Shown here piece by piece: positions 1 through 64,000 of a stretch of 64,000 bases of DNA. Within the stretch, counting starts at the first letter, position 1. Each line of letters opens with the position of its first letter. A program made the position numbers and the translations under genes. The notes beneath the pieces were generated by a model. That model did not search any database and was not told where the DNA came from. It saw only the letters and a list, made by a program, of their open reading frames with translations. The DNA is from Thiemannella venezuelensis (GTDB taxonomy: Bacteria; Actinomycetota; Actinomycetes; Streptosporangiales; Streptosporangiaceae): assembly GCF_014203605.1 (NCBI RefSeq), contig NZ_JACHJJ010000009.1, positions 62,001 to 126,000 of the forward strand, given 5' to 3'.

Positions 1-652
1 AGATGCCCCGGCCCGTCCGGGCCATCACCACCAGCAGGCCCGCCACGACCCCGTTGGTCGTCCAGAGCTTCACGCCGTCGAGCACGTAGTCGTCGCCGTC
101 GCGCACGGCCGTGGTCGCCAGACGCGCGGGGTCGGAGCCGACGTCGGGCTCGGTCAGCAGGAAGGCGGAGATCTCGCCCTTCGCGCACCGGGGCAGGAAG
201 GCGCGCTTCTGCTCCTCGGTGCCGAACAGCTTCAGCGGCTGCGGCACGCCGATCGACTGGTGCGCCGAGAGCAGGGTGCTGATCGCCGGGCAGTACGAGC
301 CGGCGAGCATGAGCGCCCGGCCGTAGTAGAGGTGGCTGAGCCCCAGCCCGCCGTACTCCTCCTCGATGGTGATCCCGAACGCGCCGAGCCCGGCGAGCCC
401 CTTGACGACCTCGTCCGGGATCTGCGCGGTCCGCTCGATCAGCGCCGGGTCCACCCGGGAGTCCAGGAAGCGCCGCAGGGCGCGCAGGAACTCCTCGCCC
501 TTCTTGGTCTCGGAGTCCGCCAGGGCGGGGGCGGGATGGACCAGGTCCAGGCGGAAGTCGCCGAGGAACAGCTGCCTGCCGAAGCTGGGCCTGGCCCACT
601 CCTTCTCCCGGGCCTGCTCGGCGACCTCGCGTGCCTTGGCGTAATCGGTCAT
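1..652 (-). CDS. Acyl-CoA dehydrogenase family protein (3' end outside the window)
   Basis: This is the N-terminal part, about 217 residues, of an acyl-CoA dehydrogenase. The family is FAD-dependent and oxidises acyl-CoA to enoyl-CoA in fatty-acid or branched-chain catabolism. The helical N-domain is followed by the family stretch ITIEEEYGGLGLS (about residues 100-112). Later come LLTEPDVGSDPARL, the substrate and FAD-binding strand, and KLWTTNG. The catalytic Glu and the C-terminal helical domain lie outside the window. The ATG at 650-652 has a GGAGG ribosome-binding site just upstream on the minus strand. The gene is read away from the two-component genes beside it. The family is clear; the chain-length specificity cannot be told. 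Confidence 0.9.
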   Translation of the reverse strand, partial: MTDYAKAREVAEQAREKEWARPSFGRQLFLGDFRLDLVHPAPALADSETKKGEEFLRALRRFLDSRVDPALIERTAQIPDEVVKGLAGLGAFGITIEEEYGGLGLSHLYYGRALMLAGSYCPAISTLLSAHQSIGVPQPLKLFGTEEQKRAFLPRCAKGEISAFLLTEPDVGSDPARLATTAVRDGDDYVLDGVKLWTTNGVVAGLLVVMARTGRGI

Positions 653-684
653 CGTGACCTCCTCGGGCGCGGATGACTCCGACG

Positions 685-2091
685 TTACGCCTGGGGGACG
701 GGTCCGAGAAGGCGCGGGCGGGCGGGAAGCACCACGTGCACGCAGGTGCCCTCGCCGGGGGCCGAGGTGATCCAGCAGCGGCCGCCGTGCGCGTCGGTGA
801 TGGCCTTGACGATCGACAGACCGAGGCCCGCGCCGTCCGGGACCCGCTCCTCTCCCCGGTGGAAGCGGTCGAACGCCCTGGCCGCCTGCTCGCGGGACAT
901 GCCCGGGCCGTCGTCCCCGACCTCGATGAGCACGCCGTCGCCGGGCGCGTGGGCGAGCCGTACGGTGGCCGTGGTCCCCCCGGGCGTGTGCGCCCGCACG
1001 TTGGCCAGGAGGTTGACCAGGATCTGGCGGATCCGCGCCTCGTCGACGACGGCCGGCAGCGAGGCGGGGGCGTCGACGATGATCGGCGTGTCCAGGTCGA
1101 TCGCCGCGTGGTCCGCGCTCACGTCGCGCACGACCGCGGCCAGGTCGGTCTCGGCCGGCTGGAGCGCCGCGCTCCGGTCCAGGCGGGCCAGCTCCAGCAT
1201 CTGGCCGACGAGCTCGCCCATCCGGATCGCCTCGTTCTCGATCCTGCCCATGACCCGGGGAAGGTCCCCGGCGCCGAGCGCGCCGGTCCGGTAGAGCTCG
1301 GCGTACCCCTGGATCGCCGCCAGGGGGGTCCGCAGCTCGTGCGAGGCGTCGGCGGCGAAGCGCCGTACCCGCTCCTCCGACTCCCACCGGTCCCTGAAGG
1401 CGCCGGCGATCCGTTCGAGGAGCAGGTTGACCGCGGCGCCGAGCCGCCCGACCTCCGAGGGCCCCTCGGGCATGCGGACGGACAGGTCGCCGTGGCTGGC
1501 CATGCCGTAGGCCGTGCCGGCGATCCGCGCCAGCGGGGCCAGGCCCCGGGTGATCAGCGAGCGGCCGGCGAGGGCGAGCAGCAGGATGAGCAGGCCGCCG
1601 GTGAGGAGCTCGGTGACGACGAGGCGGCGGATCGGCGCGTCGACCGACTCCAGCGGGACGGCCACGATCACCAGCCGGTTCCCCTGCCGGCCCTCGGCCG
1701 CCCGCGCGATCAGGCGATACTCGCCCGCCGGGTCGAGGGCGAAGCGCTCCTGCGCCGCCGCGTAGTCCTTCAGCCGGTCGCGGCCCAGCCGCTCCACCAG
1801 GTGGGGGACGACGGTGGCCTCCGGGGCGTCGCCGTTGACGAGCCGGGCGCGGCCCGTGGCGAGGTTCAGCGTCGCCACCGCGTAGGTGGAACCGGTCAGC
1901 GTCTGCGAGAGCGCCCCTCCGGGAGAGGCCGCGATCCGCTTGGCGGCGGCCGCGGTGGCCGCGCGGAGCTGCCCGTCGACCCGCTGGAGCAGGTGCTCGT
2001 GCAGGACGAGCACGCTCACCCCGGACAGGGCGAGCAGCAGGACGGCGCTCACCGCCAGCAGGCCCGCCAGGAGGCGGGCGCGCAGGGACAT
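685..2091 (-). CDS. Sensor histidine kinase (HAMP, HisKA, HATPase_c)
   Basis: A membrane sensor kinase of 468 residues. TM1 is at about 5-31, followed by an extracytoplasmic sensor domain of about 130 residues. TM2 is at about 160-180, then comes a HAMP linker. The H-box ASHELRTPLAAIQGYAEL contains the phospho-acceptor His251. The N-box (NLLANVRAH), G1 (DDGPGM) and G2 (GAGLGLSI) ATP-binding motifs are all present, so it should be catalytically competent. The usual N-box Asn is partly replaced (NVRAH instead of NAxKH). Its ATG overlaps the last base of the response regulator stop codon (TGATG), so the two genes are translationally coupled. The signal is unknown. The layout resembles CseC/MprB/TcrY-type kinases of actinobacteria. 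Confidence 0.93.
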   Translation of the reverse strand: MSLRARLLAGLLAVSAVLLLALSGVSVLVLHEHLLQRVDGQLRAATAAAAKRIAASPGGALSQTLTGSTYAVATLNLATGRARLVNGDAPEATVVPHLVERLGRDRLKDYAAAQERFALDPAGEYRLIARAAEGRQGNRLVIVAVPLESVDAPIRRLVVTELLTGGLLILLLALAGRSLITRGLAPLARIAGTAYGMASHGDLSVRMPEGPSEVGRLGAAVNLLLERIAGAFRDRWESEERVRRFAADASHELRTPLAAIQGYAELYRTGALGAGDLPRVMGRIENEAIRMGELVGQMLELARLDRSAALQPAETDLAAVVRDVSADHAAIDLDTPIIVDAPASLPAVVDEARIRQILVNLLANVRAHTPGGTTATVRLAHAPGDGVLIEVGDDGPGMSREQAARAFDRFHRGEERVPDGAGLGLSIVKAITDAHGGRCWITSAPGEGTCVHVVLPARPRLLGPVPQA

Positions 2092-2786
2092 CAGGAGACC
2101 TGGGGCGGGCGCAGGGTGTAGCCGACCCCGCGCTGGGTGTGGATCAGCGGCGGGCCCAGCGGGTCCAGCTTGCGGCGCAGGTAGGAGATGTAGGTCTCGA
2201 CCACCTGGGAGGGGCCGCCGTAGCCCCAGACGCGTTCGAGGAGCTGGCGCTTGGTCAGGACCAGGCCGCAGTTCTCCATCAGGACCGCGAGCAGCCGGAA
2301 CTCGGTGGGGGAGAGGTCCACCACCGCGCCGGCCCGCCGTACCTCCCACCGTGACTCGTCCAGTTCCAGGTCCGCCACCCGGAGCACGTCGCCGGCGGGC
2401 TCCGCCCCCGCGGGGACCGCCGCCCGGCGCAGGACCGCCCGGACGCGGGCGACGAGGGCCTCCACGGAGAAGGGCTTGGTGATGTAGTCGTCGCCGCCGA
2501 GCGTGAGGCCCTGCACGGTGTCGGACGTGGTGTCCCTGGCGGTCAGGAAGATCACGGGGGTGTGCCGCCCCCGGGCGCGGATCGTGCGGCACACCTCGAA
2601 CCCGTCGAGGTCGGGCAGCATCACGTCCAGCACGATCAGGTCGGGCGGGTCGCGGTCCACCTCGGCCAGCGCGTCCCTGCCGGTGGTCACGCCGCGCACG
2701 CGGAACCCGTGGAAGCCCAGGGCGACCTCGACGATGTCGCGGATGTTGGGGTCGTCTTCGACGACAAGAATGGCCATCTCACTCAT
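2091..2786 (-). CDS. OmpR/PhoB-family response regulator
   Basis: A two-component response regulator of 231 residues. The receiver domain (about 1-120) has the acidic pair Asp11/Asp12, the phospho-acceptor Asp54 in LIVLDVMLP, and Lys104 in ITKPF. The winged-helix DNA-binding domain (about 135-228) has the family features FRLLAVLMENCG, VWGYGG and VETYISYLRRKLD. It is the first gene of the pair, with the kinase starting on its stop codon. A second possible ATG at codon 4 would remove three residues. No clear Shine-Dalgarno sequence precedes the first ATG, so a leaderless or codon-4 start is possible. The target genes are unknown. Confidence 0.94.
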   Translation of the reverse strand: MSEMAILVVEDDPNIRDIVEVALGFHGFRVRGVTTGRDALAEVDRDPPDLIVLDVMLPDLDGFEVCRTIRARGRHTPVIFLTARDTTSDTVQGLTLGGDDYITKPFSVEALVARVRAVLRRAAVPAGAEPAGDVLRVADLELDESRWEVRRAGAVVDLSPTEFRLLAVLMENCGLVLTKRQLLERVWGYGGPSQVVETYISYLRRKLDPLGPPLIHTQRGVGYTLRPPQVS

Positions 2787-2870
2787 GGGGGGTTAATTCT
2801 CGTCCATCCATGCCCTTGGGAGCATATCCATCGAAAAAGGGAACGGCTCGCTCCTTCCGCGGCATGCGAA

Positions 2871-2908
2871 GCGGTGGGGACCCGGCGCATCCCGCGGGCC
2901 CCCACCGC
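2871..2908 (-). terminator. Hairpin 3' of the secreted-protein gene
   Basis: A GC-rich inverted repeat has arms of 14 nt at 2871-2884 and 2895-2908, with one wobble pair and a 10-nt loop. It lies just past the stop codon of the minus-strand gene that ends at 2916. No clear T-tract follows, as is common for high-GC actinobacterial terminators. Confidence 0.45.
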
Positions 2909-2915
2909 CCCCCGA

Positions 2916-3431
2916 TCAGCTGCCCGGCGCGGGCGGCGGGGCCGGCTGGTCCAGGATGGCGCGGTTGCGCGGCACGAACACCGCGGCGGCGGTGGGGTCG
3001 CCCGCGGTCGGGACGCCGATCACGAAGACCCCGTCCCCGACGACCAGCTTGGAGAGGTCGGCGCGCGCGCCGAGCCTGCGGATCCTGGTCGTCGGGTCGA
3101 GGTTCCAGTTCCAGAGGACCCCGTCCTTGCTCTTGATCGTCAAGCGGCCGTCGGCCTTGGCCGCGATGACGCCGCGCTGCCAGGTGTAGTTGATGAACAC
3201 CGACTTCTTGTCACGGACCGTGGCCTGTCCGTGGATGCCCACCACCCAGAGGTTGTAGTGGTTGCGCAGACCGGGCCCGCGCAGCGTGGAGTCGGCCTTC
3301 AGCAGCTGGTCGGCGATCGCGGTCACCCCGGCCGGCACGGGCTCGGCGCTCTCGGTGGCCCAGGCGCCGGAGGTGGTCAGCATGATCGACGCGGTGATCG
3401 CGGCGGCGCCGAGTGCCAGTCTTCTCTTCAT
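2916..3431 (-). CDS. Small secreted protein, DUF5666-like beta fold
   Basis: This 171-residue exported protein is of unknown function. The N-terminus is a signal peptide: charged MKRR, a hydrophobic stretch to about residue 22, and a likely cleavage after AWA. The mature part has repeated short strands (RNHYNLWVVGIHGQATVRD, RLTIKSKDGVLWNWNLDP, GDGVFVIGV). These resemble the OB-like strands of DUF5666-type proteins, but the assignment is weak. It ends in a Pro/Ala tail. AAGGAG lies well placed upstream of the ATG. It stands alone between the methyltransferase and the two-component genes, all on the minus strand. Confidence 0.75.
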   Translation of the reverse strand: MKRRLALGAAAITASIMLTTSGAWATESAEPVPAGVTAIADQLLKADSTLRGPGLRNHYNLWVVGIHGQATVRDKKSVFINYTWQRGVIAAKADGRLTIKSKDGVLWNWNLDPTTRIRRLGARADLSKLVVGDGVFVIGVPTAGDPTAAAVFVPRNRAILDQPAPPPAPGS

Positions 3432-3559
3432 GGTGCTCCTTGTGAGGGTGCCTCGTTGCGGGAGGTGCGATCAGGCAACCGCCCGGCGCTGGGACCATCG
3501 GAGGAGAACCCTGGGAGTTCCATGAGAGGCGGGCGCCCGCTGCCGGACGCCCGCGTGCG

Positions 3560-4291
3560 TCAGTGCGGGACGCGGGCCACGCAGAAGACCGTCTGGCCGA
3601 AGGGCGGCCGGACGAAGCGCTCGATGAAGCGGGTGGCCGGGACGACCGTGCGGTCGTAGATCTTGACCAGGCGGGGGTCGGGGTAGCCGACGCCGCCGCG
3701 GCGGACGGCCGCCCACCAGGCGATGCCGCCGAGGAAGTTGATCGGCTTGAGCACGTCGATGTCGAGGCCGGCCTTCGAGACCGTGCTGCGCAGGGTGGCC
3801 GGGGTGTAGCGGGTGACGTGGCCGACCTTGCGGTCGAAGTCGCCGTAGAGCTGCATGTAGCCGGGGACCCAGATGACGATCCGGCCGCCGGGGAGGGTGA
3901 CCGCGGCGAGCGAGCGCAGCGCCTCGACGTCCTCCTCGATGTGCTCCAGGACGTTCATGAGGACGACGGTGTCGACCTTCTCCCCGATGGGGATCTCGGT
4001 CGGCAGGCCGAACTGCAGCACGTCGACGTCGTCGTGGCCGGCGAAGCGCTTGTTGAGCTGCTCCACGCAGTAGGGGTCGAAGTCGCTGACCACCAGCCGG
4101 TCCAGGCGGGGCCGGAACTGCTCGGCGAAGTGGCCCAGACCCGAGCCGATCTCGAGCAGGGAGCGGCCCACGTGCGGGGCGACCATGTCGAACTCGTACT
4201 GCCGGTAGTTCTTGGCCTCGTCGCCACCGAGGTGGTTCTCCAGGGCCTCGTCGCCGGCCGCGGGTTGCACTACGCGGTCATACCCAGACAT
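3560..4291 (-). CDS. Class I SAM-dependent methyltransferase
   Basis: A methyltransferase of 243 residues with a Rossmann fold. Motif I is LLEIGSGLGHFAEQF (about residues 45-59), binding S-adenosylmethionine. The acidic end of strand 2 is VVSDFDPYC. Motif II/III is VDTVVLMNVLEHIEEDV (about 107-123), with the 'NVLEHI' signature seen in UbiG/Methyltransf_11-type enzymes. A Trp/Tyr-rich stretch (WVPGYMQLYGDFDRKVGHVTRY, positions about 140-162) resembles sugar- or lipid-linked methyltransferases. The substrate is unknown. The gene is divergent from the next gene (4679) across a 387-bp gap. Confidence 0.85.
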   Translation of the reverse strand: MSGYDRVVQPAAGDEALENHLGGDEAKNYRQYEFDMVAPHVGRSLLEIGSGLGHFAEQFRPRLDRLVVSDFDPYCVEQLNKRFAGHDDVDVLQFGLPTEIPIGEKVDTVVLMNVLEHIEEDVEALRSLAAVTLPGGRIVIWVPGYMQLYGDFDRKVGHVTRYTPATLRSTVSKAGLDIDVLKPINFLGGIAWWAAVRRGGVGYPDPRLVKIYDRTVVPATRFIERFVRPPFGQTVFCVARVPH

Positions 4292-4678
4292 GCGGTTCCG
4301 TCCAGCTCGCAGAAAACCGTGGCGCGGCGGCCACGGTTACGGACAGGGCGAGTCTAGTAGTCCTTCCCCCCGGGCGATCCCGTGAACCCTTTTCCGATCT
4401 TCGGAGGGACCGCCGGAGGGCGGTGATCGGCCAGGTCCGGTGAGGCGCTCGGCGGCGGACCGTAAGGTCGCCATTTTCCGGATCCATTGTCGTTTTAGCT
4501 GTATAGGGCGATAAATACGTTTGATTGTGATCTCCGCGGCGCACGGGGGAAGTTCGGCCTCATTACGAGATGAGATTTCCTCTCCGGGAGGAAGAATCCA
4601 CACCCGAAAACGGCCCTCCGGCCCGGCCGTGATCCTGACCAGGTGTTATGGCTCTCAGAAGAAGGAGGGTGGACACCA
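4292..4678. other. Divergent intergenic region (387 bp)
   Basis: No gene is visible here. The region separates the methyltransferase (minus) from the TPR remnant (plus) and is less GC-rich than its surroundings. An AT-rich patch lies at about 4488-4535. Near the right end, GAAGGAGG at 4661-4668 is a good ribosome-binding site for the ATG at 4679. I found no convincing -35/-10 pair. Confidence 0.5.
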
Positions 4679-5302
4679 ATGACCGTCAGCGAGCCGCTCG
4701 CCCTGGTGACCGTGGCGATGGCGGCCACCTGCCAGGGTGATTTCGCCAAGGCCGTCACCCTGCTGGAGGAGACGCAGCGCCGCTGCACCCACGGCGAACC
4801 GGCCGATCACGGCGAGCGCCGCTGCGCCGACCAGGGCGAATGCCCGCGTGCCGACCAGGGTGAGTGCCGCTGCGCCGACCACGACGGATGCCTCTGCGCC
4901 GACCGCGGCGAGCTCTGGGCCCGCGCCTACGGCGACTACGTGCTCTCCATCGCCCACCTCGGCCTCGGCCGGGTCGAGGACGCCGAACGGGCCGCCAGAC
5001 GGTCGCTGGAGGCCGGGTGGCGGCTCCGCGAGTCCGCCGGGACGGCACTGGCGCTCGACCAGCTCGCGGTGATCGCCGCGGTCCGGGGCGACGGGCACCG
5101 TACGGCCCGGCTCCAGGGAGCGGCCATGCGGCTGTGGACCACGAGCGGGGTGCGGGGACCCTGCCCGGAGGGCATGTCGGAGCCGAGGACCGTGGCCGAG
5201 CGCACCGCCCGGCAACTGCTCGGCGACGGGGCCTACGACGCGTCCTTCGCCACGGGCCGCGACGAGGACCTCGACGACACGGTGGCCCACGCCCTCGCCT
5301 GA
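4679..5302 (+). CDS. Short AfsR/LuxR-type TPR protein, probably a remnant of a larger regulator
   Basis: This 207-residue product resembles only the C-terminal end of large ATPase/TPR transcriptional regulators. It has helical TPR-like segments (ALVTVAMAATCQGDFAKAV; WARAYGDYVLSIAHLGLGRVEDAERAARRSLE). A tail of the type RLQGAAMRLW ... ARQLLGDGAYDASFATGRD is found at the end of AfsR/SARP and related proteins. No ATPase or HTH part is present upstream. The ATG at 4679 follows a strong GGAGG site; a GTG at 4643 is also in frame. Four 24-bp repeats encoding a Cys-rich GExxCAD motif sit in the middle. It is either a decayed gene or a short stand-alone protein; I favour a remnant that is still open. 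Confidence 0.6.
   Translation: MTVSEPLALVTVAMAATCQGDFAKAVTLLEETQRRCTHGEPADHGERRCADQGECPRADQGECRCADHDGCLCADRGELWARAYGDYVLSIAHLGLGRVEDAERAARRSLEAGWRLRESAGTALALDQLAVIAAVRGDGHRTARLQGAAMRLWTTSGVRGPCPEGMSEPRTVAERTARQLLGDGAYDASFATGRDEDLDDTVAHALA
4811..4906 (+). repeat. Four tandem 24-bp repeats inside the TPR remnant
   Basis: Four in-frame units (4811-4834, 4835-4858, 4859-4882, 4883-4906) each encode a G-E-x-x-C/R-A-D-x motif. A shorter related unit lies just before them. The repeats add up to six Cys in a short stretch, which is unusual for a TPR region. This looks like local tandem duplication rather than part of the family fold. Confidence 0.85.
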
Positions 5303-5406
5303 CCGCGCGGACGCGGCGGACGTCTCCCGGCGTTCCCCGGCGCCTCCCGGCGAGGACCGGCGTACGGCCGGCCGGTCCCGGGTCTTCCGCCGGGGGCCGC
5401 GATGCG

Positions 5407-5994
5407 GTGGAATCTGTCGGGACATCCGAAGGAGTCCCGACGGACGACGACGAGGCCATCGCCCGCTCCCTGGCCGGCGACCTGACCGCCTACGAGGCGC
5501 TGGTCGCCCGCTACAGCGTGCTCGCGCACCGCACCGCGGCCATGCTCGGCGCCGGGGACGAGGCCGAGGACGTGGTCCAGGAGGCCTTCGTCAAGGCCTA
5601 CCGCCACCTGGCCTCCTTCCGCCGCGACGCGCCCTTCCGGCCCTGGCTGCTGCGGATCGTCGCCAACGAGACCCACAACCTCACCCGCTCCCGGGGCCGC
5701 CGCGCCGAGCTCGCGGTGAAACTCACCGGTCTCGTCCCGGCGGGTGCGGACGGCGCAGGAGACCCCGGGGACCCCGAGAACGCCGCCGTCGCCACCGACC
5801 GGCGCACCCGCCTCCTCGACGCGGTGCGTAGGCTTCCCGAGCGGGAACGCCACACCGTCGTCTGCCGGTACTTCCTACAGCTGTCGGAGGCCGAGACCGC
5901 CCAGGTGCTCGACCTTCCGCTCGGCACCGTCAAGTCGCGGACCTCCCGCGGCCTGGCCCGGCTGCGCGAGGAGGTGGACCGTGACCTCACCTGA
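5407..5994 (+). CDS. ECF RNA polymerase sigma factor
   Basis: A sigma-70 family ECF factor of 195 residues from this start. Region 2 is at about 20-90 (YEALVARYSVLAHRTAAM, AEDVVQEAFVKAYRHLASF, FRPWLLRIVANETHN). Region 4 is at about 135-190 (LPERERHTVVCRYFLQLSE, LPLGTVKSRTSRGLARLRE). The start is uncertain: this GTG has no good ribosome-binding site. A good GAAGGAG lies a little downstream, with only a non-standard ACG codon at the right distance. The gene overlaps the next one by 14 bp, which points to a sigma/anti-sigma pair. No consensus promoter is visible to infer autoregulation. Confidence 0.92.
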   Translation: MESVGTSEGVPTDDDEAIARSLAGDLTAYEALVARYSVLAHRTAAMLGAGDEAEDVVQEAFVKAYRHLASFRRDAPFRPWLLRIVANETHNLTRSRGRRAELAVKLTGLVPAGADGAGDPGDPENAAVATDRRTRLLDAVRRLPERERHTVVCRYFLQLSEAETAQVLDLPLGTVKSRTSRGLARLREEVDRDLT

Positions 5995-6856
5995 CGAGCC
6001 CGGCGACACCGGGTCCCGGCCCCCTTCCGGCGAGCCGGAGTCCCGGCCCTCTTCCGATGAGCTGGAGTCCCGGCTCCTCGCGCTCGGCGACTCCGTCGAG
6101 GTGCCCTGCCCGCCCCCCGCCGACGTGGCGCGGGCCGTACGGGCGCGCCTCGAAGCGCTCCCCGCCCGCTCCCCGCAGGAGGAGGCGCCCGGTGCGGACC
6201 CGGCCGGTCCCGCACGCCGGTCCCGCCGCCCGCGGGCGCTCCTCCCCGCGCCGCCGGGACGGGCACGGCCCGCCGCGAGCAGGAGGCGGCGCGCCGCGGC
6301 CGCGGTGGTCGTCGTCCTCACCGCGCTGTTCTTCGGCGCCACCCCCGCCGGGCGGGCGGCCGTGGTCCAGATCCTCAGACTCGCCGGCGTCGAGCTCCGC
6401 ATCGGAGACCCCGGCCCGCTCCCGTCCGGAATGCCGGCCCCGCTCCCCGGCGAGGAGCGGACCACCCTGGAGGAGGCCCGCGAGCGGGCCGCGTTCCCGA
6501 TCGCCGTCCCCGCGGAGCTCGGCGAGCCCGGTGACGTCAGGGTCGGCGACGGGGGCAGGGTCGTCTCGCTGCTGTGGCCCGGCGTCCGGCTCGACCAGTA
6601 CGACGGCACGCTCGAAGTCGTCTACCGCAAGGATCTGGGCCCGCCCTGGCCCGAGGAGGCCGACGTGGACGGCTCCCAGGGAACGTGGATCCCGGCGCAC
6701 CACGGACTGTCCTACCTGCCCCGCGAGGGAGGAGCACCGGTCGCCGCCCGGATCGCCGGGCCCACCCTCGTCTGGCAGCGGCGTCTGGTCGGCCTGCGCC
6801 TGGAGGGCGTCACGGACCGGGCACGGGCCGTGCAGATCGCCCGGTCGCTCCGCTGA
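5981..6856 (+). CDS. Membrane protein, probable anti-sigma factor for the adjacent ECF sigma
   Basis: A 291-residue single-pass membrane protein. The N-terminal cytoplasmic part (about 1-105) is Pro/Arg/Glu-rich. It includes a segment of the type ELESRLLALGDSVEVPCPPPADVARAVRARLE (in the region of residues 25-60), common in actinobacterial anti-sigma-like proteins. One TM helix is at about 107-125 (AAAVVVVLTALFFGATPA). The extracellular part of about 165 residues carries a DUF4367-like stretch (LDQYDGTLEVVYRK; VAARIAGPTLVWQR). There is no HxxxCxxC zinc motif, so it is not a ZAS-type anti-sigma factor. The GTG start has GAGGAGG upstream inside the sigma gene. The partner role comes from the gene overlap and is an inference. 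Confidence 0.8.
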   Translation: MTSPDEPGDTGSRPPSGEPESRPSSDELESRLLALGDSVEVPCPPPADVARAVRARLEALPARSPQEEAPGADPAGPARRSRRPRALLPAPPGRARPAASRRRRAAAAVVVVLTALFFGATPAGRAAVVQILRLAGVELRIGDPGPLPSGMPAPLPGEERTTLEEARERAAFPIAVPAELGEPGDVRVGDGGRVVSLLWPGVRLDQYDGTLEVVYRKDLGPPWPEEADVDGSQGTWIPAHHGLSYLPREGGAPVAARIAGPTLVWQRRLVGLRLEGVTDRARAVQIARSLR

Positions 6857-6917
6857 CCTCCCGGCGGCCCCGGCCCGGCCCGCCGTACCGGACCCGCGGG
6901 CTCGTGGGCGGGCCCGG

Positions 6918-7943
6918 TCAGGCCGGCGAGGCCAGCCAGTCGTCGATCCCCCGCAGCATGTCCTTGCGCGCCGTCTCCGGAGCCGCCGACCCCCGGACCG
7001 ACTGCCGCGCCAGCTCGGCCACCTCCGCGTCGCCGAACCCGTACACCCGGCGGGCCAGCTCGTACTGGGCCAGCAGCCGCGAGCCGAACAGCAGCGGGTC
7101 GTCGGCGCCCAGCGCGATCGGCACCCCCGCCTCGAACAACCGCCGCAGCGGCACGTCCTCGGCCCGCTCGGCCACCCCGAGCCCGACGTTCGACATCGGG
7201 CAGACCTCGCACGTGATCCCCCGCTCGGCCAGCAGCTCCATCAGCCGCGGCGACTCCGCCGCCCGTATCCCGTGCCCCACCCGGTTCGCGCCCAGGTCCT
7301 CGACGCACTCGGCCACGCTCGCCGCGCCCAGCAGCTCCCCGCCGTGCGGCACCGCCAGCAGCCCCGCGCCCCTGGCGATCCGGAACGCCCGGTCGAACTC
7401 GCGGGCCCGGCCCCGCCGCTCGTCGTTGGAGAGTCCGAACCCGACCACGCCCCGGTCCATGTACTGCACCGCGAGCCGGGCCAGCGTCCTGGCGTCCAGC
7501 GGGTGCCGGGTCCGGTTGGCGGCCACCACCACGGCGATCCCGATCCCCGCGTGCTCGGCCGCCTCGTCCACGGCGTCCAGCATCAGCTCCATCGTGGCCG
7601 TGAGCCCGCCGAACCGCTGGGCGTACCCCGAGGGGTCCACCTGGATCTCCAGCCAGGCCGACCCCTCGGCCGCCTCGTCCTCGGCGGTCTCGCGCACCAG
7701 CCGGTAGATGTCCTCCGGGCGGCGCAGCACCGACCGCGCGATGTCGTACAGCCGCTGGAAGCGGAACCAGCCCCGCTCGTCGGTGGCGCGCAACCTGGGC
7801 GGCCAGTCCTGCTCCAGCGCGTCCGGCAGGTGCAGGCCGTGCTCGCGGGCCAGCTCCACCAGGGTGGTGTGCCGCATGGAGCCGGTGAAGTGCAGGTGCA
7901 GGTGGGCCTTGGGCAGCTCACTGAGCGGACGTGGCATCTCCAT
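6918..7943 (-). CDS. Adenosine deaminase-like amidohydrolase
   Basis: A zinc enzyme of the adenosine deaminase superfamily (341 residues), which hydrolyses an amino group from adenosine or a related purine. The N-terminal metal motif is KAHLHLHFTGS. The catalytic His/Glu pair is in PHGGELLG, the next His in RVGHGIR, and the metal/catalytic Asp in GADDPLLF. The motifs differ from classical Add (HAGE, CPTSN and N/SDDP become HGGE, CPMSN and GADDP), so the substrate may differ. It matches the type found next to the aspC-secE region in Streptomyces (recalled, not checked). The first ATG (7941-7943) was chosen; one two codons later is possible. It may serve purine salvage. Confidence 0.85.
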   Translation of the reverse strand: MEMPRPLSELPKAHLHLHFTGSMRHTTLVELAREHGLHLPDALEQDWPPRLRATDERGWFRFQRLYDIARSVLRRPEDIYRLVRETAEDEAAEGSAWLEIQVDPSGYAQRFGGLTATMELMLDAVDEAAEHAGIGIAVVVAANRTRHPLDARTLARLAVQYMDRGVVGFGLSNDERRGRAREFDRAFRIARGAGLLAVPHGGELLGAASVAECVEDLGANRVGHGIRAAESPRLMELLAERGITCEVCPMSNVGLGVAERAEDVPLRRLFEAGVPIALGADDPLLFGSRLLAQYELARRVYGFGDAEVAELARQSVRGSAAPETARKDMLRGIDDWLASPA

Positions 7944-8035
7944 ATGGTGCCGTACCCGCACCGCCCCGCGGCGGTCATCGCTCTCAACCCGGCGGCGTCC
8001 CCGCGCGTTGGGGAGGGGCGAAAGGGGATCCTCGC

Positions 8036-8287
8036 ATGACGGAAGAAGACGAGGCGGCCTTCGACGAGTTCCTGGCCGCACGGAGTACGGCGCTGCTGCG
8101 CACCGCGATCCTGGTCTGCGGCGCGTCGCAGCACGACGCGGAGGACCTGGGGCAGCACGCGCTGGAGAAGGTCTACCGGCACTGGGACCGGATCCGGCAC
8201 GACAACCCCGAGGCCTACGCCCGCAGGGTCGTGGTCAACGCCGCGATTTCACCGCGCTCACCGGGGACCGGGCGGGGAAGGAGCTGA
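8036..8287 (+). pseudogene. Truncated SigE-family sigma factor gene
   Basis: An open frame of 83 codons starts with ATG behind a GAAAGGGG-like site. It matches only region 2 of SigE-type ECF factors: DEFLAARSTALLRTAILVCG, AEDLGQHALEKVYRHWDRI, NPEAYARRVVVN. It then runs into unrelated sequence (SPRSPGTGRGRS) and stops, so region 4 is missing. In the next frame (about 8245-8400) an unrelated coding-like tail appears, DFTALTGDRAGKELRKIVEGVV. This could be the end of a neighbouring gene fused by a deletion. It is judged to be a non-functional remnant. Confidence 0.7.
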
Positions 8288-8490
8288 GGAAGATCGTCGA
8301 GGGGGTCGTGCCCACGGGCCGACCCTCCGGCGCCGGGACCCCGGAGGAGGGCGCGGGAGGCGCTCCCGCGGACGGGACGATGTCCGCAAAGCGGTCAAGA
8401 GTCGGGGGAAATCGGCCGACGGGGTTCCGCGCGCACGTGCATTCGTGCGACGGTGAGTACACCAACAGTTATGACGACGCCGGGGCTGCT

Positions 8491-10434
8491 ATGGGAGCGG
8501 ACGTCTTCGTCGGCAGGCAGACGGAGCTGGCCGATATCTGCGGACTGCTCGGAAGGGCACGCCATGTCACCCTGACCGGCCCCGCCGGGGCGGGCAAGAG
8601 CCGTCTCGCGCTGCGCCTGGCCGAGACCCTCGAACGGGACTCGCCCGGATACGTCCACATCGTGGACCTGTCCGAGGCCCCCGACGACCTGCGCTCCCTG
8701 ACCCGGATGATCGCCGACGCGGTCGGCGTCCGCGGGCGGCCGGGCATACCCGTGATGACCTCCCTGATCGCCGAGCTCGCCGCCGGCCGGGGACTGCTCG
8801 TCCTGGACGGCTGCGACCGGGTCGCCGCCGCCGCGGGCATCCTCGTCGACCGGCTCCTGTGGTCGGTCGACGGCCTGCGCGTCCTGGTCACCGGCAGGCA
8901 GCGGCTCGGCTTCCCGCGCGAGCAGGCCTACCCGATCGGGCCCCTGCCGGTGGCCGACGCCGTCGACCTGCTCGTCACGCTCGCCGGGGACGGGCTCGGC
9001 GGAGCCGATCCCGCGGAGGTCTGCCGCCGGCTCGACAACCTGCCGCTGGCGATCGAGCTCGCGGCGGCCGACCCGGCCGGCCTCTCGGCGGACCCGGACG
9101 GGCTGCACGGCTCGTTCGCCGTGAGCCACGAGCTGTGCGACCACGCCGAACGCCTCGTGTGGGCACGGATGTCGGTCTTCTCCGAGGGCTTCGACGCCGA
9201 GGCGGCCCAGTACGTCTGCGCGGGCGGCGAGCTCACCGGGCCCCAGGTGCTGGACGCCCTGCTCGCCCTGACCGACAGGTCCGTCCTCGACCAGGAGAAG
9301 GACGGCCCGGGCGTCCGCTACCGCCTGCTCGGCACCGTCCGCCGGTTCGGCGCCGCCCGGCTCGACGAGCTCGGCGAGAGCCTCGCGACCCGCCACCGCC
9401 ACCGCGACTTCTTCCTCGGCCTGTCCGCCCGCGCGGCCGAGGGCTGGCGGAGCGACCCCCTCGGCTGGTACCGCAGGCTCGTCCCCGACCTCGACAACCT
9501 GTACCAGGCGATCGAGCACTGCTACGCCCGCCCCGGAGACCGCCGCAAGGGCCTGGAGCTGGTCGCCCACCTGTGGTACCTGTGGGTCTGCTGCGGCCGC
9601 TACGCCATCGGGGACGACCTGCTCCGGCGCGGGCTGGAGGGGGAGACCGAACCCGGCCCCGAGCGGCTCAAGGCGCTGTGGCTGCACGCCTGGATGTCGA
9701 TCCAGCGCGGCGACCTCGACCACGCCGAGCACACCCTCGCCGCGTGCACGACCGCCACCGGAGACTGGGACGCCACCGCCTACCTCAGCCACTTCCGGGC
9801 GCACATCGCCGTGGCCAGGGGCGAGGTGGGCGAGGCCATGCGGCTCATCAAGGAGGCCCGGAGCGGCCACCGCTCGTCCGGCGACATCTTCCCCGGCTTC
9901 CTGCCGACCTACATCGTCGTGGCCAACGTCCTGATGCTCGCCGAGCGGCACGAGGAGGCCGTCTCCGTCCTGCACGAGGGCCGTGAGCTCTGCGGCTCCT
10001 GCGGCGACTACTGGACCCGCGCCCGCCTCGACCTGCTCCTCGCCCAGGCCGAGCACCTGCTCGGCAACGTCGCCGCCGCCACCGCCTCCGCCCGGGAGGC
10101 GCTGCGCGGGGCCCGGCTGTTCGACGACGGCATCTCCCTCACGGAGGGGATCGAGACCTTCGCGGTGATCGCCGAGAACGACGGGGACGACGCGCTGGCC
10201 ACGGTCCTGCTGGCCGCCGCGGCCGCCGGCCGCAGGGCGGGGACGCTCGTCAGCCGCTCGCCCCTGCTGGCGGACCTGCTGGAGCGGTCCGAGGCGAGGC
10301 TGCGGGGCCGCACCGACGAGAAGGAGTACGAACGGCTCGTCGAGCTGGGGCAGGCGGCCTGCCTGGGGACCGCGGTGGAGTACGCGCTCCAGGGCGTCGT
10401 CGAGAGTCCCGGCGGTCCGGAGCCCGAAGACTGA
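8491..10434 (+). CDS. Large P-loop ATPase with TPR array, no visible HTH domain
   Basis: A 647-residue protein like the ATPase part of LuxR/AfsR-type (STAND) regulators. Walker A is GPAGAGKSRLAL (about 29-40) and Walker B is RGLLVLDGCDRV (about 95-106). These are followed by VLVTGRQRLG and the sensor-like CRRLDNLPLAIELAA. The rest (about 270-640) is helical TPR-like repeats. Neither a SARP/Trans_reg_C domain at the start nor a LuxR HTH at the end is visible, so it may act by protein contacts instead of DNA binding. The start is uncertain: no clear ribosome-binding site lies before the ATG at 8491, and an in-frame ATG exists at 8379. It is convergent with aspC across a bidirectional terminator. 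Confidence 0.82.
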   Translation: MGADVFVGRQTELADICGLLGRARHVTLTGPAGAGKSRLALRLAETLERDSPGYVHIVDLSEAPDDLRSLTRMIADAVGVRGRPGIPVMTSLIAELAAGRGLLVLDGCDRVAAAAGILVDRLLWSVDGLRVLVTGRQRLGFPREQAYPIGPLPVADAVDLLVTLAGDGLGGADPAEVCRRLDNLPLAIELAAADPAGLSADPDGLHGSFAVSHELCDHAERLVWARMSVFSEGFDAEAAQYVCAGGELTGPQVLDALLALTDRSVLDQEKDGPGVRYRLLGTVRRFGAARLDELGESLATRHRHRDFFLGLSARAAEGWRSDPLGWYRRLVPDLDNLYQAIEHCYARPGDRRKGLELVAHLWYLWVCCGRYAIGDDLLRRGLEGETEPGPERLKALWLHAWMSIQRGDLDHAEHTLAACTTATGDWDATAYLSHFRAHIAVARGEVGEAMRLIKEARSGHRSSGDIFPGFLPTYIVVANVLMLAERHEEAVSVLHEGRELCGSCGDYWTRARLDLLLAQAEHLLGNVAAATASAREALRGARLFDDGISLTEGIETFAVIAENDGDDALATVLLAAAAAGRRAGTLVSRSPLLADLLERSEARLRGRTDEKEYERLVELGQAACLGTAVEYALQGVVESPGGPEPED

Positions 10435-10474
10435 AACCGCGCGGGCGCGCGGCAGGCGGGCCGTACGCACGCAA

Positions 10475-10501
10475 CAGGCCCGGACCGGGGATCCGGGCCT
10501 G
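10475..10501. terminator. Bidirectional terminator between convergent genes
   Basis: A perfect inverted repeat has 10-bp arms (10475-10484 and 10492-10501) and a 7-nt loop. It sits between the stop codons of the ATPase gene (plus) and aspC (minus), the expected place for a shared terminator. Confidence 0.75.
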
Positions 10502-10536
10502 CCGCGGCGCTCACGGCGGCGCGCGCCGCGGTACGG

Positions 10537-11742
10537 CTAGCGCGCTCCGGACAGGAACTTGGCGACCCGGCCGACGCCCTCGGCGAGGTCGTCGTCGCCC
10601 AGGGCGTAGGACAGGCGGAAGTAGCCCGGGGTGCCGAAGGCCTCGCCGGGGACGAGGGCGACCTCGGCCTCCTCCAGGATGAGCTCGGCGAGCTCGGCGG
10701 ACATCTGCGGGCGGCGGCCGCCGAAGTCCTTGCCCAGGAGCTCCTTGACCGAGGGGTAGGCGTAGAACGCGCCCTTCGGCTCGGGGCAGAGCACGCCCGG
10801 GATCTCGTTGAGCATGCGGACCATGGTCTGGCGGCGGCGGTCGAAGGCCTCGCGCATCCGGGCCACGGCCGACAGGTCGCCGGTGACGGCGGCGAGCGCG
10901 GCGGCCTGGGCGACGTTGGAGACGTTGGAGGTGGCGTGCGACTGCAGGTTGGTCGCGGCCTTGACGACGTCCGCCGGGCCGATCAGCCAGCCCACCCGCC
11001 AGCCGGTCATCGCGTAGGTCTTGGCGACGCCGTTCAGGACGACGACCCGGTCGCCCAGCTCGGGGACCGCGGTGGCGATGCTGGCGAAGCTCGCGTCGCC
11101 GTAGGTGAGGTGCTCGTAGATCTCGTCGGTGACGACCCACAGACCGTGCCCGGCGGCCCAGCGGCCGATCGCCTCGACCTGCTCCGGGCTGTAGACCGCG
11201 CCGGTCGGGTTGGACGGGGAGACGAACAGCAGGACCTTCGTGCGCTCGGTCCGGGCGGCCTCCAGCTGCTCGACGGTCGCGAGGTAGCCGGTGGTCTCGT
11301 CGGTCACGACGTCGACCTGGACGCCCCCGGCCAGCTTGATCGCCTCGGGGTAGGTCGTCCAGTAGGGGGCGACGACCAGGACCTCGTCACCCGGGTCCAG
11401 CAGCGTGGCGAACGCCTGGTAGACCGCCTGCTTGCCGCCGTTGGTGACCAGCACCCGGGCCGCGTCGACCCGGTATCCGGAGTCGCGGAGCGTCTTGTCG
11501 GCGATGGCCTGCTTGAGCTCGGGAAGGCCGCCGGCCGGCGTGTACTTGTGGAACCTGGGGTTCCGGCAGGCCTCGACGGCGGCCTCGACGATGTAGTCCG
11601 GGGTCGGGAAGTCCGGCTCGCCGGCGCCGAAGCCGATGACCGGGCGGCCCGCCGCCTTCATCGCCTTGGCCTTGGCGTCCACGGCGAGCGTGGCGGACTC
11701 GGAGATCGCGGAGATGCGCGCGGAGATGCGAGGACGGGTCAT
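10537..11742 (-). CDS. aspC: Pyridoxal-phosphate aspartate aminotransferase
   Basis: A class I/II aminotransferase of 401 residues. It transfers the amino group between aspartate and 2-oxoglutarate; some family members also act on prephenate. Visible marks include [13 protein letters not shown] near the start and [13 protein letters not shown] (the substrate/PLP Asn). Next come VTDEIYEHL (Asp/Tyr contacts to PLP) and [16 protein letters not shown], with the Schiff-base Lys in the VAK motif. FRLSYALG carries the substrate carboxylate Arg. The first Met of the conserved frame, at 11740-11742, was chosen although GGAGG lies very close to it. It is read away from tRNA-Trp. Its place beside secE-nusG is the same as recalled in Streptomyces. 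Confidence 0.93.
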
Positions 11743-11871
11743 GCCTCCATGGTTACAGACCCGTCCCGCCGTTCCGGTGCTTATCCGCCATCCGGACGGG
11801 GCGTGTACGGCTCGCGGGCCCCGCCGTACGGGCGGCCGGGAAGGACTTGACCTGCATGATCGGCTTCCGGT

Positions 11872-11900
11872 TCGACGTGGCGGCCATTCGTGCGTAGACT
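11872..11900 (+). promoter_or_regulatory. Possible upstream promoter for the tRNA-Trp/secE unit
   Basis: TCGACG (11872-11877) and TAGACT (11895-11900) have a 17-nt spacer. The -10 fits the actinobacterial TANNNT consensus; the -35 matches TTGACA at four of six positions. It lies 97 bp upstream of the tRNA and is weaker in position than the pair at 11955. Confidence 0.35.
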
Positions 11901-11954
11901 CCGGCATGGCCTCGCCGCCGAGTGCGTGATCGGCGGTCAAGGCTGATGAGCCAC

Positions 11955-11984
11955 GGACAAACTTCGGGCCAACCGAGGTATGGT
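11955..11984 (+). promoter_or_regulatory. Candidate promoter just upstream of tRNA-Trp
   Basis: TATGGT at 11979-11984 is a TANNNT -10 element that would start transcription a few bases before the tRNA's first base (11997). The possible -35, GGACAA at 11955-11960, has an 18-nt spacer and is only a partial match. Confidence 0.45.
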
Positions 11985-11996
11985 GGTTCATGTCTT

Positions 11997-12069
11997 AGGG
12001 CACTAGCGCAATTGGTAGCGCACCGGTCTCCAAAACCGGCGGTTGGGGGTTCGAGTCCCTCGTGCCCTG
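11997..12069 (+). tRNA. trnW: tRNA-Trp, anticodon CCA
   Basis: A complete cloverleaf of 73 nt. The 7-bp acceptor stem AGGGCAC pairs with GTGCCCT (12062-12068), followed by discriminator G. The D arm contains AATTGGTAG. The anticodon stem CCGGT/ACCGG encloses a loop with anticodon CCA. The T-arm contains GGTTCGAGTCC. The CCA end is not encoded. It lies directly upstream of secE, as in other actinobacteria. Confidence 0.97.
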
Positions 12070-12144
12070 CGAGGAGCGGTCCGCGCATCAGGGCGTCTAG
12101 CGCGCCGCAGATATGCGTTGGATACGACGGATCGGGTGAGGACT

Positions 12145-12399
12145 GTGGCGATCGACACGCGCGGCGAAACCGCAGACAAGCCGAGCGGTGAGAAGAAGAC
12201 GAAGCGCACTTCTCCCGCCCTTTTCTATCGGCAGATTGTCGCCGAACTGCACAAGGTCATCTGGCCGACGCGCAAGGAACTCATCTCTTACACGATCGTC
12301 GTCCTGGTCTTCGTTCTGATCATGGTCGGGATCGTGGCTGGGCTCGACGCGCTGTTCACCGAGGGCGTGCTGAGGATCTTCGGCGGATCCGGGTCCTGA
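12145..12399 (+). CDS. secE: Preprotein translocase subunit SecE
   Basis: The small essential SecE subunit (84 residues from this GTG), which clamps SecY in the membrane translocase. A charged N-terminus is followed by the amphipathic helix [20 protein letters not shown], with the family motif VxWPTRKE. One TM helix is at about 48-72 ([21 protein letters not shown]). Actinobacterial SecE typically has a single TM. A second GTG at 12136 is also in frame; the later one has GAGGA closer at hand. It lies between tRNA-Trp and nusG, the classical order, and its partner SecY is at 42250. Confidence 0.94.
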
Positions 12400-12485
12400 G
12401 CAGGCGTCCGGCGGGTGCTCCCGCCGCGTGGCCCCTCCCCTCCGCAAAACCAGTCAGCCCATCGACGAAAAGAGAAAGAGTCACC

Positions 12486-13319
12486 GTGTCCGAGTCTTCG
12501 CAGCCGGCCGGCGAGTCCCGCGACGAGTGGGAGGGCGAGCCGGAAGAGGCCATCGACGCCGCGGGGGATTCGCTCGACGAGTCCGATGAGACGGACGCCG
12601 AGGTCGCGGAGGATTCGTTCGACGAGTCCGACGAGGCGGACGCCGAGGCCGAGGATGAGACCGACGCCGGGGACGAGGCCGAGGAGGCCCCGGCCGGCGT
12701 CGTCGACGAGGACGGTGACGTCCTGCCGGACGTCGACCCGGTCGAGGAGTTCAAGCGCCAGCTGCGCGGCCAGTACGGCGAGTGGTACGTCATCCACTCC
12801 TACGCCGGTTACGAGAACCGCGTGAAGGCCAACATCGAGACCCGCACGCAGTCCCTCAACATGGAGGACTTCATCTTCCAGGTCGAGGTGCCCACGCACC
12901 ACGTGACCGAGGTGAAGAGCGGCAAGCGCCAGCTCGTCAAGGAGCGGGTGCTCCCCGGCTACGTGCTGGTCCGCATGGAGCTGACCGACGAGTCCTGGTC
13001 CGCGGTGCGCAACACGCCCGGCGTGACCGGCTTCGTCGGCCTGTCGAACAAGCCGAGCCCGCTGAGCATCGACGAGGTCGCCAAGCTGCTGGCCCCCGAG
13101 CCCAGCGAGGAGACCAAGAAGACGACCGCCAAGGCCTCGGCCGCGACCGTCGACTTCGAGGTCGGCGAGTCCGTCACGGTCATGGACGGCCCCTTCGCCA
13201 CGCTGCCCGCGACGGTCAGCGAGATCAGCGCCGAGTCGCAGAAGCTCAAGGTGCTGGTGTCGATCTTCGGTCGCGAGACCCCGGTCGAGCTCTCGTTCAA
13301 CCAGGTCTCGAAGATCTGA
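12486..13319 (+). CDS. nusG: Transcription termination/antitermination protein NusG
   Basis: NusG binds the RNA polymerase clamp, supports processive elongation and links to Rho and the ribosome. The protein has 277 residues, about 95 more than E. coli NusG. The extra part is a very acidic N-terminus (about 1-90) with two near-copies of an 'EDSxDESDExDAE' unit. The NGN domain (about 97-205) begins [19 protein letters not shown] and includes [13 protein letters not shown]. The KOW domain lies at about 222-277 ([28 protein letters not shown]). GTG start with GAAAGAG upstream. The acidic extension is common in actinobacteria. Confidence 0.97.
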
Positions 13320-13347
13320 CGCTGTCGCCTAAACTAAGACGTTCGGT

Positions 13348-13371
13348 GGCCGTGCCTCGCGAAGCACGGCC
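13348..13371 (+). promoter_or_regulatory. Hairpin in the rplK leader
   Basis: Perfect 8-bp arms (13348-13355 and 13364-13371) with an 8-nt loop lie between nusG and rplK, followed by a short pyrimidine stretch. It could act as a partial terminator, an attenuator or an autoregulatory site. Its role is not known from the sequence. Confidence 0.4.
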
Positions 13372-13433
13372 TTCCGACATGCTTCCCGTGTCTGCGGGGA
13401 GCCGCATCATCCGATGAGGACCCGGAGAGAATC

Positions 13434-13865
13434 ATGCCTCCTAAGAAGAAGATCGCGGCACTGGTCAAGGTCCAGCTCCCCGCTGGCCAGGCCACGCCCG
13501 CCCCGCCGGTCGGTACCGCCCTCGGTCCGCACGGCGTCAACATCATGGACTTCGTGAAGCAGTACAACGCTGCCACCGAGGCCCAGCGCGGCAACATCAT
13601 CCCCGTTGAGATCACCATCTTCGAGGACCGCAGCTTCACCTTCATCACGAAGACGCCCCCGGCGCCCGAGCTGATCAAGAAGGCCGCCGGTGTGGCGAAG
13701 GGCTCGCCCGTCCCGCAGAAGGACAAGGTCGGCAAGCTCACCCGCGAGCAGCTGCGCCAGATCGCCGAGACCAAGATGCAGGACCTCAACGCCAACGACA
13801 TCGAGGCGGCGGAGAAGATCATCGCCGGCACCGCCCGGTCGATGGGCATCACCATCGCCGACTAG
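13434..13865 (+). CDS. rplK: 50S ribosomal protein L11
   Basis: L11 (143 residues) binds the 23S rRNA GTPase-associated centre and supports stringent-response signalling. The start [20 protein letters not shown] is typical. The proline-rich N-domain ([15 protein letters not shown]), the thiostrepton-contact region, is intact. The RNA-binding C-domain begins near residue 70 ([13 protein letters not shown]), and GTARSMGI closes the protein. ATG start with GGAGAG upstream. It is followed by rplA after 90 bp. Confidence 0.97.
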
Positions 13866-13955
13866 CCGTCCACGGCGCTCGGCAGCACAGACCTCGAACC
13901 GAGTGGAAGGGCCGGCGCGGCCCGCACCACGAACACTCAGATCAGGAGTGAGCAA

Positions 13956-14669
13956 GTGAAGCGCAGCAAAGCACACCGCGACGCCGCGGTGAAGGTGAAC
14001 CGCGAGAACCTCTACAGCCCGGTCCAGGCGGCCAAGCTGGCCAAGGAGACGAGCGTCACCAAGTTCGACGCCACCGTGGAGGTCGCCCTGCGACTGGGCG
14101 TCGACCCGCGCAAGGCGGACCAGATGGTCCGCGGCACCGTCAACCTCCCGCACGGCACCGGTAAGACCGCCCGGGTCCTGGTCTTCGCGACCGGTGACCG
14201 TGCCGAGGAGGCCCGTGCAGCGGGCGCCGACATCGTCGGCGCCGACGAGCTGATCGACGAGGTCGCCAAGGGCCGCCTCGACTTCGACGCCGTCGTCGCC
14301 ACCCCGGACCTCATGGGCAAGGTCGGCCGCCTGGGCCGCGTGCTCGGTCCGCGTGGTCTGATGCCGAACCCCAAGACCGGCACGGTGACCCCGGCGGTCG
14401 GCAAGGCCGTCACCGACATCAAGGGCGGCAAGATCGAGTTCCGTGTCGACCGGCACGCGAACCTGCACTTCATCATCGGCAAGGTCTCGTTCGACGACCG
14501 TCAGCTGGTCGAGAACTACGCCGCCGCCCTGGACGAGGTGCTGCGTCTCAAGCCGTCGGCGGCCAAGGGCCGTTACCTGAAGAAGATCACCTTCTCCACG
14601 TCGATGGGCCCCGGCATCCCGGTCGACCCGAACGTGACGCGGGCGATGACCGCGGAGCTCGAGGGCTGA
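13956..14669 (+). CDS. rplA: 50S ribosomal protein L1
   Basis: L1 (237 residues) forms the mobile L1 stalk at the ribosomal E site. In many bacteria it represses the L11-L1 mRNA. The signatures [20 protein letters not shown] and [20 protein letters not shown] are present, along with the C-terminal [11 protein letters not shown]. Start is GTG with AGGAG upstream. A perfect 18-bp inverted repeat follows the stop codon, which ends the rplK-rplA unit. Confidence 0.97.
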
Positions 14670-14691
14670 CCCCTCAGACGTCCGTTGCGGG

Positions 14692-14727
14692 AAGGCCTCG
14701 ACCGAATGGCCATTCGGTCGAGGCCTT
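14692..14727 (+). terminator. Perfect 36-bp palindrome terminator after rplA
   Basis: Two 18-nt arms (14692-14709 and 14710-14727) are exactly complementary with no spacer, and a short T-rich run follows (TTTCTCGTT from 14725). In RNA this gives a long stem with a minimal loop, a very strong intrinsic terminator. Confidence 0.9.
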
Positions 14728-14813
14728 TCTCGTTCCTTCGGACGACGCGGCCCGTTTTCCCGGCGCATAGTCTCTAAGAGAAGGTTGACCGGGGATATGA
14801 GAGGGTGAGACGG

Positions 14814-15644
14814 ATGCGCCGAATGGCTCCCGCGCTGGTACTGGGGGCGGCCGCGCTGGTCGCGGTCACGGGATGCGGCGCGCAGAGCGCCGCGCCCCTC
14901 GGGAACGTGAAGCTGGTGGCGGCCGAGGCGGTCCAGGAGAGCGCGCAGAAGGCCGAGGAGGTCACCTCCTACTCCGCGGACGTGGTGTTCGACGTCGCCG
15001 GCGGCCGGGAGGAGACCGGGAAGGTCCAGGGCCGGGTGGTCTACCAGGGCAAGCCGGAGCTGGCGACCGACATCACGCTGGACACGCTCTCCTTCGGCGC
15101 GCGGAACGTGCCCGGCGGGGTGCGGGCGATCCTGGTGGGCGAGACGGTCTACGTGAAGTCCGAGCTGCTCACCCAGCTGGCCGGCGCGACCAAGCCGTGG
15201 GTCAAGGTGTCGGTCGGCGACCTCGACTCCGGTGGCCAGGGGGAGGTCAGGGAGCTCATGGCCCAGGCCCAGCAGTTCGACCTGGCCGACACGGTGAAGC
15301 TGCTGACCGCGTCGGACGACGTCAAGGCGGTCGGCACCGAGACGGTCGGCGGCGTGGACACCACCCACTACAGCGGCACCTTCCCGGTGGCCGAGGCGGT
15401 CCAGGCGCTCGACCCCGCCGAGCGCGAGCGGGTGGAGAAGCAGTTCGCGAGCGCCAAGGACGTGAAGTTCGACCTGTGGGCGGACGGGCAGAGCCTGCCC
15501 CGCAAGGTCACGCTGAGCGGCTCCGAGCAGGGGACCACGTTCTCGATGGCCGTGCACTTCCAGGACTTCAACGAGCCCGTGTCGATCGTGGCTCCCCCCG
15601 CGGACCAGGTGGGCGACCTGCCGGAGCGGCAGGGCGGCAACTGA
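14814..15644 (+). CDS. Lipoprotein, LppX/LprAFG (LolA-like) family candidate
   Basis: This 276-residue exported lipoprotein has a short positive N-terminus, a hydrophobic stretch and the lipobox VTGC (Cys about 20). The mature part has the curved beta-sheet character of LolA/LppX-like lipid carriers: SYSADVVFDVAGGREETGKVQGR, ITLDTLSFGARNVP, TTHYSGTFPVAEA, FDLWADGQSLPRKVTLSG. It sits between rplA and rplJ, where Streptomyces also carries lipoprotein genes (recalled). ATG 14814 was chosen because GAGAGGG lies at a good distance; GTG 14805 is also in frame. It may bind or move a lipid at the outer face of the membrane; the ligand is unknown. Confidence 0.85.
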   Translation: MRRMAPALVLGAAALVAVTGCGAQSAAPLGNVKLVAAEAVQESAQKAEEVTSYSADVVFDVAGGREETGKVQGRVVYQGKPELATDITLDTLSFGARNVPGGVRAILVGETVYVKSELLTQLAGATKPWVKVSVGDLDSGGQGEVRELMAQAQQFDLADTVKLLTASDDVKAVGTETVGGVDTTHYSGTFPVAEAVQALDPAERERVEKQFASAKDVKFDLWADGQSLPRKVTLSGSEQGTTFSMAVHFQDFNEPVSIVAPPADQVGDLPERQGGN

Positions 15645-15649
15645 GGCCC

Positions 15650-15697
15650 GGTACGGCCCGCGCCCCGGGGCTGTCCGGCCGGGGCGCGGGCCGTACC
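15650..15697 (+). terminator. Long GC-rich terminator hairpin after the lipoprotein gene
   Basis: Perfect 19-bp arms (15650-15668 and 15679-15697) with a 10-nt loop directly follow the lipoprotein stop codon. There is no T-tract, but the stem is very stable. It insulates the next unit, rplJ-rplL. Confidence 0.85.
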
Positions 15698-15730
15698 GTG
15701 AGAGTGCGGCGCCGCCGGGAGCACAGCGAT

Positions 15731-15759
15731 TTGGCATGTGCGGCGGCGGCGCGTAAGCT
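15731..15759 (+). promoter_or_regulatory. Sigma-70-type (HrdB-like) promoter of rplJ-rplL
   Basis: TTGGCA (15731-15736), a 17-nt spacer and TAAGCT (15754-15759) form a good housekeeping promoter. It starts transcription about 190 bp before rplJ and right after the preceding terminator. The long leader holds an attenuator-like hairpin. Confidence 0.75.
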
Positions 15760-15880
15760 GTCAGCGCCGAAGACCGCCGGTCGTCGTCCCGCCTCATGGT
15801 TGGACGGCCCAAGGATCCACTCAGTGGACGGCCCGCGTAGGTGTGATGTGAGTTTCCATCTGGACTGCCGTCCTCATGTG

Positions 15881-15916
15881 AGCCCCGTGCGCCTGCGCCG
15901 GGGCTTGTTCTCTTTT
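15881..15916 (+). promoter_or_regulatory. rplJ leader attenuator (candidate L10-binding leader)
   Basis: A 7-bp GC stem (15881-15887 with 15899-15905) is followed by a T-rich run to 15916, ahead of rplJ at 15955. This is a terminator inside the leader. In other bacteria the L10-(L12)n complex binds its own leader and controls rplJL. The upstream 15760-15880 could hold the kink-turn that L10 reads. The function is an inference from position and shape. Confidence 0.6.
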
Positions 15917-15954
15917 CAGGAGCCTTTGCCGGCGGCACATCTGGAAGGAGGCCC

Positions 15955-16479
15955 ATGGCGAAGGCGGAAAAGGCAACGGCTGTAGCCGAGCTGAAGAGCA
16001 GCTTCGAAGGCTCCAACGCTGCCGTTCTGACCGAGTACCGCGGTCTCACCGTCGCTCAGCTCAAGCAGCTGCGCGTCTCTCTCGGTGAGAATGCGAAGTT
16101 CGCCGTGGTGAAGAACACGCTGACCAAGATCGCGGCCAACGAGGCCGGGATCAACCAGCTCGACGACCTGCTCGCGGGTCCGTCGGCGATCGCGTTCGTC
16201 AACGGCGACGTGGTCGAGGCTGCCAAGAGTCTGCGTGACTTCGCCAAGGCCAATCCCCTCCTGGTCATCAAGGGCGGTGTCGTCGACGGTAAGGCGATGA
16301 CCCCGGCCGAGATCAGCAAGCTTGCCGACCTTGAGTCGCGTGAGGTCCTCCTCGCGAAGCTGGCCGGTGCCATGAAGGCGAAGCAGGGCCACGCGGCCGC
16401 CGTCTTCAACGCGCTGCCCACCAACATGGCTCAGCTCGCCGAGGCTCTGCGCGCCAAGCGTGCGGAGGCCGGCGAGTAG
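15955..16479 (+). CDS. rplJ: 50S ribosomal protein L10
   Basis: L10 (174 residues) anchors L7/L12 dimers at the GTPase stalk. The N-terminal globular domain has [19 protein letters not shown] and [17 protein letters not shown]. The long C-terminal helix (about 135-170, [20 protein letters not shown] onward) is where L12 dimers bind. ATG start with AAGGAGG upstream. It pairs with rplL 84 bp downstream. Confidence 0.97.
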
Positions 16480-16562
16480 GTCCGCGCAGGCGGTCCCAGG
16501 GGATTAGCGCATACGTACCGCGGTCCCAGTTCTTAGTTAGTTAGATTCATACGGAGGAAATC

Positions 16563-16955
16563 ATGGCGAAGCTCAGCACCGACGAGCTGCTCGACGCTTT
16601 CAAGGAGATGACCCTCCTCGAGCTGTCCGACTTCGTGAAGCTCTTCGAGGACACCTTCGACGTCAAGGCTGCCGCCCCGGTCGCCGTTGCCGCCGCCCCC
16701 GCCGCCGGTGGCGCCGCCCCCGCTGAGGAGGCCGAGGAGCAGGACGAGTTCGACGTCGTGCTCGAGGCCGCCGGCGACAAGAAGATCCAGGTCATCAAGG
16801 AGATCCGCGCCCTGACGAGCCTGGGCCTCAAGGAGGCCAAGGACCTGGTCGACGGCGCTCCGAAGCCGGTCTTCGACGGCAAGGTCAACAAGGAGCAGGC
16901 GGAGAAGGCCAAGGCCGCCCTCGAGGCCGCCGGCGCCACCGTCAGCGTCAAGTAG
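16563..16955 (+). CDS. rplL: 50S ribosomal protein L7/L12
   Basis: L7/L12 (130 residues) recruits translation GTPases. The N-terminal dimerisation helix is about 1-35, then an Ala/Pro hinge rich in AAAPAA, then an acidic stretch ([12 protein letters not shown]). The C-terminal domain includes [20 protein letters not shown], the factor-binding surface. It follows rplJ and is closed by a terminator at 16966-17009, so rpoB is not simply read through from here. Confidence 0.98.
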
Positions 16956-16965
16956 TTCGTCTCGC

Positions 16966-17009
16966 CGAGAAGAGCGGGTCCACCAGGTGCCGGTGGCCCG
17001 CTCTTCTCG
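16966..17009 (+). terminator. Terminator after rplL
   Basis: Long arms (about 16966-16984 and 16991-17009) pair with one interruption and a short loop. The stem ends the rplJL unit upstream of the MceG-like gene. Confidence 0.85.
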
Positions 17010-17138
17010 TGTTCCCGCCCTCTTTTGTTGGACGGTTGGTCTTATAACCGTGTCGTAACGATCGCCCGATCGTATTGGAACCCCCTCCGATCCAGGCGAT
17101 CGTCGCTACGTCGGGTGAACCGGTCTTCTGGAGGGCGC

Positions 17139-18140
17139 GTGGGCGTCGAAGTCGTGGTCGAGGGACTGACCAAGTCGTTTGGCAAGCAGGTCATCTGGGA
17201 GGACGTCACCCTGACGCTGCCCGCCGGGGAGATCTCCGTCCTGCTCGGCCCGTCCGGCACCGGTAAGTCGGTCTTCCTCAAGTCCCTGGTGGGCCTGCTG
17301 CGGCCCGAGCGCGGCCACATCTGGATCGACGGCCACGACCTGGCCAACTGCCGCGAGGACAAGCTGTACGAGCTGCGCAGGCTGTTCGGCGTGCTCTTCC
17401 AGGACGGGGCCCTGTTCGGCTCGCTCAACCTCTTCGACAACATCGCCTTCCCGCTGCGCGAGCACACCCGCAAGAGCGAGACCGAGATCCGCCGGATCGT
17501 GATGGAGAAGATGGACCTCGTCGGCCTGGGCGGGGCGGAGGGCAAACTGCCCGGGGAGATCTCCGGCGGCATGCGCAAGCGGGCGGGCCTGGCCAGGGCG
17601 CTGGTCCTCGACCCCGAGATCATCCTGTTCGACGAGCCGGACTCCGGTCTGGACCCGGTCCGCACGGCCTACCTGAACCAGTTGATCGTGGACATCAACG
17701 CGGACATCGAGGCGACGTTCCTGATCGTCACGCACGACATCAACACGGCGCGGACGGTCCCGGACAGCATCGGCCTGCTGTTCCGGCGCGAGCTGGTCAT
17801 GTTCGGGCCGCGCGAGATGCTGCTGTCCAGCGACGAGCCGGTGGTGCGGCAGTTCCTCAACGCCCGCCGGCACGGCCCGATCGGCATGTCGGAGGAGAAG
17901 GACGTCTCCGAGCTGGAGGCCGAGGCGCAGCTGGGGCACGACCCGGGAGGGCTGCCGCCGATCCCGCCGCAGCTCATGCCGAGCGCGAACCGGCTCCGCC
18001 GTACCCAGCGCCCGCCGGGCGAGTGGCTGGCCGCGAACGGGGTCATCCCGCCGCCGAACTCCTTCGTGGACGAGCGGGGCCGGAACTGGCTGGAGGAGTA
18101 TCCCCGGCTCGTCGCGGCCCATCTCAACGGCGTGCGATGA
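17139..18140 (+). CDS. MceG/Mkl-like ABC ATPase of the MCE lipid-import family
   Basis: An ABC ATPase of 333 residues. Walker A is GPSGTGKSVFLKSL (about 38-51), the Q-loop VLFQDGALFGSLN, the signature ISGGMRKRAGLARAL, Walker B EIILFDEPDSGLDP and the H-loop VTHD. The ISGGM signature and the FQDGALF stretch are typical of MlaF/MceG. The C-terminal extension (about 245-333, Pro-rich, ending WLEEYPRLVAAHL) is also seen in actinobacterial MceG. In mycobacteria mkl (mceG) lies close to rplJL and rpoB, so the place is conserved. The MCE permeases and Mce proteins it should drive are not in this window. GTG start with GGAGG upstream. Confidence 0.9.
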   Translation: MGVEVVVEGLTKSFGKQVIWEDVTLTLPAGEISVLLGPSGTGKSVFLKSLVGLLRPERGHIWIDGHDLANCREDKLYELRRLFGVLFQDGALFGSLNLFDNIAFPLREHTRKSETEIRRIVMEKMDLVGLGGAEGKLPGEISGGMRKRAGLARALVLDPEIILFDEPDSGLDPVRTAYLNQLIVDINADIEATFLIVTHDINTARTVPDSIGLLFRRELVMFGPREMLLSSDEPVVRQFLNARRHGPIGMSEEKDVSELEAEAQLGHDPGGLPPIPPQLMPSANRLRRTQRPPGEWLAANGVIPPPNSFVDERGRNWLEEYPRLVAAHLNGVR

Positions 18141-18232
18141 GTTCGATGTTCCATCGGTGCTGATCGGTGCGCGTTCGCTATGGTTGATGGCGATCGACCG
18201 TGACGGTGACAGCCGAGCTGGGAGATCGAACC

Positions 18233-18715
18233 GTGCTGAGGAGACTCCTGCCCTGGCTGCTGGGCCTGCTGATCGCCGCTCTGGCGGCCACCGCCTTCTG
18301 GGTGGGCGGGCAGCTGCGTGACGCCCAGACGGCGGCCGACGACCGCGAGGCGGCGCTGCGGGCGGCGGGGGCGCACGCGGTCAGCCTGCTCTCGGTCGGC
18401 CACCGGACGGTCGACGCCGACATCGAGCGGATCCTGGACACCTCCACCGGTGAGGCGAGGGCCGAGTACGCCCGCAACGCCGCGGCGCTGAAGGAGACCA
18501 CCACCGCCGGCCGGATCCTGCAGACGGGGGCGCTGCGGGCCGTGGGGCTGGTCTCGCTGGAGGGGGCCACGGCGCGGGTCCTGGTGGCCGGGGACGCGGT
18601 GGTCCGGCGGGACGGGAGCGGGGACGCTCCGCAGGAGCGGTTCTACCGGTGGAGCATGCACGTCACCAGGGTCGGGGCGGCCTGGCTGGTGTCGAAGGCG
18701 GAGCTGGTCCCGTGA
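18233..18715 (+). CDS. Mce-associated membrane protein 1
   Basis: A 160-residue protein with one N-terminal TM helix (LLPWLLGLLIAALAATAFWVGGQL) and an extracytoplasmic domain. The domain has the Mas pattern: helix REAALRAAGAHAVSLLSVGHRT, then TSTGEARAEYARN, ending with RWSMHVTRVGAAWLVSKAEL. Such proteins help MCE transport in actinobacteria. GTG 18233 was chosen because GGGAG precedes it; GTG 18200 is in frame and would add 11 residues. The stop overlaps the next start by 4 bp, so it is co-translated with the second Mas gene. Confidence 0.75.
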   Translation: MLRRLLPWLLGLLIAALAATAFWVGGQLRDAQTAADDREAALRAAGAHAVSLLSVGHRTVDADIERILDTSTGEARAEYARNAAALKETTTAGRILQTGALRAVGLVSLEGATARVLVAGDAVVRRDGSGDAPQERFYRWSMHVTRVGAAWLVSKAELVP

Positions 18716-19227
18716 GGCGGCGGTCCCTGCTCGTCACCGGGGTGCCCGCGGCGGTGGCGCTGCTGCTCGCCGCGGCGGTCGCCGTCATGCTCACCGATCT
18801 GGGCCGGTTGCGCTCCCACGAGACCGCGGGGCGGGAGGCCCTGGCGGTCGCCAGGTCGGTCGCGCCGGACATGCTCTCCTACGACCACCGCACGATCGAG
18901 GAGGACTTCGCCAGGGCCGGGGGATACACCACCGGGGAGCTCACCGGGCACTACAGGCTGCTGCTGACGACCCTGGGGCCCCGGGCCAGGCAGCAGCGCG
19001 CGGTGCAGTCGGCGACGGTCACCGGGGCGGCGGTGGAGTCGGCCCGGCCGGACCGGGTGGAGGTCCTGCTGTTCGTGAACATGAGCACGGTGAAGGCCGT
19101 TCCGGGGGAGGAGAAGCCCCGGCGGCAGGTCAGCCAGGGCCGGGCCCGGTTCGTGATGGCGAGGCAGGACTCCCGCTGGCTGGTCGCCGGGCTGTCCACG
19201 CTCCTGGGGGACGCCCCTCCGCTCTGA
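18712..19227 (+). CDS. Mce-associated membrane protein 2
   Basis: A 171-residue protein with the same layout as the gene before it: TM helix LLVTGVPAAVALLLAAAVAV, helix REALAVARSVAPDMLSYDHRT, then an NTF2-like extracytoplasmic domain ending FVMARQDSRWLVAGLSTL. 'SYDHRTIEEDFARA' mirrors the 'SVGHRTVDADIERI' of the first gene, so the pair arose by duplication. The start GTG overlaps the previous stop (GTGA). With the MceG-like ATPase it forms a partial MCE accessory operon. Confidence 0.8.
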   Translation: MRRRSLLVTGVPAAVALLLAAAVAVMLTDLGRLRSHETAGREALAVARSVAPDMLSYDHRTIEEDFARAGGYTTGELTGHYRLLLTTLGPRARQQRAVQSATVTGAAVESARPDRVEVLLFVNMSTVKAVPGEEKPRRQVSQGRARFVMARQDSRWLVAGLSTLLGDAPPL

Positions 19228-19639
19228 CCGTGCCGCCGGCGCGGCCCGGAGGGCCGGTGACCGGGGCCTTTCCCGTCGCCCGCCGGCCCCGCCCTCCGGC
19301 CCGGAGGCCGCAGACTCCTCGGGTCTCTCCCGGGGCGTGGCGCGTTATCTAATTGTTAGCAAAGTCTATGTTTGAAGCAGGTTTTGCCGCGGGTAGATCG
19401 ACCATGGCAGCGTCGATCGTCGGCCGGTTGTCGGCCAGCGCTCGAACCGCCGGATGGTCGGTGTGTCAGTCGTTCCAGGTCGGGGTAGTGTCCTGGAGCC
19501 GGTGGTGGCACGGGTCAACCGGCGGGAAAACTCGCAGCTTCAGGGCTGTTCTTCGACTGAAATGTCGGCTTCCGGGCTTGACGTTTCGCCGCCGACGGGC
19601 GATGCTGCGACCAACGTGGAGCATGCAGCGAGACTGAGG
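19228..19639. other. rpoB upstream region, non-coding
   Basis: I see no gene here. After the hairpin at 19246 comes a patch that is unusually AT-rich for this genome (about 19345-19385), and later a lone TANNNT box (TAGTGT) at about 19486. Either could belong to an extra rpoB promoter, but neither has a convincing -35. Confidence 0.5.
19246..19299 (+). terminator. GC-rich hairpin after the Mas genes
   Basis: Complementary stretches (about 19246-19257 and 19283-19299) can form a large imperfect stem just after the stop codon at 19227. There is no T-tract. It plausibly separates the Mas genes from rpoB. Confidence 0.4.
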
Positions 19640-19668
19640 TGGACAGGCGTGTGCCGTTCGGCTACACT
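19640..19668 (+). promoter_or_regulatory. Sigma-70-type promoter of rpoB-rpoC
   Basis: TGGACA (19640-19645), a 17-nt spacer and TACACT (19663-19668) make a near-consensus promoter. The start would be about 100 bp before the rpoB TTG codon. It gives rpoBC transcription independent of rplL. Confidence 0.78.
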
Positions 19669-19774
19669 GCCCCTTTGCGCTGCCCTTTGACGACCCGCTT
19701 CTTTTGGTGCTCTGATGCATGGTCGTCTGGCGTGCGTGTAGTCAGTCCGCCGCGAGCCCTCGGAAGGACATCTG

Positions 19775-23245
<3,471 letters not shown>

Positions 23246-23271
23246 TCTAGAAGCTGAGGAGGGGAAAACAC

Positions 23272-27156
<3,885 letters not shown>

Positions 27157-27170
27157 CCGGCGCTGTCACC

Positions 27171-27199
27171 GGGGTCGCGCGCCATCGCGGCGCGACCCC
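27171..27199 (+). terminator. First terminator after rpoC
   Basis: Perfect 10-bp GC arms (27171-27180 and 27190-27199) with a 9-nt loop lie 15 bp past the rpoC stop. Confidence 0.7.
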
Positions 27200-27252
27200 G
27201 CCGGTCCCCGCCGGCCGGGGGCCGGTGTTGACACCGCTTGACGGGTTCCCGA

Positions 27253-27286
27253 CGGCACCCGGATCCTCCCCGGGATCCGGGTGCCG
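27253..27286 (+). terminator. Second terminator after rpoC
   Basis: Perfect 14-nt arms (27253-27266 and 27273-27286) flank a 6-nt loop, followed by TTTCCGTT. This is a stronger intrinsic terminator than the first and cleanly separates rpoBC from the str operon. Confidence 0.85.
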
Positions 27287-27469
27287 TTTCCGTTGCGCGG
27301 TTTGGGCGGGTCTTTGCGGCGCAGGCCGTACGTTATGAGAGAACGGCCGGAAAAGCCGGCCGCAGAAGGTAAACTTGTTCCGGGCCCAGCAGCGGCCGGT
27401 CGCCGACCGGTCGCGGGAGCCGTGACACGGATCGGACGCTTGTGACAGCGCCCGGCAGGCGCAGCCGTT
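27287..27469. other. Non-coding stretch upstream of the rpsL promoter
   Basis: No gene is visible. A short hairpin (7-bp arms 27344-27350 and 27356-27362, loop AAAAG) and a lone TAAACT box lie here. Neither forms a convincing promoter with a -35 element. Confidence 0.45.
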
Positions 27470-27498
27470 TTGACGAGTTGCGATGCCTCGCGTAGTCT
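27470..27498 (+). promoter_or_regulatory. Sigma-70-type promoter of the str operon
   Basis: TTGACG (27470-27475), a 17-nt spacer and TAGTCT (27493-27498) are close to the actinobacterial housekeeping consensus. This leaves a leader of about 240 nt before rpsL. The leader contains no clear ORF. Confidence 0.85.
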
Positions 27499-27748
27499 CT
27501 TCCTTCGTGCCCATGGCTTCGTGGGCTCTCATGCGTGCGCGTCGACAGGTTTCCCGTTGGGGAGTCGGCAGGGGCGCCGCGTGGCCTCCTCCGCAGGGCC
27601 GGCTCACCGGGGAAGTGGCGCGACAAGAGCGCGACACGCCCGACCGCGTGGGTCGGAGCGGGTGGAGAAACAGCAGGTCATGACACCGGCAGTACCTGCG
27701 AAATGCACAACCTCATTCGAACTACCGGCAAGCACGAACGGAGACGCG

Positions 27749-28120
27749 GTGCCTACGATTCAGCAGCTGGTCCGCAAGGGCCGCCAGGACAAGGTCACCA
27801 AGACCAAGACCCCGGCGCTCAAGGCCAGCCCCCAGCGACGCGGCACCTGCATGCGCGTTTACACCACGACCCCCAAGAAGCCGAACTCCGCGCTCCGCAA
27901 GGTCGCGCGTGTCCGGCTCACCAACGGCATCGAGGTCACGGCCTACATCCCGGGTGTCGGCCACAACCTCCAGGAGCACAGCATCGTGCTCGTCCGCGGT
28001 GGTCGTGTGAAGGACCTGCCGGGTGTTCGCTACAAGATCATCCGCGGCTCGCTCGACACCCAGGGTGTCCGCAACCGCAAGCAGGCCCGTAGCCGTTACG
28101 GCGCGAAGAAGGAGAAGTAA
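27749..28120 (+). CDS. rpsL: 30S ribosomal protein S12
   Basis: S12 (123 residues) shapes the decoding centre. The start [12 protein letters not shown] is the usual one; here it is GTG, and the open frame upstream is not coding. Lys43 (in [13 protein letters not shown]) and Lys88 ([10 protein letters not shown]), the classic streptomycin-resistance positions, are wild type, and [11 protein letters not shown] is intact. It is the first gene of the str operon, 2 bp before rpsG. Confidence 0.98.
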
Positions 28121-28122
28121 GA

Positions 28123-28593
28123 ATGCCTCGCAAGGGTTCTCCTGGCCGTCGTCAGCTCATGGCTGACCCGGTCCACAACTCGCCGCTGGTCACCGCGCTC
28201 ATCAACAAGGTGCTCCTGGACGGCAAGCGCTCCATCGCGCAGTCGATCGTCTACGGCGCCCTTGAGGGCTGCAAGGAGAAGACCGGCAACGACCCGGTCG
28301 TCACCCTGAAGCGCGCGCTGGACAACGTCAAGCCCACCCTTGAGGTCCGCAGCCGCCGCGTCGGTGGCGCGACCTACCAGGTCCCGGTCGAGGTGCGCGC
28401 CGCGCGCAGCACCACCCTGGCCCTGCGCTGGCTGGTGCAGTACTCCCGCGCCCGCCGCGAGAAGACCATGACCGAGCGCCTGATGAACGAGCTGCTCGAC
28501 GCCAGCAACGGCCTCGGCGCCTCTGTCAAGAAGCGCGAGGACACCCACAAGATGGCCGAGTCCAACAAGGCCTTCGCCCACTACCGCTGGTAA
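28123..28593 (+). CDS. rpsG: 30S ribosomal protein S7
   Basis: S7 (156 residues) nucleates assembly of the 30S head. The N-terminus [20 protein letters not shown] is standard, with the helical core and the beta-hairpin [11 protein letters not shown] that reaches the mRNA exit channel. In other bacteria S7 can repress the str mRNA. It sits between rpsL (2 bp) and fusA (36 bp). Confidence 0.98.
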
Positions 28594-28629
28594 CAGCGGG
28601 TTCGACGAGACGACGAGGACGCGAGAGAA

Positions 28630-30723
<2,094 letters not shown>

Positions 30724-30731
30724 TTCCCGCC

Positions 30732-30754
30732 GGCCGGCCCCGACGGGGCCGGCC
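30732..30754 (+). terminator. Hairpin between fusA and tuf
   Basis: Perfect 10-bp arms (30732-30741 and 30745-30754) with a 3-nt loop are followed by TTCC. It is likely a partial terminator or processing site that tunes tuf expression relative to fusA. Confidence 0.6.
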
Positions 30755-30812
30755 TTCCGAGCCCGAGTGAAAAAGACGCAAGTCAAGTCAGAATCTCTAA
30801 GGAGACAGACCA

Positions 30813-32006
<1,194 letters not shown>

Positions 32007-32018
32007 TTCGACCGCGGA

Positions 32019-32080
32019 GTGGCGGCCTGCCCTCGTCGCAGGGCCGGCCGCCACACCACGAGGGGCTCCGCGGAGCCCCT
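32019..32080 (+). terminator. Double hairpin terminator after tuf
   Basis: The first hairpin has 9-bp arms at 32019-32027 and 32046-32054, with an inner pairing. The second is a perfect 20-bp palindrome at 32061-32080. Together they end the str operon. Confidence 0.7.
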
Positions 32081-32332
32081 CCGCTCGACCCACGAACCGT
32101 GATCTCGCAGTTGGTCCGGTCGCGAAAGTGACCGAAGTAACTGCCAGATCACGGAAGAAAGTGCAGGCCACAAGCGTCTGCTACGTGGGAGACGGGGCGG
32201 GGAAGCCGAGCCGGGCGCGGCCGGGACGTCGAGAAGACGGGCCGGTGCGAGGCGGGTGGACCCGGCCCTGACACAGCGGCCACCGGCCGCACGTAACTTT
32301 TTCAGACGACAGCGAAGGACACCGAGGCCATT
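32081..32332. other. Leader region before the S10 operon
   Basis: Non-coding. The rpsJ promoter must lie here, but I see only partial matches, for example TTGGTC at 32112 with no -10 at the right distance. GAAGGA lies 18 nt before the rpsJ ATG as a ribosome-binding site. In E. coli L4 controls this operon through its leader; no such structure is recognisable here. Confidence 0.45.
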
Positions 32333-32641
32333 ATGGCGGGACAGAAGATCCGCATCCGGCTCAAGGCCTATGACCACGAGGTCATCGACAGCTCGGCCAA
32401 GAAGATCGTCGAGACGGTGACGCGGACTGGCGCTAAGGTCGCGGGCCCGGTTCCGCTGCCGACCGAGAAGAACGTGTACTGCGTCATCCGCTCGCCGCAC
32501 AAGTACAAGGACAGCCGCGAGCACTTCGAGATGCGCACGCACAAGCGGCTGATTGACATCATCGACCCGACGCCGAAGACGGTCGACTCGCTCATGCGAC
32601 TCGACCTCCCCGCCGGCGTTGACATCTCGATCAAGCTCTGA
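32333..32641 (+). CDS. rpsJ: 30S ribosomal protein S10
   Basis: S10 (102 residues) lies in the 30S head; its homologue NusE also takes part in antitermination complexes with NusB. The start [19 protein letters not shown] and the loop [20 protein letters not shown] are typical. ATG start. It is the first gene of the S10 operon, with rplC 14 bp after. Confidence 0.98.
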
Positions 32642-32655
32642 GGGAACGCACTGAC

Positions 32656-33309
32656 ATGGCTAAGCAGATCAAGGGCGTCCTGGGCAAGAAGCTCGGCATG
32701 ACCCAGGTCTTCGACGCGGACAACCGGATGGTCCCGGTGACCGTCGTCGAAGCTGGTCCGTGCGTCGTGACCCGCGTCCGCACCCCGGAAAAGGACGGCT
32801 ACTCCGCCGTTCAGCTCGGCTTCGGGCAGATCGACCCGCGGAAGGTCAACAAGCCGCTCGGCGACTACCTGCGCAAGCACGAGATCACCCCGCGCCGTTA
32901 CTTCACGGAGATCCGTACCGACGACGCGAGCGAGTACACCCTCGGTCAGGAGCTCCTGGCCGACACCTTCGAGGCCGGCCAGTTCGTCGACGTGACGGGC
33001 AAGAGCAAGGGCAAGGGCTTCGCGGGTGTCATGAAGCGGCACGGCTTCGGCGGTCTGGGCGCCTCGCACGGTACCCAGCGCAAGCACCGCTCGCCGGGTT
33101 CCATCGGCGGCTGCGCCACCCCGGGCCGCGTCTTCAAGGGCCTGCGCATGGCCGGTCGGATGGGCAACGTCCGCACCACCGTGCAGAGCCTGAAGGTCCA
33201 CGCCGTGGACGTCGAGAAGAACCTCATCCTCATCAAGGGTGCGGTTCCCGGCGCCAACGGCAGCCTGGTCCTCATCCGCACCGCTGCCAAGAAGGGGGCT
33301 GCCAAGTGA
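32656..33309 (+). CDS. rplC: 50S ribosomal protein L3
   Basis: L3 (217 residues) is needed early in 50S assembly and reaches the peptidyl-transferase centre with its central extension ([19 protein letters not shown]). [13 protein letters not shown] at the start and [15 protein letters not shown] are family marks. The stop overlaps the rplD GTG (GTGA), so translation is coupled. Confidence 0.98.
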
Positions 33310-33953
33310 GCACCATTGACGTCCTCGACGTGAGCGGCGCGAAGACCGGCACCGTCGACCTGCCCGAGGACATCTTCGGCGCCAAGGTCAACATCCCGCT
33401 GATCCACCAGGTGGTCGTGGCCCAGCTCGCCGCTCGCCGGCAGGGCACCCACAAGGCCAAGACCCGCGGCGAGGTCAGCGGTGGCGGCAAGAAGCCGTAC
33501 CGCCAGAAGGGCACCGGCCGCGCCCGCCAGGGTTCGACCCGCGCCCCGCAGTTCACCGGCGGTGGCACCGTCCACGGCCCGGTCCCGCGGGACTACTCGC
33601 AGAAGACCCCCAAGAAGATGAAGGCGGCCGCCCTGCGCGGCGCCCTCTCCGACCGGGCGAACGGCGGCCGCGTGCACGTGGTCAGCACTCTGGTCACCGG
33701 CGAGACCCCCAAGACCAAGGCGGCCCTCGAGTCGCTGCGGAAGGTCACGCAGGCTCGCAGCGTCCTGGTCGTCGTCGACGAGGGTGACGAGCTCACCTGG
33801 ATGAGCCTGCGCAACGCTCCCGAGGTCCACCTGCTGGACGCCGGGCAGCTGAACACCTACGACGTGCTCTGCTACGACGATGTCGTCTTCACGCAGGAGG
33901 CGTACGACCAGGTCGTCGCGCGTCTGAGCAAGAGCGGGAAGGAAGACGCCTGA
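33306..33953 (+). CDS. rplD: 50S ribosomal protein L4
   Basis: L4 (215 residues) lines the exit tunnel. The tunnel loop region [20 protein letters not shown] is intact, as are the N-terminus [13 protein letters not shown] and the end [13 protein letters not shown]. The GTG start overlaps the rplC stop, and its own stop overlaps the rplW ATG (TGATG). In E. coli L4 represses the S10 operon; whether it does so here is unknown. Confidence 0.98.
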
Positions 33954-34252
33954 TGCAGAAGATCGCCGACCCGCGCGACATCATCATCAAGCCGGTTGTC
34001 TCCGAGAAGAGCTACGGCCTGATCGACGAGCACAACAAGTACACGTTCCTGGTGCGGAAGACGGCCAACAAGACGCAGGTGAAGATCGCCATCGAGCAGA
34101 TCTTCGGCGTCAAGGTGGCCAGCGTCAACACCATCAACCGCCAGGGCAAGCGCAAGCGGACCAAGTTCGGTTACGGCCAGCGCCCGAGCACCAAGCGCGC
34201 GATCGTGAGCCTGGTCGAGGGCGACCGGATCGACATCTTCGGTCAGGGCTGA
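33953..34252 (+). CDS. rplW: 50S ribosomal protein L23
   Basis: L23 (99 residues) is the docking site for trigger factor and SRP at the tunnel exit. The family core is [20 protein letters not shown], with the extended loop [19 protein letters not shown] start overlaps the rplD stop by one base. It is followed by a small GC hairpin (34284-34307) and then rplB. Confidence 0.97.
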
Positions 34253-34283
34253 ACCCGCTCGCTCAGTAAGTGACGCGCCGGAC

Positions 34284-34307
34284 GCCCCTCGCCGGGAGGC
34301 GGGGGGC
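34284..34307 (+). terminator. Small hairpin between rplW and rplB
   Basis: Arms of 10 nt (34284-34293 and 34298-34307), with one wobble pair and a GGGA tetraloop. Probably a modest attenuator or mRNA-stability element inside the S10 operon. Confidence 0.4.
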
Positions 34308-34345
34308 ATTCGGCCGGATTAACCGACGAAGGATGAACGAAAAAG

Positions 34346-35182
34346 ATGGGCATCCGTAAATACAAGCCGACGACCCCGGGTCGCCGCGGCTCGAGTGTCT
34401 CGGACTTCTCCGAGATCACCCGCAGCACGCCCGAGAAGTCGCTGCTTGCTCCCCTGCACAGCAAGGGCGGCCGCAACGTCCACGGCCGGGTCACCACCCG
34501 CCACCAGGGCGGCGGTCACAAGCGCGCCTACCGGATCATCGACTTCCGGCGCCACGACAAGGACGGGATCCCGGCCAAGGTCGCTCACATCGAGTACGAC
34601 CCGAACCGCACCTCCCGGATCGCGCTGCTGCACTACGCGGACGGGGAGAAGCGCTACATCCTCTGCCCGACCGGCCTCAAGCAGGGCGACAAGATCGAGA
34701 ACGGCCCCACGGCCGACATCAAGCCGGGTAACTGCCTCCCGCTGCGCAACATCCCGACCGGTACCTTCATCCACGCGGTGGAGCTCCGTCCGGGCGGCGG
34801 CGCCAAGCTGGGCCGGTCCGCCGGCGCGCAGATCCAGCTCCTCGCCAAGGAGGGCCAGTACGCCACGCTGCGTATGCCGTCCGGTGAGATGCGCCAGGTC
34901 GACGTCCGCTGCCGGGCGTCCATCGGCCAGGTCGGCAACGCCGAGCAGAGCAACATCAACTGGGGTAAGGCCGGCCGTATGCGGTGGAAGGGCAAGCGCC
35001 CCACCGTCCGCGGTGTCGCGATGAACCCGGTCGACCACCCGCACGGTGGTGGTGAGGGCAAGACCTCCGGCGGTCGCCACCCGGTCAACCCCAAGGGCAA
35101 GCCCGAGGGCCGGACCCGTGCGGCGAACAAGGCCAGTGACCGCCTGATCATCCGTCGTCGGACCAAGCGGAAGAAGCGGTAG
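34346..35182 (+). CDS. rplB: 50S ribosomal protein L2
   Basis: L2 (278 residues) is near the peptidyl-transferase centre. The OB and SH3-like domains are present ([19 protein letters not shown]). The conserved [20 protein letters not shown] loop contains the His linked to peptidyl transfer. ATG start. Eleven base pairs separate it from rpsS. Confidence 0.98.
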
Positions 35183-35193
35183 GAGTAGCCGAA

Positions 35194-35472
35194 ATGCCAC
35201 GTAGTCTTAAGAAGGGTCCCTTCGTGGACGACCACCTTCAGAAGAAGGTGGACGCTCAGAACGAGAAGGGCACCAAGAACGTCATCAAGACGTGGTCGCG
35301 GCGCTCCATGATCGTGCCCGACATGATCGGTCACACGATCGCCGTTCACGACGGCCGCAAGCACGTCCCGGTGTTCGTCACCGATGCGATGATCGGCCAC
35401 AAGCTCGGCGAGTTCGCGCCCACGCGGACGTTCCGCAGCCACGTCAAGGAAGACCGCCGCAGCCGGCGGTAA
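35194..35472 (+). CDS. rpsS: 30S ribosomal protein S19
   Basis: S19 (92 residues) binds 16S rRNA in the head with S13. [19 protein letters not shown] at the start and [19 protein letters not shown] are standard. ATG with GGAGTAG upstream. rplV follows after 39 bp. Confidence 0.98.
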
Positions 35473-35511
35473 GCGCCTTAAAGCGAAGCAGAAGGTTAAG
35501 AGGAGTAAGCG

Positions 35512-35865
35512 ATGGAAGCCAGGGCTCAGGTGCGGTTCGCGCGCCACACGCCCATGAAGGCCCGCCGCGTGGTGGACCTCATTCGCGGGCTGCCCGCTTC
35601 GGAGGCGCAGGCCGTGCTGCAGTTCGCTCCCCAGTCGGCGAGCGAGACCGTGTACAAGGTGCTGTCGAGTGCCATTGCCAACGCGGAGCACAACTTCAAC
35701 CTCGACCGCGACACGCTCTTCGTGAGCCGTGCCTGGGTCGACGAGGGCCCGACGCTGAAGCGGTTCCGTCCGCGTGCCCAGGGTCGTGCCTATCGGATCA
35801 ACAAGCGGACGAGCCACATCACCGTGATCGTGGAGTCCCGCGAGCCGAAGGGGAGGACCCGCTAG
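35512..35865 (+). CDS. rplV: 50S ribosomal protein L22
   Basis: L22 (117 residues) reaches into the exit tunnel through its beta-hairpin ([20 protein letters not shown]), where macrolide-resistance insertions occur elsewhere; none is seen. The N-terminal [20 protein letters not shown]-like stretch is normal. The stop TAG shares its last base with the rpsC GTG start. Confidence 0.98.
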
Positions 35866-36716
35866 TGGGTCAGAAGGTCAACCCGCACGGGTTCCGCCTC
35901 GGCATCACGACCGACTTCAAGAGCCGGTGGTATGCCGACAAGCTCTACAAGTCGTACGTCGCCGAGGACGTGGCGATCCGCCGCATGCTGAAGAAGGGCA
36001 TGGAGCGGGCCGGCATTTCCAAGGTCGAGATCGAGCGGACCACCGACCGGGTTCAGGTCGACATCCACACCGCCCGTCCGGGCATCGTCATCGGCCGCCG
36101 CGGCGCCGAGGCGGACCGGATCCGCGGTGACCTCGAGAAGCTGACCAAGAAGCAGGTCCAGCTGAACATCCTCGAGGTCAAGAACCCTGAGATCGACGCT
36201 CAGCTCGTCGCCCAGGGCGTGGCCGAGCAGCTGTCCAGCCGTGTCTCGTTCCGCCGGGCCATGCGCAAGGCGATGCAGTCGGCGATGAAGAGCGGCGCCA
36301 AGGGCATCCGGGTGCAGTGCTCCGGCCGTCTGGGCGGCGCCGAGATGTCCCGCTCGGAGTTCTACCGCGAGGGCCGCGTGCCCCTGCACACGCTCCGCGC
36401 GGACATCGACTACGGCCTGTACGAGGCCCGTACCACCTTCGGCCGCATCGGCGTGAAGGTGTGGATCTACAAGGGCGAGGCTCCGACCAGCCGCGCCGAG
36501 CGCGAGGCGGCTGCCGCCGGCGCCCGTGCGGGCCAGCGTCGTGAGCGTGACGACCGTCGTGGTGGCGGCGCCGACCGCCCGCGTCGTGGTGGCGGCGCCG
36601 GTGGCGACCGTCCCCGTCGCGGTGGCCGCGGCGACCGCGCCCCCAGGACCGAGGCGGCCTCGCAGGCTGCCCCCGAGACCGGCCCGGCTGCGCAGCCGGG
36701 TGCTGAAGGGAGCTGA
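35865..36716 (+). CDS. rpsC: 30S ribosomal protein S3 with long basic RG-rich tail
   Basis: S3 (283 residues, about 50 more than E. coli S3) forms part of the mRNA entry helicase. The KH domain has [20 protein letters not shown], and the C-domain is [14 protein letters not shown] to [11 protein letters not shown]-like. After about residue 210 a low-complexity tail rich in Arg/Gly/Asp/Ala follows ([15 protein letters not shown] and similar units). It ends in Ala/Pro. The tail is common in actinobacteria and may bind RNA. GTG start on the rplV stop. Confidence 0.97.
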
Positions 36717-36718
36717 CC

Positions 36719-37138
36719 ATGCTGATCCCGCGCAGGGTCAAGCACCGCAAGCAGCACCGGCCCGACCGCAGTGGCGCCGCCAAGGGCGGCACCCGCGTCG
36801 TGTTCGGCGAGTTCGGCATTCAGGCGATTGAGCACTCCTATGTGACCAACCGCCAGATCGAGTCGGCTCGTATCGCCATGACTCGGCACATCCGCCGTGG
36901 CGGCAAGGTGTGGATCAACATCTACCCGGACCGTCCGCTCACCAAGAAGCCGGCCGAGACCCGCATGGGTTCCGGTAAGGGTTCGCCGGAGTGGTGGATC
37001 GCCAACGTCAAGCCCGGCCGCGTCATGTTCGAGCTCTCGGGTGTCGCCGAGCCCGTGGCCCGCGAGGCCATGCGCCGTGCGATGCACAAGCTCCCGATGA
37101 AGTGCCGGTTCGTCAAGCGTGAAGTGGGTGAGGCGTGA
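36719..37138 (+). CDS. rplP: 50S ribosomal protein L16
   Basis: L16 (139 residues) lies near the A site and organises tRNA binding. [32 protein letters not shown] and [18 protein letters not shown] are family signatures. Two base pairs after rpsC. The stop overlaps the rpmC ATG (TGATG). Confidence 0.98.
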
Positions 37139-37374
37139 TGGCTAAGGGCCTGACCGCCGGTGAGCTGCGGGCTGAGGACCAGGACACCCTGGTCCAGAAG
37201 CTGAAGGAAGCCAAGGAGGAGCTGTTCAACCTCCGCTTCCAGGCCGCGACCGGTCAGTTGGAGAGCCACGGGCGGCTGCGCGCCGTCCGCCGCGAGATCG
37301 CCCGTATCTACACCGTGATGCGCGAGCGGGAGCTCGGCATCGTGACGGTTGAGAAGGAGTCGATCGATGGCTGA
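37138..37374 (+). CDS. rpmC: 50S ribosomal protein L29
   Basis: L29 (78 residues) sits at the tunnel exit beside L23. [21 protein letters not shown] and the conserved [20 protein letters not shown] are present. ATG chosen (GTG one codon earlier possible). The last 8 bp overlap the rpsQ start. Confidence 0.96.
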
Positions 37375-37648
37375 GACCACGGAGAGCACGACCGAGACGC
37401 GGAACTACCGCAAGACCCGCGAGGGTCTGGTCGTCAGTGACAAGATGGACAAGACCGTCGTCGTCGCTGTCGAGGACCGCGTCAAGCACCCCCTGTACGG
37501 CAAGGTCATCCGCAGGACGACCAAGTACAAGGCGCACGACGAGGCCAACAGCTGCGGCGTGGGCGACCGCGTCCTGCTGATGGAGACCCGGCCCATGTCG
37601 GCGAGCAAGCGCTGGCGGGTCGTCGAGATCCTCGAGAAGGCGAAGTAG
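37367..37648 (+). CDS. rpsQ: 30S ribosomal protein S17
   Basis: S17 (93 residues) binds the 5' domain of 16S rRNA. The OB-fold core is [20 protein letters not shown], with [25 protein letters not shown] lies before the ATG, inside rpmC. A GC-rich hairpin follows the stop, the likely end of the S10 operon. Confidence 0.97.
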
Positions 37649-37659
37649 CGAACGCGCCT

Positions 37660-37692
37660 CGTGGGGGGTGGCCGGAAGGCCTGCCCCCCACG
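37660..37692 (+). terminator. Terminator-like hairpin after rpsQ, before rplN
   Basis: Near-perfect arms of 14-15 nt (37660-37673 and 37678-37692) with a GAAG-type loop. This marks the junction of the S10 and spc operons. A second small palindrome lies at 37811-37826, 26 bp before rplN, and may affect its translation. Confidence 0.7.
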
Positions 37693-37852
37693 ACGGTGTC
37701 CAAGGGCGCGGAGGTTCCCCTGCGGGGAGCCCCCGCGCCGCCCGCGGCGGCGGTCCGGTCCAGGCCGGGGCTGACGCCGGGGGAAAAAGACCACAGTAGG
37801 TTCCGCAAGGCTCACCCGAGGGTGAGAACCAGCGAGACAAACAGGAGTACAC

Positions 37853-38221
37853 GTGATCCAGCAGGAGTCGCGACTCAAGGTCGCCGACAACACGGGTGCG
37901 AAGGAAGTCCTCTGCATCCGCGTTCTCGGTGGCTCGGGTCGGCGCTACGCGGGTATCGGCGACATCATCGTCGCCACGGTGAAGGACGCCATTCCCGGCG
38001 GCACCGTCAAGAAGGGTGACGTCGTCAAGGCTGTCGTCGTGCGCACCGTCAAGGAGCGTCGCCGGCCCGACGGCTCCTACATCCGCTTCGACGAGAACGC
38101 GGCGGTCATCATCAAGGACAGCGGTGACCCTCGTGGCACGCGCATCTTCGGTCCCGTCGGCCGCGAGCTGCGTGACAAGAAGTTCATGCGCATCATCTCG
38201 CTCGCGCCGGAGGTGTTGTAA
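37853..38221 (+). CDS. rplN: 50S ribosomal protein L14
   Basis: L14 (122 residues) forms an intersubunit bridge. [19 protein letters not shown] at the start and [19 protein letters not shown] are standard. GTG with ACAGGAG upstream. First gene of the spc operon; rplX starts right after its stop. Confidence 0.98.
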
Positions 38222-38521
38222 ATGCCGAAGCTGCATGTGAAGAAGGGCGACCTGGTCCAGGTCATCGCCGGCAAGGACAAGGGTGCCAAGGGTCGTGTGA
38301 TCGCCGCCCTCCCGCGCGAGGACCGCGTGGTGGTCGAAGGCGTCAACATGATCAAGAAGCACGCGAAGGAGACCCACCAGGGCCCGCGCGGCGCCAAGAC
38401 CGGCGGCGTGCAGACCATGGAGGCCCCCATCCACGTGAGCAACGTCAAGAAGCTCAAGGATGACGAGAAGCCCGCCAAGAAGGCCGAGAAGAAGGCCGAC
38501 GAGACGGGTGAGGACAACTGA
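38222..38521 (+). CDS. rplX: 50S ribosomal protein L24
   Basis: L24 (99 residues) starts 50S assembly. The KOW-like [20 protein letters not shown] is intact. The Lys/Glu-rich C-terminus is short. The stop overlaps the rplE ATG (TGATG). Confidence 0.97.
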
Positions 38522-39090
38522 TGACTGCGACTTCCGAAGAGCGCACGCTCCCCCGCCTCAAGCAGCGTTACCGCGAGGAGATCATCGCGAAGCTGCACGA
38601 GGAGTTCGGGTTCGAGAACATCATGCTGGTCCCCACGATCACCAAGATCAAGGTGAACATGGGTGTCGGCGAGGCCGCCCGCGACTCGAAGCTGATCGAG
38701 GGCGCCGTCCGCGACCTCACGGTCATCACCGGCCAGAAGCCGGCCGTCGTCCGGGCCCGCAAGTCCATCGCCCAGTTCAAGCTGCGCGAGGGCATGCCGA
38801 TCGGCGCGCACGTCACGCTCCGCGGCGACCGCATGTGGGAGTTCCTGGACCGGCTGCTCTCCCTGGCGCTGCCGCGTATCCGTGACTTCCGGGGCCTGTC
38901 GCCCAAGCAGTTCGACGGCAACGGCAACTACACCTTCGGTCTCACCGAGCAGGTCATGTTCCACGAGATCGACCAGGACAAGGTCGACCGGCAGCGTGGC
39001 ATGGACATCACGGTCGTGACCACCGCCAAGACCGACGACCAGGGCCGGGCGCTGCTGAAGCACCTCGGCTTCCCCTTCAAGGAGGCCTGA
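38521..39090 (+). CDS. rplE: 50S ribosomal protein L5
   Basis: L5 (189 residues) binds 5S r[39 protein letters not shown] and [18 protein letters not shown] are conserved. ATG overlaps the rplX stop. rpsZ follows after 2 bp. Confidence 0.98.
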
Positions 39091-39092
39091 TC

Positions 39093-39278
39093 ATGGCGAA
39101 GACGTCGCTCAAGGTCAAGGCTGCTCGCAAGGCCAAGTTCGAGGTCCGGGCCTACACCCGGTGCTCGCGCTGTGGTCGTCCCCGCGCCGTCTACCGGAAG
39201 TTCGGCCTGTGCCGCATCTGCTTCCGCGAGATGGCGCACCGGGGCGAGCTGCCCGGCATCACCAAGTCGAGCTGGTAG
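39093..39278 (+). CDS. rpsZ: 30S ribosomal protein S14, zinc type (S14Z)
   Basis: A 61-residue S14 of the short zinc-ribbon type. Four Cys form [20 protein letters not shown] (CxxC...CxxC), needing Zn2+. Two-type genomes keep a zinc-free copy elsewhere under Zur control; none is in this window. ATG with GGAGG upstream inside rplE. Confidence 0.97.
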
Positions 39279-39418
39279 CCTCCCGCGCGGGCCGATGACC
39301 ATCAGCCCGCGCGGCGCCGGCCGTACAAGATAGTCGTATTCACCGGGCGCTGCCTCGCAGAGCCCATGACCACACCGTAGGTCCCTTGCGGAAACCGCGG
39401 TGAGGAAGGCCACCGGCC

Positions 39419-39817
39419 ATGACGATGACCGACCCGATCGCAGACATGCTGACGCGTCTGCGAAACGCGAACTCGGCTTACCACGACACCGTGGCCATGC
39501 CGTACTCGAAGATCAAGGCGCACATCGCCGAGATCCTCCAGCAGGAGGGTTACATCCAGGCCTGGAGCGTCGAGGACGCCAAGGTCGGAAAGAACCTCGT
39601 GGTGGAGCTCAAGTTCGGGCCGAGCCGTGAGCGGTCGCTCGCGGGCCTGCGCCGGGTTTCCAAGCCCGGCCTGCGGGTCTATGCAAAGAAGGACAACCTG
39701 CCCCGGGTCCTGGGCGGGCTGGGCGTCGCGATCATCTCGACGTCCGCCGGTCTCATGACCGACAAGCAGGCCGGCAAGCGTGGAGTGGGCGGGGAAGTCC
39801 TCGCCTACGTCTGGTAA
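39419..39817 (+). CDS. rpsH: 30S ribosomal protein S8
   Basis: S8 (132 residues) binds helix 21 of 16S rRNA and in E. coli represses the spc operon. [19 protein letters not shown] and the C-terminal [20 protein letters not shown] are conserved. ATG at 39419; a second ATG two codons later is possible. The 140-bp gap before it is the longest inside the spc operon apart from the secY leader and holds no gene. Confidence 0.97.
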
Positions 39818-39835
39818 CGAGGGGAGGAACACAGC

Positions 39836-40378
39836 ATGTCGAGAATCGGACGGCTGCCCATCCCCGTACCGGGCGGTGTGGATGTCACCATCGACGGCCG
39901 GGATGTCACGGTCAAGGGCCCGAAGGGCACGCTCTCTCACACGGTCGCTGAGCCGATCGAGGTCGCCAAGGGCGAGGACGGTGTCGTCACCGTCACCCGT
40001 CCCAGCGACGAGAACAAGGTCCGTGCGCTGCACGGGCTCTCCCGCACTCTGATCGCCAACATGGTGACGGGTGTGACCCAGGGGTACACCAAGACCCTGG
40101 AGATCGTGGGTGTCGGTTACCGCGTGCAGGCCAAGGGCCCGACTCAGCTCGAGTTCGCCCTGGGCTTCAGCCACCCGGTGATCGTGGACGCCCCCGAGGG
40201 CGTCACCTTCCGCGTCGAGAAGCCGACCCTGTTCCACGTGGACGGCATCGACAAGCAGAAGGTCGGCGAGATCGCCGCGAACATCCGCAAGCTGCGCAAG
40301 CCCGACCCGTACAAGGGCAAGGGCGTGCGCTACCAGGGCGAAGTTATCCGCCGCAAGGTCGGAAAGGCTGGTAAGTAG
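39836..40378 (+). CDS. rplF: 50S ribosomal protein L6
   Basis: L6 (180 residues) lies near the GTPase centre. [38 protein letters not shown] and [20 protein letters not shown] are family marks. ATG with GGGGAGGA upstream. rplR follows after 2 bp. Confidence 0.98.
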
Positions 40379-40380
40379 GC

Positions 40381-40764
40381 ATGGCTGGCAAGACTGCGTT
40401 CGGCAAGCACACGGCCGCCCGCGCCGTCTCGCGGGCCCGCCGCCACGGCCGCGTCCGCAAGAAGGTGGTCGGTACGGCCGCGCGTCCGCGCATGGTCGTC
40501 AACCGTTCCACGCGGCATCTCTTCGTCCAGATCGTCGACGACAGCCAGGGCCACACGCTGGTGAGCGCCTCCACCATGGAGAGCTCGCTGCGCACGGCGG
40601 ACGGCGTCAAGACGGACAAGGCGAAGCAGGTCGGCGAGCTTCTCGCTCAGCGGGCCAAGGCTGCCGGGATCACCGCCGTCGTCTTCGACCGCGGTGGCAA
40701 CCGCTACGCGGGCCGCATCGCGGCCCTGGCGGACAGCGCCCGCGAAGGTGGGCTGGAGTTCTGA
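40381..40764 (+). CDS. rplR: 50S ribosomal protein L18
   Basis: L18 (127 residues) binds 5S r[23 protein letters not shown] and [19 protein letters not shown] are conserved. ATG right after the rplF stop. Confidence 0.98.
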
Positions 40765-40798
40765 TGGCCCGTCTTACGAATGAGAAGAGGAACCACTG

Positions 40799-41431
<633 letters not shown>

Positions 41432-41434
41432 TCG

Positions 41435-41617
41435 ATGGCACGTCTGAAGATCACCCAGGTCCGCTCGAAGATCGGTGGCAAGCAGAACCAGCGTGACTCG
41501 CTGCGCTCGCTCGGTCTGAAGCGAATCGGTGACGTCGTCGTCAAGGAGGACCGCCCGGAGATCCGCGGCATGGTCTCCGTGGTGACGCACCTCGTCACCG
41601 TGGAAGAGGTCGACTAG
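41435..41617 (+). CDS. rpmD: 50S ribosomal protein L30
   Basis: L30 (60 residues). [20 protein letters not shown] and [17 protein letters not shown] are typical. ATG three bp after rpsE; rplO follows after 2 bp. Confidence 0.97.
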
Positions 41618-41619
41618 TC

Positions 41620-42075
41620 ATGGCAGAGAACACTCCGCTCCGCATCCACCACCTGCGGCCGGCTCCCGGCGCCAACAAGGCCAAGACCCGCAAGGGCCGC
41701 GGCGAGGCGTCCAAGGGCAAGACCGCAGGCCGCGGCACCAAGGGCACGACGGCCCGGAACACGGTTCCCCTCGGCTTCGAGGGTGGCCAGGTTCCGCTCC
41801 AGCGCCGCCTGCCCAAGTACAAGGGCTTCAGCAACGCCCTGTTCAAGACGACCTACCAGGTCGTCAACCTGGACAAGCTCGGCGAGCTGTTCCCCGAGGG
41901 TGGCGACGTCACCGTCGAGACGATGGTCGCCAAGGGCGCGGTCCGCAAGAACCAGCTCGTGAAGGTTCTCGGAACCGGCGAGATCTCCGTGGCGTTGAAC
42001 GTGCAGGCGCACGCCTTCTCCGCCAGTGCCAAGGAGAAGATCGCCGCTGCCGGGGGCTCCGTCTCCGAGCTGTAG
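41620..42075 (+). CDS. rplO: 50S ribosomal protein L15
   Basis: L15 (151 residues) helps late 50S assembly. The Gly/Lys-rich N-terminus ([31 protein letters not shown]) and [18 protein letters not shown] are conserved. A terminator hairpin follows at 42087, then secY. Confidence 0.98.
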
Positions 42076-42086
42076 GCATGAAACGA

Positions 42087-42117
42087 GGCGCGGGGGCTCG
42101 CAATGGGCCCCCGCGCC
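42087..42117 (+). terminator. Terminator after rplO
   Basis: Perfect 11-bp GC arms (42087-42097 and 42107-42117) with a 9-nt loop. secY is then likely to have its own promoter in 42118-42249. A TTGACT box lies at about 42172, but I see no matching -10. Confidence 0.75.
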
Positions 42118-42249
42118 CGTAGTGCGTTAGAGTTCGCTGGACATGAGTGTCAACTCGTTTACACGGGCTCGTTGACTTGAGATAGCAAAGATGGACCACC
42201 CCCGCACCATCGCTGACCGACCTCGCCTTTCAGGCGCGCAGGAGGGACC

Positions 42250-43566
42250 GTGCTGACCGCGTTTACCCGAGCGTTCCGTACGCCGGACCTGCGTAAGAAG
42301 CTGCTCTTCACACTGGGCATCATCGCGCTGTTCCGTCTCGGCTCGGTTCTTCCGACTCCGGGTGTTCACACTGAGAACATCGCCCTGTGCCTGAAAGAGG
42401 CGCAGGCAGGCGATGCGAACAACATCTATGGCATGGTGCAGCTCTTCAGCGGTGGGGCACTGCTGAAGCTGTCGGTGTTCGCGCTCGGCATCATGCCGTA
42501 CATCACCGCGAGCATCATCCTGCAACTGCTGGTCGTGGTCATTCCCCGCCTGGAAGCCCTCAAGAAGGAGGGCCAGGCCGGCCAGAGCAAGATCACGCAG
42601 TACACGCGCTACCTGACGATCGGCCTGGCGATCCTCCAGTCGACCGCCTTCATCGCCCTCGCGCGCAGCGGGCAGCTCTTCCCCGGCTGCCAGCAGGAGA
42701 TCCTGCTGGACAAGGACGACGTCTTCGGCATCATCACGATGGTGCTGGTGATGACCGCCGGCACCGGCGTCATCATGTGGCTGGGCGAGCTCGTCACCGA
42801 CCGCGGCGTCGGCAACGGCATGTCGATCCTGATCTTCGCCCAGGTCATCGCGGTCTTCCCGGCCGAGCTGCTCCGCATCGGCCAGCAGAAGGGCGCCTTC
42901 GTCTTCGCCGTCGTCATGGCGGTCGGCATCGCGATGATCGCCCTGGTCGTCATGGTCGAGCAGGCCCAGCGCCGGATCCCGGTGCAGTACGCCAAGCGCA
43001 TGGTCGGCCGCCGCATGTACGGCGGGACCTCGACCTACATCCCGCTGAAGGTGAACCAGGCCGGCATCATCCCGGTCATCTTCGCCTCCTCGCTGCTCTA
43101 CCTCCCGCAGCTGGTCACGAGCCTGTTCAGCAACACCCAGGAAGAGCCGAACGCGGTCATCCAGTGGATCAACCAGAACCTGGTGACGGGCGACACCCCC
43201 GCCTACATGATCACGTTCTTCCTGCTGATCGTCTTCTTCACCTACTTCTACGTGTCCATCACCTTCAACCCCGTTGAAGTCGCCGACAACATGAAGAAGT
43301 ACGGTGGTTTCATCCCGGGCATCCGCCCGGGGCGCCCCACGGCCGAGTACCTCAGCTACGTGCTCTCGCGGCTCACGGCTCCCGGATCGCTCTATCTGGG
43401 CCTGATCTCCATGGTGCCGATCGTCGCGCTGGCGCTCGTCGGGGCGAGCCAGAACTTCCCGTTCGGAGGCACGAGCATTCTGATCATGGTGGGTGTCGGT
43501 CTTGACACCGTGAAGCAGATCGAGAGCCAGCTCCAGCAGCGCAACTACGAAGGTTTCCTGAAGTAG
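42250..43566 (+). CDS. secY: Preprotein translocase subunit SecY
   Basis: The SecYEG channel (438 residues, ten TM helices). Marks include [38 protein letters not shown] (TM2) and [19 protein letters not shown]. In the fifth cytoplasmic loop [18 protein letters not shown] and [20 protein letters not shown] are present. GTG start with GGAGGGAC upstream. The stop TAG shares its last base with the adk GTG start. Confidence 0.98.
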
Positions 43567-44216
43567 TGCGTCTCGTCCTGGTGGGGCCCCCCGGAGCGGG
43601 TAAGGGGACGCAGGCCCAGTTCATCGCATCGAACCTGTCCATCCCGAAGATCTCGACAGGTGACATCTTCCGTGCCAACGTCTCGGGCGGCACGGAGCTC
43701 GGCAAGCTTGCCAAGGAATACATGGACCGCGGTGACCTCGTGCCCGACGAGGTCACCATCGCGATGGTCCGCGACCGCCTCTCGGAGGACGACGCGCAGG
43801 AGGGTTTCCTGCTCGACGGCTTCCCCAGGAACGTGCCCCAGGCCGAGATCCTGAAGAAGATGCTCGCCGAGTTCGGCGTCGCGCTGGACATCGTGCTGGA
43901 GCTCGTGGTCGACGAGGACGAGGTCGTCCGCCGGCTGGCCGGCCGCCGTACCTGCAGCCAGTGCGGCCGTATCTGGCACGTCGACTTCGACGACAAGAAG
44001 GACGACATCTGCGACGCCTGCGGCGGCAGCCTCTACCAGCGTGACGACGACAAGGAGGAGACCGTCCGGCGCCGGCTGGAGGTCTACCAGGAGCAGACCG
44101 CTCCGCTCGTGTCGTACTACGCCGAGGAGGAGCTCCTGGTCGGGGTGGACGCGGCGGGCCCGGTGGAAGAGGTCACCCGGCGCGCGATGGAGGCCCTGGC
44201 GCCCCACGCGGACTAG
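43566..44216 (+). CDS. adk: Adenylate kinase with zinc lid
   Basis: Converts ATP and AMP to two ADP (216 residues, long form). P-loop is [15 protein letters not shown] (about 7-21), the AMP-binding [11 protein letters not shown], and the lid [20 protein letters not shown] with CxxC...CxxC (about 129-152). The Cys pairs indicate a Zn-binding lid, less common in actinobacterial Adk. GTG start overlaps the secY stop, as in many actinobacteria. A terminator follows. Confidence 0.97.
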
Positions 44217-44229
44217 CGATTCTCATCCG

Positions 44230-44264
44230 GCACGCCATCCACGGGTCGCCCGTGGGTGGCGTGC
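44230..44264 (+). terminator. Terminator after adk
   Basis: Arms of 16 nt (44230-44245 and 44249-44264) with one G-T pair and a TCG loop. It separates secY-adk from map. Confidence 0.8.
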
Positions 44265-44345
44265 TGTCGTTAGGAGAGCTCCTAGGGCACAATCGGGGGA
44301 ATTGAGCTCCCGACTTGCCCGTTTAATCACCCCGGGGGTGTACAC

Positions 44346-45173
44346 GTGTTCAAGAAGAACAAGCACGGGATCCAGATCAAGACGCCCGAGCAACTGGAGA
44401 AGATGCGGGCCGCGGGCCTGGTGGTCGGCCGGACGCTGCAGTTGCTCAGGGAGAGCGTACGGCCCGGCCTGACGCCGCTGGACCTCGACGCGATCGCGGA
44501 GAAGGCCATCCGGGACGAGGGCGCGATCCCCTCCTTCAAGGGCTACCAGGGCTTCCCCGCGACGATCTGCGCCTCCGTCAACGACGAGGTCGTCCACGGC
44601 ATCCCGGGCGGCAAGCGGGTGCTCCAGGAGGGCGACGTCATCTCCATCGACTGCGGCGCGATCCTGGACGGCTGGCACGGAGACTCGGCGATCACGGTAC
44701 CGGTCGGCGAGGTGGCCCCCGAGCTCACCGAGCTGATGCGGGTCACCGAGGAGGCCATGTGGCGCGGGATCGCCGCGCTGACGGTGGGCCGCCACCTGTC
44801 CGACATCGGCTACGAGGTGGAGCGGTACGTCCGCTCCCAGGGCCGCTACGGCATCCCCAAGGAGTACGGCGGGCACGGGATCGGCACCGAGATGCACATG
44901 GACCCGTGGGTGGCCAACCACGGCAGGCCGGGAAAGGGCCCGAAGTTCGAGCCGGGCATGTGCTTCGCGGTCGAGCCGATGGTCAACCTGGGCACCGACC
45001 GCACCAAGGTGCTGGCCGACGACTGGACGGTCGTCACGATCGACGGCAAGGCCTCGGCGCACTTCGAGCACAGCGTCGCCGTGACACATAATGGTCCTTG
45101 GGTACTGACCGCCCTGGACGGGGGGAAAGAGCGGCTTGCCGACCTGTTGGGAGACGACGCGGGCCGGGTGTGA
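44346..45173 (+). CDS. map: Methionine aminopeptidase, type I
   Basis: Removes the N-terminal Met from new proteins (275 residues). The five metal ligands are visible: Asp in DCGAILDGWHGDSA (two), His in GGHGIGTEMH, Glu in FAVEPMV and Glu in FEHSVAVT. It is of the Map1 class without the long SH3-like N-terminal linker of Map1b; the first about 25 residues are basic. The GTG start has only a weak ribosome-binding site. Downstream of secY-adk as in E. coli and Bacillus. Confidence 0.96.
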   Translation: MFKKNKHGIQIKTPEQLEKMRAAGLVVGRTLQLLRESVRPGLTPLDLDAIAEKAIRDEGAIPSFKGYQGFPATICASVNDEVVHGIPGGKRVLQEGDVISIDCGAILDGWHGDSAITVPVGEVAPELTELMRVTEEAMWRGIAALTVGRHLSDIGYEVERYVRSQGRYGIPKEYGGHGIGTEMHMDPWVANHGRPGKGPKFEPGMCFAVEPMVNLGTDRTKVLADDWTVVTIDGKASAHFEHSVAVTHNGPWVLTALDGGKERLADLLGDDAGRV

Positions 45174-45205
45174 GCGGCCCGCCGCGGTGAGCGGATGTGG
45201 TGACG

Positions 45206-45643
45206 ATGGCGGCTGACCCCAAGATGCGGGCCTCGGACGACGACAGGGACAGGGTCGCCTCGGCGCTGCGGGAGCACTACGCGCAGGGCCGCCTCACCGT
45301 CGAGGAGTTCGACGAGCGGCTGGAGCAGTTGTACGCGAGCAAGACGTACGGCGAGCTCGCCGTCCTCACCTCCGACCTTCCCGGTGTCGACCTGCGCAAG
45401 CTGCCGGAGCCCGCGGCGCGCACGCCCAAGCGGCGGGAGGGCGAGGACCTGAGCCCGCTGGCCGCCATGTGGGCGCCCTGGGCGATAGCCGGCGGGGTCA
45501 ACTGGGTCATCTGGTTCATCATCGGCGCGGCGAACGACCTCGACTTCCCCTACCCCTGGCCGCTGTGGGTGATGGGCCCCTGGGGGGCGCTCCTGCTGGT
45601 CGGCACCGTCATCATGAAGCTGAGCAAGGACGGAAAGCCGTAA
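45206..45643 (+). CDS. DUF1707 protein with two TM helices
   Basis: A 145-residue protein of unknown function. The N-terminal DUF1707 domain (about 1-55) has MRASDDDRDRVASALREHYAQGRLTVEEFDERL followed by YASKTYGELAVLTSDLP, typical of this actinobacterial family. Two TM helices follow (ALAAMWAPWAIAGGVNWVIWF and LWVMGPWGALLLVGTVIM). ATG 45206 chosen because the family often starts there; GTG 45197 and 45200 are in frame. Lies between map and the secreted protein gene. Confidence 0.8.
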   Translation: MAADPKMRASDDDRDRVASALREHYAQGRLTVEEFDERLEQLYASKTYGELAVLTSDLPGVDLRKLPEPAARTPKRREGEDLSPLAAMWAPWAIAGGVNWVIWFIIGAANDLDFPYPWPLWVMGPWGALLLVGTVIMKLSKDGKP

Positions 45644-45753
45644 TAGTGCACGCTCGGTGTCGAGTGTGCATTCCTCCGCAGAAAGGCGGATCGAATCTTC
45701 CTAACGTAAGCGGTGTCCGAACAGCGAGGACCCCTCACAGGAGGAAGAAAGAA

Positions 45754-46224
45754 ATGAGCAAGATCCGCACTCTTCTCGTCGGCACCGTTCTGGCCGGCTC
45801 CCTGGCCGCCGGTCTGGCCGCCGCTCCGGCGCAGGCCGCGACCGCGGGCACCGCCACCGCCGCCTCCGCTTCCGAGCAGGGGCCGAAGAAGCACTTCTTC
45901 GGCCCCTACTACTCGAAGTTCGGCGGCGGCGAGAGCTTCGGCAAGCGCTCCTACTTCAAGGGCTACTGGTACAAGGACGACGGCCGCTACTGGTTCTTCG
46001 GCGACCTGTCCGACCGCGACCGCGACCGCGAGTACAGCTACGTCTGGTTCAAGTGGCACGACCGGTTCGGCCACCACACCAAGTACTACAAGACCTTCGG
46101 TGGCAAGCACTTCCACAAGTTCGGCGGCTTCAAGGGCAGCAACGGCTTCGACGACTTCAAGATCCGCGTCTGCGAGGGCGACAACCGCTTCGACGACTGC
46201 GGCAGCTGGGGCGACGCCTTCTGA
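45754..46224 (+). CDS. Aromatic-rich secreted protein of unknown function
   Basis: A 156-residue exported protein. The signal peptide is MSKIRTLLVGTVLAGSLAAG with likely cleavage after AQA (about 29). The mature part is full of Phe, Tyr, Trp, His, Lys and Gly (KHFFGPYYSKFGGGES, FKGYWYKDDGRYWFFGDL, KWHDRFGHHTKYYKTFGGKH) with two Cys near the end (RVCEGDN, DDCGSW). The pattern recalls short repeating beta strands. AGGAGG lies before the ATG. No function is recognised; a surface or sporulation-coat role is a guess. A terminator follows. Confidence 0.8.
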   Translation: MSKIRTLLVGTVLAGSLAAGLAAAPAQAATAGTATAASASEQGPKKHFFGPYYSKFGGGESFGKRSYFKGYWYKDDGRYWFFGDLSDRDRDREYSYVWFKWHDRFGHHTKYYKTFGGKHFHKFGGFKGSNGFDDFKIRVCEGDNRFDDCGSWGDAF

Positions 46225-46293
46225 GTCGGCCCGACCCGGCCAGGGGGGAAGCCCGGTCCGGGGGGACGATCTAGGGGGAAGCCGACTTCGCCG
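46225..46293. other. Non-coding spacer after the secreted-protein gene
   Basis: No gene seen. Together with 46325-46548 it makes a 324-bp gap between two genes; the terminator above and the promoter below are its only clear contents. Confidence 0.4.
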
Positions 46294-46324
46294 AGCCCGC
46301 CGGTGACCTGGTCACCGGCGGGCT
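46294..46324 (+). terminator. Terminator before infA
   Basis: Perfect 15-bp arms (46294-46308 and 46310-46324) around a single base. Separates the secreted-protein gene from the infA unit. Confidence 0.85.
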
Positions 46325-46391
46325 CTTCGCACGTTCACCCTGCACAGGGGGTATGCTGGTTAGCGGTTGTGTCGAGGCACCGGCCGTCTGT

Positions 46392-46421
46392 TTCGCATTT
46401 CCTCGCCCGGTGCCGTACACT
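46392..46421 (+). promoter_or_regulatory. Candidate promoter of infA-rpmJ
   Basis: TTCGCA (46392-46397), an 18-nt spacer and TACACT (46416-46421). The -10 is good; the -35 matches at four positions. It leaves a leader of about 120 nt before infA. Confidence 0.5.
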
Positions 46422-46548
46422 CCTTTTTCGGTTCACTATGACCATTGCGCGTCGGCGGTGTCGCTACCGCCGCTCTCATCGAAGCGCGTGGTCGCGGCTG
46501 CTTAGTGTTCCGAAGCCTCAGACGACCGATCAGTGAAACGCGAGGGAC

Positions 46549-46770
46549 ATGGCCAAGAAAGACGGCGCCATCGAGATCGAGGGCACTGTGGTTGAGTCGC
46601 TCCCGAACGCGATGTTCCGGGTGCAGCTCGACAACGGCCATAAGGTCCTGGCCCACATCAGCGGGCGGATGCGCATGCACTACATCCGCATCCTCCCCGA
46701 CGACCGGGTCGTCGTGGAGCTGAGCCCCTACGACCTCAGTCGTGGGCGGATCGTCTACCGATACAAGTAA
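46549..46770 (+). CDS. infA: Translation initiation factor IF-1
   Basis: IF-1 (73 residues), an OB-fold protein that occupies the A site during initiation. [37 protein letters not shown] and [13 protein letters not shown] are standard. ATG with GAGGGA upstream. rpmJ follows after 24 bp. Confidence 0.98.
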
Positions 46771-46794
46771 GCGTCTGAGGGACGAATAAGGACT

Positions 46795-46908
46795 ATGAAG
46801 GTCAAGCCGAGCGTCAAGAAGATCTGCGACAAGTGCAAGGTGATCCGCCGGCACGGTCGCGTCATGGTGATCTGCGACAACCTGCGCCACAAGCAGCGCC
46901 AGGGTTAG
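46795..46908 (+). CDS. rpmJ: 50S ribosomal protein L36
   Basis: L36 (37 residues). The zinc-binding set [19 protein letters not shown] with a following His (NLRH) is the Zn-dependent form. [10 protein letters not shown] at the start is the family N-terminus. ATG with ATAAGGA upstream. It lies between infA and rpsM, the usual order. Confidence 0.97.
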
Positions 46909-47173
46909 TCGCAGAGACAGGTCTTGCAAGAGTCCGCTCCACGAGGCGGGCTCGTTCCATGTGAGGCCACCGGAAGGGGAAACCGCCCGTCTCCGCACGG
47001 AGCGGCGGATCCGGCCGGTCGAACGGTAATCGCGTTTCACACCTGCGCAGGCGGTCCGACAGGGCCGTACCCCGCAGGAGACCCCCGGTCGGAGGCCGGG
47101 GCCCTCACCCCGGGCATTGGGGAGGGGCGGTGAAGCGTAGGACCTCCGCCACAACGAAGGAGAATGCCCGACC

Positions 47174-47554
47174 ATGGCTCGCCTGGTTGGCGTCGACCTC
47201 CCCCGCGACAAGCGGCTGGAGATCGCTCTCACCTACATTTTCGGAATCGGCCGCACCCGCGCCCTCGAGACCCTGAAGGCCACCGGCATCAGCGGTGACC
47301 TCCGGGTCCACCAGCTCACGGACGAAGAGCTCGTGCCGCTGCGTGACTACATCGAGGCCAACTTCAAGATCGAGGGTGACCTCCGCCGCGAGGTCCAGGC
47401 CGACATCCGCCGCAAGATCGAGATTCAGTGCTACCAGGGCATCCGGCACCGCCGAGGCCTCCCCGTGCACGGTCAGCGCACGCAGACCAACGCGCGCACC
47501 CGCAAGGGCAAGAAGAAGACCGTGGCCGGCAAGAAGAAGCCCGGCAAGAAGTAG
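47174..47554 (+). CDS. rpsM: 30S ribosomal protein S13
   Basis: S13 (126 residues) contacts the P-site tRNA and L5. [30 protein letters not shown] and [19 protein letters not shown] are conserved. ATG with GAAGGAG upstream. The 265-bp gap before it holds a GC hairpin (about 47083-47100) but no gene. Confidence 0.98.
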
Positions 47555-47602
47555 TAGTCCGCGCAGCCGCAGGACCGAAGACCTCAGGAGTGAAGGCAAA
47601 AC

Positions 47603-48007
47603 ATGCCTCCTAAGAGCCGCCAGGGTGCCCCGAAGAAGGTGCGCCGCAAGGAAAAGAAGAACGTCGCTCACGGGCACGCCCACATCAAGAGCACGTTCAA
47701 CAACACGATCGTTTCGATCACCGACCCGAACGGGAACGTGATCTCCTGGGCCAGCGCCGGCCACGTCGGGTTCAAGGGCTCCCGCAAGTCCACCCCGTTC
47801 GCCGCGCAGATGGCCGCCGAGAACGCCGCCCGCCGCGCCATGGAGCACGGCATGCGCAAGGTCGACGTCTTCGTCAAGGGCCCCGGCTCCGGCCGTGAGA
47901 CCGCGATCCGTTCGCTGCAGGCGACCGGTCTCGAGGTGGGCTCCATCCAGGACGTCACCCCCGTGCCGCACAACGGCTGCCGCCCGCCCAAGCGCCGCCG
48001 CGTCTGA
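47603..48007 (+). CDS. rpsK: 30S ribosomal protein S11
   Basis: S11 (134 residues) lies on the platform near the E site. [39 protein letters not shown] and [16 protein letters not shown] are signatures. ATG start. Confidence 0.98.
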
Positions 48008-48027
48008 GCTCCAGGAGATAGAGAGAA

Positions 48028-48654
48028 ATGGCTCGTTACACGGGTGCGGACTGCAAGCTCTGCCGCCGGGAGAAGGTCAAGCTTTTCCTCAAGGGCAAGA
48101 AGTGCGAGTCCGCGAAGTGCCCCATCGAGATCCGTCCTTACCCGCCGGGTGAGCACGGCCGCGGCCGTCCGAAGGAGTCTGAGTACCAGCTCCAGCTTCG
48201 TGAGAAGCAGAAGACCCGCCGCATCTACGGCGTCCTCGAGAAGCAGTTCCGCAACTACTACGAGGAAGCCAACCGCAAGGGCGGCAAGACCGGCGAGAAC
48301 CTCCTCCAGATCCTGGAGAGCCGTCTCGACAACGTGGTCTACCGCGCCGGTTTCGCCGAGTCCCGCGACGCCGCCCGCCAGCAGGTGCGCCACGGCCACA
48401 TCCTGGTGAACGGCAAGAAGGTCGACATCCCGTCGTACCGCGTCCGCGAGCACGACATCGTCGAGGTCCGCGAGCGCTCGCGCAACCTGCTGCCCTACGA
48501 GGTGGCGCGCGCGACCTCCGGGGACAAGACGTTCCCGGCCTGGCTGGGCGTCGCTCCGGACTCCATGCGCATCCTGGTCCACCAGCTGCCGGTCCGTCAG
48601 CAGATCGACACGCAGGTCCAGGAGCAGCTGATCGTCGAGCTCTACTCCAAGTAG
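48028..48654 (+). CDS. rpsD: 30S ribosomal protein S4 with Cys zinc motif
   Basis: S4 (208 residues) starts 16S assembly. The N-terminus has four Cys (C9xxC12...C26...C31), the zinc form. The S4 RNA-binding domain is ESRLDNVVYRAGFAESRDAAR to VDIPSYRVREHD. ATG with AGGAGATA upstream. A strong palindrome follows the stop. Confidence 0.97.
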   Translation: MARYTGADCKLCRREKVKLFLKGKKCESAKCPIEIRPYPPGEHGRGRPKESEYQLQLREKQKTRRIYGVLEKQFRNYYEEANRKGGKTGENLLQILESRLDNVVYRAGFAESRDAARQQVRHGHILVNGKKVDIPSYRVREHDIVEVRERSRNLLPYEVARATSGDKTFPAWLGVAPDSMRILVHQLPVRQQIDTQVQEQLIVELYSK

Positions 48655-48663
48655 CGGCTCCCG

Positions 48664-48696
48664 TAGGTGCCGTACGGCCTGGCCGTACGGCACCTA
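48664..48696 (+). terminator. Palindrome between rpsD and rpoA
   Basis: Perfect 16-nt arms (48664-48679 and 48681-48696) around one base. Likely an intrinsic terminator or processing site, so rpoA-rplQ may have its own promoter in the 59 bp after it. Confidence 0.8.
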
Positions 48697-48755
48697 TGCT
48701 GTTGTTATCGAGCGGCGTCAAATAGCGGGCGCCGCGCGTCAAGGGGAGAACCCAC

Positions 48756-49769
48756 ATGCTGATCGCTCAGCGCCCGACCCTCCTCGAGGAGAACCTCGGG
48801 GACATCCGCTCCCGGTTCATCATCGAGCCGCTGGAGCCGGGCTTCGGTTACACCATCGGCAACTCGCTGCGGCGCACGCTGCTGTCGTCCATCCCGGGCG
48901 CGGCGGTGACCAGCATCCGCATCGAGGGCGTGCTGCACGAGTTCTCGACCGTGCCGGGCGTCAAGGAGGATGTCACCGACATCATCCTGAACCTCAAGGA
49001 CCTGGTCGTCTCCTCCGAGCACGACGAGCCCGTGGTCATGTACCTGCGCAAGCAGGGCCCCGGTGACGTCACCGCCGCCGACATCGCGCCCCCGGCCGGG
49101 GTCGAGGTGCACAACCCCGAGCTGCGCATCGCCACGCTGAACGGCAAGGCGAAGCTGGAGATGGAGCTGACCGTCGAGCGCGGTCGCGGCTACGTCTCCG
49201 CCGCGCAGAACAAGCAGCCGGGCCAGGAGATCGGCCGGATCCCGATCGACTCCATCTACTCCCCGGTGCTCAAGGTCACCTACAAGGTCGAGGCGACCCG
49301 TGTCGAGCAGCGCACCGACTTCGACCGCCTGATCCTGGACGTCGAGACCAAGCCGTCGATGAAGCCCCGCGACGCGGTGGCCTCCGCCGGCAAGACCCTG
49401 GTCGAGCTGTTCGGTCTCGCCCGCGAGCTGAACGTCGAGGCCGAGGGCATCGACATCGGCCCGTCGCCGACGGACGCGGCCCTCGCCGCGGACCTGGCGC
49501 TGCCGATCGAGGAGCTGAACCTCACGGTCCGCTCCTACAACTGCCTCAAGCGCGAGGGCATCCACACCGTGGGTGAGCTCGTCGCCCGCAGTGAGCAGGA
49601 CCTGCTGGACATCCGCAACTTCGGTGCGAAGTCCATCGAGGAGGTCAAGCAGAAGCTGCACGAGATGACGCTCGCGCTCAAGGACTCCCCGCCCGGGTTC
49701 GACCCGACCGCGGTGGCCGGCAGCTACGACGACGACGACAGCGCGTACGTCGAGACCGAGCAGTACTGA
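48756..49769 (+). CDS. rpoA: DNA-directed RNA polymerase subunit alpha
   Basis: The alpha subunit (337 residues) dimerises to start RNA polymerase assembly. The N-domain has [20 protein letters not shown]. The C-domain (about 250-310, [35 protein letters not shown]) binds UP elements and activators. ATG with GGGGAGA upstream. Two hairpins follow before rplQ. Confidence 0.99.
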
Positions 49770-49773
49770 CTCT

Positions 49774-49792
49774 GCGGGGGCTCAGCCCCCGC
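49774..49792 (+). terminator. Small hairpin after rpoA
   Basis: 9-bp arms (49774-49782 and 49784-49792) around one base. First of two hairpins between rpoA and rplQ. Confidence 0.55.
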
Positions 49793-49832
49793 GACCTCCC
49801 GGAGGGCGCCGCCCCTTCGGGACTGTTCGCCA

Positions 49833-49858
49833 CGTGGGAACCGCTCGCGGTTCCCACG
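49833..49858 (+). terminator. Second hairpin between rpoA and rplQ
   Basis: 12-nt arms (49833-49844 and 49847-49858) with a minimal loop. Likely attenuates or processes the rpoA-rplQ transcript. Confidence 0.6.
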
Positions 49859-49913
49859 GCCCGACCCCGGTACCTGACACGGCCGGGGCGGGTTGACTCT
49901 CAAGGAGAACGAA

Positions 49914-50450
49914 ATGCCCAGGCCCACCAAGGGTGCCCGTCTCGGCGGCAGCCCGGCCCACGAGAAGCTGATCCTGGCGAACCTCGCCACCCAGCTCTTC
50001 CAGCACGGCCGGATCAAGACCACCGAGGCGAAGGCCAAGCGCCTGCGCCCGCTGGCGGAGAAGCTGATCACGAAGGCGAAGAAGGGCGACATGCACAACC
50101 GTCGCCAGGTGCTGACGGTCGTCCGCGACAAGAGCGTCGTCCACCACCTCTTCACCGAGATCGCGCCGACCTTCGCCGAGCGCCCCGGTGGCTACACCCG
50201 GATCACCAAGGTCGGCGTCCGCAAGGGCGACGCCGCCCCCATGGCCGTCATCGAGCTGGTGTCCGAGCCGCTGAACCAGGTCCGCGTCGCCAAGACCCCG
50301 GTCGCCGAGGCCGCTCCGGCTCCGGCTCCCGCCGCGGCCGAGGCCGTCGAGGAGACGACCGAGGAGGTCACCGAGGCTCCGGCCGAGGAGACCGCCGAGG
50401 CCACCGAGGCTCCCGCCGAGGAGACCGAGGACAAGAAGGACAACGCCTGA
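49914..50450 (+). CDS. rplQ: 50S ribosomal protein L17 with acidic Ala/Glu tail
   Basis: L17 (178 residues; E. coli 127). The core is [40 protein letters not shown] and [20 protein letters not shown]. From about 122 on a low-complexity tail of Ala, Pro, Glu and Thr follows. Such tails on L17 are common in actinobacteria. ATG with AAGGAG upstream. truA follows after 79 bp. Confidence 0.97.
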
Positions 50451-50529
50451 TCTCTCAGGCAAGGTGAACGGGTCCGGCATCCCCGCGTGAGGGGCGCCGG
50501 GCCCGTTCCCGTTCTCCGGGAGGAACATC

Positions 50530-51618
50530 GTGGTACGGCTGCGCCTGGATCTCGCCTACGACGGCACCGACTTCTCCGGCTGGGCCCGGCAGCCCGGCAG
50601 GCGGACGGTGCAGGGGGAGATCGAGGAGGCGCTCGGCAAGGTCCTGCGGCTTCCCGAGCCGCCCGCGCTGACCGTGGCCGGCCGGACCGACGCCGGGGTG
50701 CACGCCCGCGGGCAGGTGGCCCACGTGGACGTGGAGCCCGAGGCGCTGGCGGTGCTGGAGAGCCGCCGCAGGACGGGCGCGCCCGCGCAGCCCGGCCGCG
50801 CCGGGCAGGGAGGACCGGAGGCCGCGGCGCCGGGACCCGGGAGACCGGCCGGAGGCGCGGCACCGGGGGCGGAGCCGCTGGACGGTCCCGCCGCATCCGG
50901 ACCGGAGCCGCTGGGCGACATCGCTGAGCGGCTCTCTGTGCTCCGCAGGAGGCTGGCCGGCATCCTCGACCTCGATGTGAGGGTTCATCGCGTCACGGTG
51001 GCTCCTGAGGGCTTCGACGCCCGCTTCTCCGCGACGTCCAGGCGGTACGCCTACCGGGTCTGCGACGCCCCCGGGGGCGTGGACCCGCTCCGCCGCCGCG
51101 AGGTCGTCTGGTACGCCCGCCCGCTCGACCTGGGCCGGCTCAACGCGGCCGCGGCGCACCTGCTCGGGGAGCACGACTTCGCGGCCTTCTGCAAGAAGCG
51201 GGAAGGTGCCACGACCATCCGCGAGCTGCAGCGGCTCGACTGGATCCGGGAGGACGGCGGCCTGCTCGTCGCGACCGTGGTCGCCGACGCGTTCTGCCAC
51301 TCGATGGTGCGGGCGCTGGTGGGCTCGCTGCTCGCGGTGGGGGAGGGCCGGCTGCCGGTGGAGTGGCCCGGGCAGGTGCTGGCGCGGGCCGTACGGGACT
51401 CCGGGGTGCACGTCGCACCCGCGCACGGGCTCTGCCTGGAGGAGGTGCGCTATCCCGAGGCCGCGGAGCTGGCCCGGCGGGCCGCGGCGACCCGCCGGGT
51501 GCGTACGCTCGGTGCCGCCGGTGCCGCCGGTGCCGCCGGTGCCGCCGGTGCCGCCGGTGCCGCCGGTGCCGCCGGTGCCGCCGGTGCCGCCGGTGCCGCC
51601 GACGGTGTCATCCGGTGA
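50530..51618 (+). CDS. truA: tRNA pseudouridine(38-40) synthase TruA, with insertion and repeat tail
   Basis: Makes pseudouridine at tRNA positions 38-40 (362 residues; usual about 250-290). The catalytic Asp is in [15 protein letters not shown] (about 57-71). The second domain has [38 protein letters not shown] and [20 protein letters not shown] Gly/Pro/Ala-rich insertion (about 83-130) splits the first domain, and the C-terminus is ten GAA tripeptides from a 9-bp repeat. The last 11 bp overlap the convergent gene that ends at 51608. GTG with GGGAGGAA upstream. Confidence 0.93.
51511..51600 (+). repeat. Ten perfect copies of a 9-bp repeat at the end of truA
   Basis: Exactly 90 bp made of ten identical 9-bp units (GGTGCCGCC). 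In truA frame it codes (Gly-Ala-Ala)x10. It is a slipped-strand hot spot; copy number may vary between strains without shifting the frame. It ends 7 bp before the stop codon of the opposite gene. Confidence 0.97.
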
Positions 51619-53689
51619 CGCGGCGCTCGACGGCCTTGGCGGTCTGGTCGCGGAACGCGCCGCTCACCTTGCCGAGGCCCTTCTCCTTGGCGGTCGGGGT
51701 GTGCCCGTCGGCGAAGGTCGCGTAGCTGAACACGATGTAGCGGCCCCACACCAGCCCCGCCGCGTAGCCGCCCGCGATGTGCACCCGCTCGGCCCCGGTG
51801 CCGGCGGTACCGGGCAGCCCGCGGAACCACAGGTTCTTCTCCAGGTTCTTGGCCTGGTCGGCCGTGACGGCCGACTCGCGGGTGGGCAGCACGGCCACGC
51901 CCGTGGTCACGGCGTACCGCTTCTTGCTGTCCACGTAGGTGGCCCGCAGCACGCGGCGGCAGTCGCCGGTGCGCAGCGCGGTGGCGAACGCGCCCGCCGC
52001 GGCCTTGTCGCACTCCTGGGTGAGGTGGGTCTTGACCCGGGTGAACCTGGTCCCGCCGATGGTCACCTTCTTGCTGAAGGCGTCGGCCACGGTCATCCTG
52101 CCCGGGTCGGTCAGCTCGGAGTCGAGCATCGCGGTGTCGGCCAGAGCGGGTTCCTCGGGCTCGTCCACCGGGCTCTCGGTGGGTTCGGGGACCGAGGTGA
52201 CGGCCGCGCCGGGCGCCGGTCCGGAGTCGGCCGACGGGTAGGCGAGGAAGGCGCCGACGCCGATGCCGCCCACCACGATCGCCACGGCGGCCGCGATCAG
52301 CGCGGTCCTGCCCCGGTTCCGGGCGGGAGAGGCGGGGGAGGGCTTGGCCGGTGCGGTGGGCCCGGCGTCGAGAGCCGAGACCGGCTGGAACGGCCCGCGC
52401 TCCCTGACCGGCTCACCGGCCGGGGGGACCGGCGGGCCGCCGGGGAACGCGGCCGGAGGGCGGGCGCCCGCGGACGGGAGCGGGGCGGACCGGTGACCGC
52501 CGGGGACGGCCGGCGGGAACGGGCCGGCCGCCCGGTCGCCCGGCGCGGCGGGAGGGATCAGAGCCGAGGGGGAGACCACGGGGATGCCGCCCGGCGGGGT
52601 CGGGTGGTCGGCCGCACCCGGCCCGTGGAAGGGCGCGGACGGGTCCGGCCCCGCGGCCGGCGGCACGGCGGGGGCGGTCTCCCGGGGAGGCGCGGGAGGC
52701 GCGGGAGGTGCGGACCACGACTCCACGGGGGTCGCGGACCACGGCTCGGCGGGAGGTGCGGGCCACGGCTCGGCGGGGGTCGCGGACGTCACCGCGCCGG
52801 AAGCGGGCGGCGCGTCGTGCGGCGCCGCATCGGGAACGGGCCGCTCACCGGAGACCGGGCCGTCGGGCTGCGGAGCCGCGGCGGAGGACGGCGCACCGGG
52901 CGCGGGCTCCGCGGCCTGCGCGACCGGGCCGCTCTCCTGCGCGACCGGGCCGGTCTCCTGCGGGGGCAGGCCGGTCCACGGGGCGGGGTCGGGCCCGGAG
53001 GGCGGCGGCGGGGCCGGCTCCCGGTGATCGGGGGCGGGGACGCGGACCTTGACCGTGTCGTCGCCGGGTTCCTCCGCGAGGAGGTCCGGCGGCCAGACGG
53101 GCACGTCACCGGGCTCGCCGGGGCGGGCGCGGTCCTCCAGGTCCGGCCAGGAGGTCTCCCCCACCGGTTCGCCCGTGGCCGCGGGCCACGGCGGGTCGCC
53201 CGGGACGCCCGAGGCGGGGGACGGCCACACGTGCATGCCCGCGGCCGCGGCGGTGAACGCCGGCGGCGGCTGCCACGAGGGCGTCCCCGGTGAGACCGGC
53301 GCGCCGGGCAGCGGCGGGTTGTCCAGCGGGACGGGCGCCGGAGGCCCGTCGCCCAGCGGGTGGCTCACCCACGGCCCGTCGGGCGGTCCGGCCGCGGCAC
53401 CGGGAGGGGAGGGCGCGAGGTCGCCCGGGACCGGCGGGGCGCCGCCGGGCTCGGGGTCGGCCAGCCAGTCGTAGGGCGTCCCGTCGTCGACGGGAACCGT
53501 CCAGGGCTGGTCCGCCAGCGGAGGCTTCGGCTCCGGCCATGCCGGAGGGAGGTGGGGCTGCTCGTCGGCTGCGGGGTCGGTCTGCGGCACGGACGGCGAA
53601 GGCCGCCCGAAGCTCGGCGGCGGCGTCGCCGGTGCGGCCGAACCGTCGGTTTCGTGCTCGGACTCGGACCCGGTTTCCTGGCCACGCAT
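51608..53689 (-). CDS. Proline-rich single-pass membrane protein, C-X16-C family (paralog 1)
   Basis: A 693-residue protein with an unusual build. About 1-455 is a low-complexity Pro/Ala/Gly region, predicted cytoplasmic and disordered. One TM helix ([20 protein letters not shown], about 460-480) follows, and then an extracytoplasmic domain of about 200 residues. That domain shares with the next gene a C-X16-C pair (ECDK...GDC), the strand [20 protein letters not shown] and the DGHTPT motif. Function is unknown; surface sensing or wall binding is possible. ATG start. It overlaps the end of truA by 11 bp. Confidence 0.85.
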
Positions 53690-53792
53690 ACACGGAAGAG
53701 TAGCGACCGCTGAAGATCGCCATGCGGGTATGGGCGTTCCTGGCCGTATCGCCCGCCGGTTTTACGGAGGAAAACGCACGAAAAAATCTTCG

Positions 53793-54848
53793 TCAGGGAC
53801 GCTTGCCGGTCAGCGAGCGGGACTCCAGAGCGGGCGTGACGGTCGCGTCGGCGACCCCGAACGCGGCCGTGTTGAGCTTCTTGGCCTCGCTCTTGGTCGG
53901 CAGGTGGCCGTCCTTGTACTGGAACCAGACCAGGACGGCGTAGTGCCCGTGCCGCCAGCCGCCGGCGAACGCCTCCCCCTTGCCGAGGAACTTGGTGGCG
54001 GAGTCCTTGCCGGGCAGCACCTTGAGGTACTCCTCCAGCTTCTTGCCGCTGACGGCCTTGACGACCTTGGCGGCGGCGGAGGAGGTTTTCAGGTTGGCCA
54101 CCCCCACGGTGCCGATGATCTTCCCTGAGGCGTCCCGGAAGCTGGCGCGCATGAGCTGGGTGCACTTGCCCGCGGTGAGAGCCTTCTGCAGCCCGGCGCC
54201 GACCACGGCGTCCTTGCACTTCTTGTCGGCCCTGCGCGCGGTCAGCTGGTAGGTCTGGCTCCCGCCCCGAACCTTCCTGCCCCCGAACAGTTCGCCGAGG
54301 GTCAGGGCGTGCGGGTCGGTGGCGCGGGACTCGGCGAACCCGAACTCGCCGCCGGGCTTGACGGGGAACACGGGGCCCGTCGCCGTCGGGGAGGGGGAAC
54401 CGGCGGTGGCCGGGGAGGCGTCCCCCGAGCCGACGAACAGGGCCAGGCCGATGCCCGCGGCGACCAGCACCACGACCACGCCGATCGCCACGAAGGTGGG
54501 CAGGAAGGAGCGCATCCCCTCCTCGTAGGGGCTCCACGCCTCCCGCTTCGGCCGCCCGGCGGACCGCGGCCCGGTCGGCGGTTCCGCGTCCGGGCGGCGC
54601 GCCTGCGGCTCCGTGTCCGAGTGGTGCGCCTGCGGCTCCGTGTCCGGGCGGCGCGCCTGCGGCTCCGCGCCCTGGCCGTACGGCGGGGACCCCGGGCCCC
54701 GGCCGTACGGCGCGGGCTGCCGGCCCTGGCCGTGGGCGGGCGAGGCGAACCAGTTCTCGCCCTGCGCGTCACCCCGGCCGGGCGGCGGCTGCGGCGCGTC
54801 GGGCCGGCCGTACGGCGGGCGGCGCGGCGAATCCCCAGGAAAACCCAT
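53793..54848 (-). CDS. Proline-rich single-pass membrane protein, C-X16-C family (paralog 2)
   Basis: A 351-residue protein with the same order as its neighbour: Pro/Gln/Arg-rich cytoplasmic part (about 1-110, with three 9-residue repeats), one TM helix (FLPTFVAIGVVVVLVAAGIGLAL, about 116-138), and an extracytoplasmic domain. The domain has KCKD...GKC (16 residues between the Cys), RASFRDASGKIIGTVGVANL and DGHLPT, aligned in order with paralog 1. Function is unknown. It lies 103 bp upstream of paralog 1 and 35 bp downstream of the CAP gene, on the same strand. Confidence 0.85.
   Translation of the reverse strand: MGFPGDSPRRPPYGRPDAPQPPPGRGDAQGENWFASPAHGQGRQPAPYGRGPGSPPYGQGAEPQARRPDTEPQAHHSDTEPQARRPDAEPPTGPRSAGRPKREAWSPYEEGMRSFLPTFVAIGVVVVLVAAGIGLALFVGSGDASPATAGSPSPTATGPVFPVKPGGEFGFAESRATDPHALTLGELFGGRKVRGGSQTYQLTARRADKKCKDAVVGAGLQKALTAGKCTQLMRASFRDASGKIIGTVGVANLKTSSAAAKVVKAVSGKKLEEYLKVLPGKDSATKFLGKGEAFAGGWRHGHYAVLVWFQYKDGHLPTKSEAKKLNTAAFGVADATVTPALESRSLTGKRP
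54580..54660 (-). repeat. Three 27-bp repeats in paralog 2
   Basis: Three in-frame 27-bp units (54580-54606, 54607-54633, 54634-54660) encode EPQARRPDT-like 9-residue motifs with a few substitutions. Signs of recent tandem duplication in the disordered region. Confidence 0.85.
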
Positions 54849-54883
54849 GCGCTGAGACTAGCTCCGTATCGAGGCCGATCCGC

Positions 54884-55660
54884 TCACGAATACCCGAAAT
54901 CCTGAGTCCACCAGGGCCCGCCGGGGCCGTACGCGACCCCGACGCCCGTGGCGGTGAGCGCGCAGTTGAGGATGTTGCCCCGGTGCCTGCTGCTCGCCAT
55001 CCAGCTCCGCACCGCCTCCTCGGCGGAGGTGGAGCCCCTGCCGATGTTCTCCGCGCCCCCGTCGTAGTACCCGGCGTCCTCCATCCGGTCCCAGGGGGAG
55101 GCCCCGCCCGGGGAGTCGTGCGTGAACAGGCCGCTGGAGGCCATCTCGGCCGAGTGGACCCGGGCCGACCGGACCAGCCGGGCGTCGACCTTGAACGGGG
55201 CGCATCCGGCCTTCCTGCGGGCGGCGTCGGTGAGCCGGACGACCTCGCTCTCCAGCGCGCTCAGCGGCGGCTCGCCGGTCTCCTCCTGCTGGCCGCGGAT
55301 GACGTAGCGGGAGCCGTCGTCCTCCCCGGCGGAACCGTCGATCGCGTTGCGGGGGCTGCTGGAGGCGCGCGGGGTGAGCCGGTCGTCCCCCTCGGGGACC
55401 GCGGTGGGCCGGGAGACCCGGCCCAGCGGGGCCCGCCGGGCGGTGACCCGCCGGCCGGTGGCCCGGTCCGCCCGCACCTCCCTGGTCGGCGAGGGCGCCG
55501 CCTGGGCGTCGTTCAGGTAGACCTGGTCGGCGACCTCCTCGCCGCGGCTCTCCCTGCCGATGACGAACCCGAGCATCAGCACCGCCGCCAGGCAGGCGAA
55601 TATCCCCATACGGCGCAATCGGGCACGCTGGGTAAGCCTGAGGTAAGGGGACTGCCACAT
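54884..55660 (-). CDS. CAP/SCP-domain (CRISP-PR1) membrane-anchored protein
   Basis: A 258-residue protein with a basic N-terminus, one TM helix (MGIFACLAAVLMLGFVIG, about 19-36), a Pro/Arg/Thr-rich linker (about 40-125) and a CAP domain (about 135-258). The CAP motifs are visible: VRLTDAARRKAGCAPFKVDARL, HSAEMASSGLFTHDSP, GAENIG, WMASSRHRGNILN, and VGVAYGPGGPWWTQDFG. The His, Glu and second His of the CAP cavity are present. CAP proteins are secreted and of varied role; in bacteria they may bind lipids or the wall. ATG 55660 chosen (the ATG at about 55608 is possible). A group of three with the next two genes. Confidence 0.85.
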   Translation of the reverse strand: MWQSPYLRLTQRARLRRMGIFACLAAVLMLGFVIGRESRGEEVADQVYLNDAQAAPSPTREVRADRATGRRVTARRAPLGRVSRPTAVPEGDDRLTPRASSSPRNAIDGSAGEDDGSRYVIRGQQEETGEPPLSALESEVVRLTDAARRKAGCAPFKVDARLVRSARVHSAEMASSGLFTHDSPGGASPWDRMEDAGYYDGGAENIGRGSTSAEEAVRSWMASSRHRGNILNCALTATGVGVAYGPGGPWWTQDFGYS

Positions 55661-55826
55661 ACCGCTATCAAAGATAGAGACGTTGAGATAGTTGAAGAAG
55701 GGAATGCGGAGAACGAGATGTAACCGTTCGCTGGGGAGCCGCATACCCGGCACCGGCGCTCCGATCCCCGGCCACTCCCCGCCCGCCGGTACACTGGCGG
55801 GGGACACAGGCGGGGAGTCGCGTGTT
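55661..55826. other. Non-coding region upstream of the CAP gene and rplM promoter
   Basis: No gene seen. The CAP gene's promoter must lie here, read leftward; I see no strong hexamers. The full gap to rplM is 373 bp. Confidence 0.4.
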
Positions 55827-55856
55827 TTGACCCGCTCTCTTTGCGGCCTGTATCCT
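55827..55856 (+). promoter_or_regulatory. Sigma-70-type promoter of rplM-rpsI
   Basis: TTGACC (55827-55832), an 18-nt spacer and TATCCT (55851-55856) form one of the best promoters in the window. The leader to rplM is about 170 nt and could hold a ribosomal-protein control site, which I cannot show. Confidence 0.85.
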
Positions 55857-56033
55857 GCTACTTCGTTGTGTGCGAGTCGGTCTCTCATCGCAAGACCGAT
55901 GCGCGGCGCGTCCGGCGTCATCTCCTTCGACTAGGGAGACGGGAGGTCCGGGCTGTCGTGTGCCCGCACCTACCGACCAAGCCGCTGCCGCTCCCGGCAG
56001 TCCCGAAGACGCGAGCAAAGAAGGCATACGACC

Positions 56034-56477
56034 GTGCGCACGTACACACCCAAGCCTGCTGAAGTCGAGCGTCAGTGGTATGTCATCGACGCCACCGACA
56101 TCGTGCTCGGCCGGCTGGCCAGCCACGTCGCGACGCTGCTTCGCGGTAAGCACAAGCCGATCTTCGCGAACCACGTCGACACCGGTGACTTCGTCATCAT
56201 CATCAACGCCGACAAGATCGCACTGACCGGCAACAAGCTCGAGCAGAAGAAGGCTTACCGCCACTCGGGCTACCCGGGCGGTCTGCGTTCCGTGACCTAC
56301 GCCGAGCTCATGGACAAGCGTCCCGACCGCGCCGTCGAGAAGGCGGTGAAGGGCATGCTGCCGAAGAACGCCCTCGGCCGGAAGATGATCAAGAAGCTCA
56401 AGGTCTACTCCGGTTCCGAGCACCCGCACCAGGCGCAGCAGCCGGTGCCCTTCGAGATCACCCAGATCGCCCAGTAG
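56034..56477 (+). CDS. rplM: 50S ribosomal protein L13
   Basis: L13 (147 residues). [38 protein letters not shown] and [19 protein letters not shown] are conserved. GTG start. It is first of the rplM-rpsI pair, 70 bp before rpsI. Confidence 0.98.
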
Positions 56478-56547
56478 TCGCACAAGCCGCTGTCGCCGGC
56501 AGCGTCGGCCGACGGCCGGCGCCGAGTAGGAAAGTTTGAGGAGAACC

Positions 56548-57069
<522 letters not shown>

Positions 57070-57070
57070 G

Positions 57071-58438
<1,368 letters not shown>

Positions 58439-58445
58439 CCCGTCG

Positions 58446-58486
58446 GCCCCGGTTCCGGTTCCGAGAGGACCCGGAACCGGGGCTTT
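58446..58486 (+). terminator. Terminator after glmM
   Basis: Perfect 13-bp arms (58446-58458 and 58471-58483) with a 12-nt loop and TTT. Confidence 0.85.
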
Positions 58487-58612
58487 CCGGTTTTCCGGCG
58501 CGGCTCCGTCTTTGGCATTCGCCTCATCTTGCGCGCGGGTCTGTTGCCGTGAGGGAACCAGTGTTTCCAAAATCGGTGTGACATCCCCCGCACGAAAGTC
58601 TGGTGAAGTGTC

Positions 58613-58700
58613 ATGCGCACATGGTTGTCCAGGTTGTGCGTCACCCTCGCGGCCCTGCTCCTGATCACGGCGACCCCGGCGGACGCCCCGGCCGCCACCA
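58613..58700 (+). pseudogene. Signal-peptide fragment of a lost secreted-protein gene
   Basis: ATG 58613 begins a clear signal peptide (MRTWLSRLCVTLAALLLITATP...DAPAA). The frame then runs into sequence that is the reverse of the PAS regulator fragment on the other strand and stops at 58831 as nonsense. So only the 5' end of a secreted-protein gene remains. It has a possible GTGAAG ribosome site. The point of loss is at about 58685-58700. Confidence 0.6.
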
Positions 58701-59093
58701 GGCGCAGCACCTCGCTCTGCAGCCGGCCCAGCGCCGGGGCCTCGGGGCGACCTCGTCCAGCACGGCCACCGCCCGCCAGGGCAGCCCGTTGCGGCGGGGC
58801 TCGACCGAGGCGCTCACCCGGGCGACGATGACGGTCCCGTCCCCGCTGACCAGCCGCGTCCACGCGCGGTAGGCGTCCAGCCGCCCGGTCGCGAGCAGGC
58901 GCCAGTGGGGCCACTGCGCCTCCCGCTCGCCGGGGGCGAGCAGTTCCTCGGCCGGGTGGCCGCGCAGTTCGGCGGCGCTCCGGCCGAGCGCCGCGTGGAA
59001 GGCCGGATTGCTCTCCCTTATCCGGCCCAGCCCGTCAACGGAGACGATCGGCACCCGGGCGCGTTCGAAGTAGACCTGGTAAGGGCCCTTCAC
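58665..59093 (-). pseudogene. Truncated and frameshifted PAS-LuxR-type regulator
   Basis: The minus-strand frame from GTG 59091-59093 gives a PAS domain (YQVYFERARVPIVSVDGLGR, ESNPAFHAALGRSAAELRG). Near 58745 the frame is lost. In the next frame the start of a LuxR HTH is visible (LGRLQSEVLRLVAAGAS) but it ends at once at about 58690, where the plus-strand signal peptide begins. A missing C in the run at 58744-58747 would restore the frame. So the gene has a single-base shift and has lost its HTH. Confidence 0.65.
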
Positions 59094-59165
59094 CGCTTGA
59101 ACGGTAGGCCATCGGCCGGGATCCGGCCAGAGGCGTTCCCGCTCCTGCCGGGTGGCCGCGGGAGG

Positions 59166-59882
59166 TCACTCGTCGCCGGTGAGGGAGAAGCTCCGCAGGC
59201 GCTGCCCGGCCCAGACGACCCCGCCGGCGGTCACGACCGCCAGCGCGGTCGCGGCGAAGCCCAGGCCGATCTCGGTCGTCAGGAAGGACGAGGTCGAGAT
59301 CTGGTCGGCCACGGTCTGGGCCCACTGCTGGACGGAGAACCGGCGGGCGCCGGGGACGAGGTTGCCGACCAGGCCCTCCCAGATCACCGCGTAGGCGATG
59401 CCGATGGTGACCGCGTGCCGGGTGACCACGCCCAGCAGCATGAACAGCGCCGCGTACGCCACGCCGCCGATGAGCGCGCCCAGGGTGAAGCCGGCGGCGA
59501 CCCCGGACTCCAGGCCGACCAGCAGGTAGGCCGCGAGGAAGGTCGGCACGGCGGCGAAGACGGCCACGACCGAGGCGGCGACCAGGAACTTGGTCTGCGC
59601 GATCACCGGGCGGGGGATCGGCTTGGACAGCAGGTGGACGATCGTCCCGTCGTCGATCTCGGGGGCGATCACGCCGGTCCCCGCGATCAGGCCGAGCAGC
59701 GGCAGCATGATGCCGATGGCGAAGGTCTTCAGCAGTTCGACCGTGGCCCGCTCGCCGTCGGCGCCGACCGTGCGCAGCAGCACGGCCAGGGCGAGCAGTA
59801 CCGCCGGGAGCAGGACGAGCAGCCAGATCCGGCGGCGCCCGAGCAGCGCCCGGTAGGAGATTCCGGCGATGACACCGTTCAT
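59166..59882 (-). CDS. ABC-2 type transporter permease (module 2)
   Basis: A 238-residue integral membrane protein with about six TM helices (IWLLVLLPAVLLALAVLL; IGIMLPLLGLIAGTGV; VAASVVAVFAAVPTFLAAYLLV; and later ones). The stretch APEIDDGTIVHLLSKPIPR after TM2 is typical of ABC-2 permeases. It is the last gene of a four-gene minus-strand operon and starts 2 bp after the stop of its ATPase. The substrate is unknown. Confidence 0.88.
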   Translation of the reverse strand: MNGVIAGISYRALLGRRRIWLLVLLPAVLLALAVLLRTVGADGERATVELLKTFAIGIMLPLLGLIAGTGVIAPEIDDGTIVHLLSKPIPRPVIAQTKFLVAASVVAVFAAVPTFLAAYLLVGLESGVAAGFTLGALIGGVAYAALFMLLGVVTRHAVTIGIAYAVIWEGLVGNLVPGARRFSVQQWAQTVADQISTSSFLTTEIGLGFAATALAVVTAGGVVWAGQRLRSFSLTGDE

Positions 59883-59884
59883 GG

Positions 59885-60799
59885 TCAGCGGCTCCTGTTG
59901 ATCAGGTAGGAGAAGACGCTCTCCAGGTCTTCGTCGGCCGGGGAGATCTGCAGGACCCGGACTCCGGCGTCCCTGGCCAGGCGGGGGAGCAGCCAGGTGA
60001 AGCGCCGGAAGTCCACCGCCCGCACCTCCAGCCCCGCCTCGGTGAGGGAGACCGCCCCGGCGGAGGCGTCGGCGATCAGGGCCGAGGCCAGCCGGCGGTC
60101 GTCGCTGGAGCGCACCCGGAACAGGTGCGGCCGGTCGGTCATCCGGCGGCGGATCTCGCGGAAGTCGCCGGAGGCGGCGTGCCGGCCGGCGACCAGGACC
60201 TCGATCTGCTGGGCGACGCGCTCGACCTCCTCCAGGATGTGCGAGCTGAACAGGATGGTCTTGCCCGCCGTCCCCATGGACCGGATCAGGTCCATCAGGT
60301 GCATGCGCTGGCGCGGGTCCATGCCGTTGAACGGCTCGTCCAGCAGGAGCACCTGCGGGTCGTGCACCAGCGCGGCGGCGACCTTCACCCGCTGGCGCAT
60401 GCCCTTGGAGTAGGTCTCGATCCTGCGGTCGGCCGCGCCCTCCATCTCGACCGTGGCCAGCGCCTTGCGGGCGGCGTCCTCGGCGTCGGGCAGCTTGTGC
60501 AGGAGTGCGCTGGAGAGCACGAACTGCCGGCCGGTGAGGAAGCCGTAGACGGCCTCGCGCTCGGGGACCAGGCCGATCGAGCGGTAGATCTCGTGGTTGC
60601 GCCAGATCCGGGTGCCGTCGAGGGTGACGGTCCCGCCGGAGGGGGCGAGGAACCCGGCCATCATGTGCAGCAGAGTCGACTTGCCCGCGCCGTTGGGGCC
60701 GAGCAGGCCGGTGACGCCGGGACCGATGGTCATGGTGACGTCGTTGACGGCCACCACGTTCCCGTACCAGCGGGAGACCTGGGCCAGTTCGAGGTTCAT
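59885..60799 (-). CDS. ABC transporter ATPase (module 2)
   Basis: A 304-residue ABC ATPase: Walker A GPNGAGKSTLLHMM, Q-loop region IGLVPEREAVYGFL, a divergent signature YSKGMRQRVKVAAAL, Walker B VLLLDEPFNGMDP and H-loop SSHILEE. About 90 C-terminal residues follow the ATPase core. ATG overlaps the permease 1 stop by 4 bp. It drives the permease that follows it. Confidence 0.93.
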   Translation of the reverse strand: MNLELAQVSRWYGNVVAVNDVTMTIGPGVTGLLGPNGAGKSTLLHMMAGFLAPSGGTVTLDGTRIWRNHEIYRSIGLVPEREAVYGFLTGRQFVLSSALLHKLPDAEDAARKALATVEMEGAADRRIETYSKGMRQRVKVAAALVHDPQVLLLDEPFNGMDPRQRMHLMDLIRSMGTAGKTILFSSHILEEVERVAQQIEVLVAGRHAASGDFREIRRRMTDRPHLFRVRSSDDRRLASALIADASAGAVSLTEAGLEVRAVDFRRFTWLLPRLARDAGVRVLQISPADEDLESVFSYLINRSR

Positions 60800-61758
60800 C
60801 GCGAGGCCGCCTTCCGGTAACGCATGATCAGGGCGGCCACCGAGAGCACGGTCAGCCCGAGCACGGCCGCGATGGCGGCCGCCACGCCGATCCCGCCCGG
60901 GTAGGCGCCGGGCGCGGCGGGCTCCGTGCCGAAGATCCCCACCTGGACGGCCGCGTCCACCAGGAAGAACGGGTTGACCAGCCAGGCCCAGCCGGCGGCG
61001 GTGTAGTCGTTGACCGACTCCATCACCGCGGCCAGGACGGTCGAGACACCCGAGGAGAGCAGGTAGAGCGCGATGATCGAGGCCACGCCCAGCCCGCGCC
61101 GGGGAGTGAAGGAGGCGATCGCCACCCCCAGCGCGGCCAGCAGCACCGCGTACGCGACCGCCCCGGCCATGCTCGCCAGGTAGTCGGAGGTGAGCGGCGC
61201 CCCGGGCATGTCGATGAGGAGCTCGCCGACGAACAGCACGGTCAGCGGTACGGCCAGCAGCAGGAAGAGCGCGGCGGTCATCGCCGCGAGTTTCGCCCCC
61301 ACGTAGTCCCAGAGCGTCACCGGACGCGACAGGTAGAGCGGGAGCACCCGGAAGCGCAGGTCCGGCGCGACGGCGTACGGCGACTGCGAGGCGAGGAAGA
61401 TCGCGATGATCGGCTGCAGGGCGACCGCGTACCCGGGATAGGCCATCCCCCGCTGCTGGGCCAGAGCCATGATCGCGATGGAGACCACGGCCGGGAGCAT
61501 CATGATCCCGAAGAGCCCGAAGGGGATGATCTTCGCGCGGGCCGGGCGGCCGAGCCCGAAGATCCCGCGCAGGCTGTGCACGGTCAGCGCCGCGGTCGCG
61601 TGGCCGCGGCCGAGCCGGGCCCCGTCGTAGTGCCGGTAGCCGATGTCGTGGATGACGCCCACGGGGGCGGCGGGGCCCGGAGGCAGGCCCGGGGCGGAGG
61701 GGCCTGCGGGCGGCGAGCCGCCCTCCGGCGCGTTCGGGACGGGGGAACGGTCAGACAT
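60796..61758 (-). CDS. ABC-2 type transporter permease (module 1)
   Basis: A 320-residue permease. The first about 35 residues are Pro/Ser/Gly-rich. HDIGYRHYDGARLGRGHATA before the first TM and the later RVLPLYLSRPVTLWDYVGAK are typical of an actinobacterial ABC-2 permease group. About six TM helices follow. The start overlaps the stop of ATPase 1 by 8 bp, and its own stop overlaps ATPase 2 by 4 bp, so all four genes are translationally linked. Confidence 0.9.
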   Translation of the reverse strand: MSDRSPVPNAPEGGSPPAGPSAPGLPPGPAAPVGVIHDIGYRHYDGARLGRGHATAALTVHSLRGIFGLGRPARAKIIPFGLFGIMMLPAVVSIAIMALAQQRGMAYPGYAVALQPIIAIFLASQSPYAVAPDLRFRVLPLYLSRPVTLWDYVGAKLAAMTAALFLLLAVPLTVLFVGELLIDMPGAPLTSDYLASMAGAVAYAVLLAALGVAIASFTPRRGLGVASIIALYLLSSGVSTVLAAVMESVNDYTAAGWAWLVNPFFLVDAAVQVGIFGTEPAAPGAYPGGIGVAAAIAAVLGLTVLSVAALIMRYRKAASR

Positions 61759-62656
61759 CGGCGGGCTCCTTGAAGACGTCCTCGATGCGCTGGCGGCCCT
61801 GCTCGACCCGGACGAGGCAGAGGTCGAGGTCGCAGACGGCGTCGCGCAGGACGTCGTAGGTCTCCGGGGCGCGCACCTGCAGCAGGAGCGCACGCCCGGC
61901 GGCGGTGACGGTCTCGCCCAGTTCGGCCAGGCGGGCGGCCAGCAGCTCCTGGCCCTCCTCGACCTCGACCGTCACGCTCTGGGTGGTCTGGGTGAACTCG
62001 CCGATGGCCGAGGAGCGCAGCAGCCGGCCGCCGTCGATCACGATGACGTGGTCGCAGATGCGCTCCAGCTCGCCGAGGAGATGGGAGGTGACCAGCACGC
62101 TGATCCCGAACTCGGCGCCGATCCGGCGGATCAGCGCCAGCATCTCGTCGCGGCCCTGCGGGTCGAGGCCGTTGGTGGGCTCGTCCAGGAAGACCAGCCG
62201 GGGGTCGTGCACCAGCGCCTGGGCCAGCTTGACCCGCTGCTTCATGCCGGTGGAGTAGCCGCCCATCGGGCGGTAGCGCTCCTCGTACAGGCCCACGTGG
62301 CGCAGCACGTCGGCGGCGCGCTCGCGGGCGGCGGTGCGCGGCAGGCCGGACATGCGGGCCATGTGCACGGTGAACTCGGTGGCGGACAGGTCGGGCGGGA
62401 GGCAGTCGTGCTCGGGCATGTAGCCGACGACCCGGCGGATCTCGGCGCCCTGGACCGTCACGTCCATGCCGAGCACCTGCGCGCTCCCGGCGGAGGGGGG
62501 CAGCAGGCCCAGCAGGATCTTGATCAGCGTGGACTTGCCCGCGCCGTTGGCGCCGACCAGGCCGGTCACGCCCGGGCCCACGGTGACGGTGAGCCGGTCG
62601 AGGGCCGTCACCCGGGGGAAGCTCCTGGTGAGCCCCTCGGTGGCGAGGATAGTCAT
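61751..62656 (-). CDS. ABC transporter ATPase (module 1)
   Basis: A 301-residue ABC ATPase: Walker A GANGAGKSTLIKIL, signature YSTGMKQRVKLAQAL, Walker B LVFLDEPTNGLDP and H-loop TSHLLGE. First gene of the operon. Like its partner it has a C-terminal regulatory stretch of about 80 residues. The two ATPases are related (about the same length and motif order), so the operon may be a tandem duplication of an ATPase/permease pair. Confidence 0.93.
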   Translation of the reverse strand: MTILATEGLTRSFPRVTALDRLTVTVGPGVTGLVGANGAGKSTLIKILLGLLPPSAGSAQVLGMDVTVQGAEIRRVVGYMPEHDCLPPDLSATEFTVHMARMSGLPRTAARERAADVLRHVGLYEERYRPMGGYSTGMKQRVKLAQALVHDPRLVFLDEPTNGLDPQGRDEMLALIRRIGAEFGISVLVTSHLLGELERICDHVIVIDGGRLLRSSAIGEFTQTTQSVTVEVEEGQELLAARLAELGETVTAAGRALLLQVRAPETYDVLRDAVCDLDLCLVRVEQGRQRIEDVFKEPADV

Positions 62657-62804
62657 GATCGGAGGCTATCGACCGGAGGCCGTGATCGCCTCGGTCATAC
62701 GAACGACTCACCCCTCATCCGCAAGGAGAGGGCGCGCCTCGCCGGGTCTCGGCCTTTCGGCCGGGTACCGCGGCGGGGAGGGGTCCGGCGCGTCCTGGGC
62801 GAGG

Positions 62805-63740
62805 TCAGATGCGGCGCAGCCGTACGCGCTTGATGGAGTGGTCGGGGCCCTTGAGCAGCACCAGGCCGGCGCGGCCCCGGGTGGGGGCGATGTTCTCCAG
62901 GAGGTTGCGCTCGTTGATGTCGCGCCAGACGTTCTTGGCGAACTCGGTGGCCTCCTCGCCGGACATCTCGGCCAGGTGCCGGAAATAGGACTTGGGGTCC
63001 TCGAAGGCGGTACGGCGGAGCTTGTGGAAGCGGTCGACGTACCACTCGCGGACGTGCTCGACCTTGGCGTCCACGTAGATCGAGAAGTCGAAGTAGTCGT
63101 TGACGGCCAGCGCGGCGGGCGGAGCGGGCTGCAGGACGTTGAGCCCTTCGACGATGAGGATGTCGGGGCGGTGCACGCTCTGCACGGCGCCGGGCACGAT
63201 GTCGTACTCCAGGTGGCTGTAGACGGGGGCGCTCACCTCGGGCAGCCCGGCCTTGACGTCGGCCACGAACCTGACCAGGGCCCGCCGGTCGTAGCTCTCC
63301 GGGAAGCCCTTGCGGTGCATGATGTCCCGCTCGGCGAGGACCCTGTTCGGGTACAGGAAGCTGTCGGTGGTGATCAGCTCCACCCGGGGGTGCTCGGGCC
63401 AGCGGGCCAGCAGCGTGTGCAGGAGCCGGGCCGTGGTGGACTTGCCGACCGCGACGCTCCCGGCGATGCCCAGGATGTACGGCGCCGGCTCCCGGCCGGT
63501 GCCGAGGAAGGTGCTGACCGCGGCGTTGCGCTGCCTGGCCCCGGTGAAGTGCAGGTTGAGCAGGCGGGTGAGCGGCAGGTAGACCTCGGTGACCTCGGTC
63601 AGGTCGATCGGGTCGTCGACGCCGCGCAGTTCCTCCAGCTCGTCCTCGGTGAGCGTGAGCGGCGTGTTCTTGCGCAGCTCGCTCCACTGCGCCCTGCTCA
63701 GCTCGACGTACGGCGTCGCCGCGTCCCACCCGTTGGCCAT
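62805..63740 (-). CDS. coaA: Pantothenate kinase type I
   Basis: Phosphorylates pantothenate, the first step of coenzyme A synthesis (311 residues). The P-loop is [17 protein letters not shown] (about 94-110). [32 protein letters not shown] and EGLNVLQ are conserved CoaA motifs. ATG 63738-63740 was chosen as the start of the conserved frame. Its place past glmM matches the order recalled for actinobacteria. Confidence 0.95.
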
Positions 63741-63951
63741 AGCCCGCAAGCCTACTGACCGGTCACCGGCGGCCCGGCCCTGGGCTCCCCGCGATCTCCG
63801 GGCTCCCGTTCCCCGCCAGGTGGAGGAGGGCGCGGCGGCCCGGACGGGCGGGAAGTCCGCCCCATTCGAGGGAATTGGCGATTTATGCCATACAGCGAAT
63901 CGATGAACGCGGATTAACGTGGCGTGAATCACTGATTCAAGGAGTGTCATC

Positions 63952-64000
63952 ATGGATCGTCGTCGTTTCCTCGCCGGAACCACAACGCTGGCGGCCGCGG
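63952..64000 (+). CDS. N-terminal start of a Tat-exported protein (cut by window end)
   Basis: Only 16 codons are seen: [16 protein letters not shown]. The RRRFLAG is a twin-arginine motif followed by a hydrophobic start, so the product is likely folded before export by Tat. AAGGAG lies about 8 nt upstream of the ATG. Which enzyme it is cannot be told from this piece. Confidence 0.75.

Follow-up and report, generated by a model that had tools for sequence, protein, structure and literature searches.

MucB and RseB are soluble periplasmic two-domain proteins of Gammaproteobacteria, with a sensor role beside a serine-protease pathway. EccB (TIGR03919) consists of a cytoplasmic N-terminus, one transmembrane (TM) helix and an outer domain, and is paired with a mycosin-type S8 protease (TIGR03921). 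In ESX-5, the MycP5 trimer caps the chamber of EccB5 (PMC8131196), and MycP is reported to be needed for secretion, its protease activity being dispensable (PMC5082899). The fold of the PknH sensor domain (PF14032; 4ESQ) has been solved from M. tuberculosis and its ligand was termed unknown in a 2012 review (PMC3601408); this extracellular domain holds two intramolecular disulfides (PMC4118811; PMC3601408). Finally, TiME (Rv3705c; 7CU8/7CU9) is a protein of the mycobacterial outer envelope that forms double-layered rings (PMC11434571).

The locus described here lies between truA (50530-51618) and rplM (56034-56477) in a window of 64,000 nucleotides, i.e., the whole stretch of DNA that was analysed, and encodes two membrane proteins, A and B, together with a CAP-domain protein. 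By predicted fold, the outer domain of A and B is a kinase-less branch of the PknH/TiME/RseB-C fold with its own single Cys pair, since the best match of both models is 4ESQ. Like the PknH sensor domain, it is placed outside, behind one TM helix; unlike PknH, A and B lack a kinase domain (no Pfam or NCBIfam match), have one conserved Cys pair instead of two disulfides, and are two unlike copies in tandem. With TiME they share the predicted fold, but A and B carry Pro-rich cytoplasmic tails, and with the C-terminal domain of MucB/RseB (6IN9, 2P4B) a fold core of 97-99 residues (Z 6.1-7.2); the sensor role of the latter is a lead only for this family. As for the EccB-mycosin pair, the family resembles it in topology and in joining a bitopic protein to a mycosin-type S8 protease, but there is no sequence match to EccB and the outer domain has another predicted fold.

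Genes and putative promoters of the truA-rplM interval

The sequence-only reading had placed three minus-strand genes in this gap, and their coordinates, strand and order all proved correct (Table 1). It had also recognised the CAP-domain gene, which is a plain PF00188 member (75.6 bits vs. a cut-off of 21.1) like other CAP/YkwD-type proteins (PF00188, TIGR02909), from which it differs by its N-terminal TM anchor and long linker; its TIGR02909 score (93.8 bits) lies under the cut-off of 171. The start of the CAP gene is likely the ATG at 55660, and a "GMWQ"-like region surrounds this start in most relatives among those listed.

Table 1. Positions of the genes, domains and promoter-like elements in the window
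Feature	Position	Strand	Basis or description
Gene A	51608..53689	-	ORF; 693 aa, one TM helix between a long Pro-rich tail in the cytoplasm and a PknH-like outer domain
A, Pro-rich cytoplasmic part	52310..53689	-	460 aa; conserved N-terminal peptide MRGQ...PPPSFGQ
A, TM helix (approximate)	52238..52309	-	hydrophobic stretch in sequence
A, outer domain, PknH/TiME-like predicted fold	51611..52129	-	HMM hit; AF2 pLDDT 92.6; 4esq Z 11.2
Gene B	53793..54848	-	ORF; 351 aa, one TM helix between a shorter Pro-rich tail in the cytoplasm and a PknH-like outer domain
B, Pro-rich cytoplasmic part	54507..54848	-	114 aa
B, TM helix (approximate)	54423..54506	-	hydrophobic stretch in sequence
B, outer domain, PknH/TiME-like predicted fold	53796..54338	-	HMM hit; AF2 pLDDT 94.5; 4esq Z 9.2
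CAP-domain protein, N-terminal TM helix	54884..55660	-	PF00188 E 7.3e-21; sequence
CAP domain proper	54896..55237	-	PF00188 match, residues 229-342 of longest ORF
TACTCT, -10-like element of A	53697..53702	-	13 nt before ATG of A; putative leaderless promoter
TAGTCT, -10-like element of B	54855..54860	-	12 nt before ATG of B; putative leaderless promoter

The start of A (ATG 53689) is backed by a -10 element and by the conservation of the N-terminal peptide, which in 70 loci is kept beyond MRGQ, the string used to find it. That of B (ATG 54848) is backed by the N-terminus in relatives and, again, by a -10 element. Upstream of A, TANNNT is found at -13 in 69 of 71 loci and at -12 in the other two, and none of the 71 has a Shine-Dalgarno (SD)-like site; upstream of B, TANNNT lies at -12 or -13 in 74 of 75 loci, and eight of the 75 show an SD-like site. 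From their upstream sequences, A and B would each be transcribed without a leader from a conserved -10 element of their own, which weakens the argument for an operon of the three genes.

Homology and predicted fold of the outer domain

The outer domains of A and B are 27-28% identical and align with a Smith-Waterman score of 170, while 2,000 shuffles gave a mean of 35 and a maximum of 65; the two domains are thus homologous and the genes paralogs, as had been proposed. The DGHxPT motif is indeed present in both (DGHTPT, DGHLPT), while the C-X16-C pair holds for A and becomes C-X17-C in B. In the family alignment both Cys are kept in 241 of 242 distinct domains, the next Cys column being occupied in five, and we infer that the pair forms a disulfide.

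Whole A and B gave no match reaching the cut-off in Pfam or NCBIfam and none in PHROGs; the outer domain, for which the sequence-only reading had suggested such a search, gave nothing above cut-off in Pfam or NCBIfam either, and no PDB sequence matched up to E 10 when searched by profile with A1 and A3. The family is therefore without a model in the Pfam and NCBIfam copies searched. Peptidase_M17_N, Rv1815_serprot, intimin, DUF7059, DUF7373 and others were rejected as sub-threshold, chance-level matches.

PF14032 (PknH_C; cut-off 27 bits) deserves separate treatment. Its curated cut-off was reached by none of the 30 family members scanned, of which four match at E <= 0.5 (best 0.018). Of the 13 genomes of family f1 searched, eight contain 14 sub-threshold matches, six on members of this family and eight outside it. 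The best weak match overall is not on a family member (G029, E 0.0025), the best on a member having E 0.0038. In the window's own genome the only weak match falls on a family member; sub-cut-off matches also occur in three of 14 control genomes. Weak PknH_C matches are commoner on family members than the small number of the latter suggests; being no stronger than background, they do not establish descent shared with PknH_C. Comparison by hhalign (-norealign) with 15 PknH_C sequences, taken from 16 loci (L190 had no ORF of the expected length), gave a non-significant alignment of 56 columns (probability 1.8%, P 0.027) that pairs the first Cys of the family with the first Cys of PknH_C; the 12-column match obtained with default settings is meaningless.

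The AF2 models of the outer domains (pLDDT 94.5 for B and 92.6 for A) both have 4ESQ as first match in VIA-align, with Z 9.2, rmsd 3.9 and 135 aligned residues for B, and Z 11.2, rmsd 3.5 and 135 aligned for A. TiME follows (7cu9/7cu8, Z 8.1 for B and 9.2 for A), then 4tmd (7.1 and 8.2) and 6in9 (6.7 and 7.2); the PknH and TiME structures align over 134-136 residues, and the C-terminal part of RseB (2P4B) matches the B model with Z 6.1. With the B model, Foldseek produced no match at E <= 0.001; an unrelated megabody headed its list (E 0.058), followed by 4esq (E 0.069, prob 0.51). The domain had been rightly seen as belonging to no named family at the Pfam and NCBIfam cut-offs, but it is not undescribed in its predicted fold, since both models point to PknH, TiME and MucB.

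Because TiME is the second-best match of both models, the outer domains could also be imagined to assemble into rings or tubes that cross the outer envelope and serve secretion or uptake, as the rings of TiME would suggest (PMC11434571). We regard such an assembly as very improbable: a secreted ring protein has little in common with two dissimilar paralogs that carry long tails in the cytoplasm. Moreover, the hosts of A and B belong to an order that is not known to have a mycomembrane.

Distribution, neighbours and possible partners

In the samples searched, the family was found only in Actinomycetes and occurs in three settings: between truA and rplM, as tandem pairs between trpA and lgt, and directly before genes for S8 proteases of the mycosin-like type, which it precedes on the upstream side. 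The trio was recovered in 71 of 76 named loci by a scan able to detect only genes close to B, and the remaining five stop at contig ends. In the tree, truA-rplM singletons from a different family fall inside the A clade (98/95), and B forms a separate clade (100/99). The tandem duplication suggested earlier is consequently old, and a recent one is rejected. Searches of the literature yielded no paper on the locus tags SCO4732/SCO4733, and two papers on truA, rplM, ESX-4 or gene order dealt with other bacteria.

The CAP protein had been suggested as the partner of the paralogs. It is present in 10 of 28 truA-rplM stretches, window included, and absent from 18, four of which (L051, L052, L067, L073) end before rplM; it is therefore not a general partner of the family. 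Of the partners found, a mycosin-like protease is the most constant, at loci other than that of the window. In all 41 S8-linked family genes (26 loci), the in-frame start of the S8 gene overlaps the family gene, by 4 nt (10 genes) or 7 nt (31 genes). On the tree, 23 of these 41 genes make up one side of a branch (100/99) across three families; the tree includes 7 of the 17 S8-linked f1 loci, and the tree program warns of long branches joining within the part of the S8-linked group that lies outside Streptosporangiaceae. Four of the 41 proteases were scanned with TIGR03921 (cut-off 278.75 bits): L249 scores 338.3, whereas L035 (268.6 and 217.8) and L257 (179.1) remain below. The second protease has lost the catalytic triad, as read from aligned positions, in 7 of 15 cases, and the gene pair is nevertheless retained.

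Because relatives at other loci overlap the gene of a mycosin-type surface protease, a role of the family in sensing or scaffolding some component of the cell envelope is suggested. We tentatively favour, without being confident of it, an extracytoplasmic sensor or adaptor with a PknH-fold outer domain, a tail directed to a cytoplasmic partner, and A and B acting as an unlike pair. The outer domain would bind a ligand or partner in the envelope and serve an extracytoplasmic partner encoded beside it, which in one clade may be the mycosin-like protease, itself anchored in the membrane, and at truA-rplM in Streptosporangiaceae the CAP protein; the long flexible tail would let its end peptide reach the cytoplasmic partner. 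In the maps made, no protease lies beside truA-rplM or trpA-lgt members, so a role derived from the clade with proteases may not apply to them.

Somewhat less probable is the broader reading of an undescribed envelope module, in which kinase-less PknH-fold receptors would be dedicated partners of mycosin-type proteases and pseudoproteases outside type VII loci, A and B being the free-standing branch. It would take in overlapping pairs in Streptosporangiaceae, in a Streptomyces-like family and in one genome of a Mycobacteriales-like family, where in at least one genome the truA-rplM interval holds an ESX-4-like cluster. A kinase-less branch in soil actinomycetes, with a fixed gene partner in one clade, offers a route to what the PknH fold binds and does without a kinase, and the inactive second protease parallels the protease-independent role of MycP (PMC5082899), which would become testable outside type VII secretion.

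The same pairing could instead reflect a scaffold of the EccB kind, in which the family protein assembles the mycosin-like (pseudo)protease and anchors it in the membrane without sensing, as EccB5 does for MycP5 in ESX-5. The shared topology, the pairs kept despite the lost triad, the MycP5 trimer capping EccB5 (PMC8131196), the dispensable activity of MycP (PMC5082899) and the truA-rplM interval of one f6 genome, which carries two WXG100 genes together with those for EccB, mycosin, EccD and EccC, would all fit. However, EccB (TIGR03919, which scores 599.2 on the positive case L242:4319-5794) matches neither protein up to E 5, and the members in the window have no protease neighbour. Furthermore, inspection by eye picked out no EccC, EccD or WXG100 gene, either at the two S8-linked loci that were read completely (L035, L071) or among the genes listed for L249-L257; in these, family models were applied to single genes only. 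We therefore consider this scaffold unlikely; EccB structures were not among the 50 matches listed for each model, which excludes nothing.

Alternatively, the family protein could be the substrate of the S8 protease, similar to an anti-sigma factor or receptor, with cleavage freeing the tail and the outer domain as an RseB-like guard. The overlap of the two genes, the conserved end peptide of the A tail and the MucB/RseB C-terminal parts among the next fold matches (Z 6.7 and 6.1 for B; MucB 7.2 for A) are compatible with regulated proteolysis. It is made decidedly improbable by the proteases inactive by sequence (7/15), by the loss of the B tail at one locus (see below) and by the tails themselves, in which no known anti-sigma domain was matched in Pfam or NCBIfam.

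Cytoplasmic tails

In both A and B a Pro-rich cytoplasmic part precedes a single hydrophobic stretch, and the two parts are very unequal in length, as first noted from the sequence; Pro accounts for 28.5% of the 460 residues in A and 21.9% of the 114 in B. An artefact of GC-rich frames is rejected, because the N-terminal peptide and the -10 element are both conserved. Across 72 loci the A tail, if counting begins at the stop codon before it, ranges from 335 to 1741 residues. In five comparisons, which for the tails take in a few codons between that stop and the ATG, dN/dS is 0.45-0.58 for the A tail and 0.69-0.80 for the B tail, a weaker constraint than the purifying selection on the outer domains (0.13-0.44).

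Tails evolving this fast (0.45-0.80) and so variable in length might be expected of ordinary surface or spacer proteins of low complexity, which sense nothing and are retained because they sit next to ribosomal genes. We find this quite unlikely, given the selection on the outer domain, its near-invariant Cys pair, Gly and Tyr columns (242 domains), and the retention of the family at one place across families. At the Herbidospora daliensis locus L136, the tail of B is missing and a lipobox-like signal stands in its place, so that the outer domain would seem to be the constant part of the protein. An S(F/Y)GQ motif is common to the A tails and the f20 proteins in few rows, from which we make no claim.

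Genes between truA and rplM

The gap between truA and rplM holds three minus-strand genes, encoding a CAP-domain protein (CAP; PF00188) and two single-TM proteins, A (693 aa) and B (351 aa). The sequence-only reading had taken A and B for paralogs, and this was borne out: their outer domains align with a score of 170, while 2,000 shuffles reach 65 at most. This first observation is right, and wider in reach than sequence alone could show. In both proteins the Pro-rich N-terminal part (hereafter the tail) is followed by one hydrophobic stretch and an outer domain of about 175–180 residues. The positive-inside rule is the basis for orienting TM proteins; since Arg residues precede the TM helix and none lies directly behind it, the N-terminus of A and B is placed inside. 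A runs 11 nt into the convergent end of truA. The window's source is Planomonospora-like, the closest named locus belonging to Planomonospora sp. ID67723 (92% identity).

Features of the truA–rplM region and its surroundings (window positions)
Feature	Position	Strand	Description
Small gene	45754-46224		Secreted-protein gene with signal-peptide-like start, amid ribosomal genes; among the other loci, homologs in L036 and L037 alone (neighbour clustering)
truA	50530-51618	+	Flank of the three-gene gap
truA 3′ end	51510-51601		Perfect 9-nt repeat (10.2 copies) that encodes (Gly-Ala-Ala)n and gives this tRNA-modifying enzyme a low-complexity tail
A	51608-53689	minus	460-residue Pro-rich N-terminal part, 28.5% Pro
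B	53793-54848	minus	114-residue Pro-rich N-terminal part, 21.9% Pro
CAP	54884-55660	minus	Gene between truA and rplM
rplM	56034-56477	+	Other flank of the three-gene gap

A scan able to find only genes close to B detected CAP, B and A together in 71 of 76 named loci, the remaining five hitting a contig end (four before A, one before CAP). The expectation that relatives carry the same trio thus holds at these loci but not more widely, as CAP occurs in only 10 of the 28 truA/rplM stretches (window counted); of the 18 stretches without it, four end before rplM. Wherever the trio is complete (71/71) its genes share one strand, with median gaps of 36.5 nt for CAP-B (70 loci) and 106 nt for B-A (69 loci). 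The motif M(R/S)G(Q/K) served to locate the start of A, so its letters are no evidence for that start; support comes from the conserved letters behind the motif, namely D or E at position 5 in 70/70 loci, S at position 8 in 67, E at position 9 in 66 and H at position 10 in 63. PPSFG lies within the first 40 residues of A in 69 of these 70 loci, and B begins with MGFPGEPPRRQPY or similar in most of 16 loci listed. TANNNT precedes the ATG of A in 71/71 loci (by 13 nt in 69 and 12 nt in two) and that of B, by 12–13 nt, in 74/75, whereas an SD-like site is found in 0/71 and 8/75 loci, respectively. These upstream sequences suggest a separate leaderless promoter for each of A and B, which would make the trio a neighbourhood and not a simple single operon.

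In comparisons with five relatives, the outer domains have a dN/dS of 0.13–0.44 and the tails one of 0.45–0.80. In Herbidospora daliensis (L136), B has neither tail nor TM helix, and the outer domain is carried by a lipoprotein-like N-terminus with a lipobox-like signal peptide.

Predicted fold of the outer domain

AlphaFold, given 63 and 52 rows, yielded models with a mean pLDDT of 94.5 (B) and 92.6 (A). Foldseek with the B model returned nothing at E <= 0.001; an unrelated megabody ranked first and the PknH sensor domain (4esq) second (E 0.069). VIA-align, run on candidates supplied by Foldseek, gave for B Z scores of 9.2 with 4esq, 8.1 with TiME (7cu9), 7.1 with the Rv0999 ortholog (4tmd), 6.7 with MucB (6in9) and 5.7–6.1 with RseB and others; for A the values were 11.2, 9.2, 8.2 and 7.2 in the same order, then 6.2 with TP0453. 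Since, by the tool's own note, a best Z of 7–8 is typical of models without a clear match, only PknH and, for A, TiME are clear matches. The outer domain is accordingly predicted from the models to have the same fold as the PknH sensor.

The sequence evidence agrees weakly in direction. Of all Pfam families, PF14032 (PknH_C) is matched by the largest number of the 30 family members scanned, namely four (best E 0.018), and hhalign gave a probability of 1.8% (not significant; P 0.027). A whole-genome search with PF14032 found 14 matches, all below threshold, in 8 of the 13 genomes of the taxonomic family f1. Six of these matches fall on members of the small A/B family; the six are no stronger than the search's other weak matches, and 3 of 14 control genomes also match. 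With all its matches sub-threshold, the A/B family does not qualify for membership in PknH_C. Two disulfides are reported for PknH (PMC4118811, PMC3601408), whereas the A/B domain has one pair of Cys, both kept in 241 of 242 distinct outer domains. The A/B family represents an unnamed variant within a known class of folds, and one of its clades has a striking gene partner.

Distribution and settings of the A/B family

With an outer-domain HMM, 64 ORFs were identified at 41 loci, of which 40 had been fetched and one is in the window; truA and/or rplM adjoin the gene in 28. In 11 others two copies neighbour lgt and a DsbA-like gene, with trpA, MauE and gltB each present in 10/11. In all 11 (L034, L047, L054, L056, L058, L060, L062, L064, L066, L070 and L072) these tandem pairs are immediately downstream of lgt and the DsbA-like gene, a context linked to the formation of lipoproteins and disulfides; a VIT1-family gene intervenes at L034, L047 and L070. 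At two loci the family lies downstream of moeZ, adjoining S8 proteases. L050 and L073, on two contigs of one genome, are probably halves of one locus.

The family occurs in 82 of 296 genomes of a class-wide sample and in 10 of 246 of a phylum sample, all ten from the window's class. Fourteen further places (L204-L217) all have truA and/or rplM (both in nine, truA alone in four, rplM alone in one); they include families f19 and f20, where the gene lies between truA and rplM, at times together with several additional genes, as well as f39, where it lies only on the side of truA. A few weak matches lie elsewhere (e.g., G012:C91, G002:C171, G018:C146). Probably f20/g53 corresponds to Streptomyces, and f6 to a family of Mycobacteriales.

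In the tree, the A clade includes f20 truA-rplM singletons (support 98/95), and B forms a separate clade (100/99), relatives' singletons included. The split between A and B thus far predates the genus, with apparent loss of either one in several lines; tandem duplication fits the two homologous neighbours, but not as a recent event.

Among the matches listed for the class-wide and phylum samples, G135 is the only f6 genome with a family member. The rplM region was fetched for eight f6 genomes; six were read as gene lists, and L242 was scanned. The truA-rplM interval of L242 is occupied by an ESX-4-like type VII secretion cluster (EccB, mycosin, EccD, EccC and two WXG100 genes). L246 and L247 resemble it by gene list only, truA not being seen in L246; L241 and L248 have mixed gene content, and the stretch of L244 examined has no EccB/mycosin/EccD/EccC/WXG100-type cluster.

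Mycosin-like S8 proteases and a possible working

The S8-linked set comprised 15 places picked from family-search matches plus L035 and L071 (17 loci), and nine further places (eight in seven f20 genomes, one in f6) where a family gene is likewise followed by an S8 gene, making 26 loci. Among the 17, one family gene precedes one protease at two loci, and two such pairs follow each other at 15; moeZ adjoins 16, is divergent in L228 and was not found in L230. Across the 26 loci, the stop of the family gene shares 4 nt (10 cases) or 7 nt (31 cases) with the in-frame start of an S8 gene in 41/41 cases, which are not 41 independent events. In a tree of 95 rows, S8-linked members of f1 genomes (14 rows) and other families (nine rows) group behind one branch (100/99), which suggests an old, inherited pairing.

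For this family, architecture, homology, predicted fold, synteny and gene overlap are observed; a role as an extracytoplasmic sensor/adaptor can be envisaged. The outer domain would bind an envelope ligand or partner, which in one clade may be the mycosin-like (pseudo)protease and at truA-rplM in Streptosporangiaceae perhaps CAP, and the tail, whose end peptide is conserved, would extend into the cytoplasm. We give this mechanism as a whole slightly less than an even chance, our confidence being lowered by weak PknH_C matches no stronger than background. Its main rival is that the family protein serves as a scaffold for the mycosin-like protease, given the non-proteolytic role of MycP (PMC5082899) and the MycP5-EccB5 chamber (PMC8131196). 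The rings formed by TiME (PMC11434571) offer no more than a lead.

Four S8 proteins were scanned with the mycosin model TIGR03921 (cut-off 278.75): that of L249 scores above it (338.3), those of L035 (268.6, 217.8) and L257 (179.1) below. At the positions that BLAST aligns with those of the L035 proteins, the catalytic Asp-His-Ser is present in 26/26 first but only 8/15 second proteases. At L222-L227 and L231 the second copy has lost the triad (7/15), yet the overlapping partner gene is kept.
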